A stretch of 64,000 nt of DNA from Alphaproteobacteria bacterium (GTDB taxonomy: Bacteria > Pseudomonadota > Alphaproteobacteria > Micropepsales > Micropepsaceae), in assembly GCA_021325375.1 (NCBI GenBank), contig JAJPHG010000024.1, positions 186,001-250,000 of the forward strand. The letters run 5' to 3'. Under the pieces are notes generated by a model. That model made no database searches. It was given only the letters and a program-made list of their open reading frames with translations, and had not been told where the DNA came from. The position numbers and the translations under genes were made by a program. Every line of letters starts with the position of its first letter. Position 1 is the stretch's first letter. Of this stretch, positions 1-64,000 are shown piece by piece.

Positions 1-269
1 TGCACGCGGACGGCATGCCGCGCACCTATTGGTCGGTGTCGGCCTTCGACGCGCACACGGACAATTTCACCGTCCTCGACGACCGCCACGCGCGGGGCGG
101 CGCGTTCGACGTCACGCTCGCGGGGCCGGACGCCGTGGCGCATCCCGGCGACATCCGCTCGCCGACCGCGCGCGGCGTCATCCTGGTGCGCACGCTGATC
201 GAGAGTGAGGCACGTCTCGCCGCCATCGATGCGGCACGGCGCGGCGCGCGGTGCGAAGCGGCGAGATAG
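1..269 (+). CDS. DUF1254-type protein, C-terminal part (5' end outside window)
   Basis: The frame is open from the window edge and ends at TAG 267-269. The visible residues contain RTYWSVSAFDAHTD and later IRSPTARGVILVRTLIE. These resemble the DUF1254 core, which usually reads RYYSLQLLDAYTN, then IRSPTNTVWLIGRTL. In this family the domain can stand alone as a protein of about 180 residues, often beside a DUF1214 gene; here the frame ends soon after the core, which suits the short form. An in-frame ATG at 15 is probably internal. No catalytic function is known to me for the family. The assignment rests on these motif matches only. Confidence 0.55.
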   Translation, partial: HADGMPRTYWSVSAFDAHTDNFTVLDDRHARGGAFDVTLAGPDAVAHPGDIRSPTARGVILVRTLIESEARLAAIDAARRGARCEAAR

Positions 270-288
270 TACCTACTCAACCCATCAC

Positions 289-492
289 CATGGCCGGGCC
301 TGACCCGGCCACCCAGCCAGCGAGCGTCAGCGAGCGAAATGAATCAGAGATATCACGCGGAGACGCGGAGGACGCGGAGAAGAAAAAGAGCCCCGCGTCC
401 TCCGCGACTCCGCGTGAATCCTCTTGTGCCCGCGCCGATACGCTGTCGCTATCGGCCGGGCGCGCTGGGTGGCCGGGTCGAGCCCGGCCATG
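289..492. repeat. Three-hairpin palindromic element, copy 1 (variant arms)
   Basis: The outer arms begin CATGGCCGGGCCTGACCCGG and end with the matching inverted sequence ending CCGGCCATG; both are followed inward by CACCCAGC. Inside is a long inverted repeat starting CACGCGGAGACGCGGAG (about 356) and returning as CCGCGTGA (about 415). The arrangement is the same as at 13469, 30372, 49102 and 62854, but the arm sequence differs (GGCCGGGC in place of GGCCCGCG). It fills the gap between the DUF1254-type gene and the ABC binding protein. Short ORFs across it are artefacts of the palindrome. Confidence 0.8.
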
Positions 493-545
493 GATAGACA
501 AACCCTGCAAACTCATGCATTTCGAACGGCCCTGGAGGACCTGAC

Positions 546-1562
546 ATGAAACGTCCGACGCTCGCGCTCTGCCTTGCGCTCGCAGCCCTGCCCGCGCGGG
601 CGGCGACCTCCGTCACCTTCGTCACCGACTGGAAGGCGCAGGCCGAGCATGGCGGCTTCTACGAGGCGCTCACGGAGGGGCTCTATGCCAAGCGCGGCTT
701 GAACGTGCGCATCGTCCAGGGCGGGCCGAGCGTGAACGTGCCGCAGCTTCTCGCCGGGGGCGTTGCGGATTTCGGCATCGGCTCGAACGACTTCATCGCG
801 CTCAACATCGTCGCGGCCGGCGCGCCGGTGAAGGCGGTGGCCGCGATCTTCCAGAAGGACCCGCAGGTCCTCATCACCCATCCGCGCGCCGACGTGAAGG
901 GGCTGAAGGACATGAAGGCCAAGCCGATCATGATCGCCGACGCCTCGCGCGCCGCGTTCTGGCCGTGGCTCAAGGCCCGGTACGGCTACGACGACGGGCA
1001 GATCCGCAAATACACCTTCAACCTCGCGCCGTTCCTCGTCGACAAAAGCGCGATCCAGGAAGGCTATCTCACCAGCGAGCCCTACACGATCGAGAAGCAG
1101 GCGCATTTCAAGCCGCAGGTCTTCCTGCTCGCCGACAACGGCTATCCCGGCACCGCCAACCTCGTGCTCGCGACGCGCAAGATGATCGATGCCAAGCCGC
1201 AGGTGGTGCAGGATTTCGTCGACGCCTCGATCCTGGGCTGGACGCATTATCTCTACGGCAACCCCGCGCCCGCCAACGCGCTCATCAGCCGCGACAACCC
1301 GGAGATGACCGGCGACGTCATCGCCCAGGCGATCGCCAAGATGAAGGCTTACGACATCCTCGAGCCCAAGGGGCTGAAGCTGCACACCATCGGCGACATG
1401 AGCGACGCGCGCTGGAAGGCTTTCTTCGACACGATGGCGTCCGAGGGCCTCTATCCCAAGACGCTGGCATGGCGCGACGCCTACACGCTCGATTTCCTGC
1501 AGGGCCTCATCAACAACGGCAAGGACGTGGGCCACGTGGATTTCGTGATGGAGAAGAAGTAG
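546..1562 (+). CDS. ABC transporter substrate-binding protein, NMT1/SsuA/ThiY type
   Basis: A 338-residue periplasmic binding protein. It has a signal peptide of about 20 residues ending ARA. The start of the mature protein (VTFVTDWKAQAEHGGFYEAL) is typical of NMT1/THI5-like proteins, which bind thiamine precursors, sulfonates or nitrate-like ligands. KRGLNVRIVQGG and the GVADFGIGSNDFI segment are further family features. The ATPase (1997) and permease (3370) of the same importer type lie downstream on the same strand, so the three should form one system. The ligand cannot be told from sequence; a pyrimidine or other small organic ligand is a guess. A GIY-YIG element separates this gene from the ATPase. 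Confidence 0.85.
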   Translation: MKRPTLALCLALAALPARAATSVTFVTDWKAQAEHGGFYEALTEGLYAKRGLNVRIVQGGPSVNVPQLLAGGVADFGIGSNDFIALNIVAAGAPVKAVAAIFQKDPQVLITHPRADVKGLKDMKAKPIMIADASRAAFWPWLKARYGYDDGQIRKYTFNLAPFLVDKSAIQEGYLTSEPYTIEKQAHFKPQVFLLADNGYPGTANLVLATRKMIDAKPQVVQDFVDASILGWTHYLYGNPAPANALISRDNPEMTGDVIAQAIAKMKAYDILEPKGLKLHTIGDMSDARWKAFFDTMASEGLYPKTLAWRDAYTLDFLQGLINNGKDVGHVDFVMEKK

Positions 1563-1601
1563 GGGCGATTGCGCTCTCGGTGCTTATAACCTACCGTAAG
1601 T

Positions 1602-1976
1602 GTCATGGCCCGCGAATGCGGGCCACCCAGATGACGCTTGCGCAACTCGAGGACTTATTACGTCTACATTCTCGCAAGCGGACGCAACGGCACGCTCTAT
1701 ATCGGCGTGACAAACGACTTGGCCCGCCGCGTCTGGGAGCATCGCGAAGGGTTGGTGCCCGGCTTCACCAGAAAATACGGCATCAAACGGCTCGTCTATT
1801 TCGAGGCTTTCAGCGATATCCAATCTGCCATTGCACGGGAGACGCGCTTGAAGAAATATAAGCGCGAGTGGAAGATGAACCTCATTCAGGCGAGCAATGT
1901 CGAATGGCGGGATTTATACCGCGCGATAGTCGCCTGAGCGGTGTCACCTGGGTGGCCCGCATTCGCGGGCCATGAC
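1602..1976 (+). mobile_element. GIY-YIG element with 34-bp terminal inverted repeats
   Basis: The left end (1602-1635) and right end (1943-1976) are inverted copies identical at 33 of 34 positions; the only difference is an A/G after CACCCAG. Each end starts GTCATGGCCCGCGAATGCGG and is itself a hairpin, because GGCCCGC pairs with GCGGGCC. The GIY-YIG gene starts 2 nt inside the left end and stops 5 nt before the right end, so the unit is end-gene-end with almost no spare DNA. The flanks could be read as AAGT/AAGT, but other copies show no matching duplication, so I do not claim a target duplication. It lies between two genes of one ABC importer. Confidence 0.8.
1638..1937 (+). CDS. Small GIY-YIG nuclease inside palindromic element
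   Basis: A 99-residue single-domain GIY-YIG endonuclease. YVYIL at 8-12 and LYIGVT at 20-25 are the GIY and YIG strands. Arg30/31 in ARRVWEH and Glu68 in ARETRLKKYK match the conserved catalytic Arg and metal-binding Glu. The family cleaves DNA or branched structures; small forms like this (YhbQ-like) are mostly uncharacterised. The only usable start is TTG 1638, and no Shine-Dalgarno sequence precedes it, because the upstream DNA is the terminal palindrome. A nine-codon ORF from ATG 1605 ends at TGA 1632-1634, 3 nt before this start, so reinitiation is possible. Its close fit between inverted ends suggests it acts on the element, which is inference. Confidence 0.85.
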   Translation: MRNSRTYYVYILASGRNGTLYIGVTNDLARRVWEHREGLVPGFTRKYGIKRLVYFEAFSDIQSAIARETRLKKYKREWKMNLIQASNVEWRDLYRAIVA

Positions 1977-1996
1977 AAGTTTTGTTTGCTGGATAA

Positions 1997-2764
1997 ATGA
2001 CACTCCCCCTCCTCACCCTCCGCGCCGTGTCCAAGCGCTTCGACAATGGGGTCGAGGCGGTCGGGCGCGTCGATCTGGAGGCGCAGGAGGGCGAGTTCGT
2101 GTCGCTGGTGGGGCCGTCGGGATGCGGCAAGTCGACGGCGCTGCGCATCATCGCGGGCCTCGTGGCGCCCAGCGCGGGCATGGTCGAATTCCCTTGCGGC
2201 AGGCCCGAGCTCGGCTTCGTCTTCCAGGACCCGACGCTGATGCCCTGGGCGGACGCGGCCACCAACGCGCGCCTGCCGCTCGACCTCAAAGGCGTGGCGC
2301 GCGCGCAGGCGCAGGCGCGCGCGCTGCGCGCGCTGCATCGCGTGGGGCTCGAGGGCTTCGAGAAGGCGTACCCGCGCGAGCTTTCGGGCGGCATGCGGAT
2401 GCGCGTCTCCATCGCGCGCGCCATCGCCTCGGAGCCGAAGCTGCTCTTGATGGACGAACCCTTCGCGGCGCTGGACGAGCTGTCGCGCCAGGCGTTGAAC
2501 GACGACCTTCTCAAGCTGGCGCGCGAGGACGGCATCACCGTGCTCTTCGTCACCCACAGCGTGTTCGAGAGCGCCTATCTCTCCTCGCGCGTCGTGGTGA
2601 TGACCCCGCGTCCCGGACGCGTCGCGGCCGAGGTGCTTCTCAGCCCCCCGGCCGCGAGCCGCGACGTCTCATGGCGCATGACGCCCGACTTCGCCGACGG
2701 CGCGCGCCGCGTGTCGGACGCGCTCAAAAGCGCGATGCAGGCGGCTCAGGGGCCCGGGCCCTGA
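1997..2764 (+). CDS. ABC transporter ATPase (nitrate/sulfonate/thiamine-precursor type)
   Basis: A 255-residue ATPase that drives the importer. It has Walker [10 protein letters not shown] (39-47), Q-loop Gln77 in [10 protein letters not shown], signature LSGGM (129-133), Walker B LLLMDEP (149-155) and H-loop His187. The [10 protein letters not shown] stretch and overall length match the SsuB/TauB/ThiZ group. ATG 1997 begins 20 nt after the right end of the GIY-YIG element, so any transcript from the binding-protein gene must pass through that element. The 3' end overlaps the last 19 nt of the convergent gene at 2746. It belongs with the binding protein at 546 and the permease at 3370. Confidence 0.9.
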
Positions 2765-3249
2765 TAATAGGCCGTGCCGCCCTCGACAAAGGGCTGCAGG
2801 GGGTTTGGGCAACCCCCGACCGCGGTTCGCGTCACAAGCGAGAATTGAAAGCCATGCGCCAGCGGCGGGCTGTCGTCGTCGATCGAATTGAGCGAGATGG
2901 CATAGGCCGGACAGGTGGTGGTGATATGGAACTCGCCCATCCCGTCGCCGGGGGAATTGTTGATGAAATACGTGCCGCCAAGACCGGTCGAGCTGATCGT
3001 GCCGTTGTTGTCGTTCGTCTCTCCGGAGTGGCCGAACGCCGTGTTGTGGGTGATGGCGCCCACGCCGTCGAAGCACAGAGTGCCGACCGTCTCATGGTTG
3101 CGCTGCGGCAATTCCGTATCGACCGTGGTGGCGCTGAAGCTGTAGCACCCTCTGAGTTGCGCCGCGGTCCACGGGTGCGCGTGGGACGGTGCGGTCGCGG
3201 CCAAACCCGCGAACAGCGCCAAGCTCAAAATCCCGAAGACTTTTTTCAT
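2746..3249 (-). CDS. Secreted protein of unknown function
   Basis: A 167-residue protein with a clear signal peptide ([24 protein letters not shown]). The mature part starts at about [14 protein letters not shown], a style common in secreted proteins whose first domain begins xxLxGxYxF. It is rich in Gly, Thr and Asn and has four Cys, which could form disulfides in the periplasm. I recognise no enzyme motif. It sits on the opposite strand between the ATPase and permease of one ABC importer, so it is probably a later insertion into that operon. ATG 3249 is the only sensible start because the signal peptide follows directly. Confidence 0.7.
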
Positions 3250-3369
3250 CCATGCCCTCCCGCATAGCTGTCACGGATATGTCATTAAACGATAAGTTGA
3301 ATTCTTGTCAACCTTTTGCGGCCGCCGGCCGCCTGCGATATTGAGGCGAGGCCCCTTTCGGAAACGACC

Positions 3370-4155
3370 GTGCGCTCCACGCTCCGCTATCTTCTTCCTG
3401 CCCTTGTCGGCATCGCGGCGCTGGCGCTGTGGGAGTTCCTGGTCAGGCATTACGCCATCGCCGAGTTCGTGCTGCCGGCGCCGAGCGCGATCGCGCGCGC
3501 GTTGGCCGGGAACTTCACCTCGCTGCTGGGCTCGCTGCTGGTCACGCTCAAGATCACCTGGACCGCCTATCTCATCGCGCTCGCGGGCGGGCTCCTGCTC
3601 GCGATCCTGTTCTCGCAGAGCCGCGCGGCCGAGATGGCGCTCTATCCCTATGCGGTGATCCTGCAGGTGACGCCGGTCGTCGCCATCGCGCCGTTGATCC
3701 TGATCTGGACCGGCTTCGATCATGTCGAGCGCGCGGCGACGGTGATCGCGCTGATCGTGGCGTTCTTCCCGATCCTGTCGAACGCGACGCTGGGGCTGCG
3801 CTCGGTCGACCCCGGCCTCGCCGATCTCTTCCGCCTCTACGGCGCGTCGCGCTGGCAGGTCTTGTGGCGGCTTCAGTTGCCCGGCGCGCTGCCCTTCATC
3901 CTGGCAGGCTCGAAGATCGCAGGCGGCCTTGCGCTCATCGGCGCGGTGGTGGCCGAGTTCGCCGCGGGCTCCGGAACCTCGACCGGGCTCGCCTGGCGCA
4001 TCACCGAGGCCGGCTTCCAGCTTCAGATCGCCAAGATGTTCGCGGCACTCGCGCTGCTCTCTGTCGCCGGCATCGCGAATTTCTACGCGCTCACCTTCGT
4101 CGAATGGCTCCTGCTGCACCGCTGGCACGAAAGCGCGGTCAAGCGGGAGGCGTGA
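3370..4155 (+). CDS. ABC transporter permease, nitrate/sulfonate type
   Basis: An integral membrane permease of about 261 residues with five or six hydrophobic segments. It carries the BPD-type cytoplasmic EAA-like loop around LFRLYGASRWQVLWRLQLPGALPFILAGSKIAGGLALIGAVVAEF, which docks the ATPase. This loop is characteristic of the SsuC/TauC/ThiX family. GTG 3370 is chosen because the first membrane segment (YLLPALVGIAALALWEFL) follows at once; a TTG at 3316 would add 18 unlikely residues. It completes the importer begun at 546 and 1997 but is separated from them by the opposite-strand gene at 2746. Confidence 0.88.
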   Translation: MRSTLRYLLPALVGIAALALWEFLVRHYAIAEFVLPAPSAIARALAGNFTSLLGSLLVTLKITWTAYLIALAGGLLLAILFSQSRAAEMALYPYAVILQVTPVVAIAPLILIWTGFDHVERAATVIALIVAFFPILSNATLGLRSVDPGLADLFRLYGASRWQVLWRLQLPGALPFILAGSKIAGGLALIGAVVAEFAAGSGTSTGLAWRITEAGFQLQIAKMFAALALLSVAGIANFYALTFVEWLLLHRWHESAVKREA

Positions 4156-4167
4156 ACGGGGCCGCCG

Positions 4168-5862
4168 TCACTCGGCCTGCGAGTAGCTCCAGGAATCGAT
4201 GAGTTCTTCTGGCACTCTGGATTGCGAACACCGATAGCCGGGAGCCTGCCTGTGGCGTGACGCGGGATCGGCATTGGCCAGTCCGGCCTTGTCCAGAATA
4301 CGCGCGGTCGCGGGTAGGGCCTTCCAAAAAGGCTGCGCAAGCGTGCTGGCGAATCCGCGACGCGCCCAGCCGTTGATCTCATTCGCGGCACCCAGCAACA
4401 CGATTGTGCTTGAGCCGGATCGGTTCACCTCGTGATCCGAACCGAAGTCGAACCAAACATGTTTCGCCGATCGCCAATAATTGTCGAAATGTCCGACGGC
4501 GGTTTCCCGCCAGAACTCGTCAAAAAACGTCGGATACTCGTCCAGAACTCCGCCATGGTCCTTGAGATGCGAAGTGAGCCGCTCTTTGTCGTAGGTGAAG
4601 TCCACGCCCATCGCAAAGCCATCCATCTTCGTATGTGCGTCCGCTCTCGCCATCGCCACAGCTGGGAATCGGAATTCGATGTCACCGGCGGCAGGGGTCT
4701 GATAGGGCCCGTTAAACGTCGCTTTGACGTAACCAAGCGGCAAATCGGTGAGATTTGCGCCGTTTAGCGTCGCACATTCCAGGGAGGGATAGGGATAGTA
4801 GTAGCGCGGATGGGTGGTCATGACCCATCGATCTTCAACCTGACTGAGGTCCGCGCCGCTCAAGTCACTGTCGAAGAAGATCGCTCCCGCAATATCCGCG
4901 TTCGCGAACGTACTTCCGCGCAGGTTCATATGCGCGAAATTGGCACCACTAAGGAACGCCCTGTCGAAGTGCTGCCCGCTCAGATCACGCGCCGCGGTGA
5001 AAACACAACCGGGGCAATAGATTCCACGCCAGTCCTTCGAAGGGTTTCTTGCGCCCGACCCGATGAGCAGTTCCAGAATCTTGATGATGTCATTGAGCGC
5101 GAACGAATCGCTATCTGTCGTATCCTTCGCAGGGAACAGATCCTCGACCTCGAGATTTTCGAGCTGCAATGCCTGCGAGAAATTGAGCGCCCGCCATTCG
5201 GCCTTGCCGAGTTCCTCGGGCACAGTCTTGACGGGCTTGCCGAGAAGACTCGCATACAGCACGCGCTCCGCCTGACCGTTGGAAGCGAGCTTGCTGTTGA
5301 CGTATTCCTCGGTCAGGCTTCTGTCGATCTCGACGGCCGAACGAAGCGCCTCATCCTTGGCGTTTTGACCCACGCTTGCGGCATCGGAAACGGCATCAAG
5401 GATTGCTTGCCGGACCTCGAACGACGGTTCGTGAACGATGGCGATGATAAGGTGTTGAAGCGCTTCGGTTTGATGACTCTCGCTTCGGTCTCGCAACAAG
5501 AGGCGCAACCCGGCCACACCAGTCAGCCGTTCTCCGACGTTTGCCCGATCGGCAAGATGGCTCAACGCTTTGTCGAAGCGCTCTGCAGCAAGGTTGTCTT
5601 CCGCTTGGCGGGCTTGGCTTTCGGCGGCTTCCTGCGAGGCGCGAAGCTGGGACTGGCCCATGAATAGCGTCACGGCAATGCCGATGAGAGCGACGAATAC
5701 CGACCCGGCCTTGAGCCAATCCAGCGCGATACCCGTAGCGGTCAGTTGATGCTCGGCCAGCTTCTTGTCGAGCGTCAATTTCTCGATCTCCAGATCGAGC
5801 TTTCTCAGGCGCGCCCTCGCTTCGACTTCGGCAAGGTCGTCGTCGCCGTCCGCCACCGTCAT
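4168..5862 (-). CDS. Membrane-anchored pentapeptide-repeat protein
   Basis: A 564-residue protein. It starts with a charged coiled-coil stretch (about 10-40), then one membrane segment (49-69, WLKAGSVFVALIGIAVTLFMG) and another helical charged stretch. A helical middle domain follows. In the C-terminal half are pentapeptide repeats (FDRAFLSGANFAHMNLRGS and ATLNGANLTDL style), which fold as a right-handed beta-helix. Function is unknown; such proteins are often scaffolds. ATG 5862 overlaps the TGA of the upstream S9 peptidase gene (ATGA), so the two are translationally coupled. Codon use and base content look less GC-rich than the neighbours, which may mean transfer. A longer frame upstream is only the shadow of the peptidase gene. 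Confidence 0.75.
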   Translation of the reverse strand: MTVADGDDDLAEVEARARLRKLDLEIEKLTLDKKLAEHQLTATGIALDWLKAGSVFVALIGIAVTLFMGQSQLRASQEAAESQARQAEDNLAAERFDKALSHLADRANVGERLTGVAGLRLLLRDRSESHQTEALQHLIIAIVHEPSFEVRQAILDAVSDAASVGQNAKDEALRSAVEIDRSLTEEYVNSKLASNGQAERVLYASLLGKPVKTVPEELGKAEWRALNFSQALQLENLEVEDLFPAKDTTDSDSFALNDIIKILELLIGSGARNPSKDWRGIYCPGCVFTAARDLSGQHFDRAFLSGANFAHMNLRGSTFANADIAGAIFFDSDLSGADLSQVEDRWVMTTHPRYYYPYPSLECATLNGANLTDLPLGYVKATFNGPYQTPAAGDIEFRFPAVAMARADAHTKMDGFAMGVDFTYDKERLTSHLKDHGGVLDEYPTFFDEFWRETAVGHFDNYWRSAKHVWFDFGSDHEVNRSGSSTIVLLGAANEINGWARRGFASTLAQPFWKALPATARILDKAGLANADPASRHRQAPGYRCSQSRVPEELIDSWSYSQAE

Positions 5863-7871
5863 TTCCCTTTCAGGTGCTTGGCGATCCAGTCCACGTCGCG
5901 CTTGAGGCGGTCTTTCAGGTCGCTGGGCTGGGTCAGGCCGTGATACTGGCCGGGATAGACGATGAGCTGGGTCTCTAGCCCCAAGCTCTTCACCGACTGG
6001 TACATCTGCTCGACGTTGAGCAGCGGCACGTTGAAATCCTTGGTGCCGCCCATGAACAGCACCGGGGTCTTGATCCTGTCGGCGTGGAGATAGGGGAACG
6101 AGATCTTCATCCAGGTGGACGTGTTCTTCCACGGCACGCCCAGCTCCGCCTCGTAGTCGCGCACGTACTCGTCGGTGCCGTAGCCCGCCAGGATGTTGGA
6201 GATCGAGGCGCCGCTCATCGCGCATTTGAAGCGCGTGTCCTGGGCGATGATGTAGTTCGTCGACATGCCGCCATAGGACCAGCCCTCGACGCAGAGCCGC
6301 GCCGGATCGGCCAAGCCCCGCGCCACCGCGTCGTCGACCGAGGCGAGATCGTCCTTGGCGTCCCTGTTGCCCCAATCGGCATAGATCGCGCTCGAATACG
6401 CCTCGCCCCGGCCCGAGCTGCCGCGCGGATTGGGCGTGATCACGTCATAGCCCTGCGCCGCGAAATACTGGACGTCGAAATCCCACGACAGGTCCCATTG
6501 CGACACAGGTCCTCCGTGCACGGATAGAACCGCGGGGTGCCGCCCCGGCCCCGATGGCGGGGTCGTGACGGTGCCGTGCACCTCGGCGCCGTCCTTGTTG
6601 TGGAACGCGGTCTCGATCACCCGGCCGAGCCTGACGTCCTTGAGCCAGTCGTTCTGGCGGCTGAGCTGGCGCAGAGCGGCGCCCTCGACGGCATAGATCT
6701 CCGACGGCGCAAGCGGCGTGCCCAGCAGCACCGCCTCATGGCCGTGCGACACGGAATGCGCGAAGATCACGTTGCGTCCGCCCGCGACGCGCTCGACCGC
6801 GCCGCCGCCCGACGGCACGCGCGCCAGATACTGCGCGCGGTCGTCCTCGACGATGAACTCGAGGCTCTTTGCGTCCGCCGACCAGACCGGGTTCATCACA
6901 TTGCGGTCGAGCGCGGCGGTCAGCACCCTTGGCGCGCCGCCTGCTGTGGGCACGACGGCCAGATGATGCACCGCGTATTCGATCAGCTTGAGCGGCCCGC
7001 CCTGGAGATAGGCCACGTATTTCCCGTCGGGGCTGAAGGCGGGATAGCTCGTCCAGTCGGGATGGTTGTCCGGGCCCGCGAAGGTGGTGAGCGCGCGGGG
7101 CTTGGCGTTCTCCTGCGCGGCGGCGACATAGACGTCGAAATTGTCGTCGCGGTCGAAATCGGCGCGCGCGCGCTTGGAGACGAAGGCGATCCATTTGCCG
7201 TCCGGCGACCACGCCGGCTGGTATTCGTTGAAGTCGCCCGCCACGACGCGCACCGCCTTGCGGCTGGCGATATCGAAGATGTAGAGGTGCTTGCGCTCCT
7301 TGCCCTGATAGCCGGTGACGTCTTCCTTGAAATAGAAGCGGTCGATGACGATGGGCTTGGGGTTGCCGCTGTCCTTGTCTTTGGCGTCCGGCTTGGCGTC
7401 CTCGACGATGAGCGCGAGCTTCCTGCCGTCGGGCGACCAGACGAGATCGTCGACCGCGCCCTTGAGGCTGGTCAGCTTCGTCGCCTCGCCGCCGGCGCGG
7501 TCCATCAGCCAGACCTGATCGGTCGCGGCGTCGTCCTTCTCGTCCTCGCCCTCGCCACGGTCGGAGAGGAAGGCGAGCCAGCGCCCGTCGGGGCTGAAGC
7601 GCGGCGCGCTCTCGCTCTCCTGGCCGCGGCCGGTCATCGCGAGCGTGCGCTTGCCGTCCCAGCTCGTCATCCAGACATGCGAATAGGTCTCGTCGGCCTT
7701 CGCATCCATCTGCGAGACCTCATAGGCGACCCAGTTCCCGTCCGGCGACACTTGCGGATCGGAGACGTCGCGCTCCTTGAACATGTCGTCGAGCGCGAGC
7801 GGCCGCGCGGCGAGTGCGGGCGCGGCGGCGCACACGAACGCCAGTCCAAGCAGAATCTGTCTACGGATCAT
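5859..7871 (-). CDS. S9 family prolyl oligopeptidase-like serine peptidase
   Basis: A 670-residue exported peptidase. The signal peptide is MIRRQILLGLAFVCAAAPALA. The N-terminal two thirds contain WD40/TolB-like propeller repeats, with SPDGKWIAF-type strands recurring (e.g. SPDGNWVAYEV, SPDGRWLAFLS). The C-terminal alpha/beta hydrolase domain has the nucleophile in GWSYGG (Ser532), Asp612 in GGTKDFNVP and His644 in GQYHGL. This is the architecture of DPP4-like and acylaminoacyl peptidases, which trim peptides in the periplasm. ATG 7871 is preceded by GAGGGG at good spacing. It is followed by the pentapeptide gene with a 4-nt overlap. Confidence 0.9.
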   Translation of the reverse strand: MIRRQILLGLAFVCAAAPALAARPLALDDMFKERDVSDPQVSPDGNWVAYEVSQMDAKADETYSHVWMTSWDGKRTLAMTGRGQESESAPRFSPDGRWLAFLSDRGEGEDEKDDAATDQVWLMDRAGGEATKLTSLKGAVDDLVWSPDGRKLALIVEDAKPDAKDKDSGNPKPIVIDRFYFKEDVTGYQGKERKHLYIFDIASRKAVRVVAGDFNEYQPAWSPDGKWIAFVSKRARADFDRDDNFDVYVAAAQENAKPRALTTFAGPDNHPDWTSYPAFSPDGKYVAYLQGGPLKLIEYAVHHLAVVPTAGGAPRVLTAALDRNVMNPVWSADAKSLEFIVEDDRAQYLARVPSGGGAVERVAGGRNVIFAHSVSHGHEAVLLGTPLAPSEIYAVEGAALRQLSRQNDWLKDVRLGRVIETAFHNKDGAEVHGTVTTPPSGPGRHPAVLSVHGGPVSQWDLSWDFDVQYFAAQGYDVITPNPRGSSGRGEAYSSAIYADWGNRDAKDDLASVDDAVARGLADPARLCVEGWSYGGMSTNYIIAQDTRFKCAMSGASISNILAGYGTDEYVRDYEAELGVPWKNTSTWMKISFPYLHADRIKTPVLFMGGTKDFNVPLLNVEQMYQSVKSLGLETQLIVYPGQYHGLTQPSDLKDRLKRDVDWIAKHLKGK

Positions 7872-7912
7872 GATCGCCCCTCGCCCTCGATTTTAGAAAC
7901 TCAATATAGAAC

Positions 7913-8022
7913 CCTCCCTCGCCCCCGCGAAGCGGGGGAGAGGGCCGGGGTGAGGGGGTCGTGCAGCGTGCAAGCTGATAGACCCCCTCACCCTAACCCT
8001 CTCCCCCTAGGGGGGAGAGGGA
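7913..8022. repeat. Palindromic repeat, GAGGGGGTC/GACCCCCTC family, copy A
   Basis: An inverted repeat of about 110 bp. A hairpin of CCCCCGCGAAGCGGGGG type is followed by GGCCGGGGTGAGGGGGTC, a 20-nt loop starting GTGCAGCG, then GACCCCCTCACCCTAACCCT and a second hairpin CCCCCTAGGGGGG. A second copy with the same core lies at 16313-16418. It sits between the S9 peptidase promoter and the end of the MFS gene, whose last codons and stop (8007) lie inside it. It may act as a terminator in both directions. Confidence 0.75.
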
Positions 8023-9317
8023 ATCTCCGATTTCTGTTTCACAGGCGCGCTCTCCGGGATCAGCACCATCGCGACCAGCCCCACGATCATCGCGATGCTC
8101 CAGTACCAGGCGGGCGCCAGGGGGTTGCCGGTGAAGCGGATCAGCAGCGTGATCACCGACGAGGTCGAGCCGCCGAAGAGCGAGATCGCCAGCGCATAGA
8201 CGATGGCGACGGCGCCGGAGCGGACCTTCGCCGGAAGCTGCTCGGTGATCGCGACGATGACGGGCACGCTGCTCACACCCGCGAACGCCACCAGCACCGT
8301 CTCGGCGCCGTAGAGCTGCCACAGGTTGCGCGCGTGGCTCATCACCCAGAAGCAGGGGAAGATCGAGACCAGCAGCAGCACGCCGGGCACGATCATCACC
8401 GGCTTGCGGCCGAACCGGTCGCAGAGCCAGCCGCTTCCCGCCTCGGTCACGATCGAGAACAAGCCGTTGACGATGGTGAGCCCGAACGACACCGCGGCGG
8501 AGAGCTTGAGCGTGGAGAGCGCATAGGTCGTCATGTTGCCGATCGTGTAGCTGCCGATCGTGCCCGCGGTCAGCATCAATATGCCGAGCACGATGACGCG
8601 GCCGTAAGGCCTGATCGAGCCGATGCGTTCGCGAAGCGGCAGGCGCGGCGCCTCGGCTTTGGGGGCGGCGGGCGCGAGCGTCTCGGGCAGGCGCGCGCGC
8701 ATCCACAGCCCGAACGGCACGATGGAGGCGCCGATCAGGAGCGCCACGCGCCAGCCCCAATGCTCGAGCTCAGCGTCGTCGAGCCCGCTCGCGAGTGCCA
8801 CGCCGACGAGGCCTGCGAGCAGCGTCGCGCAATCCTGCGTCGCGTATTGCAGCGAGAGATAGAAGCCGCGGCGCTCGGGAGGTGCTGCCTCGGCCATGTA
8901 GGCCGTCGTCGGCCCCACCTCGCCGCCGAGCGCGAAGCCCTGCACCAGCCGGAAGAAGATGACGAGCACCGGCGCCGCGGGGCCGATCGCCGCATAGGAC
9001 GGCGTCAGCGCCATCCCTAGGATCGCGATGCCGAGCAGCAGGAAGGTGAGCAGCATCGCGGGCTTGCGCCCTTTGCGGTCGCCCATCGGCCCGAGCACCA
9101 CCGCGCCGACGGGCCGCATCACGAAGCCGATCCAGAACGTCGCCTGCGACGCGAGCAGGCTGAGCCACGCATCGTGCGAGGGGAAGAAGGTGCGTCCGAT
9201 ATAGACCGAGAAATAGGAGAAGGTGAGGAAGTCGTAGAACGCGAGCCCGTTGCCCAGGAACACCGCCGCGACGAAGCGCAGGGGGATGCTCCGCGGCGGC
9301 GCGGCCTGCGGCGTCAT
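8007..9317 (-). CDS. MFS transporter, metabolite:H+ symporter (MHS) type
   Basis: A 436-residue, 12-segment transporter. It has the MHS signature NGLAFYDFLTFSYFSVYIGRTFFP at the start and GDRKGRKP between segments 2 and 3. RLVQGFALGGEVGPTTAYMAEAAPPERRGFY and CDRFGRKP are also typical. Members of this group move citrate, shikimate, proline or similar organic acids with protons; the substrate is not visible. ATG 9317 overlaps the TGA of the MazF-like toxin gene by 4 nt. The last residues (SEIPSPP) come from the repeat at 7913-8022, so the original end has been altered. A paralogue lies at 9942. Confidence 0.88.
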   Translation of the reverse strand: MTPQAAPPRSIPLRFVAAVFLGNGLAFYDFLTFSYFSVYIGRTFFPSHDAWLSLLASQATFWIGFVMRPVGAVVLGPMGDRKGRKPAMLLTFLLLGIAILGMALTPSYAAIGPAAPVLVIFFRLVQGFALGGEVGPTTAYMAEAAPPERRGFYLSLQYATQDCATLLAGLVGVALASGLDDAELEHWGWRVALLIGASIVPFGLWMRARLPETLAPAAPKAEAPRLPLRERIGSIRPYGRVIVLGILMLTAGTIGSYTIGNMTTYALSTLKLSAAVSFGLTIVNGLFSIVTEAGSGWLCDRFGRKPVMIVPGVLLLVSIFPCFWVMSHARNLWQLYGAETVLVAFAGVSSVPVIVAITEQLPAKVRSGAVAIVYALAISLFGGSTSSVITLLIRFTGNPLAPAWYWSIAMIVGLVAMVLIPESAPVKQKSEIPSPP

Positions 9318-9646
9318 TCGAACAACGGCATGAGCTTTGCCAGCACTTCGTCGACGACCATGTCAGGCAACCGCTCGACCCTCTTCCCGCCGCGCGCGGC
9401 GATGTCCAGCACGCGCGGCTGGTCGCATCGCACGATGCCGGTGGTTTTCGTTCCCGCGCCGGCAAGCGACACGGCAAACCCTATCGAGCGGGCGAACTTG
9501 CCGCCGTTCATGATCGGCAGGACCACAGGCGCGCTGGTGAGCTTGTTGAATTTTCCGGGCGTCACCACAAGCACCGGCCGACGGCCCCGCTGCTCGTGGC
9601 CCGATGCCGGGTCGAGCGACACCACATAGACGTCACCGCGTTCCAT
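9314..9646 (-). CDS. MazF/PemK-like toxin (endoribonuclease family)
   Basis: A 110-residue protein from MERGDVYVVSLDPASGHEQRGRRPVLVV. This is the standard start of MazF/PemK toxins, which cut mRNA at short motifs. LTSAPVVLPIMNGG, then a long basic stretch and IVRCDQPRVLDI follow the family pattern. The ATG (9646) overlaps the antitoxin stop by 1 nt (TGATG), as is usual for toxin-antitoxin pairs. Its own stop overlaps the ATG of the following MFS gene by 4 nt, so toxin and transporter would be made from one message. A longer upstream start would run into the antitoxin. Confidence 0.88.
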   Translation of the reverse strand: MERGDVYVVSLDPASGHEQRGRRPVLVVTPGKFNKLTSAPVVLPIMNGGKFARSIGFAVSLAGAGTKTTGIVRCDQPRVLDIAARGGKRVERLPDMVVDEVLAKLMPLFE

Positions 9647-9903
9647 CAGATGAGCTCGCGGCCGACGGCCTTGCCGGATATCCACGCGCGATCCTTGCGC
9701 TTCAGAGCGGCGGGCTTGGTCTGCTTGATGAGCTCGTCCAAGGTATAGCGGCGGCGCGACCGCGCCTCGAGCACGAGCTTTCGGGATTTGACCGCAAGCT
9801 CCACCTCGGTGCCCACCGACAAATTCAGCTCGTCCAGCACGGCCGGAGGGATCGCGAGCATCACGGATCCGCCCACCCTGCGCAGTTTTCCTTCATAAAT
9901 CAT
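9646..9903 (-). CDS. MazE/AbrB-like antitoxin
   Basis: An 85-residue protein with an AbrB/SpoVT-type swapped-hairpin N-terminus: KLRRVGGSVMLAIPPAVLDELNLSVGTEVELAV. This domain binds DNA and represses its own promoter. The C-terminal tail (LDELIKQTKPAALKRKDRAWISGKAVGRELI) is the likely toxin-binding part. It is the first gene of a short operon antitoxin, toxin, MFS. Just upstream the sequence is AT-rich (ATTATACCATAGTATAAC at about 9917-9934), including a TATAC...GTATA inverted repeat that may be both promoter and autoregulatory operator. Confidence 0.85.
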   Translation of the reverse strand: MIYEGKLRRVGGSVMLAIPPAVLDELNLSVGTEVELAVKSRKLVLEARSRRRYTLDELIKQTKPAALKRKDRAWISGKAVGRELI

Positions 9904-9916
9904 ATTCGGTCCTCAG

Positions 9917-9936
9917 ATTATACCATAGTATAACAG
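9917..9936. promoter_or_regulatory. AT-rich inverted repeat upstream of mazEF-like pair
   Basis: The sequence reads TTATACCATAGTATAA. The arms TTATAC and GTATAA are perfect inverted copies around a 4-bp centre. It lies about 15-30 bp before the antitoxin ATG (9903), where AbrB-type antitoxins commonly bind their own promoter. It stands out as AT-rich in very GC-rich DNA. Binding is inferred. Confidence 0.5.
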
Positions 9937-9941
9937 ACAGG

Positions 9942-11219
9942 TCAGGGCTTTCCAACTCGCCTTTTCAACCCTGCCGGCGCCGATTCCCGGAACATCATCA
10001 TCGCGATCAGCCCGATGAACGACGCCGCGCTCCAATAATAGGCGGGCGCGAGCACGTCGCCCGTGTGCTTGACGAGCCAGGCGATGATGTATTGCGCGCT
10101 GCCGCCGAAGATCGCGATCGCCAGCGCATAGACGGTCGCGTTCGCGCCGGAGCGCACGGCGGGCGGAAGGGCCTCGGGGATCGCCATGATCACGACCGAT
10201 CCGCCCGACGCATGAAGCGACGACAGGATGGCGGCGACGGCGAACAAAGCGGGCCAGCTTCGGAAATGCGCGAGCAGCGCGAAACCCGGCACGATCAGCA
10301 CCAGGGTTGCGAGCGCGAGCGCGATCATCACGGGCTTGCGGCCGTAGCGGTCGGACGCCACGCCCGCGAGCGGCGCGAACACGGCCCCGCACAAGCCCAC
10401 GAGCATCGTCGCAGCAAACGTCGATTGCGCCGGCACGTGCAGGATCTGCATCGCGTAGTTCGGGATGAACAGCAGCACATAGACGCCGACCGTCGCGCTT
10501 CCGAGCGCCGCCAGCCCGATCAGCATCACGCGCGTATTGCTCTTGAGCAGCGCGCGGCGCTCCGGCCGGGAGGTCTGCGCGGGCGCGGTCTCCGGCAGGT
10601 CGCGCATGAGGAACACGCCTACGGGGACGACCGCCGCGCCGATCAGCATGGCGATGCGCCAGCCATAGGCCGCGAAGACGTCCGGCGCGAGCGTGGATGT
10701 CAGCACAAAGCCGATCACGCCCGCGAAGAAGGTCGAGGCGAATTGCGACGCGCCCTGCAGCGCGCCGTAGAAGCCGCGCCGTCCGGGAGGCGCCGCCTCG
10801 ATCAGGATCGCCGTGGTCGGTCCCACCTCGCCCCCCAAGGCAAAGCCCTGGACCAGGCGCAGGAGCACGACGATCACCGACGCCGCGGGCCCGATGCTGG
10901 CATAGGACGGCGTCAGCGCCAGGCCTATGATGGCGCCGCCCATCATCACGAAGCACAGAAGCGTCGCAGGCTTGCGGCCGATCCTGTCGCCGAGTCCGCC
11001 GATGACCACGGCTCCGATCGGCCGCGTGGCGAAGCCGACGCCGAACGTCGCCAGCGCCGTGAGCAGGCTGGTCATCGGATCGCTCGCGGGAAAGAATGCC
11101 CTTCCGATATAGATGGCGAAATAGGAGAAGGTGAGGAAGTCGTAGAACTCGAGCGCGTTGCCGGCGATGACCGCCGCGATATGCCGCTTGAGCGGAGGCG
11201 CGGCCGTGCTGTCGATCAT
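9942..11219 (-). CDS. MFS transporter, MHS type (paralogue of 8007)
   Basis: A 425-residue transporter. It has the same landmarks as the gene at 8007: NALEFYDFLTFSYFAIYIGRAFFP, then GDRIGRKP, RLVQGFALGGEVGPTTAILIEAAPPGRRGFYGALQ and SDRYGRKP. The two are clearly diverged duplicates and may take related organic-acid substrates. ATG 11219 (MIDSTAAPP) is preferred because GAGG lies just upstream; the frame extends 18 codons further without a better site. The antitoxin-toxin pair sits between the two paralogues. Confidence 0.87.
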   Translation of the reverse strand: MIDSTAAPPLKRHIAAVIAGNALEFYDFLTFSYFAIYIGRAFFPASDPMTSLLTALATFGVGFATRPIGAVVIGGLGDRIGRKPATLLCFVMMGGAIIGLALTPSYASIGPAASVIVVLLRLVQGFALGGEVGPTTAILIEAAPPGRRGFYGALQGASQFASTFFAGVIGFVLTSTLAPDVFAAYGWRIAMLIGAAVVPVGVFLMRDLPETAPAQTSRPERRALLKSNTRVMLIGLAALGSATVGVYVLLFIPNYAMQILHVPAQSTFAATMLVGLCGAVFAPLAGVASDRYGRKPVMIALALATLVLIVPGFALLAHFRSWPALFAVAAILSSLHASGGSVVIMAIPEALPPAVRSGANATVYALAIAIFGGSAQYIIAWLVKHTGDVLAPAYYWSAASFIGLIAMMMFRESAPAGLKRRVGKP

Positions 11220-11282
11220 CGCTCGCGCCTCTTGCTGCACAAGCACGCTAGAGCACACACTCCAATGTGTCATGACCTAGTT

Positions 11283-11423
11283 TCCTCCCCCCTTGATTTT
11301 TCAGGTGAGGGGTGAGTTCGGCCGAGCGAAAAACTCACCCCTCACCAGCGAAATCTAAGCACTTAGCTGCGCTTCGCTCCGCTAAGTGCAAGATTTCGCA
11401 TCCTCTCCCTCAAGGGGAGAGGA
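11283..11423. repeat. Cluster of nested perfect hairpins between two genes
   Basis: Three stem-loops follow one another. GGTGAGGGGTGAGTT (11304-11318) pairs with AACTCACCCCTCACC (11332-11346). GCGAAATCTAAGCACTTAGC (11348-11367) pairs with GCTAAGTGC plus AGATTTCGC (11381-11399). CCTCTCCC pairs with GGGGAGAGG (11402-11422). The hydrolase gene on the minus strand ends inside the second hairpin (stop at 11363). The block probably terminates transcription and is a composite of REP-like repeats. Confidence 0.75.
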
Positions 11424-12208
11424 AGTTCATGCAACCACCTCTCCGCCACGGGCAGCACCTGCGCGTCGGTGAGGTTGTGGCTGCCGCCCAGGATGGGCAC
11501 GAAGCTGGCGTGGGGGAACGTCCGCGACAGCGTCTCGCCCATGTCGAAGGGCACGGTCTCGTCCTCGGTGCCGTGCATGATGAGGACGGGGATCTTCGTG
11601 GCGCCCGCATGGGAGAGCGTGTCGAAGCGGTCCTTCATCACCAGCCGCACGGGATAGAGCGGGAAACGCCGCGCCGCGACGTCGACGATCGCGGTATAGG
11701 GCGATTGCAGGATCAGCGCGTCGGCGCGGCGCTCGGCCGCCATATGCGCGGCCACGCCGGTGCCCAGGCTCTGTCCCCACAGCACCACCGCGCCGTGGTC
11801 CTCGGGCAACGCGGCCAGGATCGCGCGCGCGTCGTTCAGCAGGCCCGTTTCCGTGGGCGTTCCGTTGTTGCCGTCATAGCCGCGATAGGAGGCGAGCACG
11901 ACGCCGAAGCCGTCGCGATGGAATTCCGCGCCGATCGACGCGAAGTCGGAAAGCGTGCCCGCATTGCCGTAGAAGAAGACGATCTCGGGCGCGCCTTTGG
12001 CGCAGGGCGCGGCTTCCCACACCGTGAGCCGCGTGCCGTCATGCTCGGTGAGCATGCGCGCGTGGTACGGCGGCGCGATCGGCCCCGCCTGCCGCCCGCG
12101 GATGAAGAGCAGGTCGCGCTGGAACCAGGCGAGCAGAAAGAAGACAGCGACATAGACCGACAGGATCGCGACCCCGAGCCCCATCGCCACGTTTCGCAAG
12201 GATACCAC
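11363..12208 (-). CDS. Membrane-anchored alpha/beta hydrolase (BEM46/ABHD13-like)
   Basis: A 281-residue protein with one N-terminal membrane anchor (residues 9-29) followed by a hydrolase domain. The nucleophile elbow is GQSLG (Ser147), with Asp216 in HGTEDETVP and His244 in GGSHNL. FFYGNAG near residue 80 would form the oxyanion hole. The anchor plus RDLLFIRGR and this triad are typical of the BEM46/ABHD13 group, whose substrates are unknown. GTG 12208 is preceded by GAGGGG. The last 20 residues (LPLPLRERMRNLALSGAKRS) are encoded by the repeat cluster at 11283-11423 and are not part of the family fold. It follows the MFS gene at 12212 by 3 nt. Confidence 0.83.
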   Translation of the reverse strand: MVSLRNVAMGLGVAILSVYVAVFFLLAWFQRDLLFIRGRQAGPIAPPYHARMLTEHDGTRLTVWEAAPCAKGAPEIVFFYGNAGTLSDFASIGAEFHRDGFGVVLASYRGYDGNNGTPTETGLLNDARAILAALPEDHGAVVLWGQSLGTGVAAHMAAERRADALILQSPYTAIVDVAARRFPLYPVRLVMKDRFDTLSHAGATKIPVLIMHGTEDETVPFDMGETLSRTFPHASFVPILGGSHNLTDAQVLPVAERWLHELPLPLRERMRNLALSGAKRS

Positions 12209-12211
12209 GCC

Positions 12212-13456
12212 CTACCCCTCGTCCTTCGCCGCCGTCACGGATTTGGGGACGAGAAGGACCAAAGGCAAGATCAAGGCGTAGACGATGGTGGTGACCACGA
12301 CGGTGGTGTCGAAGCCGTAATGTTCGTAGAGGCTCGTGCCCCACAGGTTCCCAAAATTCACCGATATGGCATAGAGGCTCCACGCCATCATCATCATCGT
12401 GCCCTCGAGGCCCTTAGGGCAGGCGCGGATGAGAAGGTCCATATAGGCCCCCGTTGCGACGCCGCCGAGCAGGCCCACGAAGACCGCGGCGACGAGCACC
12501 CCATGCGCGGTGTGGATGAAGAGCAGCGGCGTCATCTGCGGCAATCCGCACAGCGCGCCGATCCACAACAGCTTGCCCAGCGACAGCCGCGTGCTCAAAA
12601 AGCCGAAGATGAGGAACGCCGGCAGCGAGGCCGCGTAGAAGATCGCGTTGTACGCGCCCCAATCGGCGTCGGTGCCGTGCAGCTGGTCCGCGAGATGGTA
12701 TTGCAGCACCGTCTGCCCGCCCGGCGAGAAGTTCCACAGACACCAGATGAGGAGCGCGGGATAGATCGGGCGGTGGCGCACGAGGCGCGCGGCGTCGGCG
12801 AGGAAATCGCGGCGCTGCGGTGCGCGGCCCGCGTCGAGGCCGTCGAACACCGCGCGCGGCTTCCAGAAGCCGAGTGCTGCGATCAGCGCCATGAGCGCGG
12901 CGGCGATGACGAAGAGAAGGCGCAGCGCGGTTCGCGTATCGAGCTGCTCCATGTAGCCGCTCAGGATTCCGCCGCAGGCCAGCGCCGCGGCGTAGCCGAT
13001 GGTGCCGACGAAGTTCCACACCGCGCTCATCTCGCCCGACATCGCGTGGCGCTGGCCGATGGTCGCGGAAAGCCCGTTCCACGCGCCCCACAGGAAGAGA
13101 TAGATCAAGGTCGCCGCGCCCGCATAGGCGAGCAGCGCCGCCTGCGGCTCGCCCAGGAAGCAGAAGCCGAGCGCGAGCACCGCCGCCAGGGCGCCGAAGA
13201 GGATGAAATAGCCGCGGTCGCCGAGCTTCAAGGGACTCCAATAGTCGCGCACGATGCCGAAGACGAACGCGAAATAGGCGGGCAGCCCCGCCCACAGCGT
13301 GAAGGTGGCGAGCCCGTTCGCCGACAGATGCAGCTTGTTCTTGAGCAGGAACGAGATCGGAACGACGAACAGCCCCACCGCCGGCGACACCACGCTCAAC
13401 GCCGCGATCATCGCGGCGGAGTAGAGAAGGATGGTGCGGCGGGTGGAGGTGGTCAT
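12212..13456 (-). CDS. MFS transporter, possibly folate/biopterin (BT1)-like
   Basis: A 414-residue transporter with about 12 hydrophobic segments. It lacks the usual GDRxGRR loop of sugar or drug MFS proteins. Segments such as LWAGLPAYFAFVFGIVRDYWSP and CLWNFSPGGQTVLQYHLADQL recall the BT1 folate-biopterin transporter group, but this is a weak match. ATG 13456 is chosen; a TTG at 13465 is possible. A palindromic element ends only 12 nt upstream, so the original promoter has been displaced or the gene depends on read-through from 15038. It is followed by the BEM46-like hydrolase. Confidence 0.7.
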   Translation of the reverse strand: MTTSTRRTILLYSAAMIAALSVVSPAVGLFVVPISFLLKNKLHLSANGLATFTLWAGLPAYFAFVFGIVRDYWSPLKLGDRGYFILFGALAAVLALGFCFLGEPQAALLAYAGAATLIYLFLWGAWNGLSATIGQRHAMSGEMSAVWNFVGTIGYAAALACGGILSGYMEQLDTRTALRLLFVIAAALMALIAALGFWKPRAVFDGLDAGRAPQRRDFLADAARLVRHRPIYPALLIWCLWNFSPGGQTVLQYHLADQLHGTDADWGAYNAIFYAASLPAFLIFGFLSTRLSLGKLLWIGALCGLPQMTPLLFIHTAHGVLVAAVFVGLLGGVATGAYMDLLIRACPKGLEGTMMMMAWSLYAISVNFGNLWGTSLYEHYGFDTTVVVTTIVYALILPLVLLVPKSVTAAKDEG

Positions 13457-13468
13457 CTTGCTCAAATT

Positions 13469-13663
13469 GTCATGGCCCGGTCCATAGCGACAGCGTATGG
13501 ACGCGGGCCACCCAGGTGACGCCTGCTCGAACTTAAAAGAATTTCACGCGGAGACGCGGAGTCGCGGGGGTTCTTTCTTTCTCTGCGACTGCGCGCCTCC
13601 GCGTGAATCATTTTCCGCAATGTGCAGAACCCAGCTGGGTGGCCCGCAGTCGCGGGCCATGAC
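13469..13663. repeat. Three-hairpin palindromic element, copy 3
   Basis: The left arm begins GTCATGGCCCGG and has a longer hairpin tip (TCCAT...ATGGA) than other copies, closing with GGGCCACCCAGGTGACGC. The centre is the long inverted repeat beginning TTCACGCGGAGACGCGGAG and ending CTCCGCGTGAA. The right end reads TGCAGAACCCAGCTGGGTGG then the arm ending GGGCCATGAC. Left and right differ just inside the arm (CAGGTGACGC against CAGCTGGGTTCTGCA), so the element has two distinct ends. It lies between the POT gene and the MFS gene at 12212. Confidence 0.85.
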
Positions 13664-13673
13664 ATTTTTGGGT

Positions 13674-15038
13674 TCACTTCCCGTCCTCCGCGAATACGCG
13701 TCCCAGCGGCACCCGCAGCAGGACTGCCAGCACGGCGCCGCTCGCGGCGATCGCGGCGTTCATCGCCCAGAACTGGGCCGGGCTCATATGCTCGTAGAGC
13801 GCGCCGATGCGGCCGATGACCGTGTTGGAGACGAACAGCGTGAGGAAGGCCACGCCCATCAGCGTCGATTTGAGGCGCTGCGGCGCCACGCGCGAGACCA
13901 GCGCGAGCAGCGTCGGCCATTGCCAGATGAACGCCACGCCCAGGATGATCTCGTAAGCCGCAGGCACCAGCGGCGAGACCGGACCCGACAGCGCCGCTGA
14001 CACCGCGAGCACCAGATTGGCGATCGCGGCCAGCGCGGCGCCGACGCCGATCTTGGCGATCTCGCCCGGCTCGCCGCCGTGCCGCGCCTGCCAGCGCCAC
14101 AGCGCGAACAGGAACGGCACGCAGGCGATGCTGATGAAGGAATCCATCGCCCCGCCGAACCACGCCGTGGGCATGCGGAAATTCCCCGCCATCAGATCGA
14201 CATGGGCGTTGATCCAGATGAGGCCGATATTGGTGTTCTGATAGAACGCGATCGAATGCGGGATGGTGATCGCCATCACGACGAAAAGCGCCGCGATGGC
14301 GCGCTTCTGCCGCGCGTCGAGCGGCGCTGCCGGCTCGCGCGCGGCCGGCCCCCGCGCGCTTTCGGTCAGGTGACGATAGCCCGCGAGATAGGTCGCCAGC
14401 GCCATCAGCATCAAGGCGCCCGCCAGGCCGAAGCCGACATGCCAGCCGTAAAGCTGCGCCAGGAGCCCGCAAGTGAGCGGACCCGCCACGGCACCGACAT
14501 TGATCGCCATCGAGAAGATCGAGAAGCCGCGCGTGCGTCCCGCCGCGTCGTCCTCGGCATAGAGCTGGCCCACCTGCGTCGAAATGTTGCCCTTGAGCAG
14601 GCCGCAGCCGGTGATGAGCAGGACGAGCGCGAGCAGGAACGACTGGTCGAACGCCATCGCGATATGGCCGCCGCTCATCAGTATCGCGCCCGCGACGACC
14701 GCGCCCCGCCGTCCGATGAGGCGGTCGGCGATCAGCCCGCCGAAGACGGGCGTCAGATAGACGAGGCCCGTATAGAGGCCGTAGGTCTGCGAGGCGAGCC
14801 CCAGCGTGCTCATCGGGCCGAACACGGCTTCGAGCCCGGCGCGGTATGCCGCAAAGCCCGCGACATGGCCGATATGTCCGGGCATGAACAGCGCCTGGCT
14901 CATATAGAGCACGAGCAGCGAGGTCATGCCGTAATACGAGAAGCGCTCCCAGGCTTCCGTGAAGGCGAGGAAGCCGAGCGCCGGCGGCTGGCCGAAGAAG
15001 GTGCGCGCGCGCGGTAGCGTCATCGTCGCTTCGGCCAT
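13674..15038 (-). CDS. POT/PTR family proton-dependent oligopeptide transporter
   Basis: A 454-residue peptide:H+ symporter. The start carries the POT hallmark TEAWERFSYYGMTSLLVLYM (ExxER motif in segment 1, used for proton coupling). SQTYGLYTGLVYLTPVFGGLIADRLIGRR and the later GCGLLKGNISTQVGQLY also fit the family. Most bacterial members import di- and tripeptides. ATG 15038 overlaps the TGA of the upstream MFS gene (TGATG), which shows coupling. With the S9 peptidase nearby this suggests peptide use, but they are separate units. Confidence 0.88.
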   Translation of the reverse strand: MAEATMTLPRARTFFGQPPALGFLAFTEAWERFSYYGMTSLLVLYMSQALFMPGHIGHVAGFAAYRAGLEAVFGPMSTLGLASQTYGLYTGLVYLTPVFGGLIADRLIGRRGAVVAGAILMSGGHIAMAFDQSFLLALVLLITGCGLLKGNISTQVGQLYAEDDAAGRTRGFSIFSMAINVGAVAGPLTCGLLAQLYGWHVGFGLAGALMLMALATYLAGYRHLTESARGPAAREPAAPLDARQKRAIAALFVVMAITIPHSIAFYQNTNIGLIWINAHVDLMAGNFRMPTAWFGGAMDSFISIACVPFLFALWRWQARHGGEPGEIAKIGVGAALAAIANLVLAVSAALSGPVSPLVPAAYEIILGVAFIWQWPTLLALVSRVAPQRLKSTLMGVAFLTLFVSNTVIGRIGALYEHMSPAQFWAMNAAIAASGAVLAVLLRVPLGRVFAEDGK

Positions 15039-16288
15039 CACGCCTCCTCCCAGCGCACGGGTGCGACGCGCGGCAGGATCGCGCCCCAGCCCACCGCGCC
15101 CAGCAGCGACACGCCGGCCGCGACCAGGAACGCGAGCTCGAACGATCCCGTCACGTCGACGATCTTGCCGGTGACGACGGGGGCGATGATGCCGGCCGTG
15201 TTGGCGATGCCGTTCTGCACGCCCACCCATTTGGCGGCGGCGCGCGGACCGGCAAGCGTCTGCGCGATCGGCCATGTCGCGTTCAGGCCGAAGAAGGCGC
15301 CGCAGAGGAACAGGCTGGCGATGACGACGTCCGGCCGGCCGAGCGCGCAGCCCACGAGCCCCACCGCCACGCCCAGATGGCTCGACACGGTGACCGTCTT
15401 GCGCACCAGATTGATCGACGCACCGCGGTCGATGAGCCGGTCGCTGATCCAGCCTGTCGCGATCACGCTCACGCCGTGGACGCAATAGACGGCCGCGCCG
15501 AGCTTCGCCATGGCCAGGATGGAGAAGCCGCGCTGCTGCACCAGCCACAAAGGCAGCCACGACAGCACGAAATAGAGCGAGTAGTTGACTGAGAAATGTC
15601 CCAGGGTCGCGCCCCACAGCGTGCGCTGGCGCAGCAGCGCGCCGAGCGGCGGCGGGGGGCTGAGGATCGATGCCGTCACATGGCGCTCAGGCTTCACCGC
15701 CCGCGCCACCGCGAACCACGGTATCAGCCAGAGCATCGCGATCAGGCCGAAGAGCAGGAACATCGTGCGCCATCCGACCGCGGCCAGGATCAGCCCGCCC
15801 GCGAGCGTACCGAAGGCCGGGCCGAAGGCGACGCCGGAGACGATGCAGCCATTGGCGAAGCCGAGCTTCTCCACGGGCAGGTTCTCGGCCATCAGCTTGG
15901 AGAGGCTCGGGAACGCCGTGCTTTCGCCGATGCCGAGCAGCACGCGCAGCGCGAGCAGGCTCGCGAAGCCGCCGGCCAGCCCCGTCAGCGCGGTGGCCAG
16001 CGACCAGATCGCGAAGCCCAGCGCCAGCGCGCGATAGCCGCCGAGCTTGTCCGCCACCCAGCCGGCGACGAACTGTCCCGGCGTATAGGTCCAGAAGAAC
16101 GCCGACGTCATCACCCCGATCTGCACGTTCGTCAGATGCAGCTCGTTCTTGATCAGCGGGGCGGCGGTGGCGAGATTGCCGCGGTCGATATAGTTGATGA
16201 AGATCGCCACCGCGAGCAGCCCCACCAGCGCGGCCCGCGCGGAGAGCGTCTGTGCCGGCACCGCCGCGCGTTCCGTATTAATCGCCAC
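15038..16288 (-). CDS. MFS transporter, anion:cation symporter (ACS) type
   Basis: A 416-residue transporter. NYIDRGNLATAAPLIKNELHLTNVQIGVMTSAFFWTYTPGQFVAGWVADKLGGYRAL is the ACS-family signature (hexuronate, sialate, tartrate and similar organic anions). LGIGESTAFPSLSKLMAENLP is the usual segment 4-5 motif. GTG 16288 is preceded by AGAGGA at a good distance; the upstream extension of the frame to 16387 is repeat DNA. It is the first gene of the coupled pair with the POT transporter. Confidence 0.85.
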   Translation of the reverse strand: MAINTERAAVPAQTLSARAALVGLLAVAIFINYIDRGNLATAAPLIKNELHLTNVQIGVMTSAFFWTYTPGQFVAGWVADKLGGYRALALGFAIWSLATALTGLAGGFASLLALRVLLGIGESTAFPSLSKLMAENLPVEKLGFANGCIVSGVAFGPAFGTLAGGLILAAVGWRTMFLLFGLIAMLWLIPWFAVARAVKPERHVTASILSPPPPLGALLRQRTLWGATLGHFSVNYSLYFVLSWLPLWLVQQRGFSILAMAKLGAAVYCVHGVSVIATGWISDRLIDRGASINLVRKTVTVSSHLGVAVGLVGCALGRPDVVIASLFLCGAFFGLNATWPIAQTLAGPRAAAKWVGVQNGIANTAGIIAPVVTGKIVDVTGSFELAFLVAAGVSLLGAVGWGAILPRVAPVRWEEA

Positions 16289-16312
16289 AAAAATCCTCTC
16301 AAAAAAAGAAAG

Positions 16313-16418
16313 CTCCCTCTCCCCCTCCGCGGGAGAGGGCCGGGGTGAGGGGGTCGTGCAGCGAGTCCAGCGGATAGACCCCCTCACCCTAACCCTCTCC
16401 CCCGAAGGGGAGAGGGAA
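16313..16418. repeat. Palindromic repeat, GAGGGGGTC/GACCCCCTC family, copy B
   Basis: It shares with 7913-8022 the core GGGCCGGGGTGAGGGGGTCG, loop start TGCAGCG and return arm GATAGACCCCCTCACCCTAA. The flanking hairpins (CTCCCTCTCCCC and GGGGAGAGGGA) are also alike. It separates the minus-strand TPR operon (last stop 16422) from the MFS start (16288) and probably ends the TPR transcript. Confidence 0.75.
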
Positions 16419-16421
16419 TTA

Positions 16422-18359
16422 TTATTGTATACGATTTAGCTCCGCCCGCTCGCCCGATGTCAGATCGAGCCCCGACGCAATCGCAAATTGTTTCTTCGCG
16501 TCCTCCCTGCGTCCCGACCACATCAGCGCCTCGCCCCATTTGAGATGCAGGCGCCCCCAGCTCGGCGCGTATTTGCTTGCTTCCTCGAACTTCGCGAGCG
16601 CGAGGTCGGAGCGGCTCTTCAGGATCAGCGCCACACCCCAGCCCTCCAGCGGATCGGCGAAATGCGGGCCCTTGGCATGCGCGCTCTCGAACTTCGCGAT
16701 GGCGCCGTCGAGATCGCCCTTCGCAAGAAGCATCCTGCCCCATTCAGCATCCGCAAACGGGATATGCGACGTACGCGCGGAGACCGTCGCGAACCAGCGC
16801 GCGGCGCCGTTCCAATCGTGCTTCAGCGCAGCGATGTCGCCGCGGACGCGCACGCAGAGATCGCAATCGAGCGGCGTCGTCGCAATGAGCCTCTCGCCGC
16901 CGGCGACATCGCCGAGCCGGGCCTTGGCAAGCGCGAGAAACGGCAGCCAGTCCCGCGGCAGGATCGTATCGTTGTCGTAGCTCGCATAGGCTTTGCGCTG
17001 CTGCGCTTCGCAGGACGGCTCCAGCGCCGTCACGGCGCGGTCGTTCTCCAGGGACGACTCGATCAGAACACCGGCGCAGGCAAGGTCGGCGCGCAGTTGC
17101 ACCTCCGCGGGCGCCGGCCGCAAGTATGCCAGATTGGCGTGCGCGCGCCGGGCGTCATGTGCGAAAGCCGCCGCTTCCGCCGCAGCGATCCAGAAATAGC
17201 GCACGTCGTCGACCACGGCTGGAAGCTGCTTGCCGGTCTCGCTGATCCGGGCCATCTGCGTGAAGTCGCCCTGGTATTGCGCGATCAGTGCGAGATTTTC
17301 CGTGTGATAAAAGTCGATCGTCAATCCCGTGACACCCGGATCCGGCGATTGGATGAGCCGCTCCATGGTCTCAGCATCGCCGAGCGCCTGCTCCTCGTAT
17401 TCGAGATTGGACTCGTTTCCGGAAAGATCGAGGAATGCGACCGGAAGGCGCGGATTGGCCTCGAGCGCGCGGTGGAAATAATCCTGGGACGCCCGCAAAT
17501 TGCTCTGGTTGTAGCGTTCGATATTGCCAAGCCCGATATCGGCCCAGGAGCGCTCCAGCGGGCTCGGATCGGCCGCGAGCCGGTGGAAGATCGGGATGGC
17601 GCCGGTCCAGGTCGCCTTCTGGCCGCTGAGGTCGAACATGAGATAAGTCGCGTAGCGGTAGGGCTGCGTGCGCTTGTAGATGCTCTCCGCCGCCTTCTGC
17701 AGCAGGCTGTCGAGATCGGTTTCCGCGCCGTGGAACGAGGCGCCGTCGCCGCCGCCGACGCGCGCGGTCACCGTCAGGCCCGTGGCATCGCGGAACACCT
17801 CGCCGTTGATATGCGTCTCGTGCCCGAGCCAGGCGGCGAGATAGCGCTTGAACTCGCCGATGGAGATGCCGGTGTTGGGAATCTCGACCTTGATGTCGTT
17901 GCCCCAATTGTTGGTGTAGGACGTCGGCGGTCGCGCCGAGTCCGTCGCCGCCTGCAACGCCGAGAGCTTGTCGAGCAGCTGGCTCGCAACCGTCTGCCCG
18001 GTCAGCCCGCGCGCCGCCATGTCGGGCGGCACCTGGAACGCCTCGATCACCAGCCCGTCGTCATGCGCGGCGTTCCAGATCGCGGCGGCGATGAACACCG
18101 CGACGGCGAGCACGATGAAGGCGATGGCGACCTCGAAGGCGACCTTCATCACCGCGCTCGCATTGGCGAAGCGCAGCGACCAGCGGCGCAGCGCGTCGTC
18201 GCGCTTGAGGTCCTCGATCTGCAGATCGGCGAGCGCGATCTGGCGCTCGATCAGCGCGTCGACCCTGGGATTGTCCGACACCCGGCCCAGCGCCGCCGCC
18301 AGCAGCGCCGCGCTCGCATCGCCTTTGGCGCGACCTGATTGGTGGTCTTCTTCAGTCAT
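16422..18359 (-). CDS. TPR membrane protein, third of three paralogues
   Basis: A 645-residue protein. Residues about 35-70 are charged and helical, followed by one membrane segment (VMKVAFEVAIAFIVLAVAVFIAAAIW). Next is a conserved extracytoplasmic region beginning LVIEAFQVPPDMAARGLTGQ and continuing through NNWGNDIKVEIPNTG and QPYRYATYL. The rest is TPR-like helices, ending with a well-conserved block (FADPLEGWGVALILKSRSDLALAKFEEASKYAPSWGRLHLKWGEAL). A CxxC pair occurs in TPLDCDLCVRVRG. Function is unknown. ATG 18359 overlaps the end of the middle paralogue by 8 nt. It is last of the three-gene operon. Confidence 0.82.
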   Translation of the reverse strand: MTEEDHQSGRAKGDASAALLAAALGRVSDNPRVDALIERQIALADLQIEDLKRDDALRRWSLRFANASAVMKVAFEVAIAFIVLAVAVFIAAAIWNAAHDDGLVIEAFQVPPDMAARGLTGQTVASQLLDKLSALQAATDSARPPTSYTNNWGNDIKVEIPNTGISIGEFKRYLAAWLGHETHINGEVFRDATGLTVTARVGGGDGASFHGAETDLDSLLQKAAESIYKRTQPYRYATYLMFDLSGQKATWTGAIPIFHRLAADPSPLERSWADIGLGNIERYNQSNLRASQDYFHRALEANPRLPVAFLDLSGNESNLEYEEQALGDAETMERLIQSPDPGVTGLTIDFYHTENLALIAQYQGDFTQMARISETGKQLPAVVDDVRYFWIAAAEAAAFAHDARRAHANLAYLRPAPAEVQLRADLACAGVLIESSLENDRAVTALEPSCEAQQRKAYASYDNDTILPRDWLPFLALAKARLGDVAGGERLIATTPLDCDLCVRVRGDIAALKHDWNGAARWFATVSARTSHIPFADAEWGRMLLAKGDLDGAIAKFESAHAKGPHFADPLEGWGVALILKSRSDLALAKFEEASKYAPSWGRLHLKWGEALMWSGRREDAKKQFAIASGLDLTSGERAELNRIQ

Positions 18360-20238
18360 GCAGCGACCTCGCGAGCGCGAATTGCTTCGCCGCATCGTCC
18401 TTCTTGCCGAGATAAGACAGCGCCTCGCCCCATTTGCGATGCAGACGCCCCCAGTTCGGTGCGTATTTCGCCGCCTCCTCGAACTTCGCGAGCGCGAGGT
18501 CGGAGCGGTTCTTGGCGACCAGAGCCTCGCCCCACATCTCCAGCGGATCGGCGAAGTGCGGGCCCTTCGCGTGCGCGATCTCGAACTTGGCGATGGCGCC
18601 GTCGAGATCGCCTTTCGCCAGCAGCATCGCGCCCCAATCGGCATAGGCAAAGGGGATCGACGGTGCCGCCGCCGCCGCGCGCGCGAACCAGTACGCCGCG
18701 CCGTTCCAGTTCTTCTCGAGCGAATCCATCTGTCCGCGCACCCGCAGGCAGAGGTAGCAATCGAGCGGTGTCTTTGCGATTTCGCGCCTCGCGGCGGCCA
18801 TGTCGCCGCATTTCGCCTCCGCGAGCGCCAGCCACGGCCAGACCTGCGCCGGAAGAAACGTTTGCTCGGCCAAGCTTTCCTCCCGCGGCGCCAGGGCTGC
18901 TTCGATGTCCGCGCGTGCCGATTTCCAGTCCCCCACCGCCGCGAACTGCTCGAACTGCGCGAACCGGAAATTCGGGAGCTGCCAGCCATACCCGAAGACG
19001 GCGTGCGCAACCTGGTTCACGTCGCGGTTCGCTTCCAGGAGCTGACGCGAGCGCGCGACGTCGTGGCCGACGGCAGCGTCTGCCGCCCCCATGATGTGCG
19101 CAACCGAACGCGACCCTTCGAAATCCGCGGCACGGGTAAGCTGCTCGTAGGCCGCAACGGCTCTGGGGAAATCTCCAACCTCTTCGGCGATATCGGCATC
19201 CGACTGGACACCGATCGCGGCGGCGGCGCGCGGGATGACGAGCGTCGCGCCGCGACCGTTCAACGCGCGTTGTGTCGCCCGCGACATCTCAAGCTCGCGT
19301 TCGTCATGCCCCGCCCAGGCTTCGAAATCGGCAAGATTGTTCAGGGCGAGCGGAAGATCGGGGGCAAGCGCGACCGCCTCGCGCGCCCGGTGCATGGCTT
19401 CCGCGCCCGTCGCGGAAAAAGACCATAACGTATAGGCCCAGGGCTTTTCGCTGTCCGGTCCGTCGGTCGTGAGATTGCGCAGGATCTTCTCTTCCTCCGC
19501 GCCGCGCCCGTGAATCGTCAGATAGACCGCATAGCGGTATGGCTGCGTCTGACCATAGACGCCCTCGGCCGCGCGCATGAGAAGCCGGCCCAGATCGCGA
19601 TCGCGCCCTTCGAACTCCATGCTGGAATTGCCGTTCGTCCGGATCGTGAGCGCGATGCCGTTTTCCGTGTGCCACACCTCGCCGGAGATATGCGTCTGAT
19701 GGCCGAGCCAGCCCGCGAGATAGCGATACGCCTCGCCGATCGAGACGCCGGTATTGGGGATCTCGACCTTGATCTCGTTGCCCCAGTCGCTGGCATAGGT
19801 GCCGGGCGCGCGGCTGGAATCGGTCTGTGCCTGCAGCTGCGCCAGCCGGTCGAGAAACTGGTTCGCGACGACGTCGCCGCCCATTCCGCGCTGCGCGATA
19901 TCCGCCGGTACCCGGAACGCATCGATCACGACACTGTCGTCATGGGCCGCGGACCAGATCGCCGCGGCGATCATGACGATGACGGCGAGCGCTATCAGCG
20001 CGGCCGTCACTTCGAACATCACCTTGATCACGTCGCTGACGTGGTGCACGCGCAAAGACCAGTGCCGCAACCGGTCCTCGCGCTCCAGATCGGCGATCTG
20101 CAATTCGGCGAGCCTGTTTTGCTTGCGCAGATATTCGCGAGCCTCTTGCGATGCGCCCGCGCCGCTCAGCGCGACATGGACCGCCGCGTCGGCGCGCCCG
20201 GACGGCTTCGCGCCGCCGTCTACATCGTCATCCGCCAT
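18352..20238 (-). CDS. TPR membrane protein, second of three paralogues
   Basis: A 628-residue protein with the same plan as its neighbours. A basic/acidic helical N-terminus carries EAREYLRKQNRLAELQIADLERED. One membrane segment follows (VMFEVTAALIALAVIVMIAAAIW), then VVIDAFRVPADIAQRGMGGD, the WGNEIKVEIPNTG block and C-terminal TPR-like repeats. The CxxC appears as TPLDCYLCLRVRG. The C-terminal 120 residues are the most conserved part among the three. It overlaps the first paralogue by 11 nt and the third by 8 nt, so all three should be made together. Confidence 0.82.
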   Translation of the reverse strand: MADDDVDGGAKPSGRADAAVHVALSGAGASQEAREYLRKQNRLAELQIADLEREDRLRHWSLRVHHVSDVIKVMFEVTAALIALAVIVMIAAAIWSAAHDDSVVIDAFRVPADIAQRGMGGDVVANQFLDRLAQLQAQTDSSRAPGTYASDWGNEIKVEIPNTGVSIGEAYRYLAGWLGHQTHISGEVWHTENGIALTIRTNGNSSMEFEGRDRDLGRLLMRAAEGVYGQTQPYRYAVYLTIHGRGAEEEKILRNLTTDGPDSEKPWAYTLWSFSATGAEAMHRAREAVALAPDLPLALNNLADFEAWAGHDERELEMSRATQRALNGRGATLVIPRAAAAIGVQSDADIAEEVGDFPRAVAAYEQLTRAADFEGSRSVAHIMGAADAAVGHDVARSRQLLEANRDVNQVAHAVFGYGWQLPNFRFAQFEQFAAVGDWKSARADIEAALAPREESLAEQTFLPAQVWPWLALAEAKCGDMAAARREIAKTPLDCYLCLRVRGQMDSLEKNWNGAAYWFARAAAAAPSIPFAYADWGAMLLAKGDLDGAIAKFEIAHAKGPHFADPLEMWGEALVAKNRSDLALAKFEEAAKYAPNWGRLHRKWGEALSYLGKKDDAAKQFALARSLHD

Positions 20239-22129
20239 TCCCAGCCTTCATGCGCATGACCTCAAGCTTCTCAGATGGCGCGAGATCGAGCTGCGATGCA
20301 ACATCGAACTGCCTGCGGGCTTCGTCCTTGTGTCCCGACCACAACAGCGCCTCGCCCCATTTGAGATGCAGGCGGCCCCAGTTCGGCGCGTATTTCGCCG
20401 CCTCCTCGAACTTCGCCAGCGCCAGGTCGGTGCGATGGTCGAGCATCAAGGCCTCGCCCCACATCTCCAGGGGATCGGCGAAATGCGGGCCTTTCCCGTG
20501 CGCGATCTCGAACTTCGCGATCGCGGCCTTGGCGTCGCCCCGGCGCAGCTTCATGCGTCCCCAATCCGTCCACACGAAGGGCGGCGACGGCGCGTCCTTG
20601 GCGGCGCGCGCGAACCAGTAATCGGCGCCGCCCCAATTGCGGTCCATCATGTCGAGGATGCCGCGCTCGCGCAGGCAGATGGTGCAGTCGAGCGGCGATT
20701 TGTCGGCGAGCGCATGCGCGCCTTTCAGGTCGCCCGTCATCGCCAGCGCCTGGGCGAAGATCGGCCAGAGCTGGCGTTCCTCCGCGACGGCGCCGGCCGC
20801 TCCCTGGCTCTTGAAGAACGCCTCGAACTCGGCTTTGAGCGCGATGATGGGCCGCGGATTTCCGAGCAGCAGCTCGGCGAAGGAGTGGTTGCCCGCGCGT
20901 TGCACCAGGATGCCCGGATTCGACGTCGGCGGCAGCCGCGCATAAGCACCGCGCATGCCCGCGCCGTCGTGAAGGAAAGCCCGTGTCACCAGGTCGTTGC
21001 TGCGGTTGCTCTCGACCTGACCGAGGAACTCGGGCAAGGCCTGCAGCCCGCGGTTGGCCTGCGCCTGCGCCATGAAGTCCCCGAGCGAGCCGGCGAGCTG
21101 GTTCTGCGCCGCGAACACGCCGTGCCGCCAGGCGAGCTCGCCGATGTCGGGATCGCGCGGGCCTTTCATGTGCTCGGCGATCTTCGTCGCCATCGCGAGC
21201 TCTTCCTCGTCGCGCTGGAGCTGATTGTCGATGCCGTACACGTTGATCAGCGCCATGACGAAGCCCGGCTTGATCGCGAGCGCGTTGTCGAGCGCGGCGC
21301 GCGCGCTCGTGAAATCGGCCCTGCTTGTGTAGATGTTCTCGAGCCCGACATAGGCCCACGCGCGGTCCTGGTCCGAGCCCGTCGCGATCAGGCTCTCATA
21401 GGCCGCCTGCGCCTCCTTGCTGCGGCCGGCATTGGCGAGATAGACGGCGTAGCGATAAGGCTGGGTGGCGCGATAGACGGACTCGGCCGCCTTCTGGATC
21501 AGCTTGTCGAGATCGGCGTCGGAGCCGGTGAAGGTCGGGCTGGTGGCGCTGCCCGCGCGCGCGGTGACGGCGACGCCGCCCGCGGTGCGCCAGATCTCGC
21601 CGCTGATGCGCGTCTGATGGCCGAGCCAGGTGTGCAGCAGACGCACGAACTCGCCGATCGAGACGCCGGTGTCGGGGATCTGCACCTTGATGTCGCTGCC
21701 CCAATTGTTGGCGTAGCTCGAGGGCGCGCGGTTGGACAGGGTCGCCCCTTGCAGCATCTGCAGCCTGTCGAGCAGGCGCGCCGCGACGACGTCGCCGGTC
21801 AGGCCGCGCCCTGCGAGATCGGGCGGCACCGCGAAGGATTCGACGACGAGGCCGTTATCGGTCGCGGCACTCCACAGCGCGGCGCCGAACGCGATCGCGG
21901 CGATGGTGATGACGGCGGCGACCGCGAGCTCGAGCGAAAGCTTGAACATCGCGCTCGTATGCTCGAGCTTGAGCATGCGCCTTCGCGTGAGGTTCTCTTC
22001 CTCGATCTGATCGCTTTGCAGGCGCGCCAGCCGGGTCTGCTCGCGCAGATATTCGCGCGCCTCTTCGCTGGAGGCGCTCATGGCCAGATGGGCCGCCGCC
22101 TCGCCGCCTGCAATCTCACGCTCTTCCAT
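20228..22129 (-). CDS. TPR membrane protein, first of three paralogues
   Basis: A 633-residue protein. EEAREYLREQTRLARLQSDQIEEEN is a likely coiled coil, followed by a membrane segment (FKLSLELAVAAVITIAAIAFGAALW). The extracytoplasmic part begins LVVESFAVPPDLAGRGLTGD, then NNWGSDIKVQIPDTG, and QPYRYAVYL leads into TPR-like helices. The CxxC is in SPLDCTICLRERG. ATG 22129 (MEEREIAGG) is chosen over a start six codons upstream because AT-rich promoter-like DNA lies just before. The operon faces away from the sulfite reductase cluster. No enzyme motif is visible; a sensory or assembly role is speculation. Confidence 0.82.
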   Translation of the reverse strand: MEEREIAGGEAAAHLAMSASSEEAREYLREQTRLARLQSDQIEEENLTRRRMLKLEHTSAMFKLSLELAVAAVITIAAIAFGAALWSAATDNGLVVESFAVPPDLAGRGLTGDVVAARLLDRLQMLQGATLSNRAPSSYANNWGSDIKVQIPDTGVSIGEFVRLLHTWLGHQTRISGEIWRTAGGVAVTARAGSATSPTFTGSDADLDKLIQKAAESVYRATQPYRYAVYLANAGRSKEAQAAYESLIATGSDQDRAWAYVGLENIYTSRADFTSARAALDNALAIKPGFVMALINVYGIDNQLQRDEEELAMATKIAEHMKGPRDPDIGELAWRHGVFAAQNQLAGSLGDFMAQAQANRGLQALPEFLGQVESNRSNDLVTRAFLHDGAGMRGAYARLPPTSNPGILVQRAGNHSFAELLLGNPRPIIALKAEFEAFFKSQGAAGAVAEERQLWPIFAQALAMTGDLKGAHALADKSPLDCTICLRERGILDMMDRNWGGADYWFARAAKDAPSPPFVWTDWGRMKLRRGDAKAAIAKFEIAHGKGPHFADPLEMWGEALMLDHRTDLALAKFEEAAKYAPNWGRLHLKWGEALLWSGHKDEARRQFDVASQLDLAPSEKLEVMRMKAGNGG

Positions 22130-22147
22130 GAGCCCCCCGGGCACCAC

Positions 22148-22298
22148 CGCATCACTTATATATGCATCGCGCAGGATCGGGAGATTCCCAGGGAAAGGCC
22201 AGTTTTTATTCCACTTTCGTAATCTGTATTAAAAATAAAACAACAAGAGTTTTTTGTGGTGCCTTGAATTCGAGCCCTGGAAGTGTGAGCTATCAGCC
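22148..22298. promoter_or_regulatory. AT-rich divergent promoter region
   Basis: About 150 bp between the TPR operon (-) and the DUF2849 gene (+). It contains a markedly AT-rich stretch (AATCTGTATTAAAAATAAAA at about 22219) in otherwise GC-rich DNA. Both operons start here, so it should hold two promoters and perhaps a regulator site for the sulfur genes. I see no clear operator palindrome. Confidence 0.5.
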
Positions 22299-22730
22299 AT
22301 GGCCGCGCCCGCTCCCCAGATGCTCACCGCCAACCGCCTGAAGGACGGCGCGGTGATCTATTGGAAACAGGGCGCGTGGGTCGAGGCGCTGGCCGAGGGT
22401 GAGGTTTTGCCCGATGCCGCCGCCGCCGACGCGGCGCTTGCCGCGGCCCAGGCCTTCGTCGCGGACAACAGCGTGGTGGGAGTCTATCTCTTCGACCTGC
22501 GCGCCGACGGCAGCCCGGTGAAGGAGCGCGAGATCATCCGGGCGGCGGGACCGTCGGTGAGAGAGGATCTCGGCAAGCAGGCCAACCCTCCCCTTGAGGG
22601 AGGGTCGAAAAATCCGCAGGATTTTTCGGGGAGGGGTAAAGCGCCGCACCCCGCCCCGAAATCTGCTGCGCAGATTTCGACCCTCCCTCAAGGGGAGGGT
22701 CAAATGGACGAACCCGATGTATCGATATGA
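22299..22730 (+). CDS. DUF2849 protein of the sulfite reductase cluster, tail extended by a repeat
   Basis: The first 95 or so residues (LTANRLKDGAVIYWKQGAWVEAL to EREIIRAAGPSVREDLGKQ) are a DUF2849 domain, typically found next to cysI in alphaproteobacteria. The domain is small and of unknown function, perhaps an electron-transfer or assembly partner. From about residue 97 the frame runs through the perfect inverted repeat at 22585-22700, adding some 45 residues (PPLEGGSKNPQDFSG and so on) that are not part of the family. ATG 22299 gives the expected domain start. Its stop lies 14 nt beyond the cysI start, so translation may be coupled. Confidence 0.8.
   Translation: MAAPAPQMLTANRLKDGAVIYWKQGAWVEALAEGEVLPDAAAADAALAAAQAFVADNSVVGVYLFDLRADGSPVKEREIIRAAGPSVREDLGKQANPPLEGGSKNPQDFSGRGKAPHPAPKSAAQISTLPQGEGQMDEPDVSI
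22585..22700. repeat. Perfect inverted repeat inside the DUF2849 reading frame
   Basis: The 21-bp arm at 22585-22605 (ACCCTCCCCTTGAGGGAGGG followed by T) is the exact reverse complement of 22680-22700. Two smaller hairpins lie between: AAAAATCC...GGATTTTT and GAAATCTGC...GCAGATTTC. The unit is 116 bp. It lies between the DUF2849 domain and cysI and is translated in frame. Confidence 0.85.
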
Positions 22731-24372
22731 CGAATTCGACGCGCGGTTCGTCGCCGAGCGCGTCGAGCAGTTCCGCGGCCAGGTTGCGCGCCGGCTTTCG
22801 GGCGAGCTGACCGAGGACCAGTTCAAGCCGCTTCGGCTGATGAACGGGCTCTATCTGCAGCTCCATGCCTACATGCTGCGCATAGCGGTGCCTTACGGGA
22901 CGCTGGACGCGCGGCAGCTGCGCATGCTCGCCCACATCGCGCGCAAATACGACAAGGGCTACGGCCACTTCACCACGCGGCAGAACATCCAGTTCAACTG
23001 GCCGCGGCTCGTCGACGTGCCCGATATCCTTGCCGAGCTCGCTAGCGTCGAGATGCACGCGATCCAGACGAGCGGCAACTGCATCCGCAACGTCACCGCC
23101 GATCACTTCGCGGGCGCGGCGGCGGACGAGATCGAGGATCCGCGCCCCGTCGCCGAGATCGTCCGCCAATGGTCGTCGCTGCATCCCGAGTTCTCGTTCC
23201 TGCCGCGCAAGTTCAAGATCGCGGTGTCGGGCAGCGCGCACGATCGCGCCGCGCTCAAGTTCCACGACATGGCCATCGAGATCGTGCGCAACGAGGCGGG
23301 TGAGACCGGCTACAAGGTGCTCGTCGGCGGCGGCATGGGGCGCACGCCCTATCTGGGCTACACGATCGGCGAATTCGTGGCGAAACAGGACATCCTCGCC
23401 TTCCTCGAAAGCGTGATGCGCGTCTACAACGAGGAAGGGCGCCGCGACAATCTCTACAAGTCGCGCATCAAGATCCTGGCCAACGCGCTCGGCCCCGAAG
23501 AGATGCGCCGCCGCGCGATGGTGGAGTTCGAGGAGATCCGCAAAGGTGGCACGCTCCAGCTGCCGCGCGCGGAGCTCGACCGCATCGACGCCTATTTCGC
23601 GCCGCCCGCCTTCGAGACGCTTTCCGACGAGATGCCCGCCGGCGACACAGCGTTCGCGGACTGGGTGAAGACGAACGTCTCCAGACACCGCGCGCCGGGC
23701 TACGCCATCGCGACGATCTCCTTGAAGCCCATCGGCGGCGTGCCGGGCGACGCGACGCACGCGCAGATGGACGCGCTCGCAGATTTGATGGATGCGCACG
23801 GCCTCGCCGAGATCCGCGTCAGCCACGAGCAGAACCTGGTCCTGCCGCATGTGAAGATGTGCGACCTGCCCCAGGTGCACGCGCGGCTGAAGGAGCTCGG
23901 CCTGGCCACACCCAACGCAGGGCTCGTCACCGACATCATCGCCTGCCCAGGTCTGGACTATTGCGACCTCGCCAATGCGCGCTCGATTCCCGTCGCGCAG
24001 GAGATCTCGGAGCGTTTCGCCGATCTCGGCCGCCAGCACGATATCGGCGAGCTCAAGATCAAGATCAGCGGCTGCATCAACGCCTGCGGCCATCATCATG
24101 CCGGACATATCGGCATCCTGGGCGTCGACAAGAAGGGCGTGGAGTTCTACCAGCTCCAGCTCGGCGGCTCGGGCGCGCAGGATGCGAGCATCGGCGAGAT
24201 CCTCGGCCCCGCCTTCGGCCGCGACGAGATCGTGGACGCGGTCGAGCGCGTAATCGGCACTTATCTCGACTTGCGCGAACCGGGCGAGCGCTTCCTGGAC
24301 ACCTATCGCCGCGTCGGCATCGTCCCCTTCAAGAACGTCGCATACGGGCAGGACCTCCATGCCGCTTATTAA
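22717..24372 (+). CDS. cysI: Sulfite/nitrite reductase hemoprotein subunit
   Basis: A 551-residue siroheme [4Fe-4S] reductase that makes sulfide from sulfite (six electrons) in the cytoplasm. The four cluster Cys are visible: Cys410 and Cys416 (CPGLDYC), Cys453 and Cys457 (SGCINAC). TTRQNIQFNW (86-95) and the duplicated ferredoxin-like half (HEQNLVLPHVK) bind siroheme and substrate. ATG 22717 (MYRYDEFDARFV) matches family starts; the frame further upstream is repeat DNA. The DUF2849 and DUF934 neighbours make sulfite rather than nitrite the likely substrate. It overlaps DUF934 by 14 nt. Confidence 0.92.
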   Translation: MYRYDEFDARFVAERVEQFRGQVARRLSGELTEDQFKPLRLMNGLYLQLHAYMLRIAVPYGTLDARQLRMLAHIARKYDKGYGHFTTRQNIQFNWPRLVDVPDILAELASVEMHAIQTSGNCIRNVTADHFAGAAADEIEDPRPVAEIVRQWSSLHPEFSFLPRKFKIAVSGSAHDRAALKFHDMAIEIVRNEAGETGYKVLVGGGMGRTPYLGYTIGEFVAKQDILAFLESVMRVYNEEGRRDNLYKSRIKILANALGPEEMRRRAMVEFEEIRKGGTLQLPRAELDRIDAYFAPPAFETLSDEMPAGDTAFADWVKTNVSRHRAPGYAIATISLKPIGGVPGDATHAQMDALADLMDAHGLAEIRVSHEQNLVLPHVKMCDLPQVHARLKELGLATPNAGLVTDIIACPGLDYCDLANARSIPVAQEISERFADLGRQHDIGELKIKISGCINACGHHHAGHIGILGVDKKGVEFYQLQLGGSGAQDASIGEILGPAFGRDEIVDAVERVIGTYLDLREPGERFLDTYRRVGIVPFKNVAYGQDLHAAY

Positions 24373-24847
24373 GGGAGGACAGTTCATAGAAGACCCGTTC
24401 TTCTTCGTCCCCGACGGCAAGGCGTTCCCGGACGAGAAAGGCGTCATCGTCACGCTGGCGCGCTTCCAAGGCGAGAAGGAGAACCTCTTCGCGCACCGCG
24501 CGCTGGTCGGCGTCAGGCTGGCGTCGAACGAGAATCCCGCGGTGCTCAAATCCGATCTCGCGCGGCTGGCCGCGGTCGCGCTCGAGTTCCCGAAATTCCG
24601 CGACGGGCGCGCATTCTCCTGGGCCCGCATGCTGCGCACGCGGTTCGGCTACACGCGCGAGATCCGCGCGGTCGGCGATTTCCTGCCCGACCAGCTCGCG
24701 TTCATGGCGCGCGTGGGCTTCGACGCGTTCGAGGTGCGCCAGGATTTCACGCTCGATCAATTCCACCGCGCCATGACCGAGATCAGCGCGCCGTATCAGC
24801 CATCGGCGGATGGAAGAAAGACGATCCGCGATTTGCGTGCACGCTGA
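24359..24847 (+). CDS. DUF934 protein linked to sulfite reduction
   Basis: A 162-residue protein. FVPDGKAFPDEKGVIVTLARF, then ALVGVRLASNENPAVLKSDLARLAAVALEFPKFRDGRAFSWARMLRTRFGYTREIRAVGDFLPDQLAFMARVGFDAFEVR, is the DUF934 pattern. The family nearly always follows cysI and is thought to help sulfite reduction, but its chemistry is not established. It overlaps the 3' end of cysI by 14 nt. The usual next gene, cysH, is not present here. The minus-strand frame across it is a shadow. Confidence 0.85.
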   Translation: MPLIKGGQFIEDPFFFVPDGKAFPDEKGVIVTLARFQGEKENLFAHRALVGVRLASNENPAVLKSDLARLAAVALEFPKFRDGRAFSWARMLRTRFGYTREIRAVGDFLPDQLAFMARVGFDAFEVRQDFTLDQFHRAMTEISAPYQPSADGRKTIRDLRAR

Positions 24848-24985
24848 GTGAGTCACGCTTCTCTGCAACTGTGACGTGAGCAACGGCGCCGCGGTGTAAT
24901 GCGCGCGTCACCAGCGCATCACGCGCGCACCACGCGGTTCACGTTTTCCGACCTATGCTTGTCGGGGATAGTCATTCTCACTAAC

Positions 24986-25035
24986 GTAGAATACGCCGTT
25001 GCGCGATCTTAAGTGGGGGACCACCAAGGAGAGCA
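24986..25035 (+). promoter_or_regulatory. Leader shared with the gene at 26565
   Basis: The 19-nt block GTAGAATACGCCGTTGCGC (24986-25004) matches 26509-26527 at 17 of 19 positions. After it, both leaders have GACCA followed by CAAGGAG as ribosome-binding site and an ATGCG start. The conservation between otherwise diverged leaders suggests a shared promoter or mRNA control element; TAGAAT could be a -10 box. Confidence 0.5.
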
Positions 25036-25038
25036 ATC

Positions 25039-26295
25039 ATGCGCAATTTGAAACCTATCCTCATCCTTCCGGCATTGGCCGTCTCGGCGCTCGCGGCGAT
25101 CCCCGCGCCCGCGGACGCGTATACGTACTCGACCATCACCACCTTCAACAACACGAACGGCGCCGAGCCGGAATCGTCGATGATCAGAAGCGGCAACAAG
25201 TTCTACGGCGTGACGGAAAACACCGTGTTCCGCTACAACTCGAACAACGGACACTTCGACGTGCTCTGGACCGCCTGCATGACCACCGGGTGCGCCTATA
25301 ACTTCTTCGGCAAGCTCGTCATCGACACCAACGGCAACCTCTACGGCACGGCCGTCGACGGCGGCGCCAATGGCGGCGGCGCGGTGTTCGAGCTCGTCAA
25401 GCCGGCCACCGGCACCACCTGGACGTTCGCCGACCTCTACGATTTCTGCTCCGTCAAGGTCGGCACGGTCTGCACCGACGGCAAATTCCCCAACAGCCTG
25501 GCGTTCGACGGCTCGTCCTATGACGGCACGTCGCAGCTCTTCGGCACGACCTCGTTCGGCGGCACCAGCGACGACGGCACGGTGTTCACGCTGCATCTGT
25601 CGGGCGGCGTCTGGTCGGAAAAGGCCATCCATTCCTTCTCCGGAGCCCCCTCGGACGGCTCCGGGCCGCGAAGCGTGCTGTTCGTGGACAGCTTGAACAA
25701 TCTGTGGGGAACGACGTCGTCCGGCGGCTCCGCGACGAACAGAGGCATCGCCTTCGAGCTGGCGCACGGCGCCAATCTCTGGACCAGCCCATGGACCGAG
25801 ACCGTGATCTACAATTTCTGCTGGAACGGCGGGACGTGCCCGGACGGCTGGAATCCGGGAGCGCTCGTCGCCGACGCCAGCGGCAACTTCCTCGGGGGCG
25901 CGGTGGGCGGCGGCGCCAACAGCGACGGCCTCGTCTACAAGCTCAGCAACGGAAGCTGCCACGAGGGCGGCACGCCTACGTTCTGGTGCAGCACCACGCT
26001 GCACGATTTCAACGGCACCGACGGCAAGGCGCCGTATAGCGAACTCACATTGGATGGCTCCGGCAACATCTTCGGCACGACGATCATCGGCGGCGCCAAT
26101 TCGGAAGGCGCGGTGTATGAAGTGAGCGGCACGACCGAAACGACGCTCTACAGCTTCTGTCCGGCGGCGGGCTGCGACGACGGCAGCCAGCCGATGGCGG
26201 GGATCACGTTCGACGCATCGGGCGACCTTTTCGGCCTGACCTCGACCGGCGGCACCTCGAACGTGGGCGTGCTCTACGAACTCGCGTCGCCATGA
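25039..26295 (+). CDS. Secreted GloVer-type seven-repeat protein (TIGR03803-like)
   Basis: A 418-residue exported protein. The signal peptide ends PAPADA. The mature part has seven copies of a unit containing a GNLYGTTxxGG-like turn: NKFYGVTE, GNLYGTAVDGG, SQLFGTTSFGG, NNLWGTTSSGG, GNFLGGAVGGG, GNIFGTTIIGG and GDLFGLTSTGG. Each is followed by GxVYELS-like strands. This is the Gloeobacter/Verrucomicrobia repeat. Seven units suggest a seven-bladed propeller. Several units carry a Cys pair (FCPAAGCDDG, FCWNGGTCPDG), so disulfides are likely outside the cytoplasm. CAAGGAG precedes ATG 25039. No function is known. Confidence 0.85.
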   Translation: MRNLKPILILPALAVSALAAIPAPADAYTYSTITTFNNTNGAEPESSMIRSGNKFYGVTENTVFRYNSNNGHFDVLWTACMTTGCAYNFFGKLVIDTNGNLYGTAVDGGANGGGAVFELVKPATGTTWTFADLYDFCSVKVGTVCTDGKFPNSLAFDGSSYDGTSQLFGTTSFGGTSDDGTVFTLHLSGGVWSEKAIHSFSGAPSDGSGPRSVLFVDSLNNLWGTTSSGGSATNRGIAFELAHGANLWTSPWTETVIYNFCWNGGTCPDGWNPGALVADASGNFLGGAVGGGANSDGLVYKLSNGSCHEGGTPTFWCSTTLHDFNGTDGKAPYSELTLDGSGNIFGTTIIGGANSEGAVYEVSGTTETTLYSFCPAAGCDDGSQPMAGITFDASGDLFGLTSTGGTSNVGVLYELASP

Positions 26296-26303
26296 CCTTC
26301 GTA

Positions 26304-26334
26304 CCCTCTCCCCGGCCGCGCGCCGGGGAGAGGG
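26304..26334. terminator. 13-bp GC hairpin after first GloVer-type gene
   Basis: CCCTCTCCCCGGC pairs perfectly with GCCGGGGAGAGGG around CGCGC. It begins 9 nt after the stop of the upstream gene. There is no clear U-run after it, though TTTA follows, so it may be a repeat-derived terminator. Confidence 0.6.
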
Positions 26335-26508
26335 CCTTTATCCCTCGCCGAGATCTCAGCCCACGCCGACGGCGGGAAGATGATCCGCGAATTGCGTGGA
26401 TGAGCTGTCGTGTTCTCACGCAATCGATTCAAATCACGCGCTGTAATCCCCGCGCCACGCTCATCACTTTTGCGCGCGGTTCTTGTGCGCGGAACTAATC
26501 CGTCTAAA

Positions 26509-26563
26509 GTAGAAAACGCCGTTACGCTACCTTGGGTTAAGGGGTTGGACCAAGGAGTGCAAC
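26509..26563 (+). promoter_or_regulatory. Leader shared with the gene at 25039
   Basis: GTAGAAAACGCCGTTACGC (26509-26527) is the counterpart of 24986-25004, followed by GGACCAAGGAGTGCAACT before ATG 26565. This is the second copy of the conserved promoter/leader block and shows that the duplication included regulatory DNA. The rest of the intergenic DNA (26335-26508) holds no gene that I can see. Confidence 0.5.
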
Positions 26564-26564
26564 T

Positions 26565-27968
26565 ATGCGTATTCGAACTCTGTGTATCGGCCTGTCGCTC
26601 GCAGCAGTAGGCCTCTTCGCGGCACCCGTCGCATCGGCCACGACGTGGACGCAATCGGTGCTGCATTCGATGTGCGCCAGTACGGGCTGCAGCGACGGAG
26701 AAAGCGCCGCGGTACCGTTGCTGAAATCCGGGAACGTCCTGTACGGCGTGGCCCAGGGCGGAAGCCATAGCGGCGGCATCGTCTTTTCCTACGATACCGG
26801 CACCAGCACCTACACCGTGCTCTACAATTTCTGCTCGACGCATGTCACGGGCCACCCGACCGTCTGCAGCGACGGCTCGTTTCCGTCGACGAAGCTGATC
26901 ATCGACACCGGCGGCAATCTCTACGGCACCACCGAATACGGCGGCAACGCGGCCGATGCCGGCACCGTATTCGAGCTGCAGAAGCCCGCGGGCGCCGGCT
27001 CGTGGACCTACAAGAACATCTACAAATTCTGCCCCGATGAGATGGACGGCATCATCTGCGAGGACGGCGATGCTCCGATGACGGGGCTGACCTATGCGGG
27101 GGCCGCGGGCGGCACGGCTTACGACGGCACGTCGCTGCTGTTCGGCGCGACCTATGTCGGCGGCGACGACGAAGAAGGCTCGTATGGCAACGGCACGATC
27201 TACGCGCTCAAGAACACGAGCGGCAGCTGGTCGGAAGAAGTGCTCTACGAATTCTGTCCGACCTGCACCGAAAGCTGCGCGCCTTGCGGCGATGGCGTCA
27301 GGCCGTATGGCGATTTCGTGATGGACGCGAACAACAAGTTCTGGGGCACGACGATCACCGGCGGCACCTCGGGCCGCGGCATCGTCTATGAGCTCGCCCC
27401 CAGCGGCAGCAATCTGTGGACCGCGAGCTGGACGCGCACGGTGCTCTACAATTTCTGCTGGTCGGGCACGTGCTCCGACGGGACGTTCCCGTTCGGCGGT
27501 ATCGTCCTGGATGCCACGGGCAACATCTTCGGCACGACCTCCGGCGGCGGCGCCCATAGCGACGGGCTGCTGTTCAAGCTGGCGAGCGGCAGCTGTACGG
27601 AGTTCGGCGGCAACGGGCCGTTCTGGTGCCAGACCGACGAGCACGATTTCTGCAGCTCCGCCGGCTGCGCCGACGGCGCCTATCCGAACGGCGACCTCGT
27701 GATGGATTCCTCCGGCATCCTCTACGGCACCACGGCCTCGGGCGGCAGCAACGCGATCGTCAGCGGCGGCGGCGGCACGATCTTCACGCAGAGCGGCGCG
27801 ACCGAGACCGTGCTCTACAAGTTCTGCAAGACGAGCAGCACCTGCGCCGACGGCGAAAGCCCCGGTGCCGGCGTCATCCTCGACGCTTCCGGCAACCTGT
27901 TCGGCCCGACATCGGCCGGCGGCAACAGCAGCAGCAAGGGCGTGATCTTCGAACTGTCGCCGTCGTAG
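26565..27968 (+). CDS. Secreted GloVer-type seven-repeat protein, tandem paralogue
   Basis: A 467-residue exported protein; the signal peptide ends PVASA. The seven repeat cores are NVLYGVAQGG, GNLYGTTEYGG, SLLFGATYVGG, NKFWGTTITGG, GNIFGTTSGGG, GILYGTTASGG and GNLFGPTSAGG. Most blades carry Cys (e.g. FCPTCTESCAPCGDG, FCSSAGCADG), suggesting disulfides. It is longer than its neighbour because of inserts such as the one in the third unit. The ribosome-binding site CAAGGAG lies before ATG 26565. It is a tandem duplicate of 25039, and a more distant relative lies at 45406. Role unknown. Confidence 0.85.
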   Translation: MRIRTLCIGLSLAAVGLFAAPVASATTWTQSVLHSMCASTGCSDGESAAVPLLKSGNVLYGVAQGGSHSGGIVFSYDTGTSTYTVLYNFCSTHVTGHPTVCSDGSFPSTKLIIDTGGNLYGTTEYGGNAADAGTVFELQKPAGAGSWTYKNIYKFCPDEMDGIICEDGDAPMTGLTYAGAAGGTAYDGTSLLFGATYVGGDDEEGSYGNGTIYALKNTSGSWSEEVLYEFCPTCTESCAPCGDGVRPYGDFVMDANNKFWGTTITGGTSGRGIVYELAPSGSNLWTASWTRTVLYNFCWSGTCSDGTFPFGGIVLDATGNIFGTTSGGGAHSDGLLFKLASGSCTEFGGNGPFWCQTDEHDFCSSAGCADGAYPNGDLVMDSSGILYGTTASGGSNAIVSGGGGTIFTQSGATETVLYKFCKTSSTCADGESPGAGVILDASGNLFGPTSAGGNSSSKGVIFELSPS

Positions 27969-27994
27969 AGCGCGATCGTCTGGAATTGAGCCGC

Positions 27995-28068
27995 CCCTTC
28001 ATCCTTCGACGAGCTCGGGATGAAGGGTCTGATCTAACCCTCACCCTGAGCTTGTCGAAGGGTGAGGG
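27995..28068. repeat. Two REP-like hairpins after the second GloVer-type gene
   Basis: CCCTTCATC pairs with GATGAAGGG (27995-28027), its loop containing TTCGACGAGCTCGG. CCCTCACCC pairs with GGGTGAGGG (28038-28068), its loop containing GAGCTTGTCGA. These CTTCGACAAGCTC-type units are common REP-like repeats in GC-rich bacteria. They probably terminate the upstream message. Confidence 0.65.
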
Positions 28069-28122
28069 GAGCGCGGCTCCAGATCGGACGATCATCGTCG
28101 AGAAGCAACCGCACACCTTCTT

Positions 28123-28158
28123 CTCTCCCCCGCGCACGGGGCGGGGGAGAGCTTTTTC
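28123..28158 (+). terminator. Strong hairpin followed by T-run
   Basis: CTCTCCCCCGC pairs with GCGGGGGAGAG around a short GCACGG loop, followed by CTTTTTC. It has the form of a rho-independent terminator for plus-strand transcripts. It lies about 60 bp before the Spy/CpxP-like gene. Confidence 0.6.
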
Positions 28159-28216
28159 GCCCTGGACCCGCATCCGGTTTCGAACTAGAGGAGTCGCGAC
28201 GAAGAGGGATTTTTCG

Positions 28217-28687
28217 ATGCGCCGCTCCGTATTCTGCGTCCTTGCCGCTCTCGCCCTTGCGGCGCCGGCGCTCGCCGACCCGCCCGCGGGCACGATCATG
28301 AAGGTGACGCCGCCGCAGGATGCGGACGCCGAGAAGGTCTGCCGCATGCATGTCGAGATGGACATGGTCCAGATTGGCCATCTGAAAGCGGCGCTCAAGC
28401 TCGACGCGGCGCAGGAGCCGGTGTTCGAGGCCTGGCGGAAGGTTCATTCCGAGGCCGTGCGCAGCCTGCCCTGCCGGGCGCTGCCGACCGGGCTCGACAC
28501 GCCTGTCCCCGAGCGCATGCGCAACCAGATCGCGGTGATGGCTGCGGAACTCGACGCCTTGCGCAAGGAAGAGCCCGCCACCGACGCGCTCTATCAGGCG
28601 CTTAGCCCTGCGCAGCGCGCGGCCTTCGACGGGCCGAAGCAAGGCGTGCCGCCGCCCAAGGCGCCGCCGACCCCGGGAAAACCCTGA
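28217..28687 (+). CDS. Small periplasmic Spy/CpxP-like (LTXXQ) protein
   Basis: A 156-residue protein with a signal peptide (MRRSVFCVLAALALAAPALA). The mature part is helical: IGHLKAALKLDAAQEPVFEAWRKVHSEAV and ALSPAQRAAFD give two LxxxQ-type motifs typical of the Spy/CpxP/LTXXQ chaperone-like family. It ends in a Pro-rich tail. A periplasmic chaperone or stress role is inferred from the fold. GAGGGA stands upstream of ATG 28217. A longer frame starting at 27626 is a shadow of the GloVer-type gene. Confidence 0.7.
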   Translation: MRRSVFCVLAALALAAPALADPPAGTIMKVTPPQDADAEKVCRMHVEMDMVQIGHLKAALKLDAAQEPVFEAWRKVHSEAVRSLPCRALPTGLDTPVPERMRNQIAVMAAELDALRKEEPATDALYQALSPAQRAAFDGPKQGVPPPKAPPTPGKP

Positions 28688-28756
28688 AAATCCCGATTGA
28701 CTTGGCCCGCGTCGCGGCCACCATGGCGACAGCAATACGCTCGGCGAGGATGGACT

Positions 28757-29038
28757 ATGAAATACGGCATCGACTACCGCCTGCTGCCAAAAGGCGCGAC
28801 CAAGCTGGTCGACAACACGACCATGCACCGCCCGGTCGACGTCGAGGTCGACGAGACGCAGTTCGCGCTCATCCCCAATGTCGGCGACTATGTCGACTTC
28901 CCCGGCGAGGACGACATCCGCCACGTGCCGCTGAAAGGCAGGGTGAAGAGCCGCTGCTTCAACTACAAGCTCGGCTATTGCTACGTGACCGTCGTCATCG
29001 AGGAAACCGACGACGACTGGAACTGCATCAAGCCGTAA
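28757..29038 (+). CDS. Conserved hypothetical protein, 93 residues
   Basis: The product begins MKYGIDYRLLPKGATKLVDNTT and is acidic, with VDVEVDETQFALIPNVGDYVDFPG and FNYKLGYCYVTVVIEE. It looks like a small beta-rich soluble protein; no signal peptide or membrane segment is present. I do not recognise the family. ATG 28757 is preferred over an earlier in-frame ATG (28697) because the extra residues are basic and unlike the rest. A palindromic repeat follows 9 nt after its stop. Confidence 0.6.
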   Translation: MKYGIDYRLLPKGATKLVDNTTMHRPVDVEVDETQFALIPNVGDYVDFPGEDDIRHVPLKGRVKSRCFNYKLGYCYVTVVIEETDDDWNCIKP

Positions 29039-29047
29039 GAGCTCCAC

Positions 29048-29150
29048 TGTCATTCCGGGCGAGCGAAGCGAGGCCCGGGACCCAGGGTGCAAGCGGCGCA
29101 ATGGGTCCCGGCCCTACGCGATGCTTGCGCATCGCTTGGCCGGGATGACA
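29048..29150. repeat. REP-like inverted repeat, TGTCATTCCGGG family
   Basis: It starts TGTCATTCCGGGCGAGCGAA and ends GCCGGGATGACA. Inside, GGGACCCAG is matched by GGGTCCCGG. This kind of repeat is common between genes in alphaproteobacteria. The outer TGTCAT/ATGACA tips resemble those of the CATGGCC elements but the rest differs. It ends 23 nt before the decarboxylase ATG, so that gene's promoter must lie in or before it. Confidence 0.75.
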
Positions 29151-29173
29151 GGTTTTATAGCGAAGGCGTCCCC

Positions 29174-30334
29174 ATGAACGCGCGTGTCGAGCTGCCGCGC
29201 TTTGCGAGCATCGAGAAGATCATCGAGCGGCTGAAGCCGGTCGAGCCCGTCTACGTGCTGCATCCCGGACGCTTCCAGGCGGCGGCGAAGCGCTTTCTCG
29301 ATTCCTTTCCGGGCGACACGCTCTATGCGGTGAAGGCCAATCCCGCGCCGCAGGTGCTCGACCAGGTGTGGAGCGCAGGCATCCGCCATTTCGACACCGC
29401 CTCGCTGCCGGAGATCGAACTGGTGCGCGCGCGCTTCCCCGACAGCATCTGCCATTTCATGGCGCCGGTGCGCAGCGTGGGCGCGGCCAAGGCGGCGTTC
29501 GAGAGATTCGGCGTCACCGACTACGTCGTCGATTGCGACTACGAGCTCGACAAGCTGCTCGGCGAGGTCAAGACGCCTGAGAAACTGCGCATCTTCGTGC
29601 GCATCGCGACGCCGCTCGGCGGCGCGCTGCTCGAGCTGTCGTCGAAATTCGGAACCACGCCTGAGGACGCCGCCCGCCTCCTCAAGCGCGTGGCGGAAGC
29701 CGGCGCGGCGCCCTGCATCACCTTCCATGTCGGCTCGCAATGCCTCTCGCCCTTCTCCTATGCGCAGGCGGTGGAAATGGCGCGCCGCACCGCGAAGCTC
29801 GCGGGCATCGAGATCGCGGCGCTCGACATGGGCGGCGGCTTCCCGGGACCCTATCCCGGCAACGACGTGCCGCCCTATCACTGGTATTTCGACACCATCA
29901 AGGAAGCGCTCGCGACCTTCGGGCCCAGCCATCCGCCGGTCTTGTGCGAACCGGGGCGCGCGCTGATCGCCGAGGGGCTCTCGCTGATCACACAGGTGAT
30001 CCTGCGCAAGGACGACAGCCTTTATCTCAACGACGGCGTCTATGGCAGCTTCGACGAGCTGACCTTGCCGGGCTGGACCGCGGGCTATCACCACAAGGTC
30101 TATTCGCTCGACGCCAGGAACCGCGTGCTGCCGCTCGGCGGGGCAGAGAAGCCCTTGCGCGTCTATGGGCCGACCTGCGACACGCTGGACGTGCTGCCGA
30201 GGCCCTTGATGCTGCCGGGCGAGATCGCGGCGGGCGACTTCATCGTGTTCCAGGACATGGGCGCCTATTCGGTCGCGATCCGCACGGCTTTCAACGGCTT
30301 CTATCCCGACAATTGGGCGGTGGTGGGAAATTAG
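29174..30334 (+). CDS. Ornithine/diamino-acid decarboxylase family (fold III, PLP)
   Basis: A 386-residue PLP enzyme. Lys54 in YAVKANP forms the Schiff base. HVGSQ stacks on the cofactor, MGGGFPG binds phosphate, and CEPGR is the usual phosphate/substrate motif. Cys335 in YGPTCDTLD is the catalytic Cys donated across the dimer in ornithine decarboxylases. It should make putrescine from ornithine in the cytoplasm; lysine or another diamino acid is possible because bacterial enzymes of this length vary. ATG 29174 gives the family start. It stands alone between two repeats. Confidence 0.87.
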   Translation: MNARVELPRFASIEKIIERLKPVEPVYVLHPGRFQAAAKRFLDSFPGDTLYAVKANPAPQVLDQVWSAGIRHFDTASLPEIELVRARFPDSICHFMAPVRSVGAAKAAFERFGVTDYVVDCDYELDKLLGEVKTPEKLRIFVRIATPLGGALLELSSKFGTTPEDAARLLKRVAEAGAAPCITFHVGSQCLSPFSYAQAVEMARRTAKLAGIEIAALDMGGGFPGPYPGNDVPPYHWYFDTIKEALATFGPSHPPVLCEPGRALIAEGLSLITQVILRKDDSLYLNDGVYGSFDELTLPGWTAGYHHKVYSLDARNRVLPLGGAEKPLRVYGPTCDTLDVLPRPLMLPGEIAAGDFIVFQDMGAYSVAIRTAFNGFYPDNWAVVGN

Positions 30335-30371
30335 AGCGGGTTGTCTTCAATTTGACCCGATCAAATTCAAT

Positions 30372-30550
30372 GTCATGGCCCGCGACTGCGGGCCACCCAG
30401 TTGGGTTCTGCACGATCTTGCAATGAGTCGCGCGGAGACGCGGAGATCGCGGAGTTGAGCTTTTCCTCCGCGATCCCCGCGTCTCCGCGTGATTCATTTG
30501 CGAGTGCAAAGCAGGCGTTACCTGGGTGGCCCGCAGTCGCGGGCCATGAC
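30372..30550. repeat. Three-hairpin palindromic element, copy 4 (opposite orientation)
   Basis: The outer arms are GTCATGGCCCGCGACTGCGG and its inverse ending GGGCCATGAC. Here the CAGTTGGGTTCTGCAC end is on the left and the CAGGTAACGCC end on the right, the reverse of copies 3, 5 and 6. The centre is the GCGGAGACGCGGAGATCGCGGAG hairpin. It fills the gap between the decarboxylase (+) and the AHSA1 operon (-), where it may serve as a terminator for both. Confidence 0.85.
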
Positions 30551-30610
30551 AGGTTTTTTTTGATTCCAATCGATCACAACCTGCTCTAGAGCTCCTGCGC
30601 GCGACGGCGC

Positions 30611-31057
30611 TCAGTTCCCCAGCGACCTGACCAGCGCGTCGAGCAGGTCGCTGGTGCCGCGTTCGCGCGAGCCGGCGTCGACGTAACCGTTCACGAACGT
30701 GCCCTGCTCCGTCACGGTGAGCTTGGTGCCGGTCTTCGTCTTCTCGAACAGCAGAGTGGCGAGCGAGACGGAGATCTTCCGCGCGTCGATATGCATGTCG
30801 TAGACATAGACGATGCGCTCGTTCTCGACGATGTCGCGGTATTCGCATTGGAAGTCGGTCGTGCGGCCTTCGGGCCACTTCGCCTTGAAGCGGCCGCCGA
30901 CGCGGAAATCCTGCTCGCGCATCACGTTCGTCACCCCCACGGGCGGATTGAACCAGCGCGCCTTGGCGTCCGGGTCCGCCCAGGCCTTGAACACCATCTC
31001 GACCGGCGCCTTGAGCTCGCGCGTGAGGGTGAAGCTGTCGTGTTCGACGCCGTTCAT
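30611..31057 (-). CDS. SRPBCC/AHSA1 domain protein, last gene of ArsR operon
   Basis: A 148-residue Bet v 1-like protein. FTLTRELKAPVEMVFKAWADPDAKARWFNPP opens the fold, FRVGGRF and YRDIVENERIVY are the usual second-sheet motifs, and a C-terminal helix (GTSDLLDALVRSLG) closes the cavity. AHSA1-type proteins bind hydrophobic ligands or act as co-chaperones; no ligand is known here. ATG 31057 overlaps the stop of the GST gene by 4 nt. It is the third AHSA1 protein of this operon. Confidence 0.85.
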   Translation of the reverse strand: MNGVEHDSFTLTRELKAPVEMVFKAWADPDAKARWFNPPVGVTNVMREQDFRVGGRFKAKWPEGRTTDFQCEYRDIVENERIVYVYDMHIDARKISVSLATLLFEKTKTGTKLTVTEQGTFVNGYVDAGSRERGTSDLLDALVRSLGN

Positions 31058-31701
31058 GTCCGGTCCTCCGAGGGAAACATCGCGAGATAGGGTTCGGCGT
31101 CTTTCAATGTGCGCGCGAAAGACGGCCGCGCCTTCAGACGCTCGAGATAGGACGAGGTCTTCGTACCCAGCGGCATGATCTTCGCCGCGTAGAAAAGCGC
31201 CGGCGCGGCGGAGCAATCGGCGAGCGTGAAGTCCTCGCCCATCATCCAGGCGGGGCCCACCGCCTCCTCCACCATGGAAAGGCCCTTGCGCATGAGCGCG
31301 CGCGCCTCCTCGACGCCGAACGCATCCTTCTTGTCCGAAGGCCGCAGCCGGTCGCCGACGATCTTCTGCAGCGGCGTTTCGATGTAGAGGTCGAGGAAGC
31401 GGTCGGCCATGCGCGTCCGGCGCGCGCGGTCGGGGTCGGCGGGCAGGAGCTTCACCGCGCCCGGATAGTGGCGGTCGAGATATTCCACGATGATGCTGGA
31501 TTCCGGCACCAGATGGTCGCGCGCCTCGTCGCGCATCGCCGGCAGCTTGCCCATCGGCCAGACCTTCAGGAACGCGTCGCGCGAATCCTCTTCGTAGAGT
31601 TTCACCAGCACGGGCTCGAACGGCGTCGTGTTCTCGTGGAGCGCGATCAGCACCTTCCAGCAGAAGGACGAAAGCGGGTGGTAGTAGAATTTGAGCGTCA
31701 T
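31054..31701 (-). CDS. Glutathione S-transferase family protein
   Basis: A 215-residue cytosolic GST. The N-terminal thioredoxin-like domain has FYYHPLSSFCWKVLIALHENTTPFE (Ser or Cys at the active site) and PESSIIVEYLDRHYPG (the glutathione-binding E-S pair). The helical C-terminal domain includes GEDFTLADCSAAPALFYAA, with the N-capping box typical of GSTs. It probably conjugates or reduces electrophiles. It starts 3 nt after the YceI gene stop and overlaps the next AHSA1 gene by 4 nt. Confidence 0.87.
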   Translation of the reverse strand: MTLKFYYHPLSSFCWKVLIALHENTTPFEPVLVKLYEEDSRDAFLKVWPMGKLPAMRDEARDHLVPESSIIVEYLDRHYPGAVKLLPADPDRARRTRMADRFLDLYIETPLQKIVGDRLRPSDKKDAFGVEEARALMRKGLSMVEEAVGPAWMMGEDFTLADCSAAPALFYAAKIMPLGTKTSSYLERLKARPSFARTLKDAEPYLAMFPSEDRT

Positions 31702-31704
31702 GCT

Positions 31705-32334
31705 TCAGCCCTTCTTGTCGAATTCGGTGTCGACGGCGATGACGATGGGCGTCTTGAGGAGCAGGTTCGGCGACAGGCCGATCGCGTTCGGGTCGATGCT
31801 CGTCTCGGCATGGATGCCGATGACGTGGCCCATCACCGGCCCGCCCGCGAAGCCGGGACCCGCGCCGATCAGCGTCACCTCGAAGGTCGCGGGCACCGTC
31901 CTGCCCATCAGCGTCAGCAGGCCCGTGACCTTGCCGTGCATCGCGTCGGTCCGGCGGAACGCGCTCGAGACGAAATGCGCCTGCGGGTACTTCGCCGCGT
32001 TCAAGTATTCCGCGCCCTGGAGCTGCTGGGCGAAGCCCGCCACGTTGGTGATCAGCGAGGCTATCTCCACCGTCGCATCGAGCTTGGATTTCGCGACCGC
32101 GTTCGGATCCCACTGCAGCGTCGCGCGCGCGCCGCCGAAGCGGAAGATGCTGAGCGAGAAGCCGGCATGCGGCACCCGCGCCTCGACCGAGACGTGATTG
32201 GGATCGAGCGTGTAGGTGCCCGCCGTCGCGAGCCTGACGTCCTTCTGCCCAAGCGGGATCCGCATCGGCGCGGGCGCGGCGGCGAACCCCGAGGCGGCCA
32301 GCGCAAGCGCGCAGGCGAGCGCAGCGACACGCAT
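31705..32334 (-). CDS. Periplasmic YceI family lipid-binding protein
   Basis: A 209-residue exported protein; the signal peptide is MRVAALACALALAASGFAA. TYTLDPNHVSVEARVPHAGFSLSIFRF and the YEKYPQAHFVS-like segment (YLNAAKYPQAHFVSSAF) are the YceI lipocalin-like barrel. GLLTLMGRTVPATFEVTL is the typical LTIKGVTKPV-type strand. YceI proteins bind isoprenoids such as ubiquinone precursors. ATG 32334 overlaps the stop of the AHSA1 gene upstream. Confidence 0.87.
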   Translation of the reverse strand: MRVAALACALALAASGFAAAPAPMRIPLGQKDVRLATAGTYTLDPNHVSVEARVPHAGFSLSIFRFGGARATLQWDPNAVAKSKLDATVEIASLITNVAGFAQQLQGAEYLNAAKYPQAHFVSSAFRRTDAMHGKVTGLLTLMGRTVPATFEVTLIGAGPGFAGGPVMGHVIGIHAETSIDPNAIGLSPNLLLKTPIVIAVDTEFDKKG

Positions 32335-32834
32335 CACGGCACGCTCACGGTCTTGAGATAGGCGTCGAGCTGGTCGAGCGTCCCCGTGAAACCCTGGTTC
32401 ATCGACGGGAACATGGAGGCGAAGAACGCGCGCTCGTCCTCGCTGGCCTCGAACGGCGTGCCGCGCATCGACAGCGTCGTCCTGCCCCCCGCCTCGCTGA
32501 ACGTCACCTCGTTGAGCACTTCCAGCGGGAAGCTCGCCGCGAACGGCGCACGCACCGTGTCGCCCGCCGCGTTGGAGAAGGAATTGGTGAACACTACCTT
32601 CCTCATCGGCACGATCTCGCGATAGTCGAACTTGCCCCACATTTCGTGGCCGGTAGGCGCGCGCATGCAATAGTGGAAGCGGCCGCCGGGACGGAAGTCG
32701 AGCTCGCCGCTCACCCAGGCAAAGCCCTTCGGCCCCCACCATTTCGCCAGGTGTTCGGCCTCGGAATAAACCTTCCACACCAGCGCAAGCGGCGCGTCGA
32801 AGCTGCGGGTCAATGTGAAGACGGGATCGCTCAT
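32334..32834 (-). CDS. SRPBCC/AHSA1 domain protein
   Basis: A 166-residue Bet v 1-like protein. FTLTRSFDAPLALVWKVYSEAEHLAKWWGPKGF and ELDFRPGGRFHYCM are the family landmarks, and GFTGTLDQLDAYL forms the closing helix. It is one of three AHSA1 proteins encoded together with an ArsR regulator, a frequent pairing in bacteria. Its stop overlaps the YceI start by 1 nt and its start overlaps the upstream gene by 4 nt. Confidence 0.87.
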   Translation of the reverse strand: MSDPVFTLTRSFDAPLALVWKVYSEAEHLAKWWGPKGFAWVSGELDFRPGGRFHYCMRAPTGHEMWGKFDYREIVPMRKVVFTNSFSNAAGDTVRAPFAASFPLEVLNEVTFSEAGGRTTLSMRGTPFEASEDERAFFASMFPSMNQGFTGTLDQLDAYLKTVSVP

Positions 32835-33328
32835 GTCATGCCGCCTTTCAGCTCGGCCAGAAGTTCGTCGAGGCGCTCGAAGGATTGACGTCCGCCTTCG
32901 GCCGCGCCGCCCTTGGCCATGAAGTCGCGCGCCATCACATTGGGATAGCGCTGGGTGCAGACGACGCGCGTGCGCCCGCCCTCGTCGTGGAACGCGTATT
33001 CCTCCTCGATCGGCGGAAACTCGCCGAAGCAGAAGGTGCGCGCCAGACGCTCAGGTCTGACGACCTCGCGATATTCGCCGAAGAACTCGATCGTCTTGGT
33101 GCCGTCGGAATGGGAGATGCGCCACTTGCCGCCGGGGCGCACATCGAATTCGTGCACGGTGACCGCGTATTTGCGCGGGCCCCACCAGCGCGCGACGTGC
33201 CCGGCCAAAGTGAACGTCTCCCACACCAGCTCGCGCGGCGCGTCGAAGCGGCGCGTCAGATGCATCACCGGCTCGTCCTTCGGCGCCTCCACGTCCATGG
33301 CGCGCGCGGGATCACTTCCTGCGTCCAC
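32831..33328 (-). CDS. SRPBCC/AHSA1 domain protein, first after ArsR
   Basis: A 165-residue Bet v 1-like protein. MHLTRRFDAPRELVWETFTLAGHVARWWGPRKYAV and HEFDVRPGGKWRI match the family, and a C-terminal helix (SFERLDELLAEL) is present. GTG 33328 is supported by a strong AAGGAGA site 6 nt upstream, which lies inside the end of the arsR-like gene; the two overlap by 17 nt. It shares its transcript with the ArsR regulator, so it may be the main regulated product. Confidence 0.85.
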   Translation of the reverse strand: MDAGSDPARAMDVEAPKDEPVMHLTRRFDAPRELVWETFTLAGHVARWWGPRKYAVTVHEFDVRPGGKWRISHSDGTKTIEFFGEYREVVRPERLARTFCFGEFPPIEEEYAFHDEGGRTRVVCTQRYPNVMARDFMAKGGAAEGGRQSFERLDELLAELKGGMT

Positions 33329-33671
33329 GTTTCTTCTCCTTGGCTTGAAGTTCCTGAAGATAGGCGTCGAGGCGGTCGAAGCGCGCCTCCCAGCTTGCGC
33401 GCTGGCTCTGGATCCAGTCCTGCGCGCTCATCAGCGCCTTCGTCTCGATATGGCAGGTGCGCACGCGGCCGACCTTCTGCGTCCGCACCAGCCCGCTCGT
33501 CTCCAGCACCTGCAGGTGCTGCACCACGGCGGGCAGCGACATGTCGAACGGCTCCGCCAGCTCGCTCACCGAGGCCGGCCCGCGCGACAACCGCGCGATC
33601 ATCCCGCGCCGCGTCGGGTCCGCCAGGGCCTGGAAGATGGAGTTGAGGGGTTGCGGTTGATTGTTAAGCAT
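33312..33671 (-). CDS. ArsR-family transcriptional regulator
   Basis: A protein of about 119 residues with a winged helix: IFQALADPTRRGMIARLSRGPASVSELAEPFDMSLPAVVQHLQVLETSGLVRTQKVGRVRTCHIE. No CxC metal site is visible in the DNA-binding helix, so it is probably not a metal sensor; it belongs to the group that accompanies AHSA1 proteins. The start is ATG 33671 or an ATG five codons upstream (33686). It heads a six-gene operon reaching 30611. Confidence 0.88.
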   Translation of the reverse strand: MLNNQPQPLNSIFQALADPTRRGMIARLSRGPASVSELAEPFDMSLPAVVQHLQVLETSGLVRTQKVGRVRTCHIETKALMSAQDWIQSQRASWEARFDRLDAYLQELQAKEKKRGRRK

Positions 33672-33679
33672 AGACTTAA
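33664..33679. promoter_or_regulatory. Candidate ArsR operator
   Basis: TTAAG and CTTAA are perfect inverted half-sites separated by CATAGA, at the start codon of the ArsR gene. ArsR-family repressors usually bind such short AT-containing inverted repeats around their own promoter. Assignment is by position and form. Confidence 0.4.
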
Positions 33680-33703
33680 GTATCATGATGCTGGAGCAAA
33701 ATC

Positions 33704-33725
33704 AACCTCCCCACAAGGGGGAGGT
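33704..33725. terminator. Short GC hairpin after histidine phosphatase
   Basis: AACCTCCCC pairs with GGGGAGGTT around ACAA, directly at the stop of the phosphatase gene (-). It could end that transcript and shield the ArsR promoter from it. Confidence 0.5.
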
Positions 33726-34294
33726 TATTTCCTCTCGTACACGACCGCGTTCCAGTACTGCGCGCGGTGGGCGCCGGACTTGGCGAAGCCGCGGCGGCGG
33801 AGGTCGCGGCCGATCATCAGGTTGAAATAGCCGTGGGCGACGAGCGCGACCTGGCCGTCTTTTTCCGCCCGCTTGACGAGGATGTCGGCCGCCTCGGCCG
33901 CGCGCGCCTTGGCCCTGGCGTAGCCCTCGATCTTGGGCGAGAAGCCCGCGTGCCACAGGATGCGCGACACCACCGCCCATTTCGGCACGCGCATGCGCAG
34001 CAAGGGGATGCGCGGGCTGGCCAGCGGCGCCTCGACGAACAGCGGATCGGCGATCAGCTCGGCGCGGGGCGCCAAGGCCCTGGCGCTCTGATGCGCGCGC
34101 GCCTTGCCGCTGGTCAGCACGACCGTGATCTCCTTGACGAGGTCCTGCAACTCCTCCGGCGGCGCGCTCGCGGGGTCGAGGCCGGCCTCCTCATAGGCGT
34201 CGATATAGGCGCCGAATTCCCTGTGCCCGGTCCGCGGCGCGGTGTCGATCGCGGGCCGGCCGTGGCGGATGAGGATGATGCGCAGGTTTGAAAT
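33725..34294 (-). CDS. Histidine phosphatase superfamily protein, non-canonical start
   Basis: The frame encodes IILIRHGRPAIDTAPRTGHREF near its beginning: LIRHG is the catalytic motif of phosphoglycerate-mutase-like phosphatases. Further on come TSGKARAHQSA, equivalent to the second-Arg region, PLFVEAPL, and the second His in VALVAHGYF. No ATG, GTG or TTG exists upstream of the RHG motif before the stop at 34349. Candidates are ATT 34294, with AGAGAG 6 nt before it, or CTG 34283-34285. The only standard start (TTG 34150) would remove the catalytic His. So either an unusual start is used or the gene is broken. Substrate unknown. Confidence 0.65.
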   Translation of the reverse strand: MSNLRIILIRHGRPAIDTAPRTGHREFGAYIDAYEEAGLDPASAPPEELQDLVKEITVVLTSGKARAHQSARALAPRAELIADPLFVEAPLASPRIPLLRMRVPKWAVVSRILWHAGFSPKIEGYARAKARAAEAADILVKRAEKDGQVALVAHGYFNLMIGRDLRRRGFAKSGAHRAQYWNAVVYERK

Positions 34295-34367
34295 CTTGGG
34301 CTCTCTTTGCGATGGGCCTTTGGGGACTGTACGCTCACGCCCACGGCATTAGGACAGGAAACGGCTC

Positions 34368-35168
34368 ATGGAACAAACCGATTTCAAAGGCAAGGCGGCG
34401 ATCGTCACGGGCTCGTCGTCGGGCATCGGCGCCAGCGTGGCGCTGGGGCTGGCAAGGCGCGGCGCAAGCGTGGTGATCAACTACGCCAAAAGCGCGAAGG
34501 AGGCCGACGCGATAGCCGACGCCGTGAAGAAGGCGGGCGGGACGGTGCGCGTCGTCCAGGCCAACGTCGCCCTCGACGCGGATTGCCGCAAGATGGCCGC
34601 GGCGGCAATGGAGGCCTTCGGGCGCATCGACATCCTGGTGAACAATGCGGGCACGACCAAGTTCGCCGCCCATCGCGACCTCGACGCGCTCTCGGCCGAC
34701 GACTTCGCCAAGATCTATGCCGTCAACGTCATCGGCGCGTTCCAGATGATCCGCGCCTGCGTCGAGCCCCTGCGCGCCGGCGGCGACGGCGCGGTGGTGA
34801 ACGTCTCCTCCATTGCGGGGATAGAAGGGCTGGGCTCGTCGGTCGCCTATGCCGCGTCGAAAGGCGCGCTGAACACGATGACGCTCTCGCTCGCGCGCGC
34901 GCTGGCGCCGGAAATCCGCGTCAACGCCGTCTGCCCCGGCCTCGTCGCCACGCCCTGGTTCGCGCAGAGCTTCGGCGCCGAAGCCTTCGGCCGGATCAAG
35001 GACAACTACGCCCGCACCGCCGTGCTCGGCCGCGTCGCCGAGGGCGACGAGATCGCGAAATCGGTGATCTTCCTGGCGGGTTCCGACGCGCGCAACATCA
35101 CCGGCGAGACCCTGCTCAGCGACGGCGGGTTCCGCCTCGCGATCGGGCAAGGAGGATTGCGGGCATGA
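34368..35168 (+). CDS. Short-chain dehydrogenase/reductase
   Basis: A 266-residue classical SDR. TGSSSGIG (14-21) binds NAD(P), NNAG is at 92-95, and the catalytic Ser148, Tyr161 and Lys165 (YAASK) are in place. CPGLVATPW and the C-terminal ITGETLLSDGG are typical of 3-oxoacyl-ACP-reductase-like members. The substrate is unknown. Its TGA overlaps the ATG of the GH1 gene (ATGA), so oxidation and glycoside hydrolysis may belong to one sugar pathway; that is inference. Confidence 0.9.
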   Translation: MEQTDFKGKAAIVTGSSSGIGASVALGLARRGASVVINYAKSAKEADAIADAVKKAGGTVRVVQANVALDADCRKMAAAAMEAFGRIDILVNNAGTTKFAAHRDLDALSADDFAKIYAVNVIGAFQMIRACVEPLRAGGDGAVVNVSSIAGIEGLGSSVAYAASKGALNTMTLSLARALAPEIRVNAVCPGLVATPWFAQSFGAEAFGRIKDNYARTAVLGRVAEGDEIAKSVIFLAGSDARNITGETLLSDGGFRLAIGQGGLRA

Positions 35169-36400
35169 CGCAGAAATTTCCCGACGGCTTCCTCTGGGGC
35201 ACGGCGACCGCGGCGCATCAGGTCGAGGGCGGCAACACCGCGAGCGATCTGTGGCTGATGGAGATGATGAAGGATTCGCTGTTCGCGGAGCCTTCGGGCG
35301 ACGCCTGCGACCACTACCACCTCTATCCGTCGGACATCGCACTGCTGAAGGCCTTGGGCTTCGGCGTCTATCGCTTCTCCATCGAATGGGCGCGGGTCGA
35401 GCCGGAGGAAGGCTTCTTCTCCCAAGCCGCGCTCGACCACTACCGCCGCATGATCGCGGCATGCCTGGCGAACGGCATCGTGCCGATGGTGACGTTCCAT
35501 CACTTCACCGCGCCCTTGTGGTTCACGCGCGACGGCGGCTGGGAGGATGCGAAATCCGTCGACCGCTTCGCGCGCTATTGCGAGCGCGCGGGCCAAGCGC
35601 TCGGCGATCTCATCGCCTATGCCTGCACCATCAACGAGGCCAACATCCCGATCATGGTGACGATGATCCGCGAGGCGGTCGGCGTCGCGGGCTCGGGCAG
35701 GCGCGAGGCGGCGCTCGCGGAAGCCGCGCGGCTGTGCGGCGGGCTTCCTGGACGCTTCGCGCCGTATCTCTCCGGCAACGGCCATGCGACCGCGCCGAAC
35801 CTGATCGCCGCGCATCGCAAGAGCTATGAGGTCTTGAAACCGCTGGTGCGCGGCGACGTCGGCATCACGCTGTCGCTCAACGAGTTCCAGGCCGAGCCCG
35901 GCGGCGAAGGCCTGCGCGACATGGCCGACCACGCGATCAACGGCCAGTTCCTGGAGTCTCTCAAAGGCGACGATTTCATCGGCGTGCAGACCTATACCCG
36001 CGTGCGCTTCACCAAGGACGGCGTCCGCCCGCCGCGCGACGGCGTCGAGCTCACGCAGATGAACTACGAGTTCTATCCCGAGGCGCTCGAGGCCTGCATC
36101 CGCCAGGCAGCAACCGTCAGCCACTGTCCCGTGATCGTCACCGAGAACGGCATCGGCACCGAGGACGATTCGCGCCGCATCGAATACACGCGCCGCGCCT
36201 TGCAGGGCTGCTTGCGCGCCATCGCGGACGGCATCGACCTGCGCGGCTACATCCACTGGTCCATGCTCGACAATTTCGAATGGCTCGAAGGCTACCGCCC
36301 CAAATTCGGCCTCATCGAAGTCGACCGCGCGACGCAGCTGCGCAACCCCAAGCCGAGCGCGTATTGGCTGGGAGGGGTGGCGAGGAGGAATGAGATATGA
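35165..36400 (+). CDS. Glycoside hydrolase family 1 (beta-glucosidase-like)
   Basis: A 411-residue GH1 enzyme. FPDGFLWGTATAAHQVEGG at the N-terminus and FSIEWARVEP are the family signatures. Glu158 in TINEAN is the acid/base, Glu327 in IVTENG is the nucleophile, and WSMLDNFEW forms the aglycone site. The acid/base motif is usually TxNEP; here it is NEA. It lacks a signal peptide, so it acts on imported glycosides. Its start overlaps the SDR stop by 4 nt. Confidence 0.9.
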   Translation: MTQKFPDGFLWGTATAAHQVEGGNTASDLWLMEMMKDSLFAEPSGDACDHYHLYPSDIALLKALGFGVYRFSIEWARVEPEEGFFSQAALDHYRRMIAACLANGIVPMVTFHHFTAPLWFTRDGGWEDAKSVDRFARYCERAGQALGDLIAYACTINEANIPIMVTMIREAVGVAGSGRREAALAEAARLCGGLPGRFAPYLSGNGHATAPNLIAAHRKSYEVLKPLVRGDVGITLSLNEFQAEPGGEGLRDMADHAINGQFLESLKGDDFIGVQTYTRVRFTKDGVRPPRDGVELTQMNYEFYPEALEACIRQAATVSHCPVIVTENGIGTEDDSRRIEYTRRALQGCLRAIADGIDLRGYIHWSMLDNFEWLEGYRPKFGLIEVDRATQLRNPKPSAYWLGGVARRNEI

Positions 36401-36411
36401 GTGCGGTTCAG

Positions 36412-36987
36412 TTAAGCTCTCGGTTGCATTCCCGCCTCGCTCCTCCAATTGCTGATTTCCTCGCGGGTGAGACCGAGCTGTGAGTAGCCGAAATTAAAAA
36501 ACAAGTCTGCCGCTTCGGCCGGGTCCGGCTTTTTGAAGAAGCGCACTACATTTCCGTAGTTTCCTGGCACTTCTGAAACGCGGTGATCAAAAACCGCGTA
36601 GCGACCCCACTTTGAATGGAACCGTTCATTTTCTTTCACAAGTGCTACGTGTTTCCAGTGGTCTTCACAAAAGTAAAACGCAAGTGACCCAACTTCTCCC
36701 TGCCTCAGTTCATCGATTCTGCCGCCAAGAAGAAGCCATTCGACAAAGCAAAAACCCGGCCTAACGTTAAACCCCTGGAGAGACTCTACAAGTGGCAAGA
36801 ATCGGTCGAGCAAATCAAATGCATGCGTAACACATGTTCCGTTCGCCGGCCGTGCCACGCAGCGAATTGTATGACCGAATTCCTTCTTTAGCGCGGAGAC
36901 TTGATCGCAATGGGACGAGATAGTGGCGCCTTCTATTATCAGGCGCGAGCGTAGTGCGGTACTTTGCCCTACCAGTGAGTATACCAC
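36412..36987 (-). CDS. Protein of unknown function downstream of HicB-like gene
   Basis: About 191 residues from GTG 36987. It begins VVYSLVGQSTALRSRLIIEGATISSHCDQVSALKKEFGH. The body holds VRPGFCFVEWLLLGGRIDELRQGEVGSLAFYFCEDHWKHV and WGRYAVFDHRVSEVPGNYGNVVRFFKKPDPAEAADLFF. I recognise no family. The DNA is clearly less GC-rich than its surroundings, a sign of recent gain. The start lies 4 nt after the HicB-like stop; AAGGGGA in the end of that gene could serve as ribosome-binding site. The frame runs further upstream only as a shadow of that gene. Confidence 0.55.
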   Translation of the reverse strand: MVYSLVGQSTALRSRLIIEGATISSHCDQVSALKKEFGHTIRCVARPANGTCVTHAFDLLDRFLPLVESLQGFNVRPGFCFVEWLLLGGRIDELRQGEVGSLAFYFCEDHWKHVALVKENERFHSKWGRYAVFDHRVSEVPGNYGNVVRFFKKPDPAEAADLFFNFGYSQLGLTREEISNWRSEAGMQPRA

Positions 36988-36991
36988 GTCC

Positions 36992-37423
36992 CTAAGCTGT
37001 CCCCTTGATCTTCTCTCGCGCCGCCTCCACCAAAAACGCGGATCGCGTCTGACCTCGCGTCTTGGCGGCTCGGTCGACCGCGTCGAGTAAGCGATCCTCA
37101 ATGGAGATGTTCACGCGAACGAGCTTTCCCGGAAGCTCGAACGGCACTTCGACGAGACAGACGCGCTTTACGTCGCGCATCTCGCGCGCGACTTTCTTGT
37201 CGGCGCGCAACTCTTCCAATGAACGCAACGCGGGCATCGCATCGTCATCTTCGATCATGCCCGCCACATGAAAAGCGAGCGTTTCGCGGCCGCGCGCGAT
37301 GGCTTCGTCCAACGTGCGTCCGCCGGTTGCGATACCGGGAAAATCGAGGAACGAAACGCCGTAAACACGGCCTCTCGGTCCTTCCGCCTCTCGCACCAGA
37401 GCCCAAGCCATCCTGCTCATCAC
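36992..37423 (-). CDS. HicB-like antitoxin with ribbon-helix-helix tail
   Basis: A 143-residue protein. VYGVSFLDFPGIATGGRTLDEAIARGRETLAFHV is the partial RNase H-like HicB fold. The C-terminal VRVNISIEDRLLDAVDRAAKTRGQTRSAFLVEAAREKI is a ribbon-helix-helix DNA-binding segment. Together this is a HicB antitoxin. No HicA toxin is visible on either side, so it is an orphan, or the unknown gene downstream takes that place. There are several possible ATG starts at 37411-37423. Confidence 0.78.
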   Translation of the reverse strand: MMSRMAWALVREAEGPRGRVYGVSFLDFPGIATGGRTLDEAIARGRETLAFHVAGMIEDDDAMPALRSLEELRADKKVAREMRDVKRVCLVEVPFELPGKLVRVNISIEDRLLDAVDRAAKTRGQTRSAFLVEAAREKIKGTA

Positions 37424-37447
37424 AAACGTCGCCGCCCCCTCACCCTA

Positions 37448-37476
37448 CCCTCTCCCCCACTGCGTGGGGGAGAGGG
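37448..37476. terminator. GC hairpin between two minus-strand genes
   Basis: CCCTCTCCCCC pairs with GGGGGAGAGGG around ACTGCGT. It lies between the isochorismatase stop (37499) and the HicB-like start. It belongs to the widespread CCCTCTCCCC repeat type and may end the isochorismatase message. Confidence 0.6.
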
Positions 37477-37498
37477 GAAATGGGCGAGACTTCGTGCC

Positions 37499-38104
37499 CT
37501 ACCGCCCCAGCACCCCGAACGCGATCTCCGCGAACTTGTCCGCGGTCGCGGTGCGGCTCCAGTCGCGTTGGAGCTCGCAGAGGAGCTGGATGACGCTCGT
37601 GGGCTGCGCGCCGGCCTGGACGATGCGTTCGAGACCGGCGCGATGCGCTTCGGGCGACGTGCCGCCCACCGCATCGACGATCGGGTATACCTCGAAGCCC
37701 TCGCGCAGCGCGTCGAGCGAGGGGAAGGTCAGGCAGGCCTCGGTCCACAGCGCGGCCATCACCAGCTTCTTGCGGCCGGTCGCCTTCACGGCGCGGACGA
37801 ACTCGACGTCTTCCCAGGCGTTGATCGTGGTGCGGTCGCACTCTTCCACATCGGCAAGCGCCGTGCGCAGGAGCGGGATCGTGGGATCGCCGCCGTCCTT
37901 CACGTTGACGGTCGACAGCACGACCGGCATGCCGAAGAGCTTGGCGGCCTTCGCCACGGCGGTCACGTTCTCCACCATCGCGCGGCGCTCCATCGAGGCG
38001 ACGGACTGCACCTGCACGGGCTGATAGTCGATGACGAGCAGCACGGCGTTGGCCGGCGTGATCAGGTGGTCGGCGGCGGGATCGCGGATCGGTTCGCTCG
38101 TCAT
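37499..38104 (-). CDS. Isochorismatase-like cysteine hydrolase (YcaC type)
   Basis: A 201-residue hydrolase. Asp26 in LLVIDYQ, a Lys near 111-113 (GRKKLVMAAL) and Cys124 in TEACLTFP form the family triad. DAVGGTSPEAHRAGLERIVQAGAQPTSVIQLLCELQRDW is typical of the YcaC-related subgroup. These proteins hydrolyse amides or imides; the exact substrate of this group is mostly unknown. ATG 38104 has a clear N-terminus. It stands alone. Confidence 0.87.
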   Translation of the reverse strand: MTSEPIRDPAADHLITPANAVLLVIDYQPVQVQSVASMERRAMVENVTAVAKAAKLFGMPVVLSTVNVKDGGDPTIPLLRTALADVEECDRTTINAWEDVEFVRAVKATGRKKLVMAALWTEACLTFPSLDALREGFEVYPIVDAVGGTSPEAHRAGLERIVQAGAQPTSVIQLLCELQRDWSRTATADKFAEIAFGVLGR

Positions 38105-38173
38105 GTCGGGTCCTCGGATTGATGACGGAGGGCCATGATAACCGCAGCGCTAAACCTGCGGTAGGCGATGGCG

Positions 38174-38521
38174 CTATTTCTTCCCGCCCGGCCACACCGC
38201 CTTGGCGGGCGCGTCCGCGTTGCCGAACACCGCGCGGTTCCTGTTGTCCTGCATCAGCGTCGAGAAGCCGGCGATGGTGTCGAGGCCGAGCCCGATCGGC
38301 AAGCCGGTCTCCTCGTCGGGAACGAGCTTGGAATAGGCCACGCTCGCGATCCTGTCCCACTTGCCGGCGGGCTTCTTGATCTCGAGCTGGGCGACCGTCG
38401 TCTTGAGCACCAGCCGCACGATGGCGTCCGCCGGGCGCGACGGACGCGTCAGGCTGGGATGACCGCCGATCATCTGCCAGCCGCTCCCGAGCGCCCACTG
38501 CGTCAGTTCTTCCTTGGTCAT
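38174..38521 (-). CDS. Conserved hypothetical protein, 115 residues
   Basis: The product starts MTKEELTQWALGSGWQMIGGHPSLTRPSRP and continues IVRLVLKTTVAQLEIKKPAGKWDRIASVAYSKLV, ending in a basic PGGKK. It looks soluble with a mixed alpha/beta content. I do not recognise a family. ATG 38521 is chosen over the open extension to 38575, which is basic and has no ribosome site. Confidence 0.6.
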   Translation of the reverse strand: MTKEELTQWALGSGWQMIGGHPSLTRPSRPADAIVRLVLKTTVAQLEIKKPAGKWDRIASVAYSKLVPDEETGLPIGLGLDTIAGFSTLMQDNRNRAVFGNADAPAKAVWPGGKK

Positions 38522-38696
38522 GACCTGTTCCGCCGGCTTCTTTTGCGAACGATAGCATCGCGCCGGGACACGCAACCTTCTTATTTCTCATGAATCCTGC
38601 TTCCCGTGCCTGTCCGCTTGCCTCGACCGGAGAAACTTTGCCATGATCGCGTCAGGCAGGCGGGGGTCTGGCTGAAGTCGACGTGAAGGCCCTGTC

Positions 38697-39110
38697 ATGC
38701 CTGCGCCTTTCCGGAACCTGTCCAAGCAGCCGCCGCGCGCGGGCGAGGCCGAGGCCCTGCCCACGTCGCAGCTCGGCACGGCGACGACCGTCACCGGCGT
38801 CCTCGACACCGAGGGCGAGCTTCAGGTCCACGGCAGCGTGGTCGGGCGCATCAACGCCGAGCGCCTGGTGCTCTGCCGGCACGGCCATGTCGAAGGCGAC
38901 ATCGTAGCCAGGGACGTACGCATCGGGGGGCGCCTCAACGGGCGCGTCTTCGCCCTCAACGTCACGCTCGACGACACGGCGGACGTTTCGGGGCGGATCT
39001 TCCACAACACCGTCACGGTCGCGAGAGGGGCGCGGTTCGAAGGGCGCATGCCGTGGCGGCCACCCAGCTATTTCGAGGCGCTCGACCAACTCCCGGAGAC
39101 ACGACCATGA
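38697..39110 (+). CDS. Bactofilin family cytoskeletal protein
   Basis: A 137-residue polymer-forming protein. The core (TVTGVLDTEGELQVHGSVVGRINAERLVLCRHGHVEGDIVARDVRIGGRLNGRV) is the bactofilin beta-helix with its short turns. Bactofilins form filaments at membranes and guide cell-wall enzymes or stalk growth. The N-terminal tail is short and disordered. Its stop overlaps the start of a second bactofilin (ATGA), so they are probably co-assembled. Confidence 0.87.
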   Translation: MPAPFRNLSKQPPRAGEAEALPTSQLGTATTVTGVLDTEGELQVHGSVVGRINAERLVLCRHGHVEGDIVARDVRIGGRLNGRVFALNVTLDDTADVSGRIFHNTVTVARGARFEGRMPWRPPSYFEALDQLPETRP

Positions 39111-39637
39111 CCATGTTCAACCGCAACGACAAGACGACCGACACCAACGCGGCTGCGCCCGCGCCGCCGCCTTCGGTGAAGCCGGAGCAACCGCCAACGC
39201 CCGCGCCCGCGGCGCCGCGGCCCCAGGCCTATGCGCAGCCGATCGCTTCCGGCCAAGCGCCGGCGGTCTCGCATATCAGCAAGGCGCTCAAGATCACCGG
39301 CCAGCTCGAAAGCACCGAGGACATCCAGATCGAAGGCGAGATCGACGGCGACGTGCGCGCGGTCTCGGTCAAGGTCGGCGCCAACGCCAAGGTCAAGGGC
39401 ACGGTGCGCGGCGACGAGGTCCAGGTCTCGGGCCAGGTCGAGGGCAAGATCGAGGCGAAGAAGGTCATCCTCACCCGCACCGCGCGGATGTCGGGCGACG
39501 TGATCCATCAGGACATCACGATCGAATCCGGCGCCTTCATCGACGGCCATTGCCGCCCCGAATTCGGCAAGGCCGCGCCGCCGCTCGCCAAGCCCGTCCA
39601 CGCGCCCAAGCCGAGCAGCGCCGAAGCGGCGGAGTGA
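39107..39637 (+). CDS. Bactofilin family cytoskeletal protein, tandem partner
   Basis: A 176-residue bactofilin. A long Pro/Ala-rich N-terminal tail (about 1-60) precedes the beta-helix: ISKALKITGQLESTEDIQIEGEIDGDVRAVSVKVGANAKVKGTVRGDEVQVSGQVEGKI. A Pro-rich C-terminal tail follows. ATG 39107 is coupled to the first bactofilin stop. Tails of this kind usually recruit partners. A convergent hairpin terminator follows. Confidence 0.88.
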   Translation: MTMFNRNDKTTDTNAAAPAPPPSVKPEQPPTPAPAAPRPQAYAQPIASGQAPAVSHISKALKITGQLESTEDIQIEGEIDGDVRAVSVKVGANAKVKGTVRGDEVQVSGQVEGKIEAKKVILTRTARMSGDVIHQDITIESGAFIDGHCRPEFGKAAPPLAKPVHAPKPSSAEAAE

Positions 39638-39641
39638 TTTC

Positions 39642-39669
39642 ATCCTTCCCCGTAAGGACGGGGGAGGAT
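39642..39669. terminator. Bidirectional hairpin between bactofilin and GNAT genes
   Basis: ATCCTTCCCCGT pairs with ACGGGGGAGGAT around AAGG. It fills the 32-nt gap between convergent genes ending at 39637 and 39670, so it probably terminates both. Confidence 0.6.
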
Positions 39670-40254
39670 TCACCCGATCCCGAACACGATTACGTCGAAC
39701 GCGTCGAAGCGTTCGATCTCGGTAAAGCCATAGGCGCGATAGAAGCGCACCGCGCGCGCGTTGCGCCCGCCCACCGCGAGATGGGTGGGCACGCGAACCG
39801 CTTCGCGCCAGGTGTCGATCATGCGCTTGCCCAGGCCCCTGCCCTGCAGCCGCGGCAGGAGATCGATGTGCAGATGCGCGGGATACGCCTCCACGATCCG
39901 GCGCGGCATATGCGCAGGATGATGGATCAGCCGCTGCATGCGCTCGTCCGGCGTCGTGGGCGAGGCAATGTCGGGATAGCGCGCGCGCAGCGCCGGCCAC
40001 CAGCGCGCCTCGAGCGCGTCCTCGAACGCTTCCGTGTCGCGCGCGCCCAGGATGTAGCCGCCTACGCCGCCTTCATCCTCGGCCATGAATGACGCCTCGG
40101 GCGCGAGCACGCCGTAAGGCGCGGCATAGACATGGCCCAGAAGCCTGGGATCGGAAAAGAGATGCGCGGCATCGGCGCCCGCGTCGCCGGTCGCCAGGCA
40201 AATGTCGTAAAGTTTATCGAGATCGCCTGGCCGATAGGGGCGGATTTCAACCAT
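39670..40254 (-). CDS. GNAT family acetyltransferase
   Basis: A 194-residue protein. IRPYRPGDLDKLYDICLATGD opens the fold. HLHIDLLPRLQGRGLGKRMIDTW is the acetyl-CoA loop (QGRGLG), and VGGRNARAVRFYRAYGFTEIERF is motif B. The length and the LHIDLLP stretch recall the acetyltransferase-like domain beside O-GlcNAcase in some proteins. The substrate is unknown. ATG 40254 begins MVEIRPYR; the longer frame is a shadow. Confidence 0.85.
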   Translation of the reverse strand: MVEIRPYRPGDLDKLYDICLATGDAGADAAHLFSDPRLLGHVYAAPYGVLAPEASFMAEDEGGVGGYILGARDTEAFEDALEARWWPALRARYPDIASPTTPDERMQRLIHHPAHMPRRIVEAYPAHLHIDLLPRLQGRGLGKRMIDTWREAVRVPTHLAVGGRNARAVRFYRAYGFTEIERFDAFDVIVFGIG

Positions 40255-40299
40255 CTTTGATGCTGGCGCGCTGTTCAAGGGCGCCATACTCTCTGCCCG

Positions 40300-41226
40300 A
40301 TGCCGAAAAAAAGCGAATGGAGCCTGTGGGTCGTCTGCGCGCTCGCGCTTCTTTTCGCTTGCGCCCCGCGCGCGGGCGCGACCGAGCGCCCCGAGCGCGA
40401 GTTCAAGGAGTGCCCCGACTGCCCCACCATGGTGGGCATCCCCGCCGGCGGCTTCGTCATGGGCAGCCCCAGGAGCGAGCCCGGCCGCTTCGACGCCGAG
40501 GGGCCGCAGCATCACGTCCAGCTGCGCGCCTTCGCGCTCGCCAAATACGACGTGACGAGCGATGAGTTCCTGACCTTCCTGCGCGAGACCGGCTACAAGC
40601 CCGAGCCGTGCAATCCGATGCTGAACCTGGCGTGGCAATCGCCGGGCGGCGGCAAGGCCTATGCGCCCTCGCCCGCGCAGATCGAGCCGCCGCGCTGGCC
40701 GGCGGTGTGCCTCGATTGGAAAGACGCGCACGCCTACATCGCCTGGCTCAACGGCAAGGCCAGGCGCGAGCGTCCGCAACTTGGCGCGCGCGCGGCGGGA
40801 CCGTACCGGCTGCCGAGCGAGGCGGAGTGGGAATATTCCGCGCGCGGCGGCACCACGACGGCGCGCTGGTGGGGCGACGAGCTGGGCCACGACGACGCGA
40901 ACTGCAACGGCTGCGGCAGCGACTTCGACTATCGCACGCTCGCCGACGTCGACAGCTTCGCGTCGAACCCGTTCGGGCTCTACGGCATGCTCGGCAATGC
41001 GTGGCAGTGGACCGAGGATTGCTGGCACCAGAGCTATGTCGGCGCGCCCGCCGACGGCAGCGCGTGGATGAAGGGCGCCTGCGACCGTCATGTCGTGCGC
41101 GGCGGCGCGTGGAACAATCTCCCCGCCTTCGTGCGCTCGGCCGCGCGCAGCGGCGCCGGCCCGGACGGCAAGGACTACGACTATTCGAGCCTTGCCGGAT
41201 TCCGCGTGGCACGCGACCTGCCATGA
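40300..41226 (+). CDS. Exported SUMF1/FGE-like (formylglycine-generating fold) protein
   Basis: A 308-residue protein with a signal peptide (WVVCALALLFACAPRAGA). The SUMF1 fold is clear: MVGIPAGGFVMGSPRSEPGRFDAEGPQHHVQLRAFALAKYDVTSDEFLTF at the start, YRLPSEAEWEYSARGG in the middle, and GLYGMLGNAWQWTEDCW, VVRGGAWNN and AGFRVAR at the end. I cannot place the two copper-binding Cys of true formylglycine enzymes, so it may be a non-catalytic relative. Its stop overlaps the TonB-like start (ATGA). Confidence 0.87.
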   Translation: MPKKSEWSLWVVCALALLFACAPRAGATERPEREFKECPDCPTMVGIPAGGFVMGSPRSEPGRFDAEGPQHHVQLRAFALAKYDVTSDEFLTFLRETGYKPEPCNPMLNLAWQSPGGGKAYAPSPAQIEPPRWPAVCLDWKDAHAYIAWLNGKARRERPQLGARAAGPYRLPSEAEWEYSARGGTTTARWWGDELGHDDANCNGCGSDFDYRTLADVDSFASNPFGLYGMLGNAWQWTEDCWHQSYVGAPADGSAWMKGACDRHVVRGGAWNNLPAFVRSAARSGAGPDGKDYDYSSLAGFRVARDLP

Positions 41227-41948
41227 GCGCGGTTCGCCGCTATCTCGCCGACAACGGTGCGGGACTCGCAGGCTCTGCGTTGATGCACGGCCTGGTGCTG
41301 CTGCTCCTGCTTCTCGCTTTCCGCCCCGCAGCACAGCCCAAGCAGCAGGAGGCGCTGCGCGCCGTGCTGGTCGACATCGTCCATCTGGGCGAGGAGACGA
41401 CGTCGCCGCCGGCGAAGCAGAAGGCCGCGGTGCCCGCGCAGGAAGCGTCCGCGCGCCAGGCCCCGGTGGCGCACAGCCCGCGCGAGGCCGTGCAGCCGCG
41501 CGCGCCCAAGCCGATCGACGATCTCGAGAACCGCCTGAACGCGCTTTCCAAGCTCAAGGCGCCCGAGACCGCCACGCAGCCTCTCACCGGCCCCGGAGAG
41601 TCGCGCACGGATTCCGAAAGCGACGACGCGCCGGGCGGCGAGGCGGCCTATGCGCTGCGCGACTATGTCCGCGCGCAGGTGATGCGGCGCTGGAACCTCG
41701 ACCTTTCGCTGCTGGGCCAGCGCAAATGGATCGTGGCGCTGCACGTGGTGATGAAGGCGAGCGGCAGGATCACTGAGGCCGAGGTCGTCGACAAGCACCG
41801 CTACGCCACCGACGCCGTCTTCCGCCAGATCGCGATGAGCGCGAAGAACGCCGTGCTGCTGTCGTCGCCGATCCTCCTGCCGGCAGGGAACTATCCGGCG
41901 GAGACGGAGATGACGATCCAACTCAATCCGCGCGATGCGATGCGGTAG
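41223..41948 (+). CDS. TonB/TolA-like energy-transducer family protein
   Basis: A 241-residue protein with one N-terminal membrane segment (LAGSALMHGLVLLLLLLAF). A long Pro/Ala/Lys-rich linker follows, then a C-terminal TonB-like domain (YVRAQVMRRWNLDLSLLGQRKWIVALHVVMKASGRITEAEVVDKHRYATDAVFRQIAMSAKNAVLLSSPILLP). It should span the periplasm to reach an outer-membrane partner, none of which lies nearby. Coupled to the SUMF1-like gene by 4 nt. Confidence 0.8.
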   Translation: MSAVRRYLADNGAGLAGSALMHGLVLLLLLLAFRPAAQPKQQEALRAVLVDIVHLGEETTSPPAKQKAAVPAQEASARQAPVAHSPREAVQPRAPKPIDDLENRLNALSKLKAPETATQPLTGPGESRTDSESDDAPGGEAAYALRDYVRAQVMRRWNLDLSLLGQRKWIVALHVVMKASGRITEAEVVDKHRYATDAVFRQIAMSAKNAVLLSSPILLPAGNYPAETEMTIQLNPRDAMR

Positions 41949-41962
41949 CGTGTGAACGGGCG

Positions 41963-43141
41963 TCACTGACGGTGTTGGAACGAGATTGGATAAGCACCCT
42001 GGCGCACGCCGAGCATCGGATCGGCGGGCCCGATGCCGGCGGGAACGTTGAGAGGGCTGAACATCGTGGCCTTGTCGGTTGCCGCTGCGTCCGGCGCCAT
42101 ACGATCGATCTTGATGGTGCCGAGCTTCACGAGTTTGCGGCTTTCCGGCCAAGCAATCGACGGATCGCCGATCGCATCGGGTGCCTCTGCGATTTGGGCA
42201 TACCAAGTGAACTCGATGGAAGATTTCTCCAGCCTCGCAGGCAGCTCGCTTTGCAAGTAGTTGGGCCCCTTGGATGCCAGTTGCTCGGGGGTCAACAAAG
42301 CCTCGCCGCCGACCGGAACGAAGCGGTAGCGCACAAAGTGCGGGACACCTTCGGCGTCCGTGAACTGGAAGGCGTTCACGCCGAAATAGCCGAGTGTCGC
42401 ATAACTCTCCGGCGGCGGCTTTTGCGTCGTCAGAAAGGTTTTTGCGATCGGGTGGGCGGCAAGGAAGGTATCGAGCGCGGTCGGCTTTGCGGCCCCGGCA
42501 CCACTCGTCGCAATCGCCAGCAGCAGGTCACGAAATTCGGCGGAGGTCGCTGTCGGGAACCCGTTAAAGCTGTGGCTGACAACGTCTGCGGTCGATCCAT
42601 CCGGAAGCTGAAATTTCACCGCGAAACCGCGTGGATTTGCATCGCCGATGTTGTCCGGAATTTCCGGTATTCCGGTAAAGTCGGAAAAGCGTACCAAGAT
42701 CGGCAACGCGCCATCTGAAAAGATGGAAGCTGTCGAAAGCTTGGTGGCCGCCTCACTTGGCTCGAACGTTCCTATGGCCATGATGCCCTTGGCATGGACG
42801 GCGCGCGAGTGATGATCTCCAAATGCGGTGTGCAGCGCATCAACCATCTGCTGCGGCGTCGGAGCGGCGGGAGCCGTCACCGCCGGCGTGGCGGAAGCGG
42901 GGTTGTTCGGGCCGGGGTTGGTCATTGGATCCTTTCCATTGTCGGCGATCTTCAGGGGGGTAAAGGCTTCGCCGGCGATGTTGGGAAGCTCGTGCTGGAA
43001 CAGTGGCTTGACCACCTCGCCGAACGCGGATGGCGAAGCTGCGCCCAGAAGCAGCGCGCCGAACACCGCTCGCCAAAGCCGGCCTCGCTTCAGCGTGCGA
43101 ATAATCGCCGGAGGTGGGCAGGAAACTGATATCATGGTCAT
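41963..43141 (-). CDS. Exported catalase-related heme peroxidase
   Basis: A 392-residue catalase-fold protein of the small catalase family peroxidase group. His116 in SRAVHAKG is the distal His, Asn in DVVSHSFNGFP is conserved, and RQGAY (Arg380, Tyr384) gives the heme-ligating Tyr. An N-terminal hydrophobic segment (RAVFGALLLGAASPSAFG) looks like a signal peptide, so it acts in the periplasm. Such short forms have peroxidase rather than strong catalase activity. ATG 43141 has GAGGCG upstream. It is divergent from an AraC regulator, and the DNA is a little less GC-rich than its neighbours. Confidence 0.85.
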   Translation of the reverse strand: MTMISVSCPPPAIIRTLKRGRLWRAVFGALLLGAASPSAFGEVVKPLFQHELPNIAGEAFTPLKIADNGKDPMTNPGPNNPASATPAVTAPAAPTPQQMVDALHTAFGDHHSRAVHAKGIMAIGTFEPSEAATKLSTASIFSDGALPILVRFSDFTGIPEIPDNIGDANPRGFAVKFQLPDGSTADVVSHSFNGFPTATSAEFRDLLLAIATSGAGAAKPTALDTFLAAHPIAKTFLTTQKPPPESYATLGYFGVNAFQFTDAEGVPHFVRYRFVPVGGEALLTPEQLASKGPNYLQSELPARLEKSSIEFTWYAQIAEAPDAIGDPSIAWPESRKLVKLGTIKIDRMAPDAAATDKATMFSPLNVPAGIGPADPMLGVRQGAYPISFQHRQ

Positions 43142-43284
43142 CGGCTCGCCTCGTTGGTTTCGACCAGACCATCGCAGGCCCTTTTCGCTTCGTCTTATCC
43201 GGGCTTGCGGACTTGGCGCCGTTCGTTGCGCCTCGCGTGGTTGCGAGACCCCGGTGCTGAACAATCGGATGCTCGGGAGCGATC

Positions 43285-44175
43285 GTGGAAGGCCACGGAA
43301 TAGAGAAATTCAAGGACACGGGCCTGCTCGCCACATCAGCCATGCGCAGCTGGACTTTGCTGTCTGCAGAAATCAGGAGCCACGAAGCCGGAGCGATTGG
43401 CGCGTTCACGCCTCAAAACGGCGAGATCACACAGGTCATACGATGTAAGGCGTCAGCCATTTCCGACCGGTCGTCCGGCGGCGTGCGGCAGGAAGTGCAA
43501 GCGCATGCCGGCACGATGTGGCTATGCCCGGCGGGCATCCGCGAGGAGGCCACCCGATTGTCGGTGGATTTTCCGGAAGTTCTGCACATCTACCTGCCGC
43601 AGCACATTTTCCTGAGGACGGCGGCAGAAGGGACCGGCGATTTCGGCGCGCAGGACTTGCGATATCAGGCCGGAGTGAAAAGCCCTGTGCTGCACGAAAT
43701 GACGCGCCGGATTATCCGCGAGCTGCATGAGGAAACATCATCCGGCGGTCTGAAAATGGACGCACTGGCTGTGAACCTCATCGCAACGCTGTCTCGGCAT
43801 CACGCGGAGGTTTCATCTACTCGATCGCCGGTCGCTTTGGCGAAGGGGCTGCTGGATCGCCGACGGCTCAATCGCGTTCTGGAATTCATCGAAACCAACC
43901 TTGAATCTGAGATCAGCGTTGGTGACTTGGCGGATGCCGCATGCTTCAGCCTGTTCCACTTCGTCAGAGCGTTTCATTTGGCGATGGGGCGTCCGCCGCA
44001 TGCTTATTTGAGTGAACGGCGACTTGATCGCGCGAAGCAAATGCTCGCATATTCCGACACGACCCTTGTAAATGTCGCGCTGGCTTGTCGTTTCTCCGGT
44101 CAGGCGAATTTCACCAAGTCCTTCACGCGAACTATGGGCGTAAGCCCCGGTCGATACCGCCAAGCTTGTCGATAG
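43285..44175 (+). CDS. AraC-family transcriptional regulator
   Basis: A 296-residue activator. The C-terminal DNA-binding domain has two helix-turn-helix motifs: LESEISVGDLADAACFSLFHFVRAFHLAMGRPPHAYLSERRLDRAKQML and TTLVNVALACRFSGQANFTKSFTRTMGVSPGRYR. The N-terminal half (residues 1-190) is a cupin-like sensor. GTG 43285 has GGGAG just before it. It is divergent from the peroxidase gene and probably controls it. Confidence 0.87.
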   Translation: MEGHGIEKFKDTGLLATSAMRSWTLLSAEIRSHEAGAIGAFTPQNGEITQVIRCKASAISDRSSGGVRQEVQAHAGTMWLCPAGIREEATRLSVDFPEVLHIYLPQHIFLRTAAEGTGDFGAQDLRYQAGVKSPVLHEMTRRIIRELHEETSSGGLKMDALAVNLIATLSRHHAEVSSTRSPVALAKGLLDRRRLNRVLEFIETNLESEISVGDLADAACFSLFHFVRAFHLAMGRPPHAYLSERRLDRAKQMLAYSDTTLVNVALACRFSGQANFTKSFTRTMGVSPGRYRQACR

Positions 44176-44272
44176 GTGCAGCTGACTGCTGGAGGTGGAG
44201 GAAAGATCAGCGCCGGTCCGCCTCCGCCCGCTTCGCGGGACCGGGGCTGCTTTTACCATCACGCTTGATGGC

Positions 44273-44349
44273 TGGTCGGAGAGAGAGGATTCGAACCTCC
44301 GGCCCCCACGTCCCGAACGTGGTGCTCTACCAGGCTGAGCTACTCTCCG
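44273..44349 (-). tRNA. tRNA-Pro (CGG)
   Basis: Read on the minus strand: acceptor CGGAGAG pairs with CTCTCCG, D-arm TAGCTCAGCCTGGTAGAGC, anticodon stem CCACG/CGTGG with loop TTCGGGA (anticodon CGG), variable loop, T-arm GGAGGTTCGAATCCTCT. An encoded CCA follows discriminator A. Total 77 nt. The 150 bp upstream of it, before the GST gene, hold no other gene. Confidence 0.95.
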
Positions 44350-44502
44350 TGGCCAAAGAGGGCGCCCTTATAACGATGCCACCCCGCCCCCGCAACCGGG
44401 GTGGTTTTCTGCTAGGCTCCCCCGAGAGCGGAAAGCCCCGGAGGGTGAATTGTCACGTGATTTCCTCGGGTTGACGCAGGCATTCGCCACCGGGGCCGCC
44501 GC

Positions 44503-45129
44503 ATGATCCTGGTCGGCCAGTACGACTCGCCCTACACGCGGCGCGTCGCGATCTCCCTTCTCGTGCTCGGCATCGCTTACGAGCACGACACGCGCTCGGT
44601 GTTCGGCGATTTCGCATCGATGCTGAAGACCAATCCGCTCGGGCGCATCCCCTCGCTGGTGCTCGACGACGGCACGGTGCTGATCGATTCCGCCGCCATC
44701 CTGGACTGGATCGACGAGAGCGTCGGGCCGGCGCGCGCGTTGCTCCCGCCCTCCGGGACCCTGCGCCACGAGGCCTTGCAGCGCATCGCGCTCGCCAATG
44801 GCGCGGTCGACAAGATCGGCGGCGGCGCCAATTACGAGAAGCTGATCCGGCCCGAACGCTACCGCTGGCCGCAATGGATCGAACGCACGACGACGCAGGG
44901 CCTGGGCGCCGTCGCGGCGCTCGAGCGGCTCGCCTGGCCGGCCGACGCGCCGCTCGACCAGGCCCGGATCACCACCGGCTGCGCGCTCGACTATATCCGC
45001 GTCACCGCGCCCGAGCTGATGCCCGACGGGCGCTATCCGAACCTCGACGCGCTGTGGCGCAGGCTCGCGGCAAGGCCGGAATTCCAGGCCACGAGCTTTC
45101 GCGAATACAACGTCCCCCGCGGAAAATGA
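44503..45129 (+). CDS. Glutathione S-transferase family protein
   Basis: A 208-residue GST. ILVGQYDSPYTRRVAISLLVLGIAYEHD is the N-terminal thioredoxin-like start, and NPLGRIPSLVLDDGTVLIDSAAILDWIDE gives the cis-Pro and the glutathione-binding D-S pair. The C-terminal half is helical. It probably handles electrophiles. The frame starts at ATG 44503, after the tRNA-Pro gene on the other strand, and is followed by tRNA-Gln. It is not closely similar to the GST at 31054. Confidence 0.87.
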   Translation: MILVGQYDSPYTRRVAISLLVLGIAYEHDTRSVFGDFASMLKTNPLGRIPSLVLDDGTVLIDSAAILDWIDESVGPARALLPPSGTLRHEALQRIALANGAVDKIGGGANYEKLIRPERYRWPQWIERTTTQGLGAVAALERLAWPADAPLDQARITTGCALDYIRVTAPELMPDGRYPNLDALWRRLAARPEFQATSFREYNVPRGK

Positions 45130-45184
45130 CGCCCGGCCGGGCGTTGAAAGCCGGTCGCCCCCCCGATATGGTCCCGGCCCCTGT

Positions 45185-45259
45185 TGGGGCGTCGCCAAGT
45201 GGTAAGGCACCGGATTTTGATTCCGGCATACGAAGGTTCGAATCCTTCCGCCCCAGCCA
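45185..45259 (+). tRNA. tRNA-Gln (TTG)
   Basis: Acceptor TGGGGCG pairs with CGCCCCA; D-arm GCCAAGTGGTAAGGC; anticodon loop TTTTGAT within the stem CCGGA/TCCGG gives TTG; T-arm GAAGGTTCGAATCCTTC. Discriminator G and an encoded CCA end it, 75 nt in all. The 3' flank carries nothing obvious until the GloVer-type gene at 45406. Confidence 0.95.
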
Positions 45260-45405
45260 ACCAGCGTGGTTCTGCGCGATCCTCCGTCCCATTCTCGCAC
45301 ACGTCCGCCCTCGCTTCGCGTTTACGCGGCGGTTACGGGTTGGGGCGCGTAATTCCACCGAGACCGGCGAAGCGGCGCCGTCGGCAAAAAATCAGGGTGT
45401 TGGGA

Positions 45406-46617
45406 ATGGCGGACGTGTCGGTCAGGAAAGCCGCATTGTGCCTCGGCGCGATGCTGGCGGCGGCTTGCGTGGCGGCGCAGGGCGCGCGCGCGACGACGTT
45501 TCATGTGCTTCATGCGTTCGCGGGCGGCCCCGGCGACGGGCGCGATCCGTGGCGCGGCGCGCTCTATCGCGACGCGAGCGGCAACGTCTTCGGCACGACG
45601 ATCTTCGGCGGCGCCAACGATCTGGGCACTGTATTCAAGATCGCGCCCGACGGCAGCGAGACGGTGCTGTATTCCTTCACGGGTGGCGATGACGGCGTCG
45701 AGCCCACCGGCGTGGTCGGTGATGCGAAAGGCAATCTCTACGGCGTGGTGACGGCGCCGTCTTTCGGCGCTGTGTTCGAGATCACCAGTGGGGGAGAGTA
45801 CAAGGTTCTGCACCGCTTCAGGGGCAGGAGGGACGGCATGGATCCGGATGCTGACCCGATCCTCGATGGCGCGGGCAACCTCTACGGCACAACGATGCAC
45901 GGCGGCGACGCGGGCAGCGATTGCAGCAATGGACAGAACGGCTGCGGCACGGTGTTCAAGATCGCGGCCGACGGGAAGTACAGCATCGTCCACGCCTTCG
46001 CGGGCGGCAATGACGGCTCGTTGCCTATCGGGCTGACCCTAGATGGCTCCGGCAATCTCATCGGGGCGACGATGGACGGCGGCGGCAAGCGCGGCCACGG
46101 CACAATCTACAGGCTCGCGCCCGACGGCACCGAGACCATCTTGCACACCTTCAAGCATTTTCACGAAGGGCTCGCGCCGGAAGAACCGCCGACTTTGGAC
46201 GCGTCCGGCAATCTCTACGGCACGACGTCCGCTTACGGCGAGATGCACCCGCATCGCTGTCCCTATCACGACGGCTGCGGCACGCTGTTCAAGCTGGCGC
46301 CGGACGGCGGCTTCGTCGTCCTGCACGCGTTCACGGGCGGGAGCGACGGCGCGCGTCCCTCCTCGCCGCTGATCCTGGACGGCGCGGGCAACCTGATCGG
46401 CGCGACGGGCGGCGGCGGCAAGCATTGCCTGCCGGTGATGGGCTGCGGAACGGTCTTCCGCCTCGCGCCGGACGGCACGATGACGATCCTGCACGACGGC
46501 TCGGAGCGCAGAGGCAATCCCGGCGCGCTGATCGCCGGCGCCGGCGGCGTGCTCTACGGCGCCGAGTACCCGATCAACGGAGGGGGCGACGGCTCCATCT
46601 TCAAGCTGAAGCCCTGA
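45406..46617 (+). CDS. Secreted GloVer-type seven-repeat protein, distant paralogue
   Basis: A 403-residue exported protein; the signal peptide ends AQGARA. The seven cores are GNVFGTTIFGG, GNLYGVVTAPS, GNLYGTTMHGG, GNLIGATMDGG, GNLYGTTSAYG, GNLIGATGGGG and GVLYGAEYPING. Units contain VLHAFAGGxDGxxP and GTVFKIAPDG strands. Unlike the tandem pair at 25039/26565, few Cys pairs are present. ATG 45406 precedes the signal peptide; the longer open frame starts in tRNA-Gln. The number of repeats again suggests a seven-bladed propeller. Role unknown. Confidence 0.85.
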   Translation: MADVSVRKAALCLGAMLAAACVAAQGARATTFHVLHAFAGGPGDGRDPWRGALYRDASGNVFGTTIFGGANDLGTVFKIAPDGSETVLYSFTGGDDGVEPTGVVGDAKGNLYGVVTAPSFGAVFEITSGGEYKVLHRFRGRRDGMDPDADPILDGAGNLYGTTMHGGDAGSDCSNGQNGCGTVFKIAADGKYSIVHAFAGGNDGSLPIGLTLDGSGNLIGATMDGGGKRGHGTIYRLAPDGTETILHTFKHFHEGLAPEEPPTLDASGNLYGTTSAYGEMHPHRCPYHDGCGTLFKLAPDGGFVVLHAFTGGSDGARPSSPLILDGAGNLIGATGGGGKHCLPVMGCGTVFRLAPDGTMTILHDGSERRGNPGALIAGAGGVLYGAEYPINGGGDGSIFKLKP

Positions 46618-46698
46618 GGAAGCGCGCGACGGCGGCCGCGAGGCCGTTGTTGTGTCTGGACGCCGAAGCGGCGCAGCCGCGAAGGCGGACCTGCTCCC

Positions 46699-47289
46699 CT
46701 ACCCCACGATCCTGCACAGGAACGTCTCGATGTTCTTCTTCAGCTTCGTGACCGAGCCCTCGTCGTCGAGCACCAGCCGCACGCAGACCCCGTCGATGAA
46801 GGCGCCGAGCACGTCGGGCAGGATCTCGGCCATGGCGCGGTCGAGCTTGCCGCTCTTCACGTAAGGCTCGAGCTTGCGGCGCATGAAGGCCGTGCCGTCC
46901 TCGTTCCAGCGCGCGAGCTTCTCCACGGCGCTGCGCGACGGCGGCGGGCGCAGCAGCACGCGGTACTGCGTGCGGTTCTTGTCGAAATCGCCCAGACACG
47001 CGTCGAGCAGGCGCTTGACGATGTGGTGGCGCGGGCCGGTGCGCGCGAACTCGGCCTCCAGCCGCGCGACGTAGCCGGTGACGCAATAGTCCAGCACCGC
47101 GTCGTAGAGCGCCTCCTTCGACGGGAAGTACCAATAGAAGCTGCCGCGGCTGACCTTCGAGCGCGCGATCAGGTCGTCATAGGTGACGCGCTCGAAGCCG
47201 TGCTCGGCGAAGCAGGCGAGGCTCTCGCCCAGGATGTGGCGGACGCGGTCGCCCCCTTTGGGCGCGGGTTTGCTGCGAATCGGAGCCAT
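46699..47289 (-). CDS. TetR-family transcriptional regulator
   Basis: A 196-residue repressor. HILGESLACFAEHGFERVTYDDLIARSKVSRGSFYWYFPSKEALYDAVLDY is the TetR helix-turn-helix. The C-terminal part is helical and should bind a ligand. It is divergent from the RidA/amine oxidase pair, and the 12-bp palindrome between them is the likely operator, so it should control that pair. Confidence 0.9.
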   Translation of the reverse strand: MAPIRSKPAPKGGDRVRHILGESLACFAEHGFERVTYDDLIARSKVSRGSFYWYFPSKEALYDAVLDYCVTGYVARLEAEFARTGPRHHIVKRLLDACLGDFDKNRTQYRVLLRPPPSRSAVEKLARWNEDGTAFMRRKLEPYVKSGKLDRAMAEILPDVLGAFIDGVCVRLVLDDEGSVTKLKKNIETFLCRIVG

Positions 47290-47304
47290 GGCCTTGTATA
47301 AACC

Positions 47305-47316
47305 GACTGGCCGGTC
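47305..47316. promoter_or_regulatory. Candidate TetR operator
   Basis: GACTGGCCGGTC is an imperfect palindrome (10 of 12) in the 62-bp gap between the divergent TetR and RidA genes. ACCGACTGGCCGGT-type sequences are common TetR sites. Assignment is by position and symmetry. Confidence 0.55.
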
Positions 47317-47351
47317 TAGGGAATAGTCTAGTTCACAGCCAGGGGCCGGGC

Positions 47352-47750
47352 ATGACCGAACGCTTCACCCGCGCGCACATGAAGCCACTGATCGAGCCCT
47401 ATGGGCTGTGCGAGGCGGTGCGCCACGGGAACACGCTCTATCTCTCCGGCCAGACCGGGATGGACGCGCGGCACAGGATCGTGGACGGCGGGTTGAAGGC
47501 GCAGGCGCTGCAGGCCTTCCGCAACATCCAGGACGTCATCGCAACCGCGGGCGGACGCGCGGAGAACCTGGTCAGTCTCACCTGGTATCTCTCCGAAAGC
47601 CCGCGCGGCATGATGGAGGACGCGCTCGACGTGACCGCGGCGCGCGAAGAGGTGTTTCCGGGCCTCGTCGCGGCCTCGACCGCGGTGCGCGTCAGGGCGC
47701 TGCTCGCGCCCGAGATCCTCGTCGAGATCCAGGCGGTGTGCGCGCTATGA
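47352..47750 (+). CDS. RidA-family imine deaminase
   Basis: A 132-residue RidA/YjgF-like protein. YGLCEAVRHGNTLYLSGQTGMD is the N-terminal strand pattern, QALQAFRNIQDVIATAGGRAENLVSLTWYL is the helix-strand core, and VRVRALLAPEILVEIQAVCA is the C-terminal strand. The Arg of the VRV segment is the likely substrate-binding residue. RidA proteins hydrolyse reactive enamines and imines. Its TGA overlaps the amine oxidase start (ATGA). Confidence 0.87.
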   Translation: MTERFTRAHMKPLIEPYGLCEAVRHGNTLYLSGQTGMDARHRIVDGGLKAQALQAFRNIQDVIATAGGRAENLVSLTWYLSESPRGMMEDALDVTAAREEVFPGLVAASTAVRVRALLAPEILVEIQAVCAL

Positions 47751-49093
47751 GCAACGCGGCGGACGTCATCGTGGTGGGCGCAGGCGTCGCCGGCCTCAAG
47801 GCGGCGCAGGAGCTCGTCAATCGCGGACGAAGCGTGATCGTGCTCGAGGGCAAGGACCGTGTCGGCGGGCGGGTCAAGCATGCCGAGCTCGCGGGACGCC
47901 CCATCGATATCGGCGGGCAATGGGTCGGCGCGGGCCACAGCGTGCTGCTCGACGAAGCCAGGCGCCTGGGCATCGAAACCTATCCCCAATACGAAAGCGG
48001 CCGCACGATCATGGAGATGCTCGGCCGGCGCAGCGAGTTCACCGGCGCGGTGCCGCGCCTGCCGCCGCTCGCGCTGATCGAGCTGCTCTTGATGCAGAAG
48101 CGCTGGGAGCGCGAGATGAAAACGCTTCCGCCCGAGGCGCCTTGGGAAGCGCCGCGCGCCCGCGAATGGGACGGCCAGACGCTCGAAAGCTGGATCGTGA
48201 GGAACCTGCGCACCCGCGCGGCACGCGAGTTCGCGCGTCTGGTGCCGCGCGGCGCGTGGGCTGCGGAGGCGAGCCAGGTCTCCTATCTCTGGTTTCTCGA
48301 CGCGCTGCGCGCCGGCACGGGGCTCGACTACCTGATGGGCGTCAAAGGCGGCGCGCTGGACGCGAAGTTCAAGGGCGGCATGCATCAGATCCCGCGCCGC
48401 ATGGCGCAGGAGCTGGGCGAGCGCGTGGTGCTCAACGCGGCTGTCCGCAGAATAGCGCAGGACGCGAACGGCGTGCGCGCGACGACGGACACAGGCGAGT
48501 ACGCCGCGCGCTTCGCCATCGTGGCGGGCCCGCCCGGACCGGTCGCGCGCATCGAATTCGAGCCGCATCTGCCAGCGACGCGCGACCTTCTGCATCAGCG
48601 CATGGCCATGGGCGCGATCATCAAGGTCGTCGTCGCCTATCGCGAGGCGTTCTGGCGGAGCAAGGGCTTCTCCGGCCAGGTCGCGACCGACGACGACGTG
48701 CTGGGGCTGGTGCTCGACGACTGGCTCGAAGGCACGACGCCGATGCTGCTGTGCTTCATCGAAGGCCGCCACGCCGTCGAGATGAGCGCCGCAAGCCGCG
48801 AGACGCGCAAGGAGAAGGTCCTGGCCTCGCTGATCCGCTTCTTCGGGCCTGAGGCCGCGGACGCGATCGGCTATGAGGACAATGACTGGCAGGTCGAGCC
48901 CTACACCCACGGCTATGTCGGCCACATGCCGCCCGGCACGATGACGCGGATGGGTCAGGCAATGCGCGAGCCCTGCGGGCGCGTCCACTGGGCCGGCAGC
49001 GAGACCGAGCCGCACTGGGCCGGCTACATCGAAGGCGGCCTGCGCTCCGGCATCCGCGCCGCGAACGAAGTGATCGCGCGGGACAATCAATAA
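47747..49093 (+). CDS. Flavin monoamine oxidase family protein
   Basis: A 448-residue FAD enzyme. VIVVGAGVAGLKAAQELVNRGRSVIVLEGKDRVGGRVK is the dinucleotide-binding fold with the GGR motif, and IDIGGQWVG follows. Near the C-terminus, VHWAGSETEPHWAGYIEGGLRSGIRAANEV is the FAD-binding end typical of amine oxidases. It should oxidise an amine to an imine, which the coupled RidA could hydrolyse. ATG 47747. The end is followed 8 nt later by a palindromic element. Confidence 0.9.
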   Translation: MSNAADVIVVGAGVAGLKAAQELVNRGRSVIVLEGKDRVGGRVKHAELAGRPIDIGGQWVGAGHSVLLDEARRLGIETYPQYESGRTIMEMLGRRSEFTGAVPRLPPLALIELLLMQKRWEREMKTLPPEAPWEAPRAREWDGQTLESWIVRNLRTRAAREFARLVPRGAWAAEASQVSYLWFLDALRAGTGLDYLMGVKGGALDAKFKGGMHQIPRRMAQELGERVVLNAAVRRIAQDANGVRATTDTGEYAARFAIVAGPPGPVARIEFEPHLPATRDLLHQRMAMGAIIKVVVAYREAFWRSKGFSGQVATDDDVLGLVLDDWLEGTTPMLLCFIEGRHAVEMSAASRETRKEKVLASLIRFFGPEAADAIGYEDNDWQVEPYTHGYVGHMPPGTMTRMGQAMREPCGRVHWAGSETEPHWAGYIEGGLRSGIRAANEVIARDNQ

Positions 49094-49101
49094 GCCCTCT
49101 T

Positions 49102-49268
49102 GTCATGGCCCGCGAATGCGGGCCACCCAGGTGATACAACTTTGCTTTTCAAATGATTTCACGCGGAGGCGCGGAGAAGAAAGAACCTCTGCGGCTCCGC
49201 GTCTCCGCGTGAATCTTTTTTGGACGGTGCGGAATCTAACTGGGTGGCCCGCATTCGCGGGCCATGAC
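49102..49268. repeat. Three-hairpin palindromic element, copy 5
   Basis: Arms are GTCATGGCCCGCGAATGCGG at the left and the exact inverse at the right, ending GGGCCATGAC. The left inner border is CACCCAGGTGATAC, the right one GTGCGGAATCTAACTGGGTG. The centre is a shorter version of the ACGCGGAG hairpin. It separates the amine oxidase (+) and the Mpl-like gene (-), both of which end into it. Confidence 0.85.
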
Positions 49269-49276
49269 GGTTGGGG

Positions 49277-50665
49277 TTAGACCAGCGCCTTCAGCAACTC
49301 ACCCGCGAACGTCGTCAGCGTGTCGTCGCGCGCGCCCATCACCACGATGCGGTCGCCGGGCCGGGCGCGCTCGAGGAGCGCCTTGCCGCAGGCGTCGCGG
49401 TCCGCAAGCGCGAGCGCCTCGCGGCCCGCCGCGCGTATGCCCGCAGCGATGTCCTCGCTCGTCACGCTGCGCGTCGTGGTGCCGCCGAAATAGACGGGCT
49501 CGGGCATCACCAGCACATCGCCGGGCGAAAGATAGCGTACGAAGCAGTCGATGAACTCGGCGCGCATCTTGGCGAGCGGCGAGAAGCCGTGCGGCTGGAA
49601 CATCACGAGCAGCCGGCCGGGGAAATCGTGCAAGGTCGACAAGCTCGCCGCGATCTTGTCGGGATTGTGCGCGAAATCGTCGATCACGGTGATGCCGTTC
49701 GCCTTGCCCACGACCTCCATCCGCCGCCGCACGCCCTTGAAGGACTCGAGCGCGGCAGCGGCGTCGGCGAGCGGCACGCCCGCGGCATGCGCCGCCGCCA
49801 GCGCGGCCAGGGCGTTGGCGATATTGTGCCGGCCGGGAACCTGCAGCCGGATCTTCACGCCGCCGGCCTCGAACGCAATCCCGTCGGGCGCGGGTTCGAC
49901 GTCACGCGCGACCAGATCGGCGTCCGCGCCCGCGATGCTGCCCCCGATACTGTAAGTGATCGCGTGCCTCGCCGTGCGCACGAGCGCCGCGGTCTCCGCA
50001 TTGTCGAGATTGAGCACGGCGGTTTCGGCCTTGGCGGTGAAATCGCGGAACAGCGTGCGCAGCTCCTCCATCGATTTGTGGTCGAGGGAGATGTTGTTCA
50101 CCACCGCGATCCTGGGCGCGTAGAGCGCGATGGAGCCGTCGCTCTCGTCGACCTCGCTGACGAAGATGCCGCTTTGTCCCACCAGCGCCGAGGCGAAGGG
50201 CGCGTCGGAGGAGACGAAGTTCGTCATCACCGCACCGTTCATCACCGTGGGATCGCGGCCCACAGCTTTCAGCACCCAGCCGATCATGCCGGTGGTCGTC
50301 GACTTGCCGCTGGTGCCCGCGACGCCGATGCTCATGGGCGCCGCATTGAACAGCTCGGCGAGCAGGCCCGCGCGCGTCACGATCGCGGCGCCCAGGGCGC
50401 GCGCGGCGCGGATGTCGGGCACCGTGTCCTCGACCGCGGCGGAGGCGACGACGACCTGCCTTGGGTCTGTCACGCCGCTCCCGTCCTGGGGGAAGAGCGC
50501 GATGCCGCGCGCGCGCAGATAGTCGAACTTGGCGCCTGTGCGGCCCTGGTCCAGCGCGCGGTCGGAGCCCGCCACCTCCACGCCCTGCTCGCGCAGGATC
50601 AGCGCCAGGGGCAGCATGCCGCTGCCGCCGATGCCGCAGAAGAAATAGGGCCTGTCAGGGTCCAT
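49277..50665 (-). CDS. Mur ligase family protein, Mpl-like
   Basis: A 462-residue ligase. [26 protein letters not shown] is the MurC/Mpl N-terminal nucleotide domain, GTSGKST (117-123) is the ATP P-loop, [12 protein letters not shown] and [17 protein letters not shown] are central-domain motifs, and [14 protein letters not shown] begins the third domain. It could be MurC, but MurC normally lies in the cell-division cluster. The divergent LD-carboxypeptidase makes the recycling ligase Mpl (which attaches murein tripeptide to UDP-MurNAc) more likely. Confidence 0.8.
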
Positions 50666-50687
50666 CGCCGGACGCTATAAGCGAAGC

Positions 50688-51530
50688 ATGTCCCGAAGTC
50701 GAACGCGCATCGCCATCGTGGCGCCTGCCTCGCGCATGACGCAAGAGCTGGCGCGCGAGGTGGCGACGCTGGCGCAGGGCCTGTACCCCGACGTCGATCT
50801 TCATTTCCATCCGCAATGCTTCCTGTCGAGCGGACACTTCGCGGGGACCGACGCCGAACGCGCGGCGGCGTTCCTCGACGTCGCCAACGATCCGGGCTTC
50901 GATGCGGTGTGGTTCGCGCGCGGCGGCTATGGCTCGGGGCGCATCGCCGAGCGGGCCGCGGCGGGGCTCGCGCCCGCTGCGCGCGTGAAGACCTATCTCG
51001 GCTACAGCGATCTGGGATTCCTGCTCGCCGCGCTCTATCGCGCGGGACTCGATGTCGCGCATGGGCCGATGCCGGCGGACCTCAGGCGTCCCGGCGGCGA
51101 GGCGGCGGTGGCGCGCGGCTTGCGCTGGCTGGTCGAGCGCGCGCCGGACACGCTGGAGCCGCATGTCGCAGAGGATTCGCCGGCCGCGGCATTCAACATC
51201 ACCGTGTTGAGCCATCTGCTCGGCACCGCGATGGAGCCCGATCTCGCGGGTCACGTGCTGATGCTCGAGGACGTGTCCGAACATCTCTATCGCATCGACC
51301 GCGCCATATTCCACATCCTGTCGCATCGGCATGTGCGGAGCCTTCGCGGCATTCGCCTCGGCCGCGTGAGCGATATCCTGCCCAACGACCCCGATTTCGG
51401 CGAGGACGAAGAAGCGATCGTGCGCGGCTGGTGCGAGCGCTTCGGCATCGCCTATCTCAGGCGCGCCGATATCGGCCATGACGCCGACAACAAGGTCGTG
51501 CCCTTCGGACGAAAGGCCCCGACATGCTGA
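50688..51530 (+). CDS. Peptidase S66 LD-carboxypeptidase (murein tetrapeptide)
   Basis: A 280-residue S66 enzyme. FARGGYGSGR is the family marker, GYSDLGFL holds the Ser107 nucleophile, LEDVSEHLYRIDR contains the triad Glu, and ADIGHDADNKVVPFG contains the His. It removes the terminal D-Ala from murein tetrapeptides in the cytoplasm, giving the tripeptide that an Mpl ligase uses. The MccF self-immunity peptidases share the fold, but the neighbour favours recycling. ATG 50688 is divergent from the ligase gene with only 22 nt between starts. Confidence 0.87.
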   Translation: MSRSRTRIAIVAPASRMTQELAREVATLAQGLYPDVDLHFHPQCFLSSGHFAGTDAERAAAFLDVANDPGFDAVWFARGGYGSGRIAERAAAGLAPAARVKTYLGYSDLGFLLAALYRAGLDVAHGPMPADLRRPGGEAAVARGLRWLVERAPDTLEPHVAEDSPAAAFNITVLSHLLGTAMEPDLAGHVLMLEDVSEHLYRIDRAIFHILSHRHVRSLRGIRLGRVSDILPNDPDFGEDEEAIVRGWCERFGIAYLRRADIGHDADNKVVPFGRKAPTC

Positions 51531-51907
51531 GCTTTCGCGCCCACGCCCTCATCTGCGCCATCCTGTTCGCGCTGCTGCTCGGCATTCCCATCGCAGGCAA
51601 CATCGCGCAGGCCTCGGGCATGGCGCCGCCCGCCGCCGCGCCGCTGCTCGCGTTCCAGATCTTCTATTTCACCCTGTTCCTGGCGTTCGGCCTGTCGGCC
51701 ATTCCGGTGATCGTGATGGTGGTGCTGCGTCAGCAGGAAGGCGTGACCGCCGAACCGATCGCCATGATGGTTCGCAACCAGACCAAGATCATCTGGGCGC
51801 TGTGGATCCTGATCCTTGCGGGTGCCGCGCTCGCCATTCCCGCAGCGATCCAGGACGGCTTCTTCGATCAGAAAGCCGCGCCTTCGCAGGGCACCAGCCC
51901 TGATTGA
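51524..51907 (+). CDS. Small membrane protein of unknown function
   Basis: A 127-residue protein with three hydrophobic segments: AHALICAILFALLLGIPIA, PLLAFQIFYFTLFLAFGLSAIPVIVMVVL and IIWALWILILAGAALAIPAA. No charged catalytic motif stands out. Its ATG lies inside the end of the S66 gene (7-nt overlap), so it is made with that gene and may serve in cell-wall recycling. Family not recognised. Confidence 0.65.
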   Translation: MLSFRAHALICAILFALLLGIPIAGNIAQASGMAPPAAAPLLAFQIFYFTLFLAFGLSAIPVIVMVVLRQQEGVTAEPIAMMVRNQTKIIWALWILILAGAALAIPAAIQDGFFDQKAAPSQGTSPD

Positions 51908-51956
51908 TCGCGTTGTCTTCACGGTCTATCGTGATCGTGGGGAGAGGAGTACCGAC

Positions 51957-52316
51957 ATGTTGAGCAAAATCGCGTTCGCCGCCGCAGCCTTTGTCGCGCT
52001 CGCGGCACCTGCCGCAGCGTGGGCCGAGGACGAAACCAACTACGCACCCGCCTGCACGGCGCCGGTGCCGCCCGCCAAGGTCGACGCCGATAGCCACGAT
52101 GCCGTCACGGCATTCATTTCGGCATCCGATTCCTATCAGCAATGCCTCGGCCGCGCCTTGGGTGCACGCCAGGACACGGCCTTTTTCGCCAAGTCGACGG
52201 TGCCCAAAGCCGTGGTCAAGCAGATCGAGGACAAGGCGCGCGACAACCAGCGCCAGAAGCAGGACGTGGGCAACGCCTACAACGCTGCCGTTGCCGCCAG
52301 GACCGGCAAGCCCTGA
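51957..52316 (+). CDS. Small secreted protein, paralogue of the gene at 63656
   Basis: A 119-residue protein with a signal peptide (MLSKIAFAAAAFVALAAPAAAWA). The mature part has YAPACTAPVPPAKVDADSHDAVTAFISASDSYQQCLGRAL and a helical end VVKQIEDKARDNQRQKQDVGNAYNAAVAA. Two Cys, one before a PP and one in YQQC, match Cys in the 63656 protein, so a disulfide is likely. The function is unknown. ATG 51957 follows GGAGAGGAG. Confidence 0.7.
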   Translation: MLSKIAFAAAAFVALAAPAAAWAEDETNYAPACTAPVPPAKVDADSHDAVTAFISASDSYQQCLGRALGARQDTAFFAKSTVPKAVVKQIEDKARDNQRQKQDVGNAYNAAVAARTGKP

Positions 52317-52885
52317 GGCCCTGCGGGATCGTCCTTGCCGGTGGCGCGTCTTCGCGCATGGGCGCGCTCAAGCCGTTGATGCCGTTTCGCGGGGCCGCGC
52401 TGATCGACGCGGTGATCGCGCGAGCGGCGCCGCAAGTGAGCCGCCTCGGCATCGACGTCTCCCGCGACGAGGAGCCGCTTTTCCGCGCGCGCTACGGTGA
52501 GACAATCGTGCCCGGTGTCTTCGCGCGGATGCTCGGGCCGCTTTGCGGAATCGTCACGGGGCTTCAGTGGAGCGAGACCGGATGGCTCGCGACCTTTCCC
52601 TGCGACGCGCCGTTCCTCCCCGACAATCTCGTGGCGCAGCTCGAGGCGCGCGCGGACACGCGTCCCGTCGTCGCCCGGCATGGCGGACGCGTTCACGGCG
52701 TGTGCGGGCTATGGCCGAAATCGGCGCTCGCGCGGCTCAAGGACGGCGTGGAGAGCGGCGCGCTGCGCAGCGTCCGCGATGCGCTCGCCGCGTTCGACGG
52801 TATAGAATGCGACATCGCGGCGCCGGAGAATGCTTTCTTCAACGTGAACACGCCGGAAGATCTGAAGCTTGCGGAAGCGCTTTGA
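52313..52885 (+). CDS. MobA-like molybdopterin nucleotidyltransferase family, unclear start
   Basis: About 190 residues. CGIVLAGGASSRMGALKPLMPFRG is the MobA nucleotide-binding signature (LAGGxSxRMGxxK). PLCGIVTGLQWSETGWLATFPCDAPFLP and HGVCGLWPKSAL are also typical. MobA adds GMP to molybdopterin. No ATG, GTG or TTG lies just upstream in frame; CTG 52313, overlapping the preceding gene's TGA, is the nearest likely start. An ATG at 52142 would add 57 unlikely residues. The formate dehydrogenase operon beyond uses this cofactor. Confidence 0.72.
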   Translation: MRPCGIVLAGGASSRMGALKPLMPFRGAALIDAVIARAAPQVSRLGIDVSRDEEPLFRARYGETIVPGVFARMLGPLCGIVTGLQWSETGWLATFPCDAPFLPDNLVAQLEARADTRPVVARHGGRVHGVCGLWPKSALARLKDGVESGALRSVRDALAAFDGIECDIAAPENAFFNVNTPEDLKLAEAL

Positions 52886-52902
52886 ATACCAGCGAAGCGG
52901 CA

Positions 52903-53012
52903 CGTCGCCCTTCGAGGCTCGCTGCGCTCGCACCTCAGGGTGACGTGCCTACTGAGAAACACAAACTCGTCATGCTGAGGTGCACCGCGAAGCGGTGCCT
53001 CGAAGCATGACC
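52903..53012. repeat. Pair of REP-like hairpins between convergent genes
   Basis: The first reads CGTCGCCCTTCGAGGCTCGC and returns CGCACCTCAGGGTGACG (52903-52945). The second reads CGTCATGCTGAGGTGCACCG and returns GCGGTGCCTCGAAGCATGAC (52968-53010). Both belong to the common CCTTCGAGG/CCTCAGGGTGACG type. They separate the MobA-like gene (+) and fdsD (-) and may terminate both. Confidence 0.7.
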
Positions 53013-53026
53013 CATCAGATTCAATC

Positions 53027-53230
53027 TCAGTGTATCAACGACACCGCCTTGCGCACCAGCGGATGCAGCTCGGCATCCTGGGCCACGCCCAGGAACTTGC
53101 TGCGCATGACCGGGTCCCAGAATTTCTGGATGTGCTCGGCGATGGCGGGCACCGCGCGCGCCTCGCCTTGGGCGGCGAAGAACGCGGCGATCTGGTTGGC
53201 CATCATCACGAGCTTGTCGTCGGTGTCCAT
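53027..53230 (-). CDS. fdsD: Formate dehydrogenase delta subunit
   Basis: A 67-residue protein. MDTDDKLVMMANQIAAFFAAQGEARAVPAIAEHIQKFWDPVMRSKFLG is the FdsD pattern (MANQIAxFF and HxxKFWDPRM). It is needed for a stable NAD-dependent formate dehydrogenase. ATG 53230 is 2 nt before the end of fdhD upstream. It is the last gene of the fds operon. The longer frame is a shadow of fdhD. Confidence 0.9.
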   Translation of the reverse strand: MDTDDKLVMMANQIAAFFAAQGEARAVPAIAEHIQKFWDPVMRSKFLGVAQDAELHPLVRKAVSLIH

Positions 53231-53231
53231 G

Positions 53232-54011
53232 TCAGGCGAGGCCCCGGATGCGGTGCTTGTGGGTGAAGACCTCGAACGCGTCGTCGCGCGCGACCGCGAC
53301 CAGCGTGATGCCGGCCTCTTCGGCGGTGGCAATGGCGAGCGCGGTGGGCGCGGACATCGCCACGATCAGGGCCGCGTTCACGGCGGCCGATTTCTGCACC
53401 ATCTCGATGGAGACGCGGCTGGTGAGCATCACCAGGCCGTCCGACGCCTCGCAATCGAGCGCGCCGCAGAGCTTGTCGAGCGCGTTGTGGCGGCCGACGT
53501 CCTCGCGCACGGCCGTGAAGTCGTTGGCGCCGAGCGGCCAGAATCCCGCGCCGTGGACCGCGCGGGTCTCGGCGTTCAGCGTCTGATGCGCGCCGATGCG
53601 CGCGAGGCCCGCGAAGATCTCCTCGCGGCCGATCCTGATATCCGACTCGACGCGGCGCACGGGCGCGATGGCGGCCTCCAGGCTCTCGACGCCGCACAAG
53701 CCGCAGCCGACGGGCCCGGCGAGCTTGCGGCGGCGGTTCATCATCGCCACGTCGCGGCCGTCACACAGCGTCATGCGCAGCTCCACGCCCTTGGGATGCT
53801 CGACGATCTCGACGCCCGTGATCTCGTCCGGCCGCGCCACGCCCTCGGTGAAGGAAAAGCCGTAGGCGAAATCCTCCAGATCGGCCGGCGTCGCCATCAT
53901 TACCGCATAGGTCACGCGCCCATAGGTGAAGGCGACCGGCACCTCTTCGGCGATCGCGCGCGCGCCGTCGGCTGCGCCGTCCCGCGACACGACGAGGCGC
54001 GAGGCTTTCAT
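53232..54011 (-). CDS. fdhD: Formate dehydrogenase sulfurtransferase accessory protein
   Basis: A 259-residue FdhD. The CxxC-type motif is in PVGCGLCGVESLE, EEVPVAFTYGRVTYAVMMATPADLEDFAYGF is the usual start, and DVGRHNALDKLCG and SRVSIEMVQKSA are later landmarks. FdhD passes sulfur to the molybdenum cofactor, which formate dehydrogenase needs. ATG 54011 overlaps the fdsA stop by 4 nt. Confidence 0.92.
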   Translation of the reverse strand: MKASRLVVSRDGAADGARAIAEEVPVAFTYGRVTYAVMMATPADLEDFAYGFSFTEGVARPDEITGVEIVEHPKGVELRMTLCDGRDVAMMNRRRKLAGPVGCGLCGVESLEAAIAPVRRVESDIRIGREEIFAGLARIGAHQTLNAETRAVHGAGFWPLGANDFTAVREDVGRHNALDKLCGALDCEASDGLVMLTSRVSIEMVQKSAAVNAALIVAMSAPTALAIATAEEAGITLVAVARDDAFEVFTHKHRIRGLA

Positions 54012-56842
54012 TCGGCCGCTTCGACGCGGCGGCTCGCGACGCTGTGGCGCTCGTAGTCGCGCTGCCAGTCGGTCGGGCCGTTGGACGGCATGACCTGCAC
54101 TGCCGTCACCTTGTATTCGGGACAGTTCGTCGCCCAGTCGGAATAGTCCGAGGTCACCACATTGGCCTGCGTGCTCGGGTGATGGAACGTGGTGTAGACG
54201 ACGCCGGGGGCCACGCGGTCCGTCACCAGCGCGCGCAAGCTCGTCTCGCCGGAGCGGCTGGCGAGCTTGACCCAGGCGCCGTCCGTGACGCCGCGCTGCT
54301 CGGCATCGTGGGGATGGATCTCGAGCCGGTCTTCCGTGTGCCAGAGCGAGTTCGACGTGCGCCGCGTCTGCGCGCCGACATTGTATTGCGACAGGATCCG
54401 CCCGGTGGTGAGCAGCAGCGGAAAGCGCGGACCGGTTTTCTCTTCCGTCGCGACGTATTCGGTGAGCACGAACAGCCCCTTGCCGCGCGCGAAGCCGGCG
54501 CGGTGCATCACCGGCGTGCCTTCCGGCGCCTTGTCGTTGCACGGCCACTGCACCGAGCCGAGTTCGTCGAGCTTCTCGAAGCTCACGCCCGCGAAAGTCG
54601 GCGTCAGCCGCGCGATCTCGTCCATGATCTCAGACGGATGCGCGTACGGCATCGGATAGCCGAGCGCCTCCGAGAGCTTGAGCGTGATCTCCCAATCGCC
54701 GTAGCCGTTCTTGGGCGCCATCGTCTTGCGCACGCGCTGGATGCGGCGCTCGGCATTGGTGAAGGTGCCGTCCTTCTCCAGGAACGTCGAGCCGGGCAGG
54801 AAGACGTGGGCGTAGTTCGCGGTCTCGTTCAGGAACAGGTCCTGCACCACGACGCATTCCATCGCCTTCAAGCCGCCCACGACGTGCTTGGTGTCGGGGT
54901 CGGACTGCGCGATGTCCTCGCCCTGGACGTAGAGGCCCTTGAAGCGCCCGTCGACCGCGGCGTCGAGCATGTTGGGGATGCGAAGCCCCGGCTCGCTGTC
55001 GAGTTCGACGCCCCAAGCGGCCTCGAACAGCGCGCGCGTCGGCGCATCGGAGATGTGGCGATAGCCGGAGAGCTCGTGCGGGAACGAGCCCATGTCGCAG
55101 GAGCCCTGCACGTTGTTCTGGCCGCGCAGCGGGTTCACGCCGACGCCTTCGCGGCCGATATTGCCCGTCGCCATGGCGAGATTGGCGATCGCCATCACCG
55201 CCGTCGTGCCCTGGCTGTGCTCGGTGACGCCCAGCCCGTAATAGATCGCGCCGTTCTTGCCCTTGCCCGCATAGAGCCGCGCCGCGCCGCGCACGAGCGC
55301 AGCCGGCACGCCGGTCGCGCCTTGCGTCGCTTCTGGGCTGCGCGACGGATCGGACACGACCGCGGCCCATTCGGCATAGGCGTCGGCCTCGCAGCGCGTG
55401 GCGACAAAATCCTGGTCGATCAGGCCCTCGGTCACGATCACATGCGCCATCGCGGTCAAGACCGCGACGTTGGTGCCGGGCTTGAGCGCCAGGTGATACG
55501 ACGCCTCGACATGGGGCATGTGCACGAGGTCGATGCGGCGCGGGTCGATGACGATCAGCTTGGCGCCCTCGCGCAGCCGCCGCTTCATGCGCGAGGCGAA
55601 GACCGGATGGCCGTCGGTCGGATTGGCGCCGATGACGACGATCACGTCGGACTTCTCGACCGAGACGAAATCCTGCGTGCCGGCCGAGGTCCCGAACGTC
55701 GTCCTCAACCCGTAGCCCGTCGGCGAATGGCAGACGCGCGCGCAGGTGTCGACATTGTTGTTGCCGAAGGCGGCGCGCACCATCTTCTGGACGACGAACG
55801 TCTCCTCGTTGGTGCAGCGCGACGAGGTGATGCCGCCGACCGCGCCTTTGCCGTACTTCGCCTGGATGCGCTTGAACTCGGAAGCCGTGTAGGCGATGGC
55901 CTCGTCCCAGCCCACCTCGCGCCACGGCTCGTCGATGCTCGCGCGGATCATGGGCTTGAGGATGCGGTCCTTGTGCTGCGCATAGCCCCAGGCGAAACGG
56001 CCCTTGATGCAGGAATGACCGCTGTTGGCCTTTCCGTTCTTCGACGGCGTCATGCGCACGACCTCGTCGCCGCGCATCTCGGCGTCGAAGCTGCAGCCGA
56101 CACCACAGTAAGCACACGTCGTCTTCACGACGCGCTCGGGCGTGCCGATCTCGGCGACGGATTTCTCGATCAAGGTCGCGGTCGGGCAGGCCTGCACGCA
56201 GGCGCCGCAGGAGACGCACTCGGATTCCAGGAACGGCACGTTCGCGCTCGCCGCCACGCGGCTCTCGAAGCCGCGGCCGCCGATGGTCAGCGCGAACGTG
56301 CCCTGCACTTCCTCGCAGGCGCGCACGCAGCGCGAGCAGACGATGCATTTGGACGGATCGTAGGTGAAGTACGGATTGGACTGGTCTTTCACGTCGGCGA
56401 GATGGTTGTCGCCGTCATAGCCGTAGCGCACCTCGCGCAGGCCGACCGCGCCCGCCATGTCCTGCAGCTCGCAATCGCCGTTGGCGGCGCAGGTCAGGCA
56501 GTCGAGCGGATGGTCGGAGATGTAGAGCTCCATCACGCCGCGGCGCAGCTTCTTCAGCCGCTCGGTCTGTGTACGGACGACCATGCCTTGGGCGACCGGC
56601 GTCGTGCAGGACGCGGGCGTGCCCGCGCGGCCGTCGATCTCGACGAGGCAGAGCCGGCACGAGCCGAACGCGTTCAGGCTGTCGGTGGCGCAGAGCTTGG
56701 GAACCTGGAACCCGGCCATCGAGGCCGCGCGCATGATGGAGGTGCCTTCGGGGACCTCGACCATCGCGCCGTCGACGACGAGCGAGACGGTGCGCCCGGC
56801 TTTCGATTCCGGCGTGCCGCGGTCGATGTCGCCGTCTCTCAT
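54008..56842 (-). CDS. fdsA: NAD-linked formate dehydrogenase alpha subunit
   Basis: A 944-residue molybdo-enzyme. The N-terminal [2Fe-2S] ferredoxin domain has Cys51, 62, 65 and 79. HPLDCLTCAANGDC (111-124) is the His/Cys-type cluster. CIVCSRC and CVSCGAC bind two [4Fe-4S]. CAYCGVGC (243-250) binds the cluster next to molybdenum. Cys371 in ARVCHSPTG is the molybdenum ligand (not selenocysteine). It oxidises formate to CO2 and passes electrons to FdsBG and NAD. ATG 56842 overlaps the fdsB stop by 4 nt. Confidence 0.94.
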   Translation of the reverse strand: MRDGDIDRGTPESKAGRTVSLVVDGAMVEVPEGTSIMRAASMAGFQVPKLCATDSLNAFGSCRLCLVEIDGRAGTPASCTTPVAQGMVVRTQTERLKKLRRGVMELYISDHPLDCLTCAANGDCELQDMAGAVGLREVRYGYDGDNHLADVKDQSNPYFTYDPSKCIVCSRCVRACEEVQGTFALTIGGRGFESRVAASANVPFLESECVSCGACVQACPTATLIEKSVAEIGTPERVVKTTCAYCGVGCSFDAEMRGDEVVRMTPSKNGKANSGHSCIKGRFAWGYAQHKDRILKPMIRASIDEPWREVGWDEAIAYTASEFKRIQAKYGKGAVGGITSSRCTNEETFVVQKMVRAAFGNNNVDTCARVCHSPTGYGLRTTFGTSAGTQDFVSVEKSDVIVVIGANPTDGHPVFASRMKRRLREGAKLIVIDPRRIDLVHMPHVEASYHLALKPGTNVAVLTAMAHVIVTEGLIDQDFVATRCEADAYAEWAAVVSDPSRSPEATQGATGVPAALVRGAARLYAGKGKNGAIYYGLGVTEHSQGTTAVMAIANLAMATGNIGREGVGVNPLRGQNNVQGSCDMGSFPHELSGYRHISDAPTRALFEAAWGVELDSEPGLRIPNMLDAAVDGRFKGLYVQGEDIAQSDPDTKHVVGGLKAMECVVVQDLFLNETANYAHVFLPGSTFLEKDGTFTNAERRIQRVRKTMAPKNGYGDWEITLKLSEALGYPMPYAHPSEIMDEIARLTPTFAGVSFEKLDELGSVQWPCNDKAPEGTPVMHRAGFARGKGLFVLTEYVATEEKTGPRFPLLLTTGRILSQYNVGAQTRRTSNSLWHTEDRLEIHPHDAEQRGVTDGAWVKLASRSGETSLRALVTDRVAPGVVYTTFHHPSTQANVVTSDYSDWATNCPEYKVTAVQVMPSNGPTDWQRDYERHSVASRRVEAAE

Positions 56843-58290
56843 CGGACGAAGTCCTCGCCGAAATGGTTGAGCGCGCTCAAGACCGGATAGGGCACGAACC
56901 CGCCGAGCGCGCACAACGACCCGGACTTCAGCGTATCACAAAGGTCGCGCAGAAGCGCGAGATTTTGGCCCACATTCTGCCCACGGACTATTCTGTCGAC
57001 GACCTCGACGCCGCGTGCCGATCCGATGCGGCATGGCGTGCATTTTCCGCAAGATTCGATCCTGCAGAACTCGAACGCGAAACGGGCTTGCGCCGCCATG
57101 TCGACGCGGTCGTTGAAGATGACGATGCCGCCATGGCCCAAAAGACCATCGCGTGCCGCAAAAGCTTCATAATCGAACGGCGTGTCGAACAGCGACGGCG
57201 GGAAATAGGCGCCGAGCGGCCCGCCCACCTGCACCGCGCGGATGGGACGGCCCGACCGCGTGCCGCCGCCGATGTCGTTCACCAATTCGCCGAGGGTCAA
57301 CCCGAACGCGGTCTCGAACAGCCCGCCATGCTTGACGTCGCCCGCGAGCTGCACCGGCATCGTGCCGCGCGAGCGTCCCGTGCCGAGCGACGCATAGTAA
57401 GCCGCGCCCTTCTCGAGGATCGCAGGCACGGAGGCGAAGGTGAGCACGTTGTTGATGACGGTGGGCTGGCCGAACAACCCTTTGTGCACCGGCAGCGGCG
57501 GCTTGGCGCGCACCTGGCCGCGCCTGCCTTCCAGGCTCTCCAGCAGCGCCGTTTCCTCGCCGCAGACATAGGAGCCCGCGCCGACGCGGATCTCGACATC
57601 GAAATCGGGGAAGGCCGACGCGGCGCGCTTCATCGCCTCTATCGCGTGCGGATATTCGGAGCGGATGTAGACGTAGCCCTTCGTGGCCCCGGTCGCGAAG
57701 CCCGCGATCGCCATGCCTTCGAGCAGGAGGAACGGATCGCCCTCCATCAGCATGCGGTCGGCGAAGGTGCCGCTGTCGCCCTCGTCCGCGTTGCAGACGA
57801 TGTATTTTTGGCGCGCGCTCGCGTCGGCGGCGCCCTTCCATTTGATGCCCGCCGGAAAGCCCGCGCCGCCGCGCCCGCGCAATCCCGATCTCGTCACCTC
57901 TTCCAGCACCGCCGCGGCGCCCATCTCGCGCGCGCGCTTCAATGCCGTGAGCGGCGGCACCACAGTGGGATCGACGATGCCGCAGCGCGCGAAGATCAGC
58001 CGCGTCTGGCGCTTCAGCCAGGGATGTTCCTCGATATCGCCGAGCGCCTTGGGCGACACTCCGTCCAGCACCGCATCGACGTCGCCGGGCGCGAGCGGCC
58101 CGAAGGCGCGCCAGCCCGTGTCCGTCTCGATCTCGAGCAGCGGCTCCAGCCAGACGAGCCCGCGCGAACCGGTGCGCACGAGCTCCAGCGCGAAGCCGCG
58201 CGCGGCCGCCGCCCTGGTCAGCGCATCCGCGACCGCATCGGCGCCGAGCGCCACGGCCGCGGCATCTTTCGGCAAGCGCACGCGCATCAT
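56839..58290 (-). CDS. fdsB: NAD-linked formate dehydrogenase beta subunit
   Basis: A 483-residue flavoprotein related to NuoF. The first 100 residues form a thioredoxin-like part. RGRGGAGFPAGIKW and NADEGDSGTFADRMLME bind NADH and FMN, VGAGSYVCGEETALLESLEG follows, and ESCGKCTPCRIG with a later Cys binds the [4Fe-4S]. It reduces NAD with electrons from FdsA. ATG 58290 overlaps the fdsG stop (ATGA). Confidence 0.94.
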   Translation of the reverse strand: MMRVRLPKDAAAVALGADAVADALTRAAAARGFALELVRTGSRGLVWLEPLLEIETDTGWRAFGPLAPGDVDAVLDGVSPKALGDIEEHPWLKRQTRLIFARCGIVDPTVVPPLTALKRAREMGAAAVLEEVTRSGLRGRGGAGFPAGIKWKGAADASARQKYIVCNADEGDSGTFADRMLMEGDPFLLLEGMAIAGFATGATKGYVYIRSEYPHAIEAMKRAASAFPDFDVEIRVGAGSYVCGEETALLESLEGRRGQVRAKPPLPVHKGLFGQPTVINNVLTFASVPAILEKGAAYYASLGTGRSRGTMPVQLAGDVKHGGLFETAFGLTLGELVNDIGGGTRSGRPIRAVQVGGPLGAYFPPSLFDTPFDYEAFAARDGLLGHGGIVIFNDRVDMAAQARFAFEFCRIESCGKCTPCRIGSARGVEVVDRIVRGQNVGQNLALLRDLCDTLKSGSLCALGGFVPYPVLSALNHFGEDFVR

Positions 58291-58742
58291 CGTGCGATCA
58301 GCGCGTCGAGCGCGTCCTCGTCGAGCATCGCGTGCACCCGGCCGTCGAGCATCGCCGACGGTCCGCAGGCGCACAGCCCCAGACAGAACACCGGCTCCAG
58401 CGTCCATTCGCCGTCCGCCGTCGTGCCGCCCCAGTCGAGCTTGAGCTTCGCTTTCACATGCGCCGCGAGCGCGTCGGCGCCCACCGCCTGGCAGGCCTCG
58501 GCGCGGCAGAGCTTGAGCACGCGCTTGCCCGCGGGGCCGTCGAGGCGGAAGTCGTGATAGAAGCTCGCCACGCCATAGACCTCGGCCTCGGTGACGTTGA
58601 AGCCCCTGGCCAGCGCCGTCAGCGCCGCGCGCGGCACATGGCCGAAGGTTTCCTGGATTTCATGCAGCGCCGGCAGCAGCCCGCCCGGCACGCCGGCATA
58701 CCGCGAGACGATCTCCCCGGCGGTATCGGCGTCGAAAACCAT
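58287..58742 (-). CDS. fdsG: NAD-linked formate dehydrogenase gamma subunit
   Basis: A 151-residue NuoE-like protein. Cys79 and Cys84 (CRAEAC) with Cys120 and Cys124 (CLGLC) hold a [2Fe-2S]. LLPALHEIQETFGHVP and EAEVYGVASFYHDF are family landmarks. First gene of the operon fdsGBA-fdhD-fdsD. A perfect palindrome lies 33 bp upstream of its ATG. Confidence 0.94.
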   Translation of the reverse strand: MVFDADTAGEIVSRYAGVPGGLLPALHEIQETFGHVPRAALTALARGFNVTEAEVYGVASFYHDFRLDGPAGKRVLKLCRAEACQAVGADALAAHVKAKLKLDWGGTTADGEWTLEPVFCLGLCACGPSAMLDGRVHAMLDEDALDALIAR

Positions 58743-58774
58743 GGCGCGGCTTGGGCCTAAGCGGTTGAACGGCC

Positions 58775-58788
58775 GCGACTATAGTCGC
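58775..58788. promoter_or_regulatory. Perfect 14-bp palindrome upstream of fdsG
   Basis: GCGACTATAGTCGC is fully self-complementary. It lies 33-46 bp before the fdsG start and 112 bp before the divergent membrane-protein gene. It could be an operator for the formate operon or part of its promoter (TATAGT as a -10 box). No known regulator site is recognised. Confidence 0.45.
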
Positions 58789-58899
58789 AAGCCACAACTT
58801 AAGAAAGCAGGTGCGGCCGTGATAGCCGTCACGTCGCGCCGGGGGGCGGCTTCACTTATAGTTGAAGCAGAGTCGATTCCTGCCCATGGGGAGCCTGTC

Positions 58900-59988
58900 A
58901 TGAACCTGAACGCCGCGCTCGATGTCATAACCGGGTTGGTACTGATGTATCTCCTGCTCAGCCTGTTCTGCACGACCATCAACGAAGTGATCACGACTCT
59001 GTGCAGCCTGCGGGCGCGCACCCTGAAGAAGACGCTGCAGCAGCTCATCGACGATCCGAGGCTGAAGACGCTGTTCTACGATCACGGGCTCATCGACGGC
59101 ACCAAGGTCGCCGTGAGCGGCGGCAACAAGGGAACCTCGCCTTCCGCCGCGCCGGCCGCCGCCCCTGCGCCGCAGGCGGGCGCTCCGGCGCCCACCGCCA
59201 TGGCCGTATCGCCGACACCGCCCGCCACACGCAAGCCCGACGCCTGGTATGCATTCAGCCATCCGTCCTATTTTTCCGGCAAGACGGTGGCCTCGGCGCT
59301 CACCGGTTCCTTGCTGAACTATGTCCAGTCCGACGAGCCGCTCCCTGTCGGCGCGACATTCGCGCAACTCCAGACGGCAGTGCAGCAACTCCCCGTGAAC
59401 ACCAACATTCGCGACGCGCTGAGCGCCTGCCTTGTCGACGCCAACCAGGACATCGGCAAGTTCCGCGAAAACGTCGCGGCGTGGTTCGATGCGTCCATGG
59501 ACCGGCTGTCGGGCTCCTACAAACGGAACCTGCAGATCATCTCTTTCCTGGTGGGAATCGCGCTCGCCACGATCTTCAATGCCGACACGTTGAACGTCGC
59601 AAACAGGCTATGGAACGATCACACCTTGGGCGCGATGATCACGCAAAGCGCGGCCGCGGTCGTCGCCAACAACGACACGATCTCGAACCCGGACTGCACC
59701 AAGCAGGCGCAGGGAGCGACCGGCGACATCTCGAAATCCATCACCAAGATCTGCGCGCTCAACGCGGAGCTGCGTCCGCTGCCGATCGGCTGGAACAACG
59801 CGGCCTGGCACGGCTGGATCGCCTTCTTCGAGGGCGTGTTCAGCTACGAAGGTCTTTGGAGCGCGCTAGGCATCCTGATCACCTCGATCGCATTGATGCA
59901 GGGCGCGCCGTTCTGGTTCGACCTGCTGCAGAAGATCATGAACTTCCGGGCCACCGGCGACAAACCGAAATCGCAGACGCAGCCCTGA
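58900..59988 (+). CDS. Membrane protein of unknown function
   Basis: A 362-residue protein. The N-terminus has one membrane segment (ALDVITGLVLMYLLLSLFCTTINEVITTL). A middle Pro/Ala-rich linker (about 70-105) is followed by a soluble helical domain. ISFLVGIALATIFNADTLNVANRLW and GLWSALGILITSIALMQGAPFWFDLLQKIMNFR are further membrane segments. The C-terminal GxPFWFDLLQK motif occurs in other uncharacterised bacterial membrane proteins. ATG 58900 has GGGGAG upstream; the longer frame starts inside fdsG. Confidence 0.7.
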   Translation: MNLNAALDVITGLVLMYLLLSLFCTTINEVITTLCSLRARTLKKTLQQLIDDPRLKTLFYDHGLIDGTKVAVSGGNKGTSPSAAPAAAPAPQAGAPAPTAMAVSPTPPATRKPDAWYAFSHPSYFSGKTVASALTGSLLNYVQSDEPLPVGATFAQLQTAVQQLPVNTNIRDALSACLVDANQDIGKFRENVAAWFDASMDRLSGSYKRNLQIISFLVGIALATIFNADTLNVANRLWNDHTLGAMITQSAAAVVANNDTISNPDCTKQAQGATGDISKSITKICALNAELRPLPIGWNNAAWHGWIAFFEGVFSYEGLWSALGILITSIALMQGAPFWFDLLQKIMNFRATGDKPKSQTQP

Positions 59989-59994
59989 CCCGCG

Positions 59995-60447
59995 CTACTT
60001 GAACACGATGCCGATCGTCTCGGCGACGCAGGCGGGGCGTTGCTCGCCTTCGATCTCGATGGTGACCTCGCTGGTGAGTTGAAGGCCGCCGCCGCGCGGC
60101 TCGACGGTGAGGAGCTTGGAGCGCGCCCGCACGCGGCTTCCCACCGGCACCATGTTCGTGAATCGCACCTTGTTCGAGCCGTAATTGATGCCGCGCGTCA
60201 TGCCCTCGATCTCCAGGAACCCGCCGGCGAGCCAGGGGATCAGCGAGAGCGTGAGATAGCCGTGCGCGATGGTCTTGCCGCCCGGCATCTCCCTGGCGGC
60301 GCGCGCGATGTCGATGTGGATCCATTGATGGTCGCCGGTCGCGTCGGCGAATTTGTTGATGCGGTCCTGGTCGATCTCGACCCAGTCCGAGACGCCGATC
60401 TCCTGACCGGCGAGGCCGGGCAGATCTTCGAATGTCACCTGTTTCAT
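59995..60447 (-). CDS. MaoC-like hydratase
   Basis: A 150-residue hot-dog fold protein. FADATGDHQWIHID contains the (R)-specific enoyl-CoA hydratase motif with the catalytic Asp and His. GKTIAHGYLTLSLIP follows. It should hydrate enoyl-CoA in the cytoplasm. It starts 13 nt after the acyl-CoA synthetase gene stop on the same strand, so the two may work in fatty- or dicarboxylic-acid breakdown. ATG 60447 fits the family length. Confidence 0.88.
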   Translation of the reverse strand: MKQVTFEDLPGLAGQEIGVSDWVEIDQDRINKFADATGDHQWIHIDIARAAREMPGGKTIAHGYLTLSLIPWLAGGFLEIEGMTRGINYGSNKVRFTNMVPVGSRVRARSKLLTVEPRGGGLQLTSEVTIEIEGEQRPACVAETIGIVFK

Positions 60448-60460
60448 GGCTCGAAATCCT

Positions 60461-62002
60461 TCAGACGATGCGGGAATCGCGCTTGCCCCAATAGCGGTCG
60501 CGGATGAGGCGCTTGTAGAGCTTGCCGGTGGGATGGCGCGGCAATTCGCGCTCGAAATCGATCGAGCGCGGGCATTTGATCGCCGACAGATGCGCGCGCG
60601 CATAGGCGATGAGCTCGGCCTCGAGCGCGGGCCCGGCCTCGTTCCAATCCGCGGGCTGCACCACCGCCTTCACCTCCTCGCCGAACTCCTCATGCGGCAC
60701 GCCGATGACGGCGACGTCGGTGACCTTGGGATGGGAGATGAGCAGGTTCTCGGCCTCCTGCGGATAGACGTTGACGCCGCCGGAGATGATCATGAACGCC
60801 TTGCGGTCGGTGAGATGCAGGAAGCCGTCGGCGTCGAGCTTGCCGACGTCGCCGAGCGTCGACCAGTCCTTGTTGGTGGGATGGCGCGACTGCGCGGTCT
60901 TCTCGGGATCGTTGTGGTATTGGAAGGTGCTCGCGCCGCCGAAATAGACGAGCCCCTCTTCGCCCGCGGCGAGCTCCTCGCCGTCCTCGCCGCAGACATG
61001 CAGCTCGCCGAAGATCGCCTTGCCCACCGTACCCGGATGGGCGAGCCAGTCGGCGCTGCTCGCATAGGTCAGGCCGTTGCCTTCGGTGCCGCCGTAATAT
61101 TCGTGGATCACCGGACCCCACCATTCGATCATCCTGCGCTTGACGTCGACGGGACAGGGCGCGGCCGCGTGGATCGCCGACCTCATCGTCGAGACGTCGT
61201 ATTTGAGGCGCGTCTCGTCGGGCAGCTTCAGCATGCGCACGAACATCGTGGGCACGAACTGGCTGGCATTGGCCTTGTACTGCGCGATGTATCCGAGCGC
61301 GGCCTCGGCGTCGAAATGCTCCATCACCACGACCGTGCCGCCGCCGCGATGCACCGTCATGCAGTAGCGCAGGGGCGCCGCGTGATAGAGCGGCGCGGGC
61401 GAGAGATAGATCGTCTCGGAACTGAAGCCGAACAGCCCCTGCACCAGGAACAGCAGCGGATTGGGCGCGTCGATGGGAAGGCCCGAGAGCGGCTGGCGCA
61501 CGCCCTTGGGCCGCCCCGTCGTGCCCGAGGAATAGAGCATGTCGACGCCCGCGCTCTCGTCGGCGATGGGCGTCGTGGGCATTTCCCGGATCGCGTCTTC
61601 AAACCGCATATGCCCCGCGATCGGTCCTTCGACGCTGTAACAGCGCAGTCCGGGCATAGCCGCTATTTCGCCCGCGACCTTGGCCAGGCCGTGGCTCGCG
61701 ATCAGCACTTTCGCGGCGCAATCCTTGACGATGTACTCGACCTCGCCCGCCGTCAGCCGCGAGGAGATGCAGGTGTAGTAGAGCCCGCTCCTCTGCGCCG
61801 CCCAGCAGATCGGCAGATAGAGGAGATTGTTCTCCATGAAGAGCGCGACGACGTCGCCGGGTTTGAGCCCCAGCGCGCGGAAGAGCTGCGCGCCCTGGTT
61901 GGAGACCGCCTCAAGCTCACGATAGGTCAACTTTTCGCCGCTCTCCGCCATGACGAGCGCGGGTTTGTCGGGCGTGGATTTCGCGAAAATTGCCGGGTGC
62001 AT
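60461..62002 (-). CDS. Acyl-CoA synthetase (AMP-binding family)
   Basis: A 513-residue ANL-superfamily enzyme. YSSGTTGRPKGV is the ATP-binding motif, HEYYGGTEG the A5 motif, and DVGKLDADGFLHLTDRKAFMIISGGVNVYPQE the A7/A8 hinge. The Lys in PTGKLYKR is the adenylation Lys. It forms acyl-AMP then acyl-CoA; the chain length is unknown. The gene begins ATG 62002 and is followed by MaoC. Confidence 0.92.
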   Translation of the reverse strand: MHPAIFAKSTPDKPALVMAESGEKLTYRELEAVSNQGAQLFRALGLKPGDVVALFMENNLLYLPICWAAQRSGLYYTCISSRLTAGEVEYIVKDCAAKVLIASHGLAKVAGEIAAMPGLRCYSVEGPIAGHMRFEDAIREMPTTPIADESAGVDMLYSSGTTGRPKGVRQPLSGLPIDAPNPLLFLVQGLFGFSSETIYLSPAPLYHAAPLRYCMTVHRGGGTVVVMEHFDAEAALGYIAQYKANASQFVPTMFVRMLKLPDETRLKYDVSTMRSAIHAAAPCPVDVKRRMIEWWGPVIHEYYGGTEGNGLTYASSADWLAHPGTVGKAIFGELHVCGEDGEELAAGEEGLVYFGGASTFQYHNDPEKTAQSRHPTNKDWSTLGDVGKLDADGFLHLTDRKAFMIISGGVNVYPQEAENLLISHPKVTDVAVIGVPHEEFGEEVKAVVQPADWNEAGPALEAELIAYARAHLSAIKCPRSIDFERELPRHPTGKLYKRLIRDRYWGKRDSRIV

Positions 62003-62052
62003 CAGGGCTCCTCTTGCGCGATTGTTACCGGCGCGGGGTGTTCGGGTAAAGC

Positions 62053-62886
62053 ATGCGCGGATCGATCGACGTCGCGGACGGCAGCGTCTCGCAGCTTGTG
62101 TGGGCCGCGGACGCGCCGCCGCTGCATTTCGCGCATGCCAACGGCTTCAACGCCGAAACCTATCGCGGCCTGTTGGAGCCGCTTGGCGGCGCGTTGCGCA
62201 TCGCCGCCAGCGACGCGCGCGGCCACGGCTTCACGCGCCTGCCCGCGACACCGGGCCTGGCGCGCGGCTGGACGGTCTTCCGCGACGATCTCGACCGCAT
62301 CGTGCCGGACGGCACCATCCTCGCCGGCCACTCGATGGGCGCGACCGCGAGCCTGATGCTCGCGGCGCTGAAGCCAGAGAAAGTGCGCGCGCTCGTCCTG
62401 GTCGAGCCGGTGCTGGTGCCCAAGGGCGTCGTGCCCGGCGACAACGATCTGGCACGCCGCGCCGAGAAGCGCCGCGACAACTTTGCTTCGCTCGACGAGG
62501 CGTTCGCGCTCTATCGCGGCCGCGGTGCGTTCAGGACCTGGCCCGACGAGACCCTGCGCGACTATCTGCGCGGCGGGCTGGAGCCCACGCAAGACGGCGT
62601 GCGGCTGTCGTGCCGGCCCGCCTGGGAAGCGGAGGACTTCCGCTCCACGCCGCCCGGCGTGTCGGAGCTGGCGGCGCAATTGCGCTGCCCCGTGACGCTG
62701 ATCCACGCCGCCGACGGAACCGCGTCACCGGGCGAGGTGGAGATCTTCAAGCGCCTCTATCCTGCGACGCGCGTGGTCGCGGTGCCGGGCGCGACGCATT
62801 TCCTGCCGATGGAGTTTCCGGAGCTGGTGCGGGAGGAGATTTCACGCCTCAATGTCATGGCCCGCGAATGCGGGCCACCCAGGTGA
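62053..62886 (+). CDS. Alpha/beta hydrolase with element-derived C-terminus
   Basis: A 277-residue hydrolase. HFAHANGFN holds the oxyanion region, AGHSMGA contains the nucleophile Ser94, and an acid in HAADGTASP and His in PGATHFLPME complete the likely triad. The last nine or so residues (MARECGPPR and stop) are encoded by the left end of the palindromic element at 62854, so the original terminus was replaced. ATG 62053 is divergent from the acyl-CoA synthetase. Substrate unknown. Confidence 0.85.
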   Translation: MRGSIDVADGSVSQLVWAADAPPLHFAHANGFNAETYRGLLEPLGGALRIAASDARGHGFTRLPATPGLARGWTVFRDDLDRIVPDGTILAGHSMGATASLMLAALKPEKVRALVLVEPVLVPKGVVPGDNDLARRAEKRRDNFASLDEAFALYRGRGAFRTWPDETLRDYLRGGLEPTQDGVRLSCRPAWEAEDFRSTPPGVSELAAQLRCPVTLIHAADGTASPGEVEIFKRLYPATRVVAVPGATHFLPMEFPELVREEISRLNVMARECGPPR

Positions 62887-63031
62887 TGCAGCGGCGCTCT
62901 TGAAGAAATCCCACGCGGAGACGCGGAGTTCGCGGAGAAGGAAAAGAACCTCTGCGAACTCCGCGTCTCCGCGTGAATCTTCTTGGCGCGTGCAGAACCC
63001 AGCTCGGTGGCCCGCATTCGCGGGCCATGAC
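62854..63031. repeat. Three-hairpin palindromic element, copy 6
   Basis: Arms GTCATGGCCCGCGAATGCGG and the inverse GGGCCATGAC; even the flanks extend the symmetry (CAAT before, ATTG after). The centre begins ACGCGGAGACGCGGAGTTCG and returns CGAACTCCGCGTCTCCGCGT, a stem of about 24 bp with one mismatch. The right inner border is GTGCAGAACCCAGCTCGGTG. The left border runs into the hydrolase reading frame. Confidence 0.87.
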
Positions 63032-63045
63032 ATTGGTGCTTGTTG

Positions 63046-63633
63046 CTACGACGCGAAATGCGCGTCGAGACGCGTCAGGATCTCTTCCGGCGTGAAACCC
63101 AGCGCGCTCAATCTTCCCGAGCGCGAGAGCAGCGCCAGGCCCGCGAGCGCTGAGGCGACGAGGACCACGTCGCATTGGTTGTCGCGGCTGTCGGCCTTCT
63201 GTCCCGTCGCGTCCGAGAGCAATTTCAGCACCGCGATCAGCCGTCCGTTGAAGAGGCGCTCGGCGTCGCTCGTCCCCGAGGCCGTGGGCAGCGCGCCCTG
63301 CGCGGCGGCGAAGGTCTCGTTGTGGCGCAGAAGATCGAGTGCTGCGGCGGCGGCCGATCTGAGCCGGCCCTCGCCCGCGCCCGCGTCGCGCATCGCGCGC
63401 GCCAGCGTCGAGAGATCCTCGGCGGCGAGCGCGAGCAGAAGCTCGTCCTTGCCGGCGAAATAGCCGTAGAGGGCTGCGGGCGCGAAGCCTGCCTCCGCCG
63501 CCACGGCGCGCAGCGAGAGATTGCGCGCGCCCTCGCGCGCGGCGACGCTTCGCGCGGCGTCGAGGATGGAGGCGCGCGACGCGGCACGCTGGCGCGCGCG
63601 ACGCTCGAGACGTGGGTGACCTGCCTGGCTCAT
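63046..63633 (-). CDS. TetR-family transcriptional regulator
   Basis: A 195-residue repressor. ILDAARSVAAREGARNLSLRAVAAEAGFAPAALYGYFAGKDELLLALAAED is the TetR helix-turn-helix, and the rest is helical. ATG 63633 follows an AT-containing stretch. Its target is unknown: neither the partial gene upstream nor the hydrolase beyond the element is clearly linked. Confidence 0.88.
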   Translation of the reverse strand: MSQAGHPRLERRARQRAASRASILDAARSVAAREGARNLSLRAVAAEAGFAPAALYGYFAGKDELLLALAAEDLSTLARAMRDAGAGEGRLRSAAAAALDLLRHNETFAAAQGALPTASGTSDAERLFNGRLIAVLKLLSDATGQKADSRDNQCDVVLVASALAGLALLSRSGRLSALGFTPEEILTRLDAHFAS

Positions 63634-63655
63634 CGCCCCATGATAGGCGATTCGC

Positions 63656-64000
63656 CTAGTTTGCGGGATGCGCGGCCTTGTAGGCGATGACGGCGGTGTT
63701 GAACTCGGCGCCGACCCGTTCCTTGAGCTTCTGGTTGGTGTCGATCTTGTTCTGCACCATGGCCTGGATCGAGGGATCGAGCGGGGTCTTGTCCTTGGAC
63801 TGCTTCGCCTTCTTCTGCATGGCGATGAATTCGGAGTTCATGCAGTTCTGGTAGTCGTCGGACGCCTTGATGAAATCGTTCACGTCCGCCATGGCGTGCT
63901 TCATCTGCGATTCGGTGGCCGTCTTGCCGTCGACGGCGGCCGGCGGATAGGGCTCGTAGCAGGAGCTCGGATCGGCGAAGGCCGGCGTCGCCGCCAGCGC
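63656..64000 (-). CDS. Small secreted protein, paralogue of 51957 (5' end outside window)
   Basis: The frame runs off the window edge. It begins with the end of a signal peptide (ALAATPAFA) then DPSSCYEPYPPAAVDGKTATESQ, DFIKASDDYQNCMNSEF and a Lys-rich helical end. Cys before a PP and the YQNC motif match the protein at 51957. The internal ATG at 63904 is not the real start. Function unknown. Confidence 0.7.
   Translation of the reverse strand, partial: ALAATPAFADPSSCYEPYPPAAVDGKTATESQMKHAMADVNDFIKASDDYQNCMNSEFIAMQKKAKQSKDKTPLDPSIQAMVQNKIDTNQKLKERVGAEFNTAVIAYKAAHPAN

Follow-up and report, generated by a model that had tools for sequence, protein, structure and literature searches.

A small GIY-YIG nuclease gene between inverted CGTC-tagged REPs: a candidate enzyme for a family of bacterial hairpin repeats

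What is a gene for a small nuclease doing between two inverted palindromes? The case arises in a window of 64,000 nt, the whole stretch of DNA analysed here and the frame for all coordinates below, from contig JAJPHG010000024.1 of assembly GCA_021325375.1 (Alphaproteobacteria bacterium, Micropepsaceae). We asked to what class the palindromes belong, whether nuclease and palindromes go together elsewhere, and what their joint history suggests about the enzyme.

The window element and its repeat family

The element and the related features of the window are as follows.

546-1562, plus strand: host gene on the left, substrate-binding protein (SBP) of an ABC transporter, annotated by sequence and context
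1601-1635, plus strand: left terminal arm, containing the REP 1601-1629, head outward (hairpin and arm comparison)
1638-1937, plus strand: GIY-YIG nuclease ORF of 99 aa with a TTG start (ORF list, PF01541)
1943-1977, minus strand: right terminal arm, containing the inverted REP 1949-1977, head outward (hairpin and arm comparison)
1997-2764, plus strand: host gene on the right, ABC-transporter ATPase, which directly follows the left gene in several relatives without the element
13636-13664, minus strand: single REP of the same family as those of the element (pattern match)
30371-30551, no strand assigned: head-out REP pair of 181 bp (REPs at 30371 and 30523), a gene-less relative of the element with asymmetric inner ends
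49101-49269, no strand assigned: head-out REP pair of 169 bp (REPs at 49101 and 49241), gene-less like the pair at 30371-30551
62853-63032, no strand assigned: head-out REP pair of 180 bp (REPs at 62853 and 63003), gene-less like the pair at 30371-30551

The two arms are 35 nt each, are complementary at 34/35 positions and stand 307 nt apart, and the gene-bearing unit measures 377 bp overall. The left REP consists of a TGTC tag, a 9-bp stem with an A-C mismatch at its base, a GAAT loop and a CCAG tail, and the same hairpin, TGTC-ATGGCCCGC-GAAT-GCGGGCCAC-CCAG, is present in both arms. The initial annotation had described inverted ends matching at 33/34 positions (1602-1635 and 1943-1976), each of them a hairpin, around a gene whose start lies 2 nt inside the left arm and whose stop lies 5 nt before the right one; all of this was borne out, the arms being the same. 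Its count of five other sites with related ends was roughly right: near-identical REPs occur at four places (seven REPs, six of which form three inverted pairs), and the fifth site, at about 288-495, holds a different, related REP. This last site is a head-out pair (ACCATGGCCGGGC...) just upstream of the SBP gene, of the type that also flanks a paralogue of the nuclease gene (L001) in the same genome. The two halves enclose a CGCGGAGACGCGGAG-rich stretch; its 14-mer CACGCGGAGACGCG ranks with the commonest repeats of the genome sample described below. An Rfam scan of the window returned no family for these REPs, and two tRNAs alone reached the gathering score.

In the whole genome (4.77 Mb), the REP core with up to two mismatches occurs in 158 forward and 150 reverse copies (308 together) against 0 matches for the pattern read backwards, which excludes a chance origin. 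We counted REP types in an 864-kb sample of the genome, in which the commonest repeated 14-mers are those of the window's REP type. With a strict pattern, this type (type A) is found 57 times in the sample, and 26/26 adjacent type A pairs are head-out. Apart from the gene-bearing unit, these pairs are 124-181 bp long, and the two inner ends of a pair differ. No target-site duplication (repeat of at least 3 nt) was found at the 26 pairs, unlike what is seen with an insertion sequence or MITE.

CGTC-tagged REPs have been described as having a CGTC tag that is often TGTC, stems of 8-9 bp beginning with AT, loops of 4-5 nt and a CCA tail; they occur mainly in Alphaproteobacteria, mainly as head-to-head pairs, and include dRS3 of Neisseria and some RPEs of Rickettsia (Di Nocera et al. 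2013, PMC3733652). Neisseria, Sinorhizobium meliloti and Azospirillum lipoferum are among the taxa concerned, and the REPs were reported without a dedicated enzyme, no transposase flanked by them having been found (PMC3733652). Judged by their sequence, the window palindromes are members of this class. Both ends and nearly all copies carry TGTC, which with CCTC is an accepted variant of the tag; the 9-bp stem, 4-nt loop and CCA tail agree, with a first pair A-C instead of A-T; and the copies are dispersed, with all neighbouring pairs head-out.

REPs with a GTAG tag are handled by RAYTs (PMC2817692, PMC8266576), and a RAYT (Y1/HUH) or another transposase might likewise move the REPs considered here, with the GIY-YIG gene as a passenger between two of them; that a small gene is carried in this way is conceivable. 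However, a search of the genome for a Y1/RAYT-family gene (Y1_Tnp, PF01797) found none despite the 308 REPs, Y1 presence was not associated with REP number across the genus, and the earlier failure to find a transposase flanked by CGTC REPs points the same way. A single nuclease clade recurring in many phyla, as found below, is also hard to reconcile with a passenger, and we regard this explanation as improbable.

A stand-alone nuclease clade and its flanking REPs

The window ORF matches PF01541 with E=8e-15 and no other Pfam family, and consists of this single domain. Residues Y10, Y21, R31 and E68, which we take to be catalytic from what is known of the superfamily, are invariant or nearly so across the clade, and E56, W78 and a C-terminal N87-x2-W90-x-D92-L93 set the REP-linked clade apart from its YazA/YhbQ-like relatives. 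The AF2 model (pLDDT 91.3) is closest to the UPF0213 structures 1zg2 and 1ywl and next to Slx1, a structure-specific nuclease that processes branched DNA. The Pfam match, the residues, the model and the PDB matches all assign the protein to the GIY-YIG superfamily, by fold and by the catalytic Y, Y, R and E. Where it could be computed, dN/dS was about 0.1, a value that is approximate because synonymous sites are near saturation. Phage records contained only distant GIY-YIG homologues with 36-39% identity; a phage homing gene is therefore not the closest relation.

We collected homologues by protein similarity, irrespective of their flanks. They come from Alphaproteobacteria, Patescibacteria, Omnitrophota, Desulfobacterota, Chloroflexi, Bacteroidota, Marinimicrobia and Gammaproteobacteria, with further named records from S. 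meliloti, A. lipoferum, Rhizobium, Shinella, Novosphingobium and Aeromonas caviae, and the homologue of Neisseria gonorrhoeae is located among dRS3-type repeats. With a strict REP detector, 61/150 distinct strong homologues had outward REPs on both sides and 105/150 on at least one side, compared with 0/353 and 17/353 of the control ORFs from the same loci. When an inverted repeat around the gene was accepted as well as outward REPs on its two sides, 104/143 homologues with complete flanks were positive versus 2/350 control genes of the same loci (Fisher p ~1e-70). The GIY-YIG gene is thus placed as the gene of a RAYT/REPtron-like system would be, between cognate inverted REPs. The initial annotation had proposed to search related genomes for small GIY-YIG genes flanked by the palindrome, and held that homologues lacking such ends in other strains would count against an element; in our search the flanking recurs in other strains and in several phyla.

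It might be argued that such flanking simply follows from the abundance of REPs in these genomes, or that the hairpins are the gene's own terminators; REPs are indeed common there and located close to the ends of genes. The control genes of the same loci, none of which had REPs on both sides, refute this, and head-outward orientation, placement upstream of the gene and covariation with tag and tail are atypical of terminators; we give the idea practically no credence.

The hairpin itself appears to be maintained. Among matches to the tag and CCA tail, taken without requiring pairing, 166/206 pair around the genes versus 48/706 elsewhere. Stem changes compensate each other: in three stem/loop classes, 7.69/8, 8.18/9 and 8.63/9 positions are paired, compared with 5.72, 6.55 and 5.17 in the corresponding classes after 3' arms had been exchanged at random among REPs, in a test that took only REPs with at most three unpaired positions. 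Judged by sequence, both hairpin and catalytic residues are evidently under purifying selection.

The genome encodes six small GIY-YIG proteins, and a seventh PF01541 match lies in a long frame. Five of the six genes have flanking palindromes, of a separate type for each gene, and one (L005) is unflanked. Each of the five flanking types is found scattered through the 864-kb sample (103, 12, 25, 16 and 15 matches), with 0-1 matches for the reversed controls, but 10 for the short type A pattern. Orthologues of three flanked genes in genome G045 have the same REP types. The mean distance between REPs is 0.136 for the left and right copies of a single element and 0.395 for copies of different elements, and protein distance correlates with REP distance (Mantel r 0.237, above all 2000 permutations), the common ancestry of the genomes being included in this value. 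Genomes of the genus with a close GIY-YIG copy contain a median of 18.5 window-type REPs versus 2 in those without (p=4e-5, uncorrected for phylogeny). Tens of window-type REPs are present in some genomes without a close GIY-YIG gene (G021, 40; G064, 57; G029, 31), which could reflect gene loss or incomplete assemblies, and some genomes of the genus have the gene and few REPs.

Presence and absence at orthologous sites

The site between the SBP and ABC genes is occupied by a GIY-YIG gene with REP ends in six relatives (G046, G067, G019, G043, G018 and G039) and empty in four (G038, G054, G037 and G065), in which the two genes are 3-23 nt apart; in G023 it holds a gene-less pair of another REP type. 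In a tree of the copies of the genus, those at the SBP-ABC site were not resolved as one clade and most forks were weak, which fits one old insertion or several. At locus L056 of G045, the GIY-YIG element lies reversed at the ABC-ATPase gene and a different contig carries the SBP gene, an arrangement that may have arisen by inversion between inverted REPs.

A second case was found in Azospirillum. A. lipoferum 4B has a REP pair, a GIY-YIG gene and another REP pair between sufB and sufC, and A. ramasamyi, A. oryzae and strain B510, which are 95-96% identical over the matched flanks, are without this unit. The four REPs around the gene are the only such copies in 100 kb of A. lipoferum, and the corresponding 100 kb of A. 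ramasamyi and A. oryzae contain 0. The matching regions being free of REPs, the unit was therefore not formed around pre-existing REPs, and the flanking is not explained by an abundance of REPs. In Shinella sp. PSBB067, this gap is occupied by another GIY-YIG element that has a REP type of its own. Near-identity plasmid searches with Rhizobium CIAT894 and R. tumorigenes, aimed at empty sites, yielded no clean pair of presence and absence.

The SBP-ABC and sufB-sufC sites are the empty sites in near relatives that the initial annotation had proposed to look for. It had also held that ends present at the orthologous site without the gene, equally often and at random, would speak against an element; the empty sites are without REPs. 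These sites also bear on the order of events. REPs might have come first, the GIY-YIG gene then entering REP pairs in the manner of some insertion sequences; insertion sequences that target REPs are known (PMC1525189). However, close relatives have empty sites without any REP at both sufB-sufC and SBP-ABC, and within an element the REPs of the two sides are far more alike than are REPs of separate elements, which makes this order very improbable.

The operon gaps at SBP-ABC and sufB-sufC have been filled repeatedly and independently by different hairpin elements (loci L220, L226, L229, L251, L237 and L250). In the SBP-ABC gap of four relatives, copies or remnants of a DUF559 (Vsr-like) gene, named from its translation, lie between CCTCCCC...GGGGAGG palindromes, and an annotated DUF559 gene lies likewise between such palindromes in the sufB-sufC gap of Sphingomonas parapaucimobilis. 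A flanking inverted repeat (score >=14) was found at 23/38 alphaproteobacterial DUF559 loci versus 0/48 control ORFs. Inverted CCTCTCCCC/CCTCCCC palindromes accompany DUF559 genes at L220, L226, L232, L233, L251 and L294-L352. The DUF559 element is a second, unrelated combination of nuclease and palindrome that sometimes shares the intergenic site of the GIY-YIG element. The YazA/YhbQ-like sister clade has CGTC REPs at 0/21 members; about 8/21 members are flanked by CATCCTGAGC...GTCGAAGGATG palindromes (sister-clade loci L006, L179, L182, L184, L185, L186, L189, L191 and L192). Elements in operon gaps are reminiscent of the REP between malE and malF of E. coli, which protects the upstream mRNA.

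Taken together, these comparisons make it almost certain that nuclease gene and REPs are associated and inherited as a unit; gene and cognate REPs evidently travel together, and each nuclease lineage stays with a REP type of its own. The main rival to a role in spreading is a service to the host, in which the nuclease acts as a caretaker of REPs that resolves cruciforms or hairpin blocks in replication, the flanking REPs regulate the gene and nothing spreads. Slx1 as the closest informative structural neighbour, the strong purifying selection on the nuclease and the fact that some relatives have long retained the gene at a single site are in its favour. It leaves unexplained, however, that gene and REPs enter REP-free regions as a unit, that REP type differs from paralogue to paralogue and that the unit is present patchily, and we consider it unlikely.

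Proposed working and comparison with known systems

Our preferred reading, to which we assign a probability of about two in three, is that the locus is a small self-contained element of the form REP, GIY-YIG gene, REP, and that the stand-alone GIY-YIG clade serves the CGTC-tagged REP superfamily as its dedicated enzyme and spreads its REPs. That the enzyme acts on the REP is very likely; that it drives REP spread is probable. The clade is at present the best candidate for the CGTC-REP enzyme, which would cut the hairpin and so bring about the spread.

The element would be the autonomous-looking member of a family whose gene-less members are dispersed REPs and head-out pairs of about 125-180 bp. 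The nuclease may recognise tag and hairpin as folded single-stranded DNA or as a cruciform and nick or cut beside them, after which host repair or replication would copy REPs or REP pairs into new intergenic sites. GIY-YIG enzymes hydrolyse, and joining would therefore have to fall to the host; no strand-transfer chemistry is known for GIY-YIG enzymes. The absence of target-site duplications agrees with joining by the host and does not prove it. The gene-bearing unit itself appears to move rarely, since the paralogues within the genome are divergent, and the activity would be exerted mainly in trans on gene-less copies, as that of RAYTs on GTAG REPs, but by a hydrolytic nuclease of a different fold. 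The initial annotation had suggested that the locus could be a GIY-YIG element able to copy or move REP-like palindromes: the flanking, the presence and absence of the unit, the matching of types and the lack of a tyrosine transposase agree with this, and the step in which the nuclease moves the palindrome is one that we infer. It had also known of no description of such an element. We likewise found no link between GIY-YIG proteins and REPs in the literature searched, a search that had most subscription papers and all preprints outside its scope, so that an earlier description is possible, and a survey of REPs from 2025 does not mention nucleases; the palindromes themselves belong to the class of CGTC REPs already described.

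There is perhaps an even chance that small stand-alone nucleases with cognate hairpins form a general class of bacterial mobile DNA, in which the GIY-YIG clade drives CGTC REPs in many phyla (Neisseria dRS3 included), its YhbQ-like sister drives CATCCTGAGC...GTCGAAGGATG and DUF559 proteins drive CCTCCCC/GGGGAGG palindromes, sometimes at identical intergenic sites. Nuclease-plus-hairpin elements with at least two unrelated folds would then be a recurrent form of mobile DNA that settles between operon genes. Dunin-Horkawicz et al. (2006) asked whether further GIY-YIG proteins might be molecular parasites (PMC1564403). If our reading is true, a GIY-YIG clade travelling with CGTC REPs answers both this question and that of the missing enzyme, and gives a role to many genes annotated merely as 'GIY-YIG nuclease family protein'. 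Of the two main families of bacterial hairpin repeats, one has lacked an engine, and these enzymes are good candidates for that role.

Among known systems, the RAYT or TnpA-REP system (REPtron; REPINs) is similar in having a low-copy gene between inverted REPs, many gene-less singlets and pairs, a hairpin with a tetranucleotide tag and a gene that persists vertically. In contrast, the present enzyme is a GIY-YIG nuclease (PF01541 only) and a RAYT is a Y1/HUH tyrosine transposase, and the repeats have a CGTC/TGTC tag with a CCA tail instead of GTAG. Because enzyme class and tag both differ, we do not class the element as a RAYT, though it is probably REPtron-like in its working. Homing endonucleases of the I-TevI type are similar in that a gene for a GIY-YIG nuclease may act as a selfish element; the present protein, unlike these, has 99 aa without a NUMOD or other DNA-binding extension, its gene lies in no intron, and the hairpin repeats that form the ends are found away from the gene too. 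UPF0213 and prokaryotic Slx1-like GIY-YIG proteins (1zg2, 1ywl, Bacillus YazA type) are similar in size, fold and catalytic residues but lack the N-x2-W-x-D-L C-terminal motif, E56 and W78 of the REP-linked clade. The repeats agree with the described CGTC REPs in their TGTC variant of the tag, 9-bp stem, CCA tail, head-to-head pairs and mostly alphaproteobacterial distribution, and differ from the earlier account in that an enzyme can now be proposed where none had been assigned.
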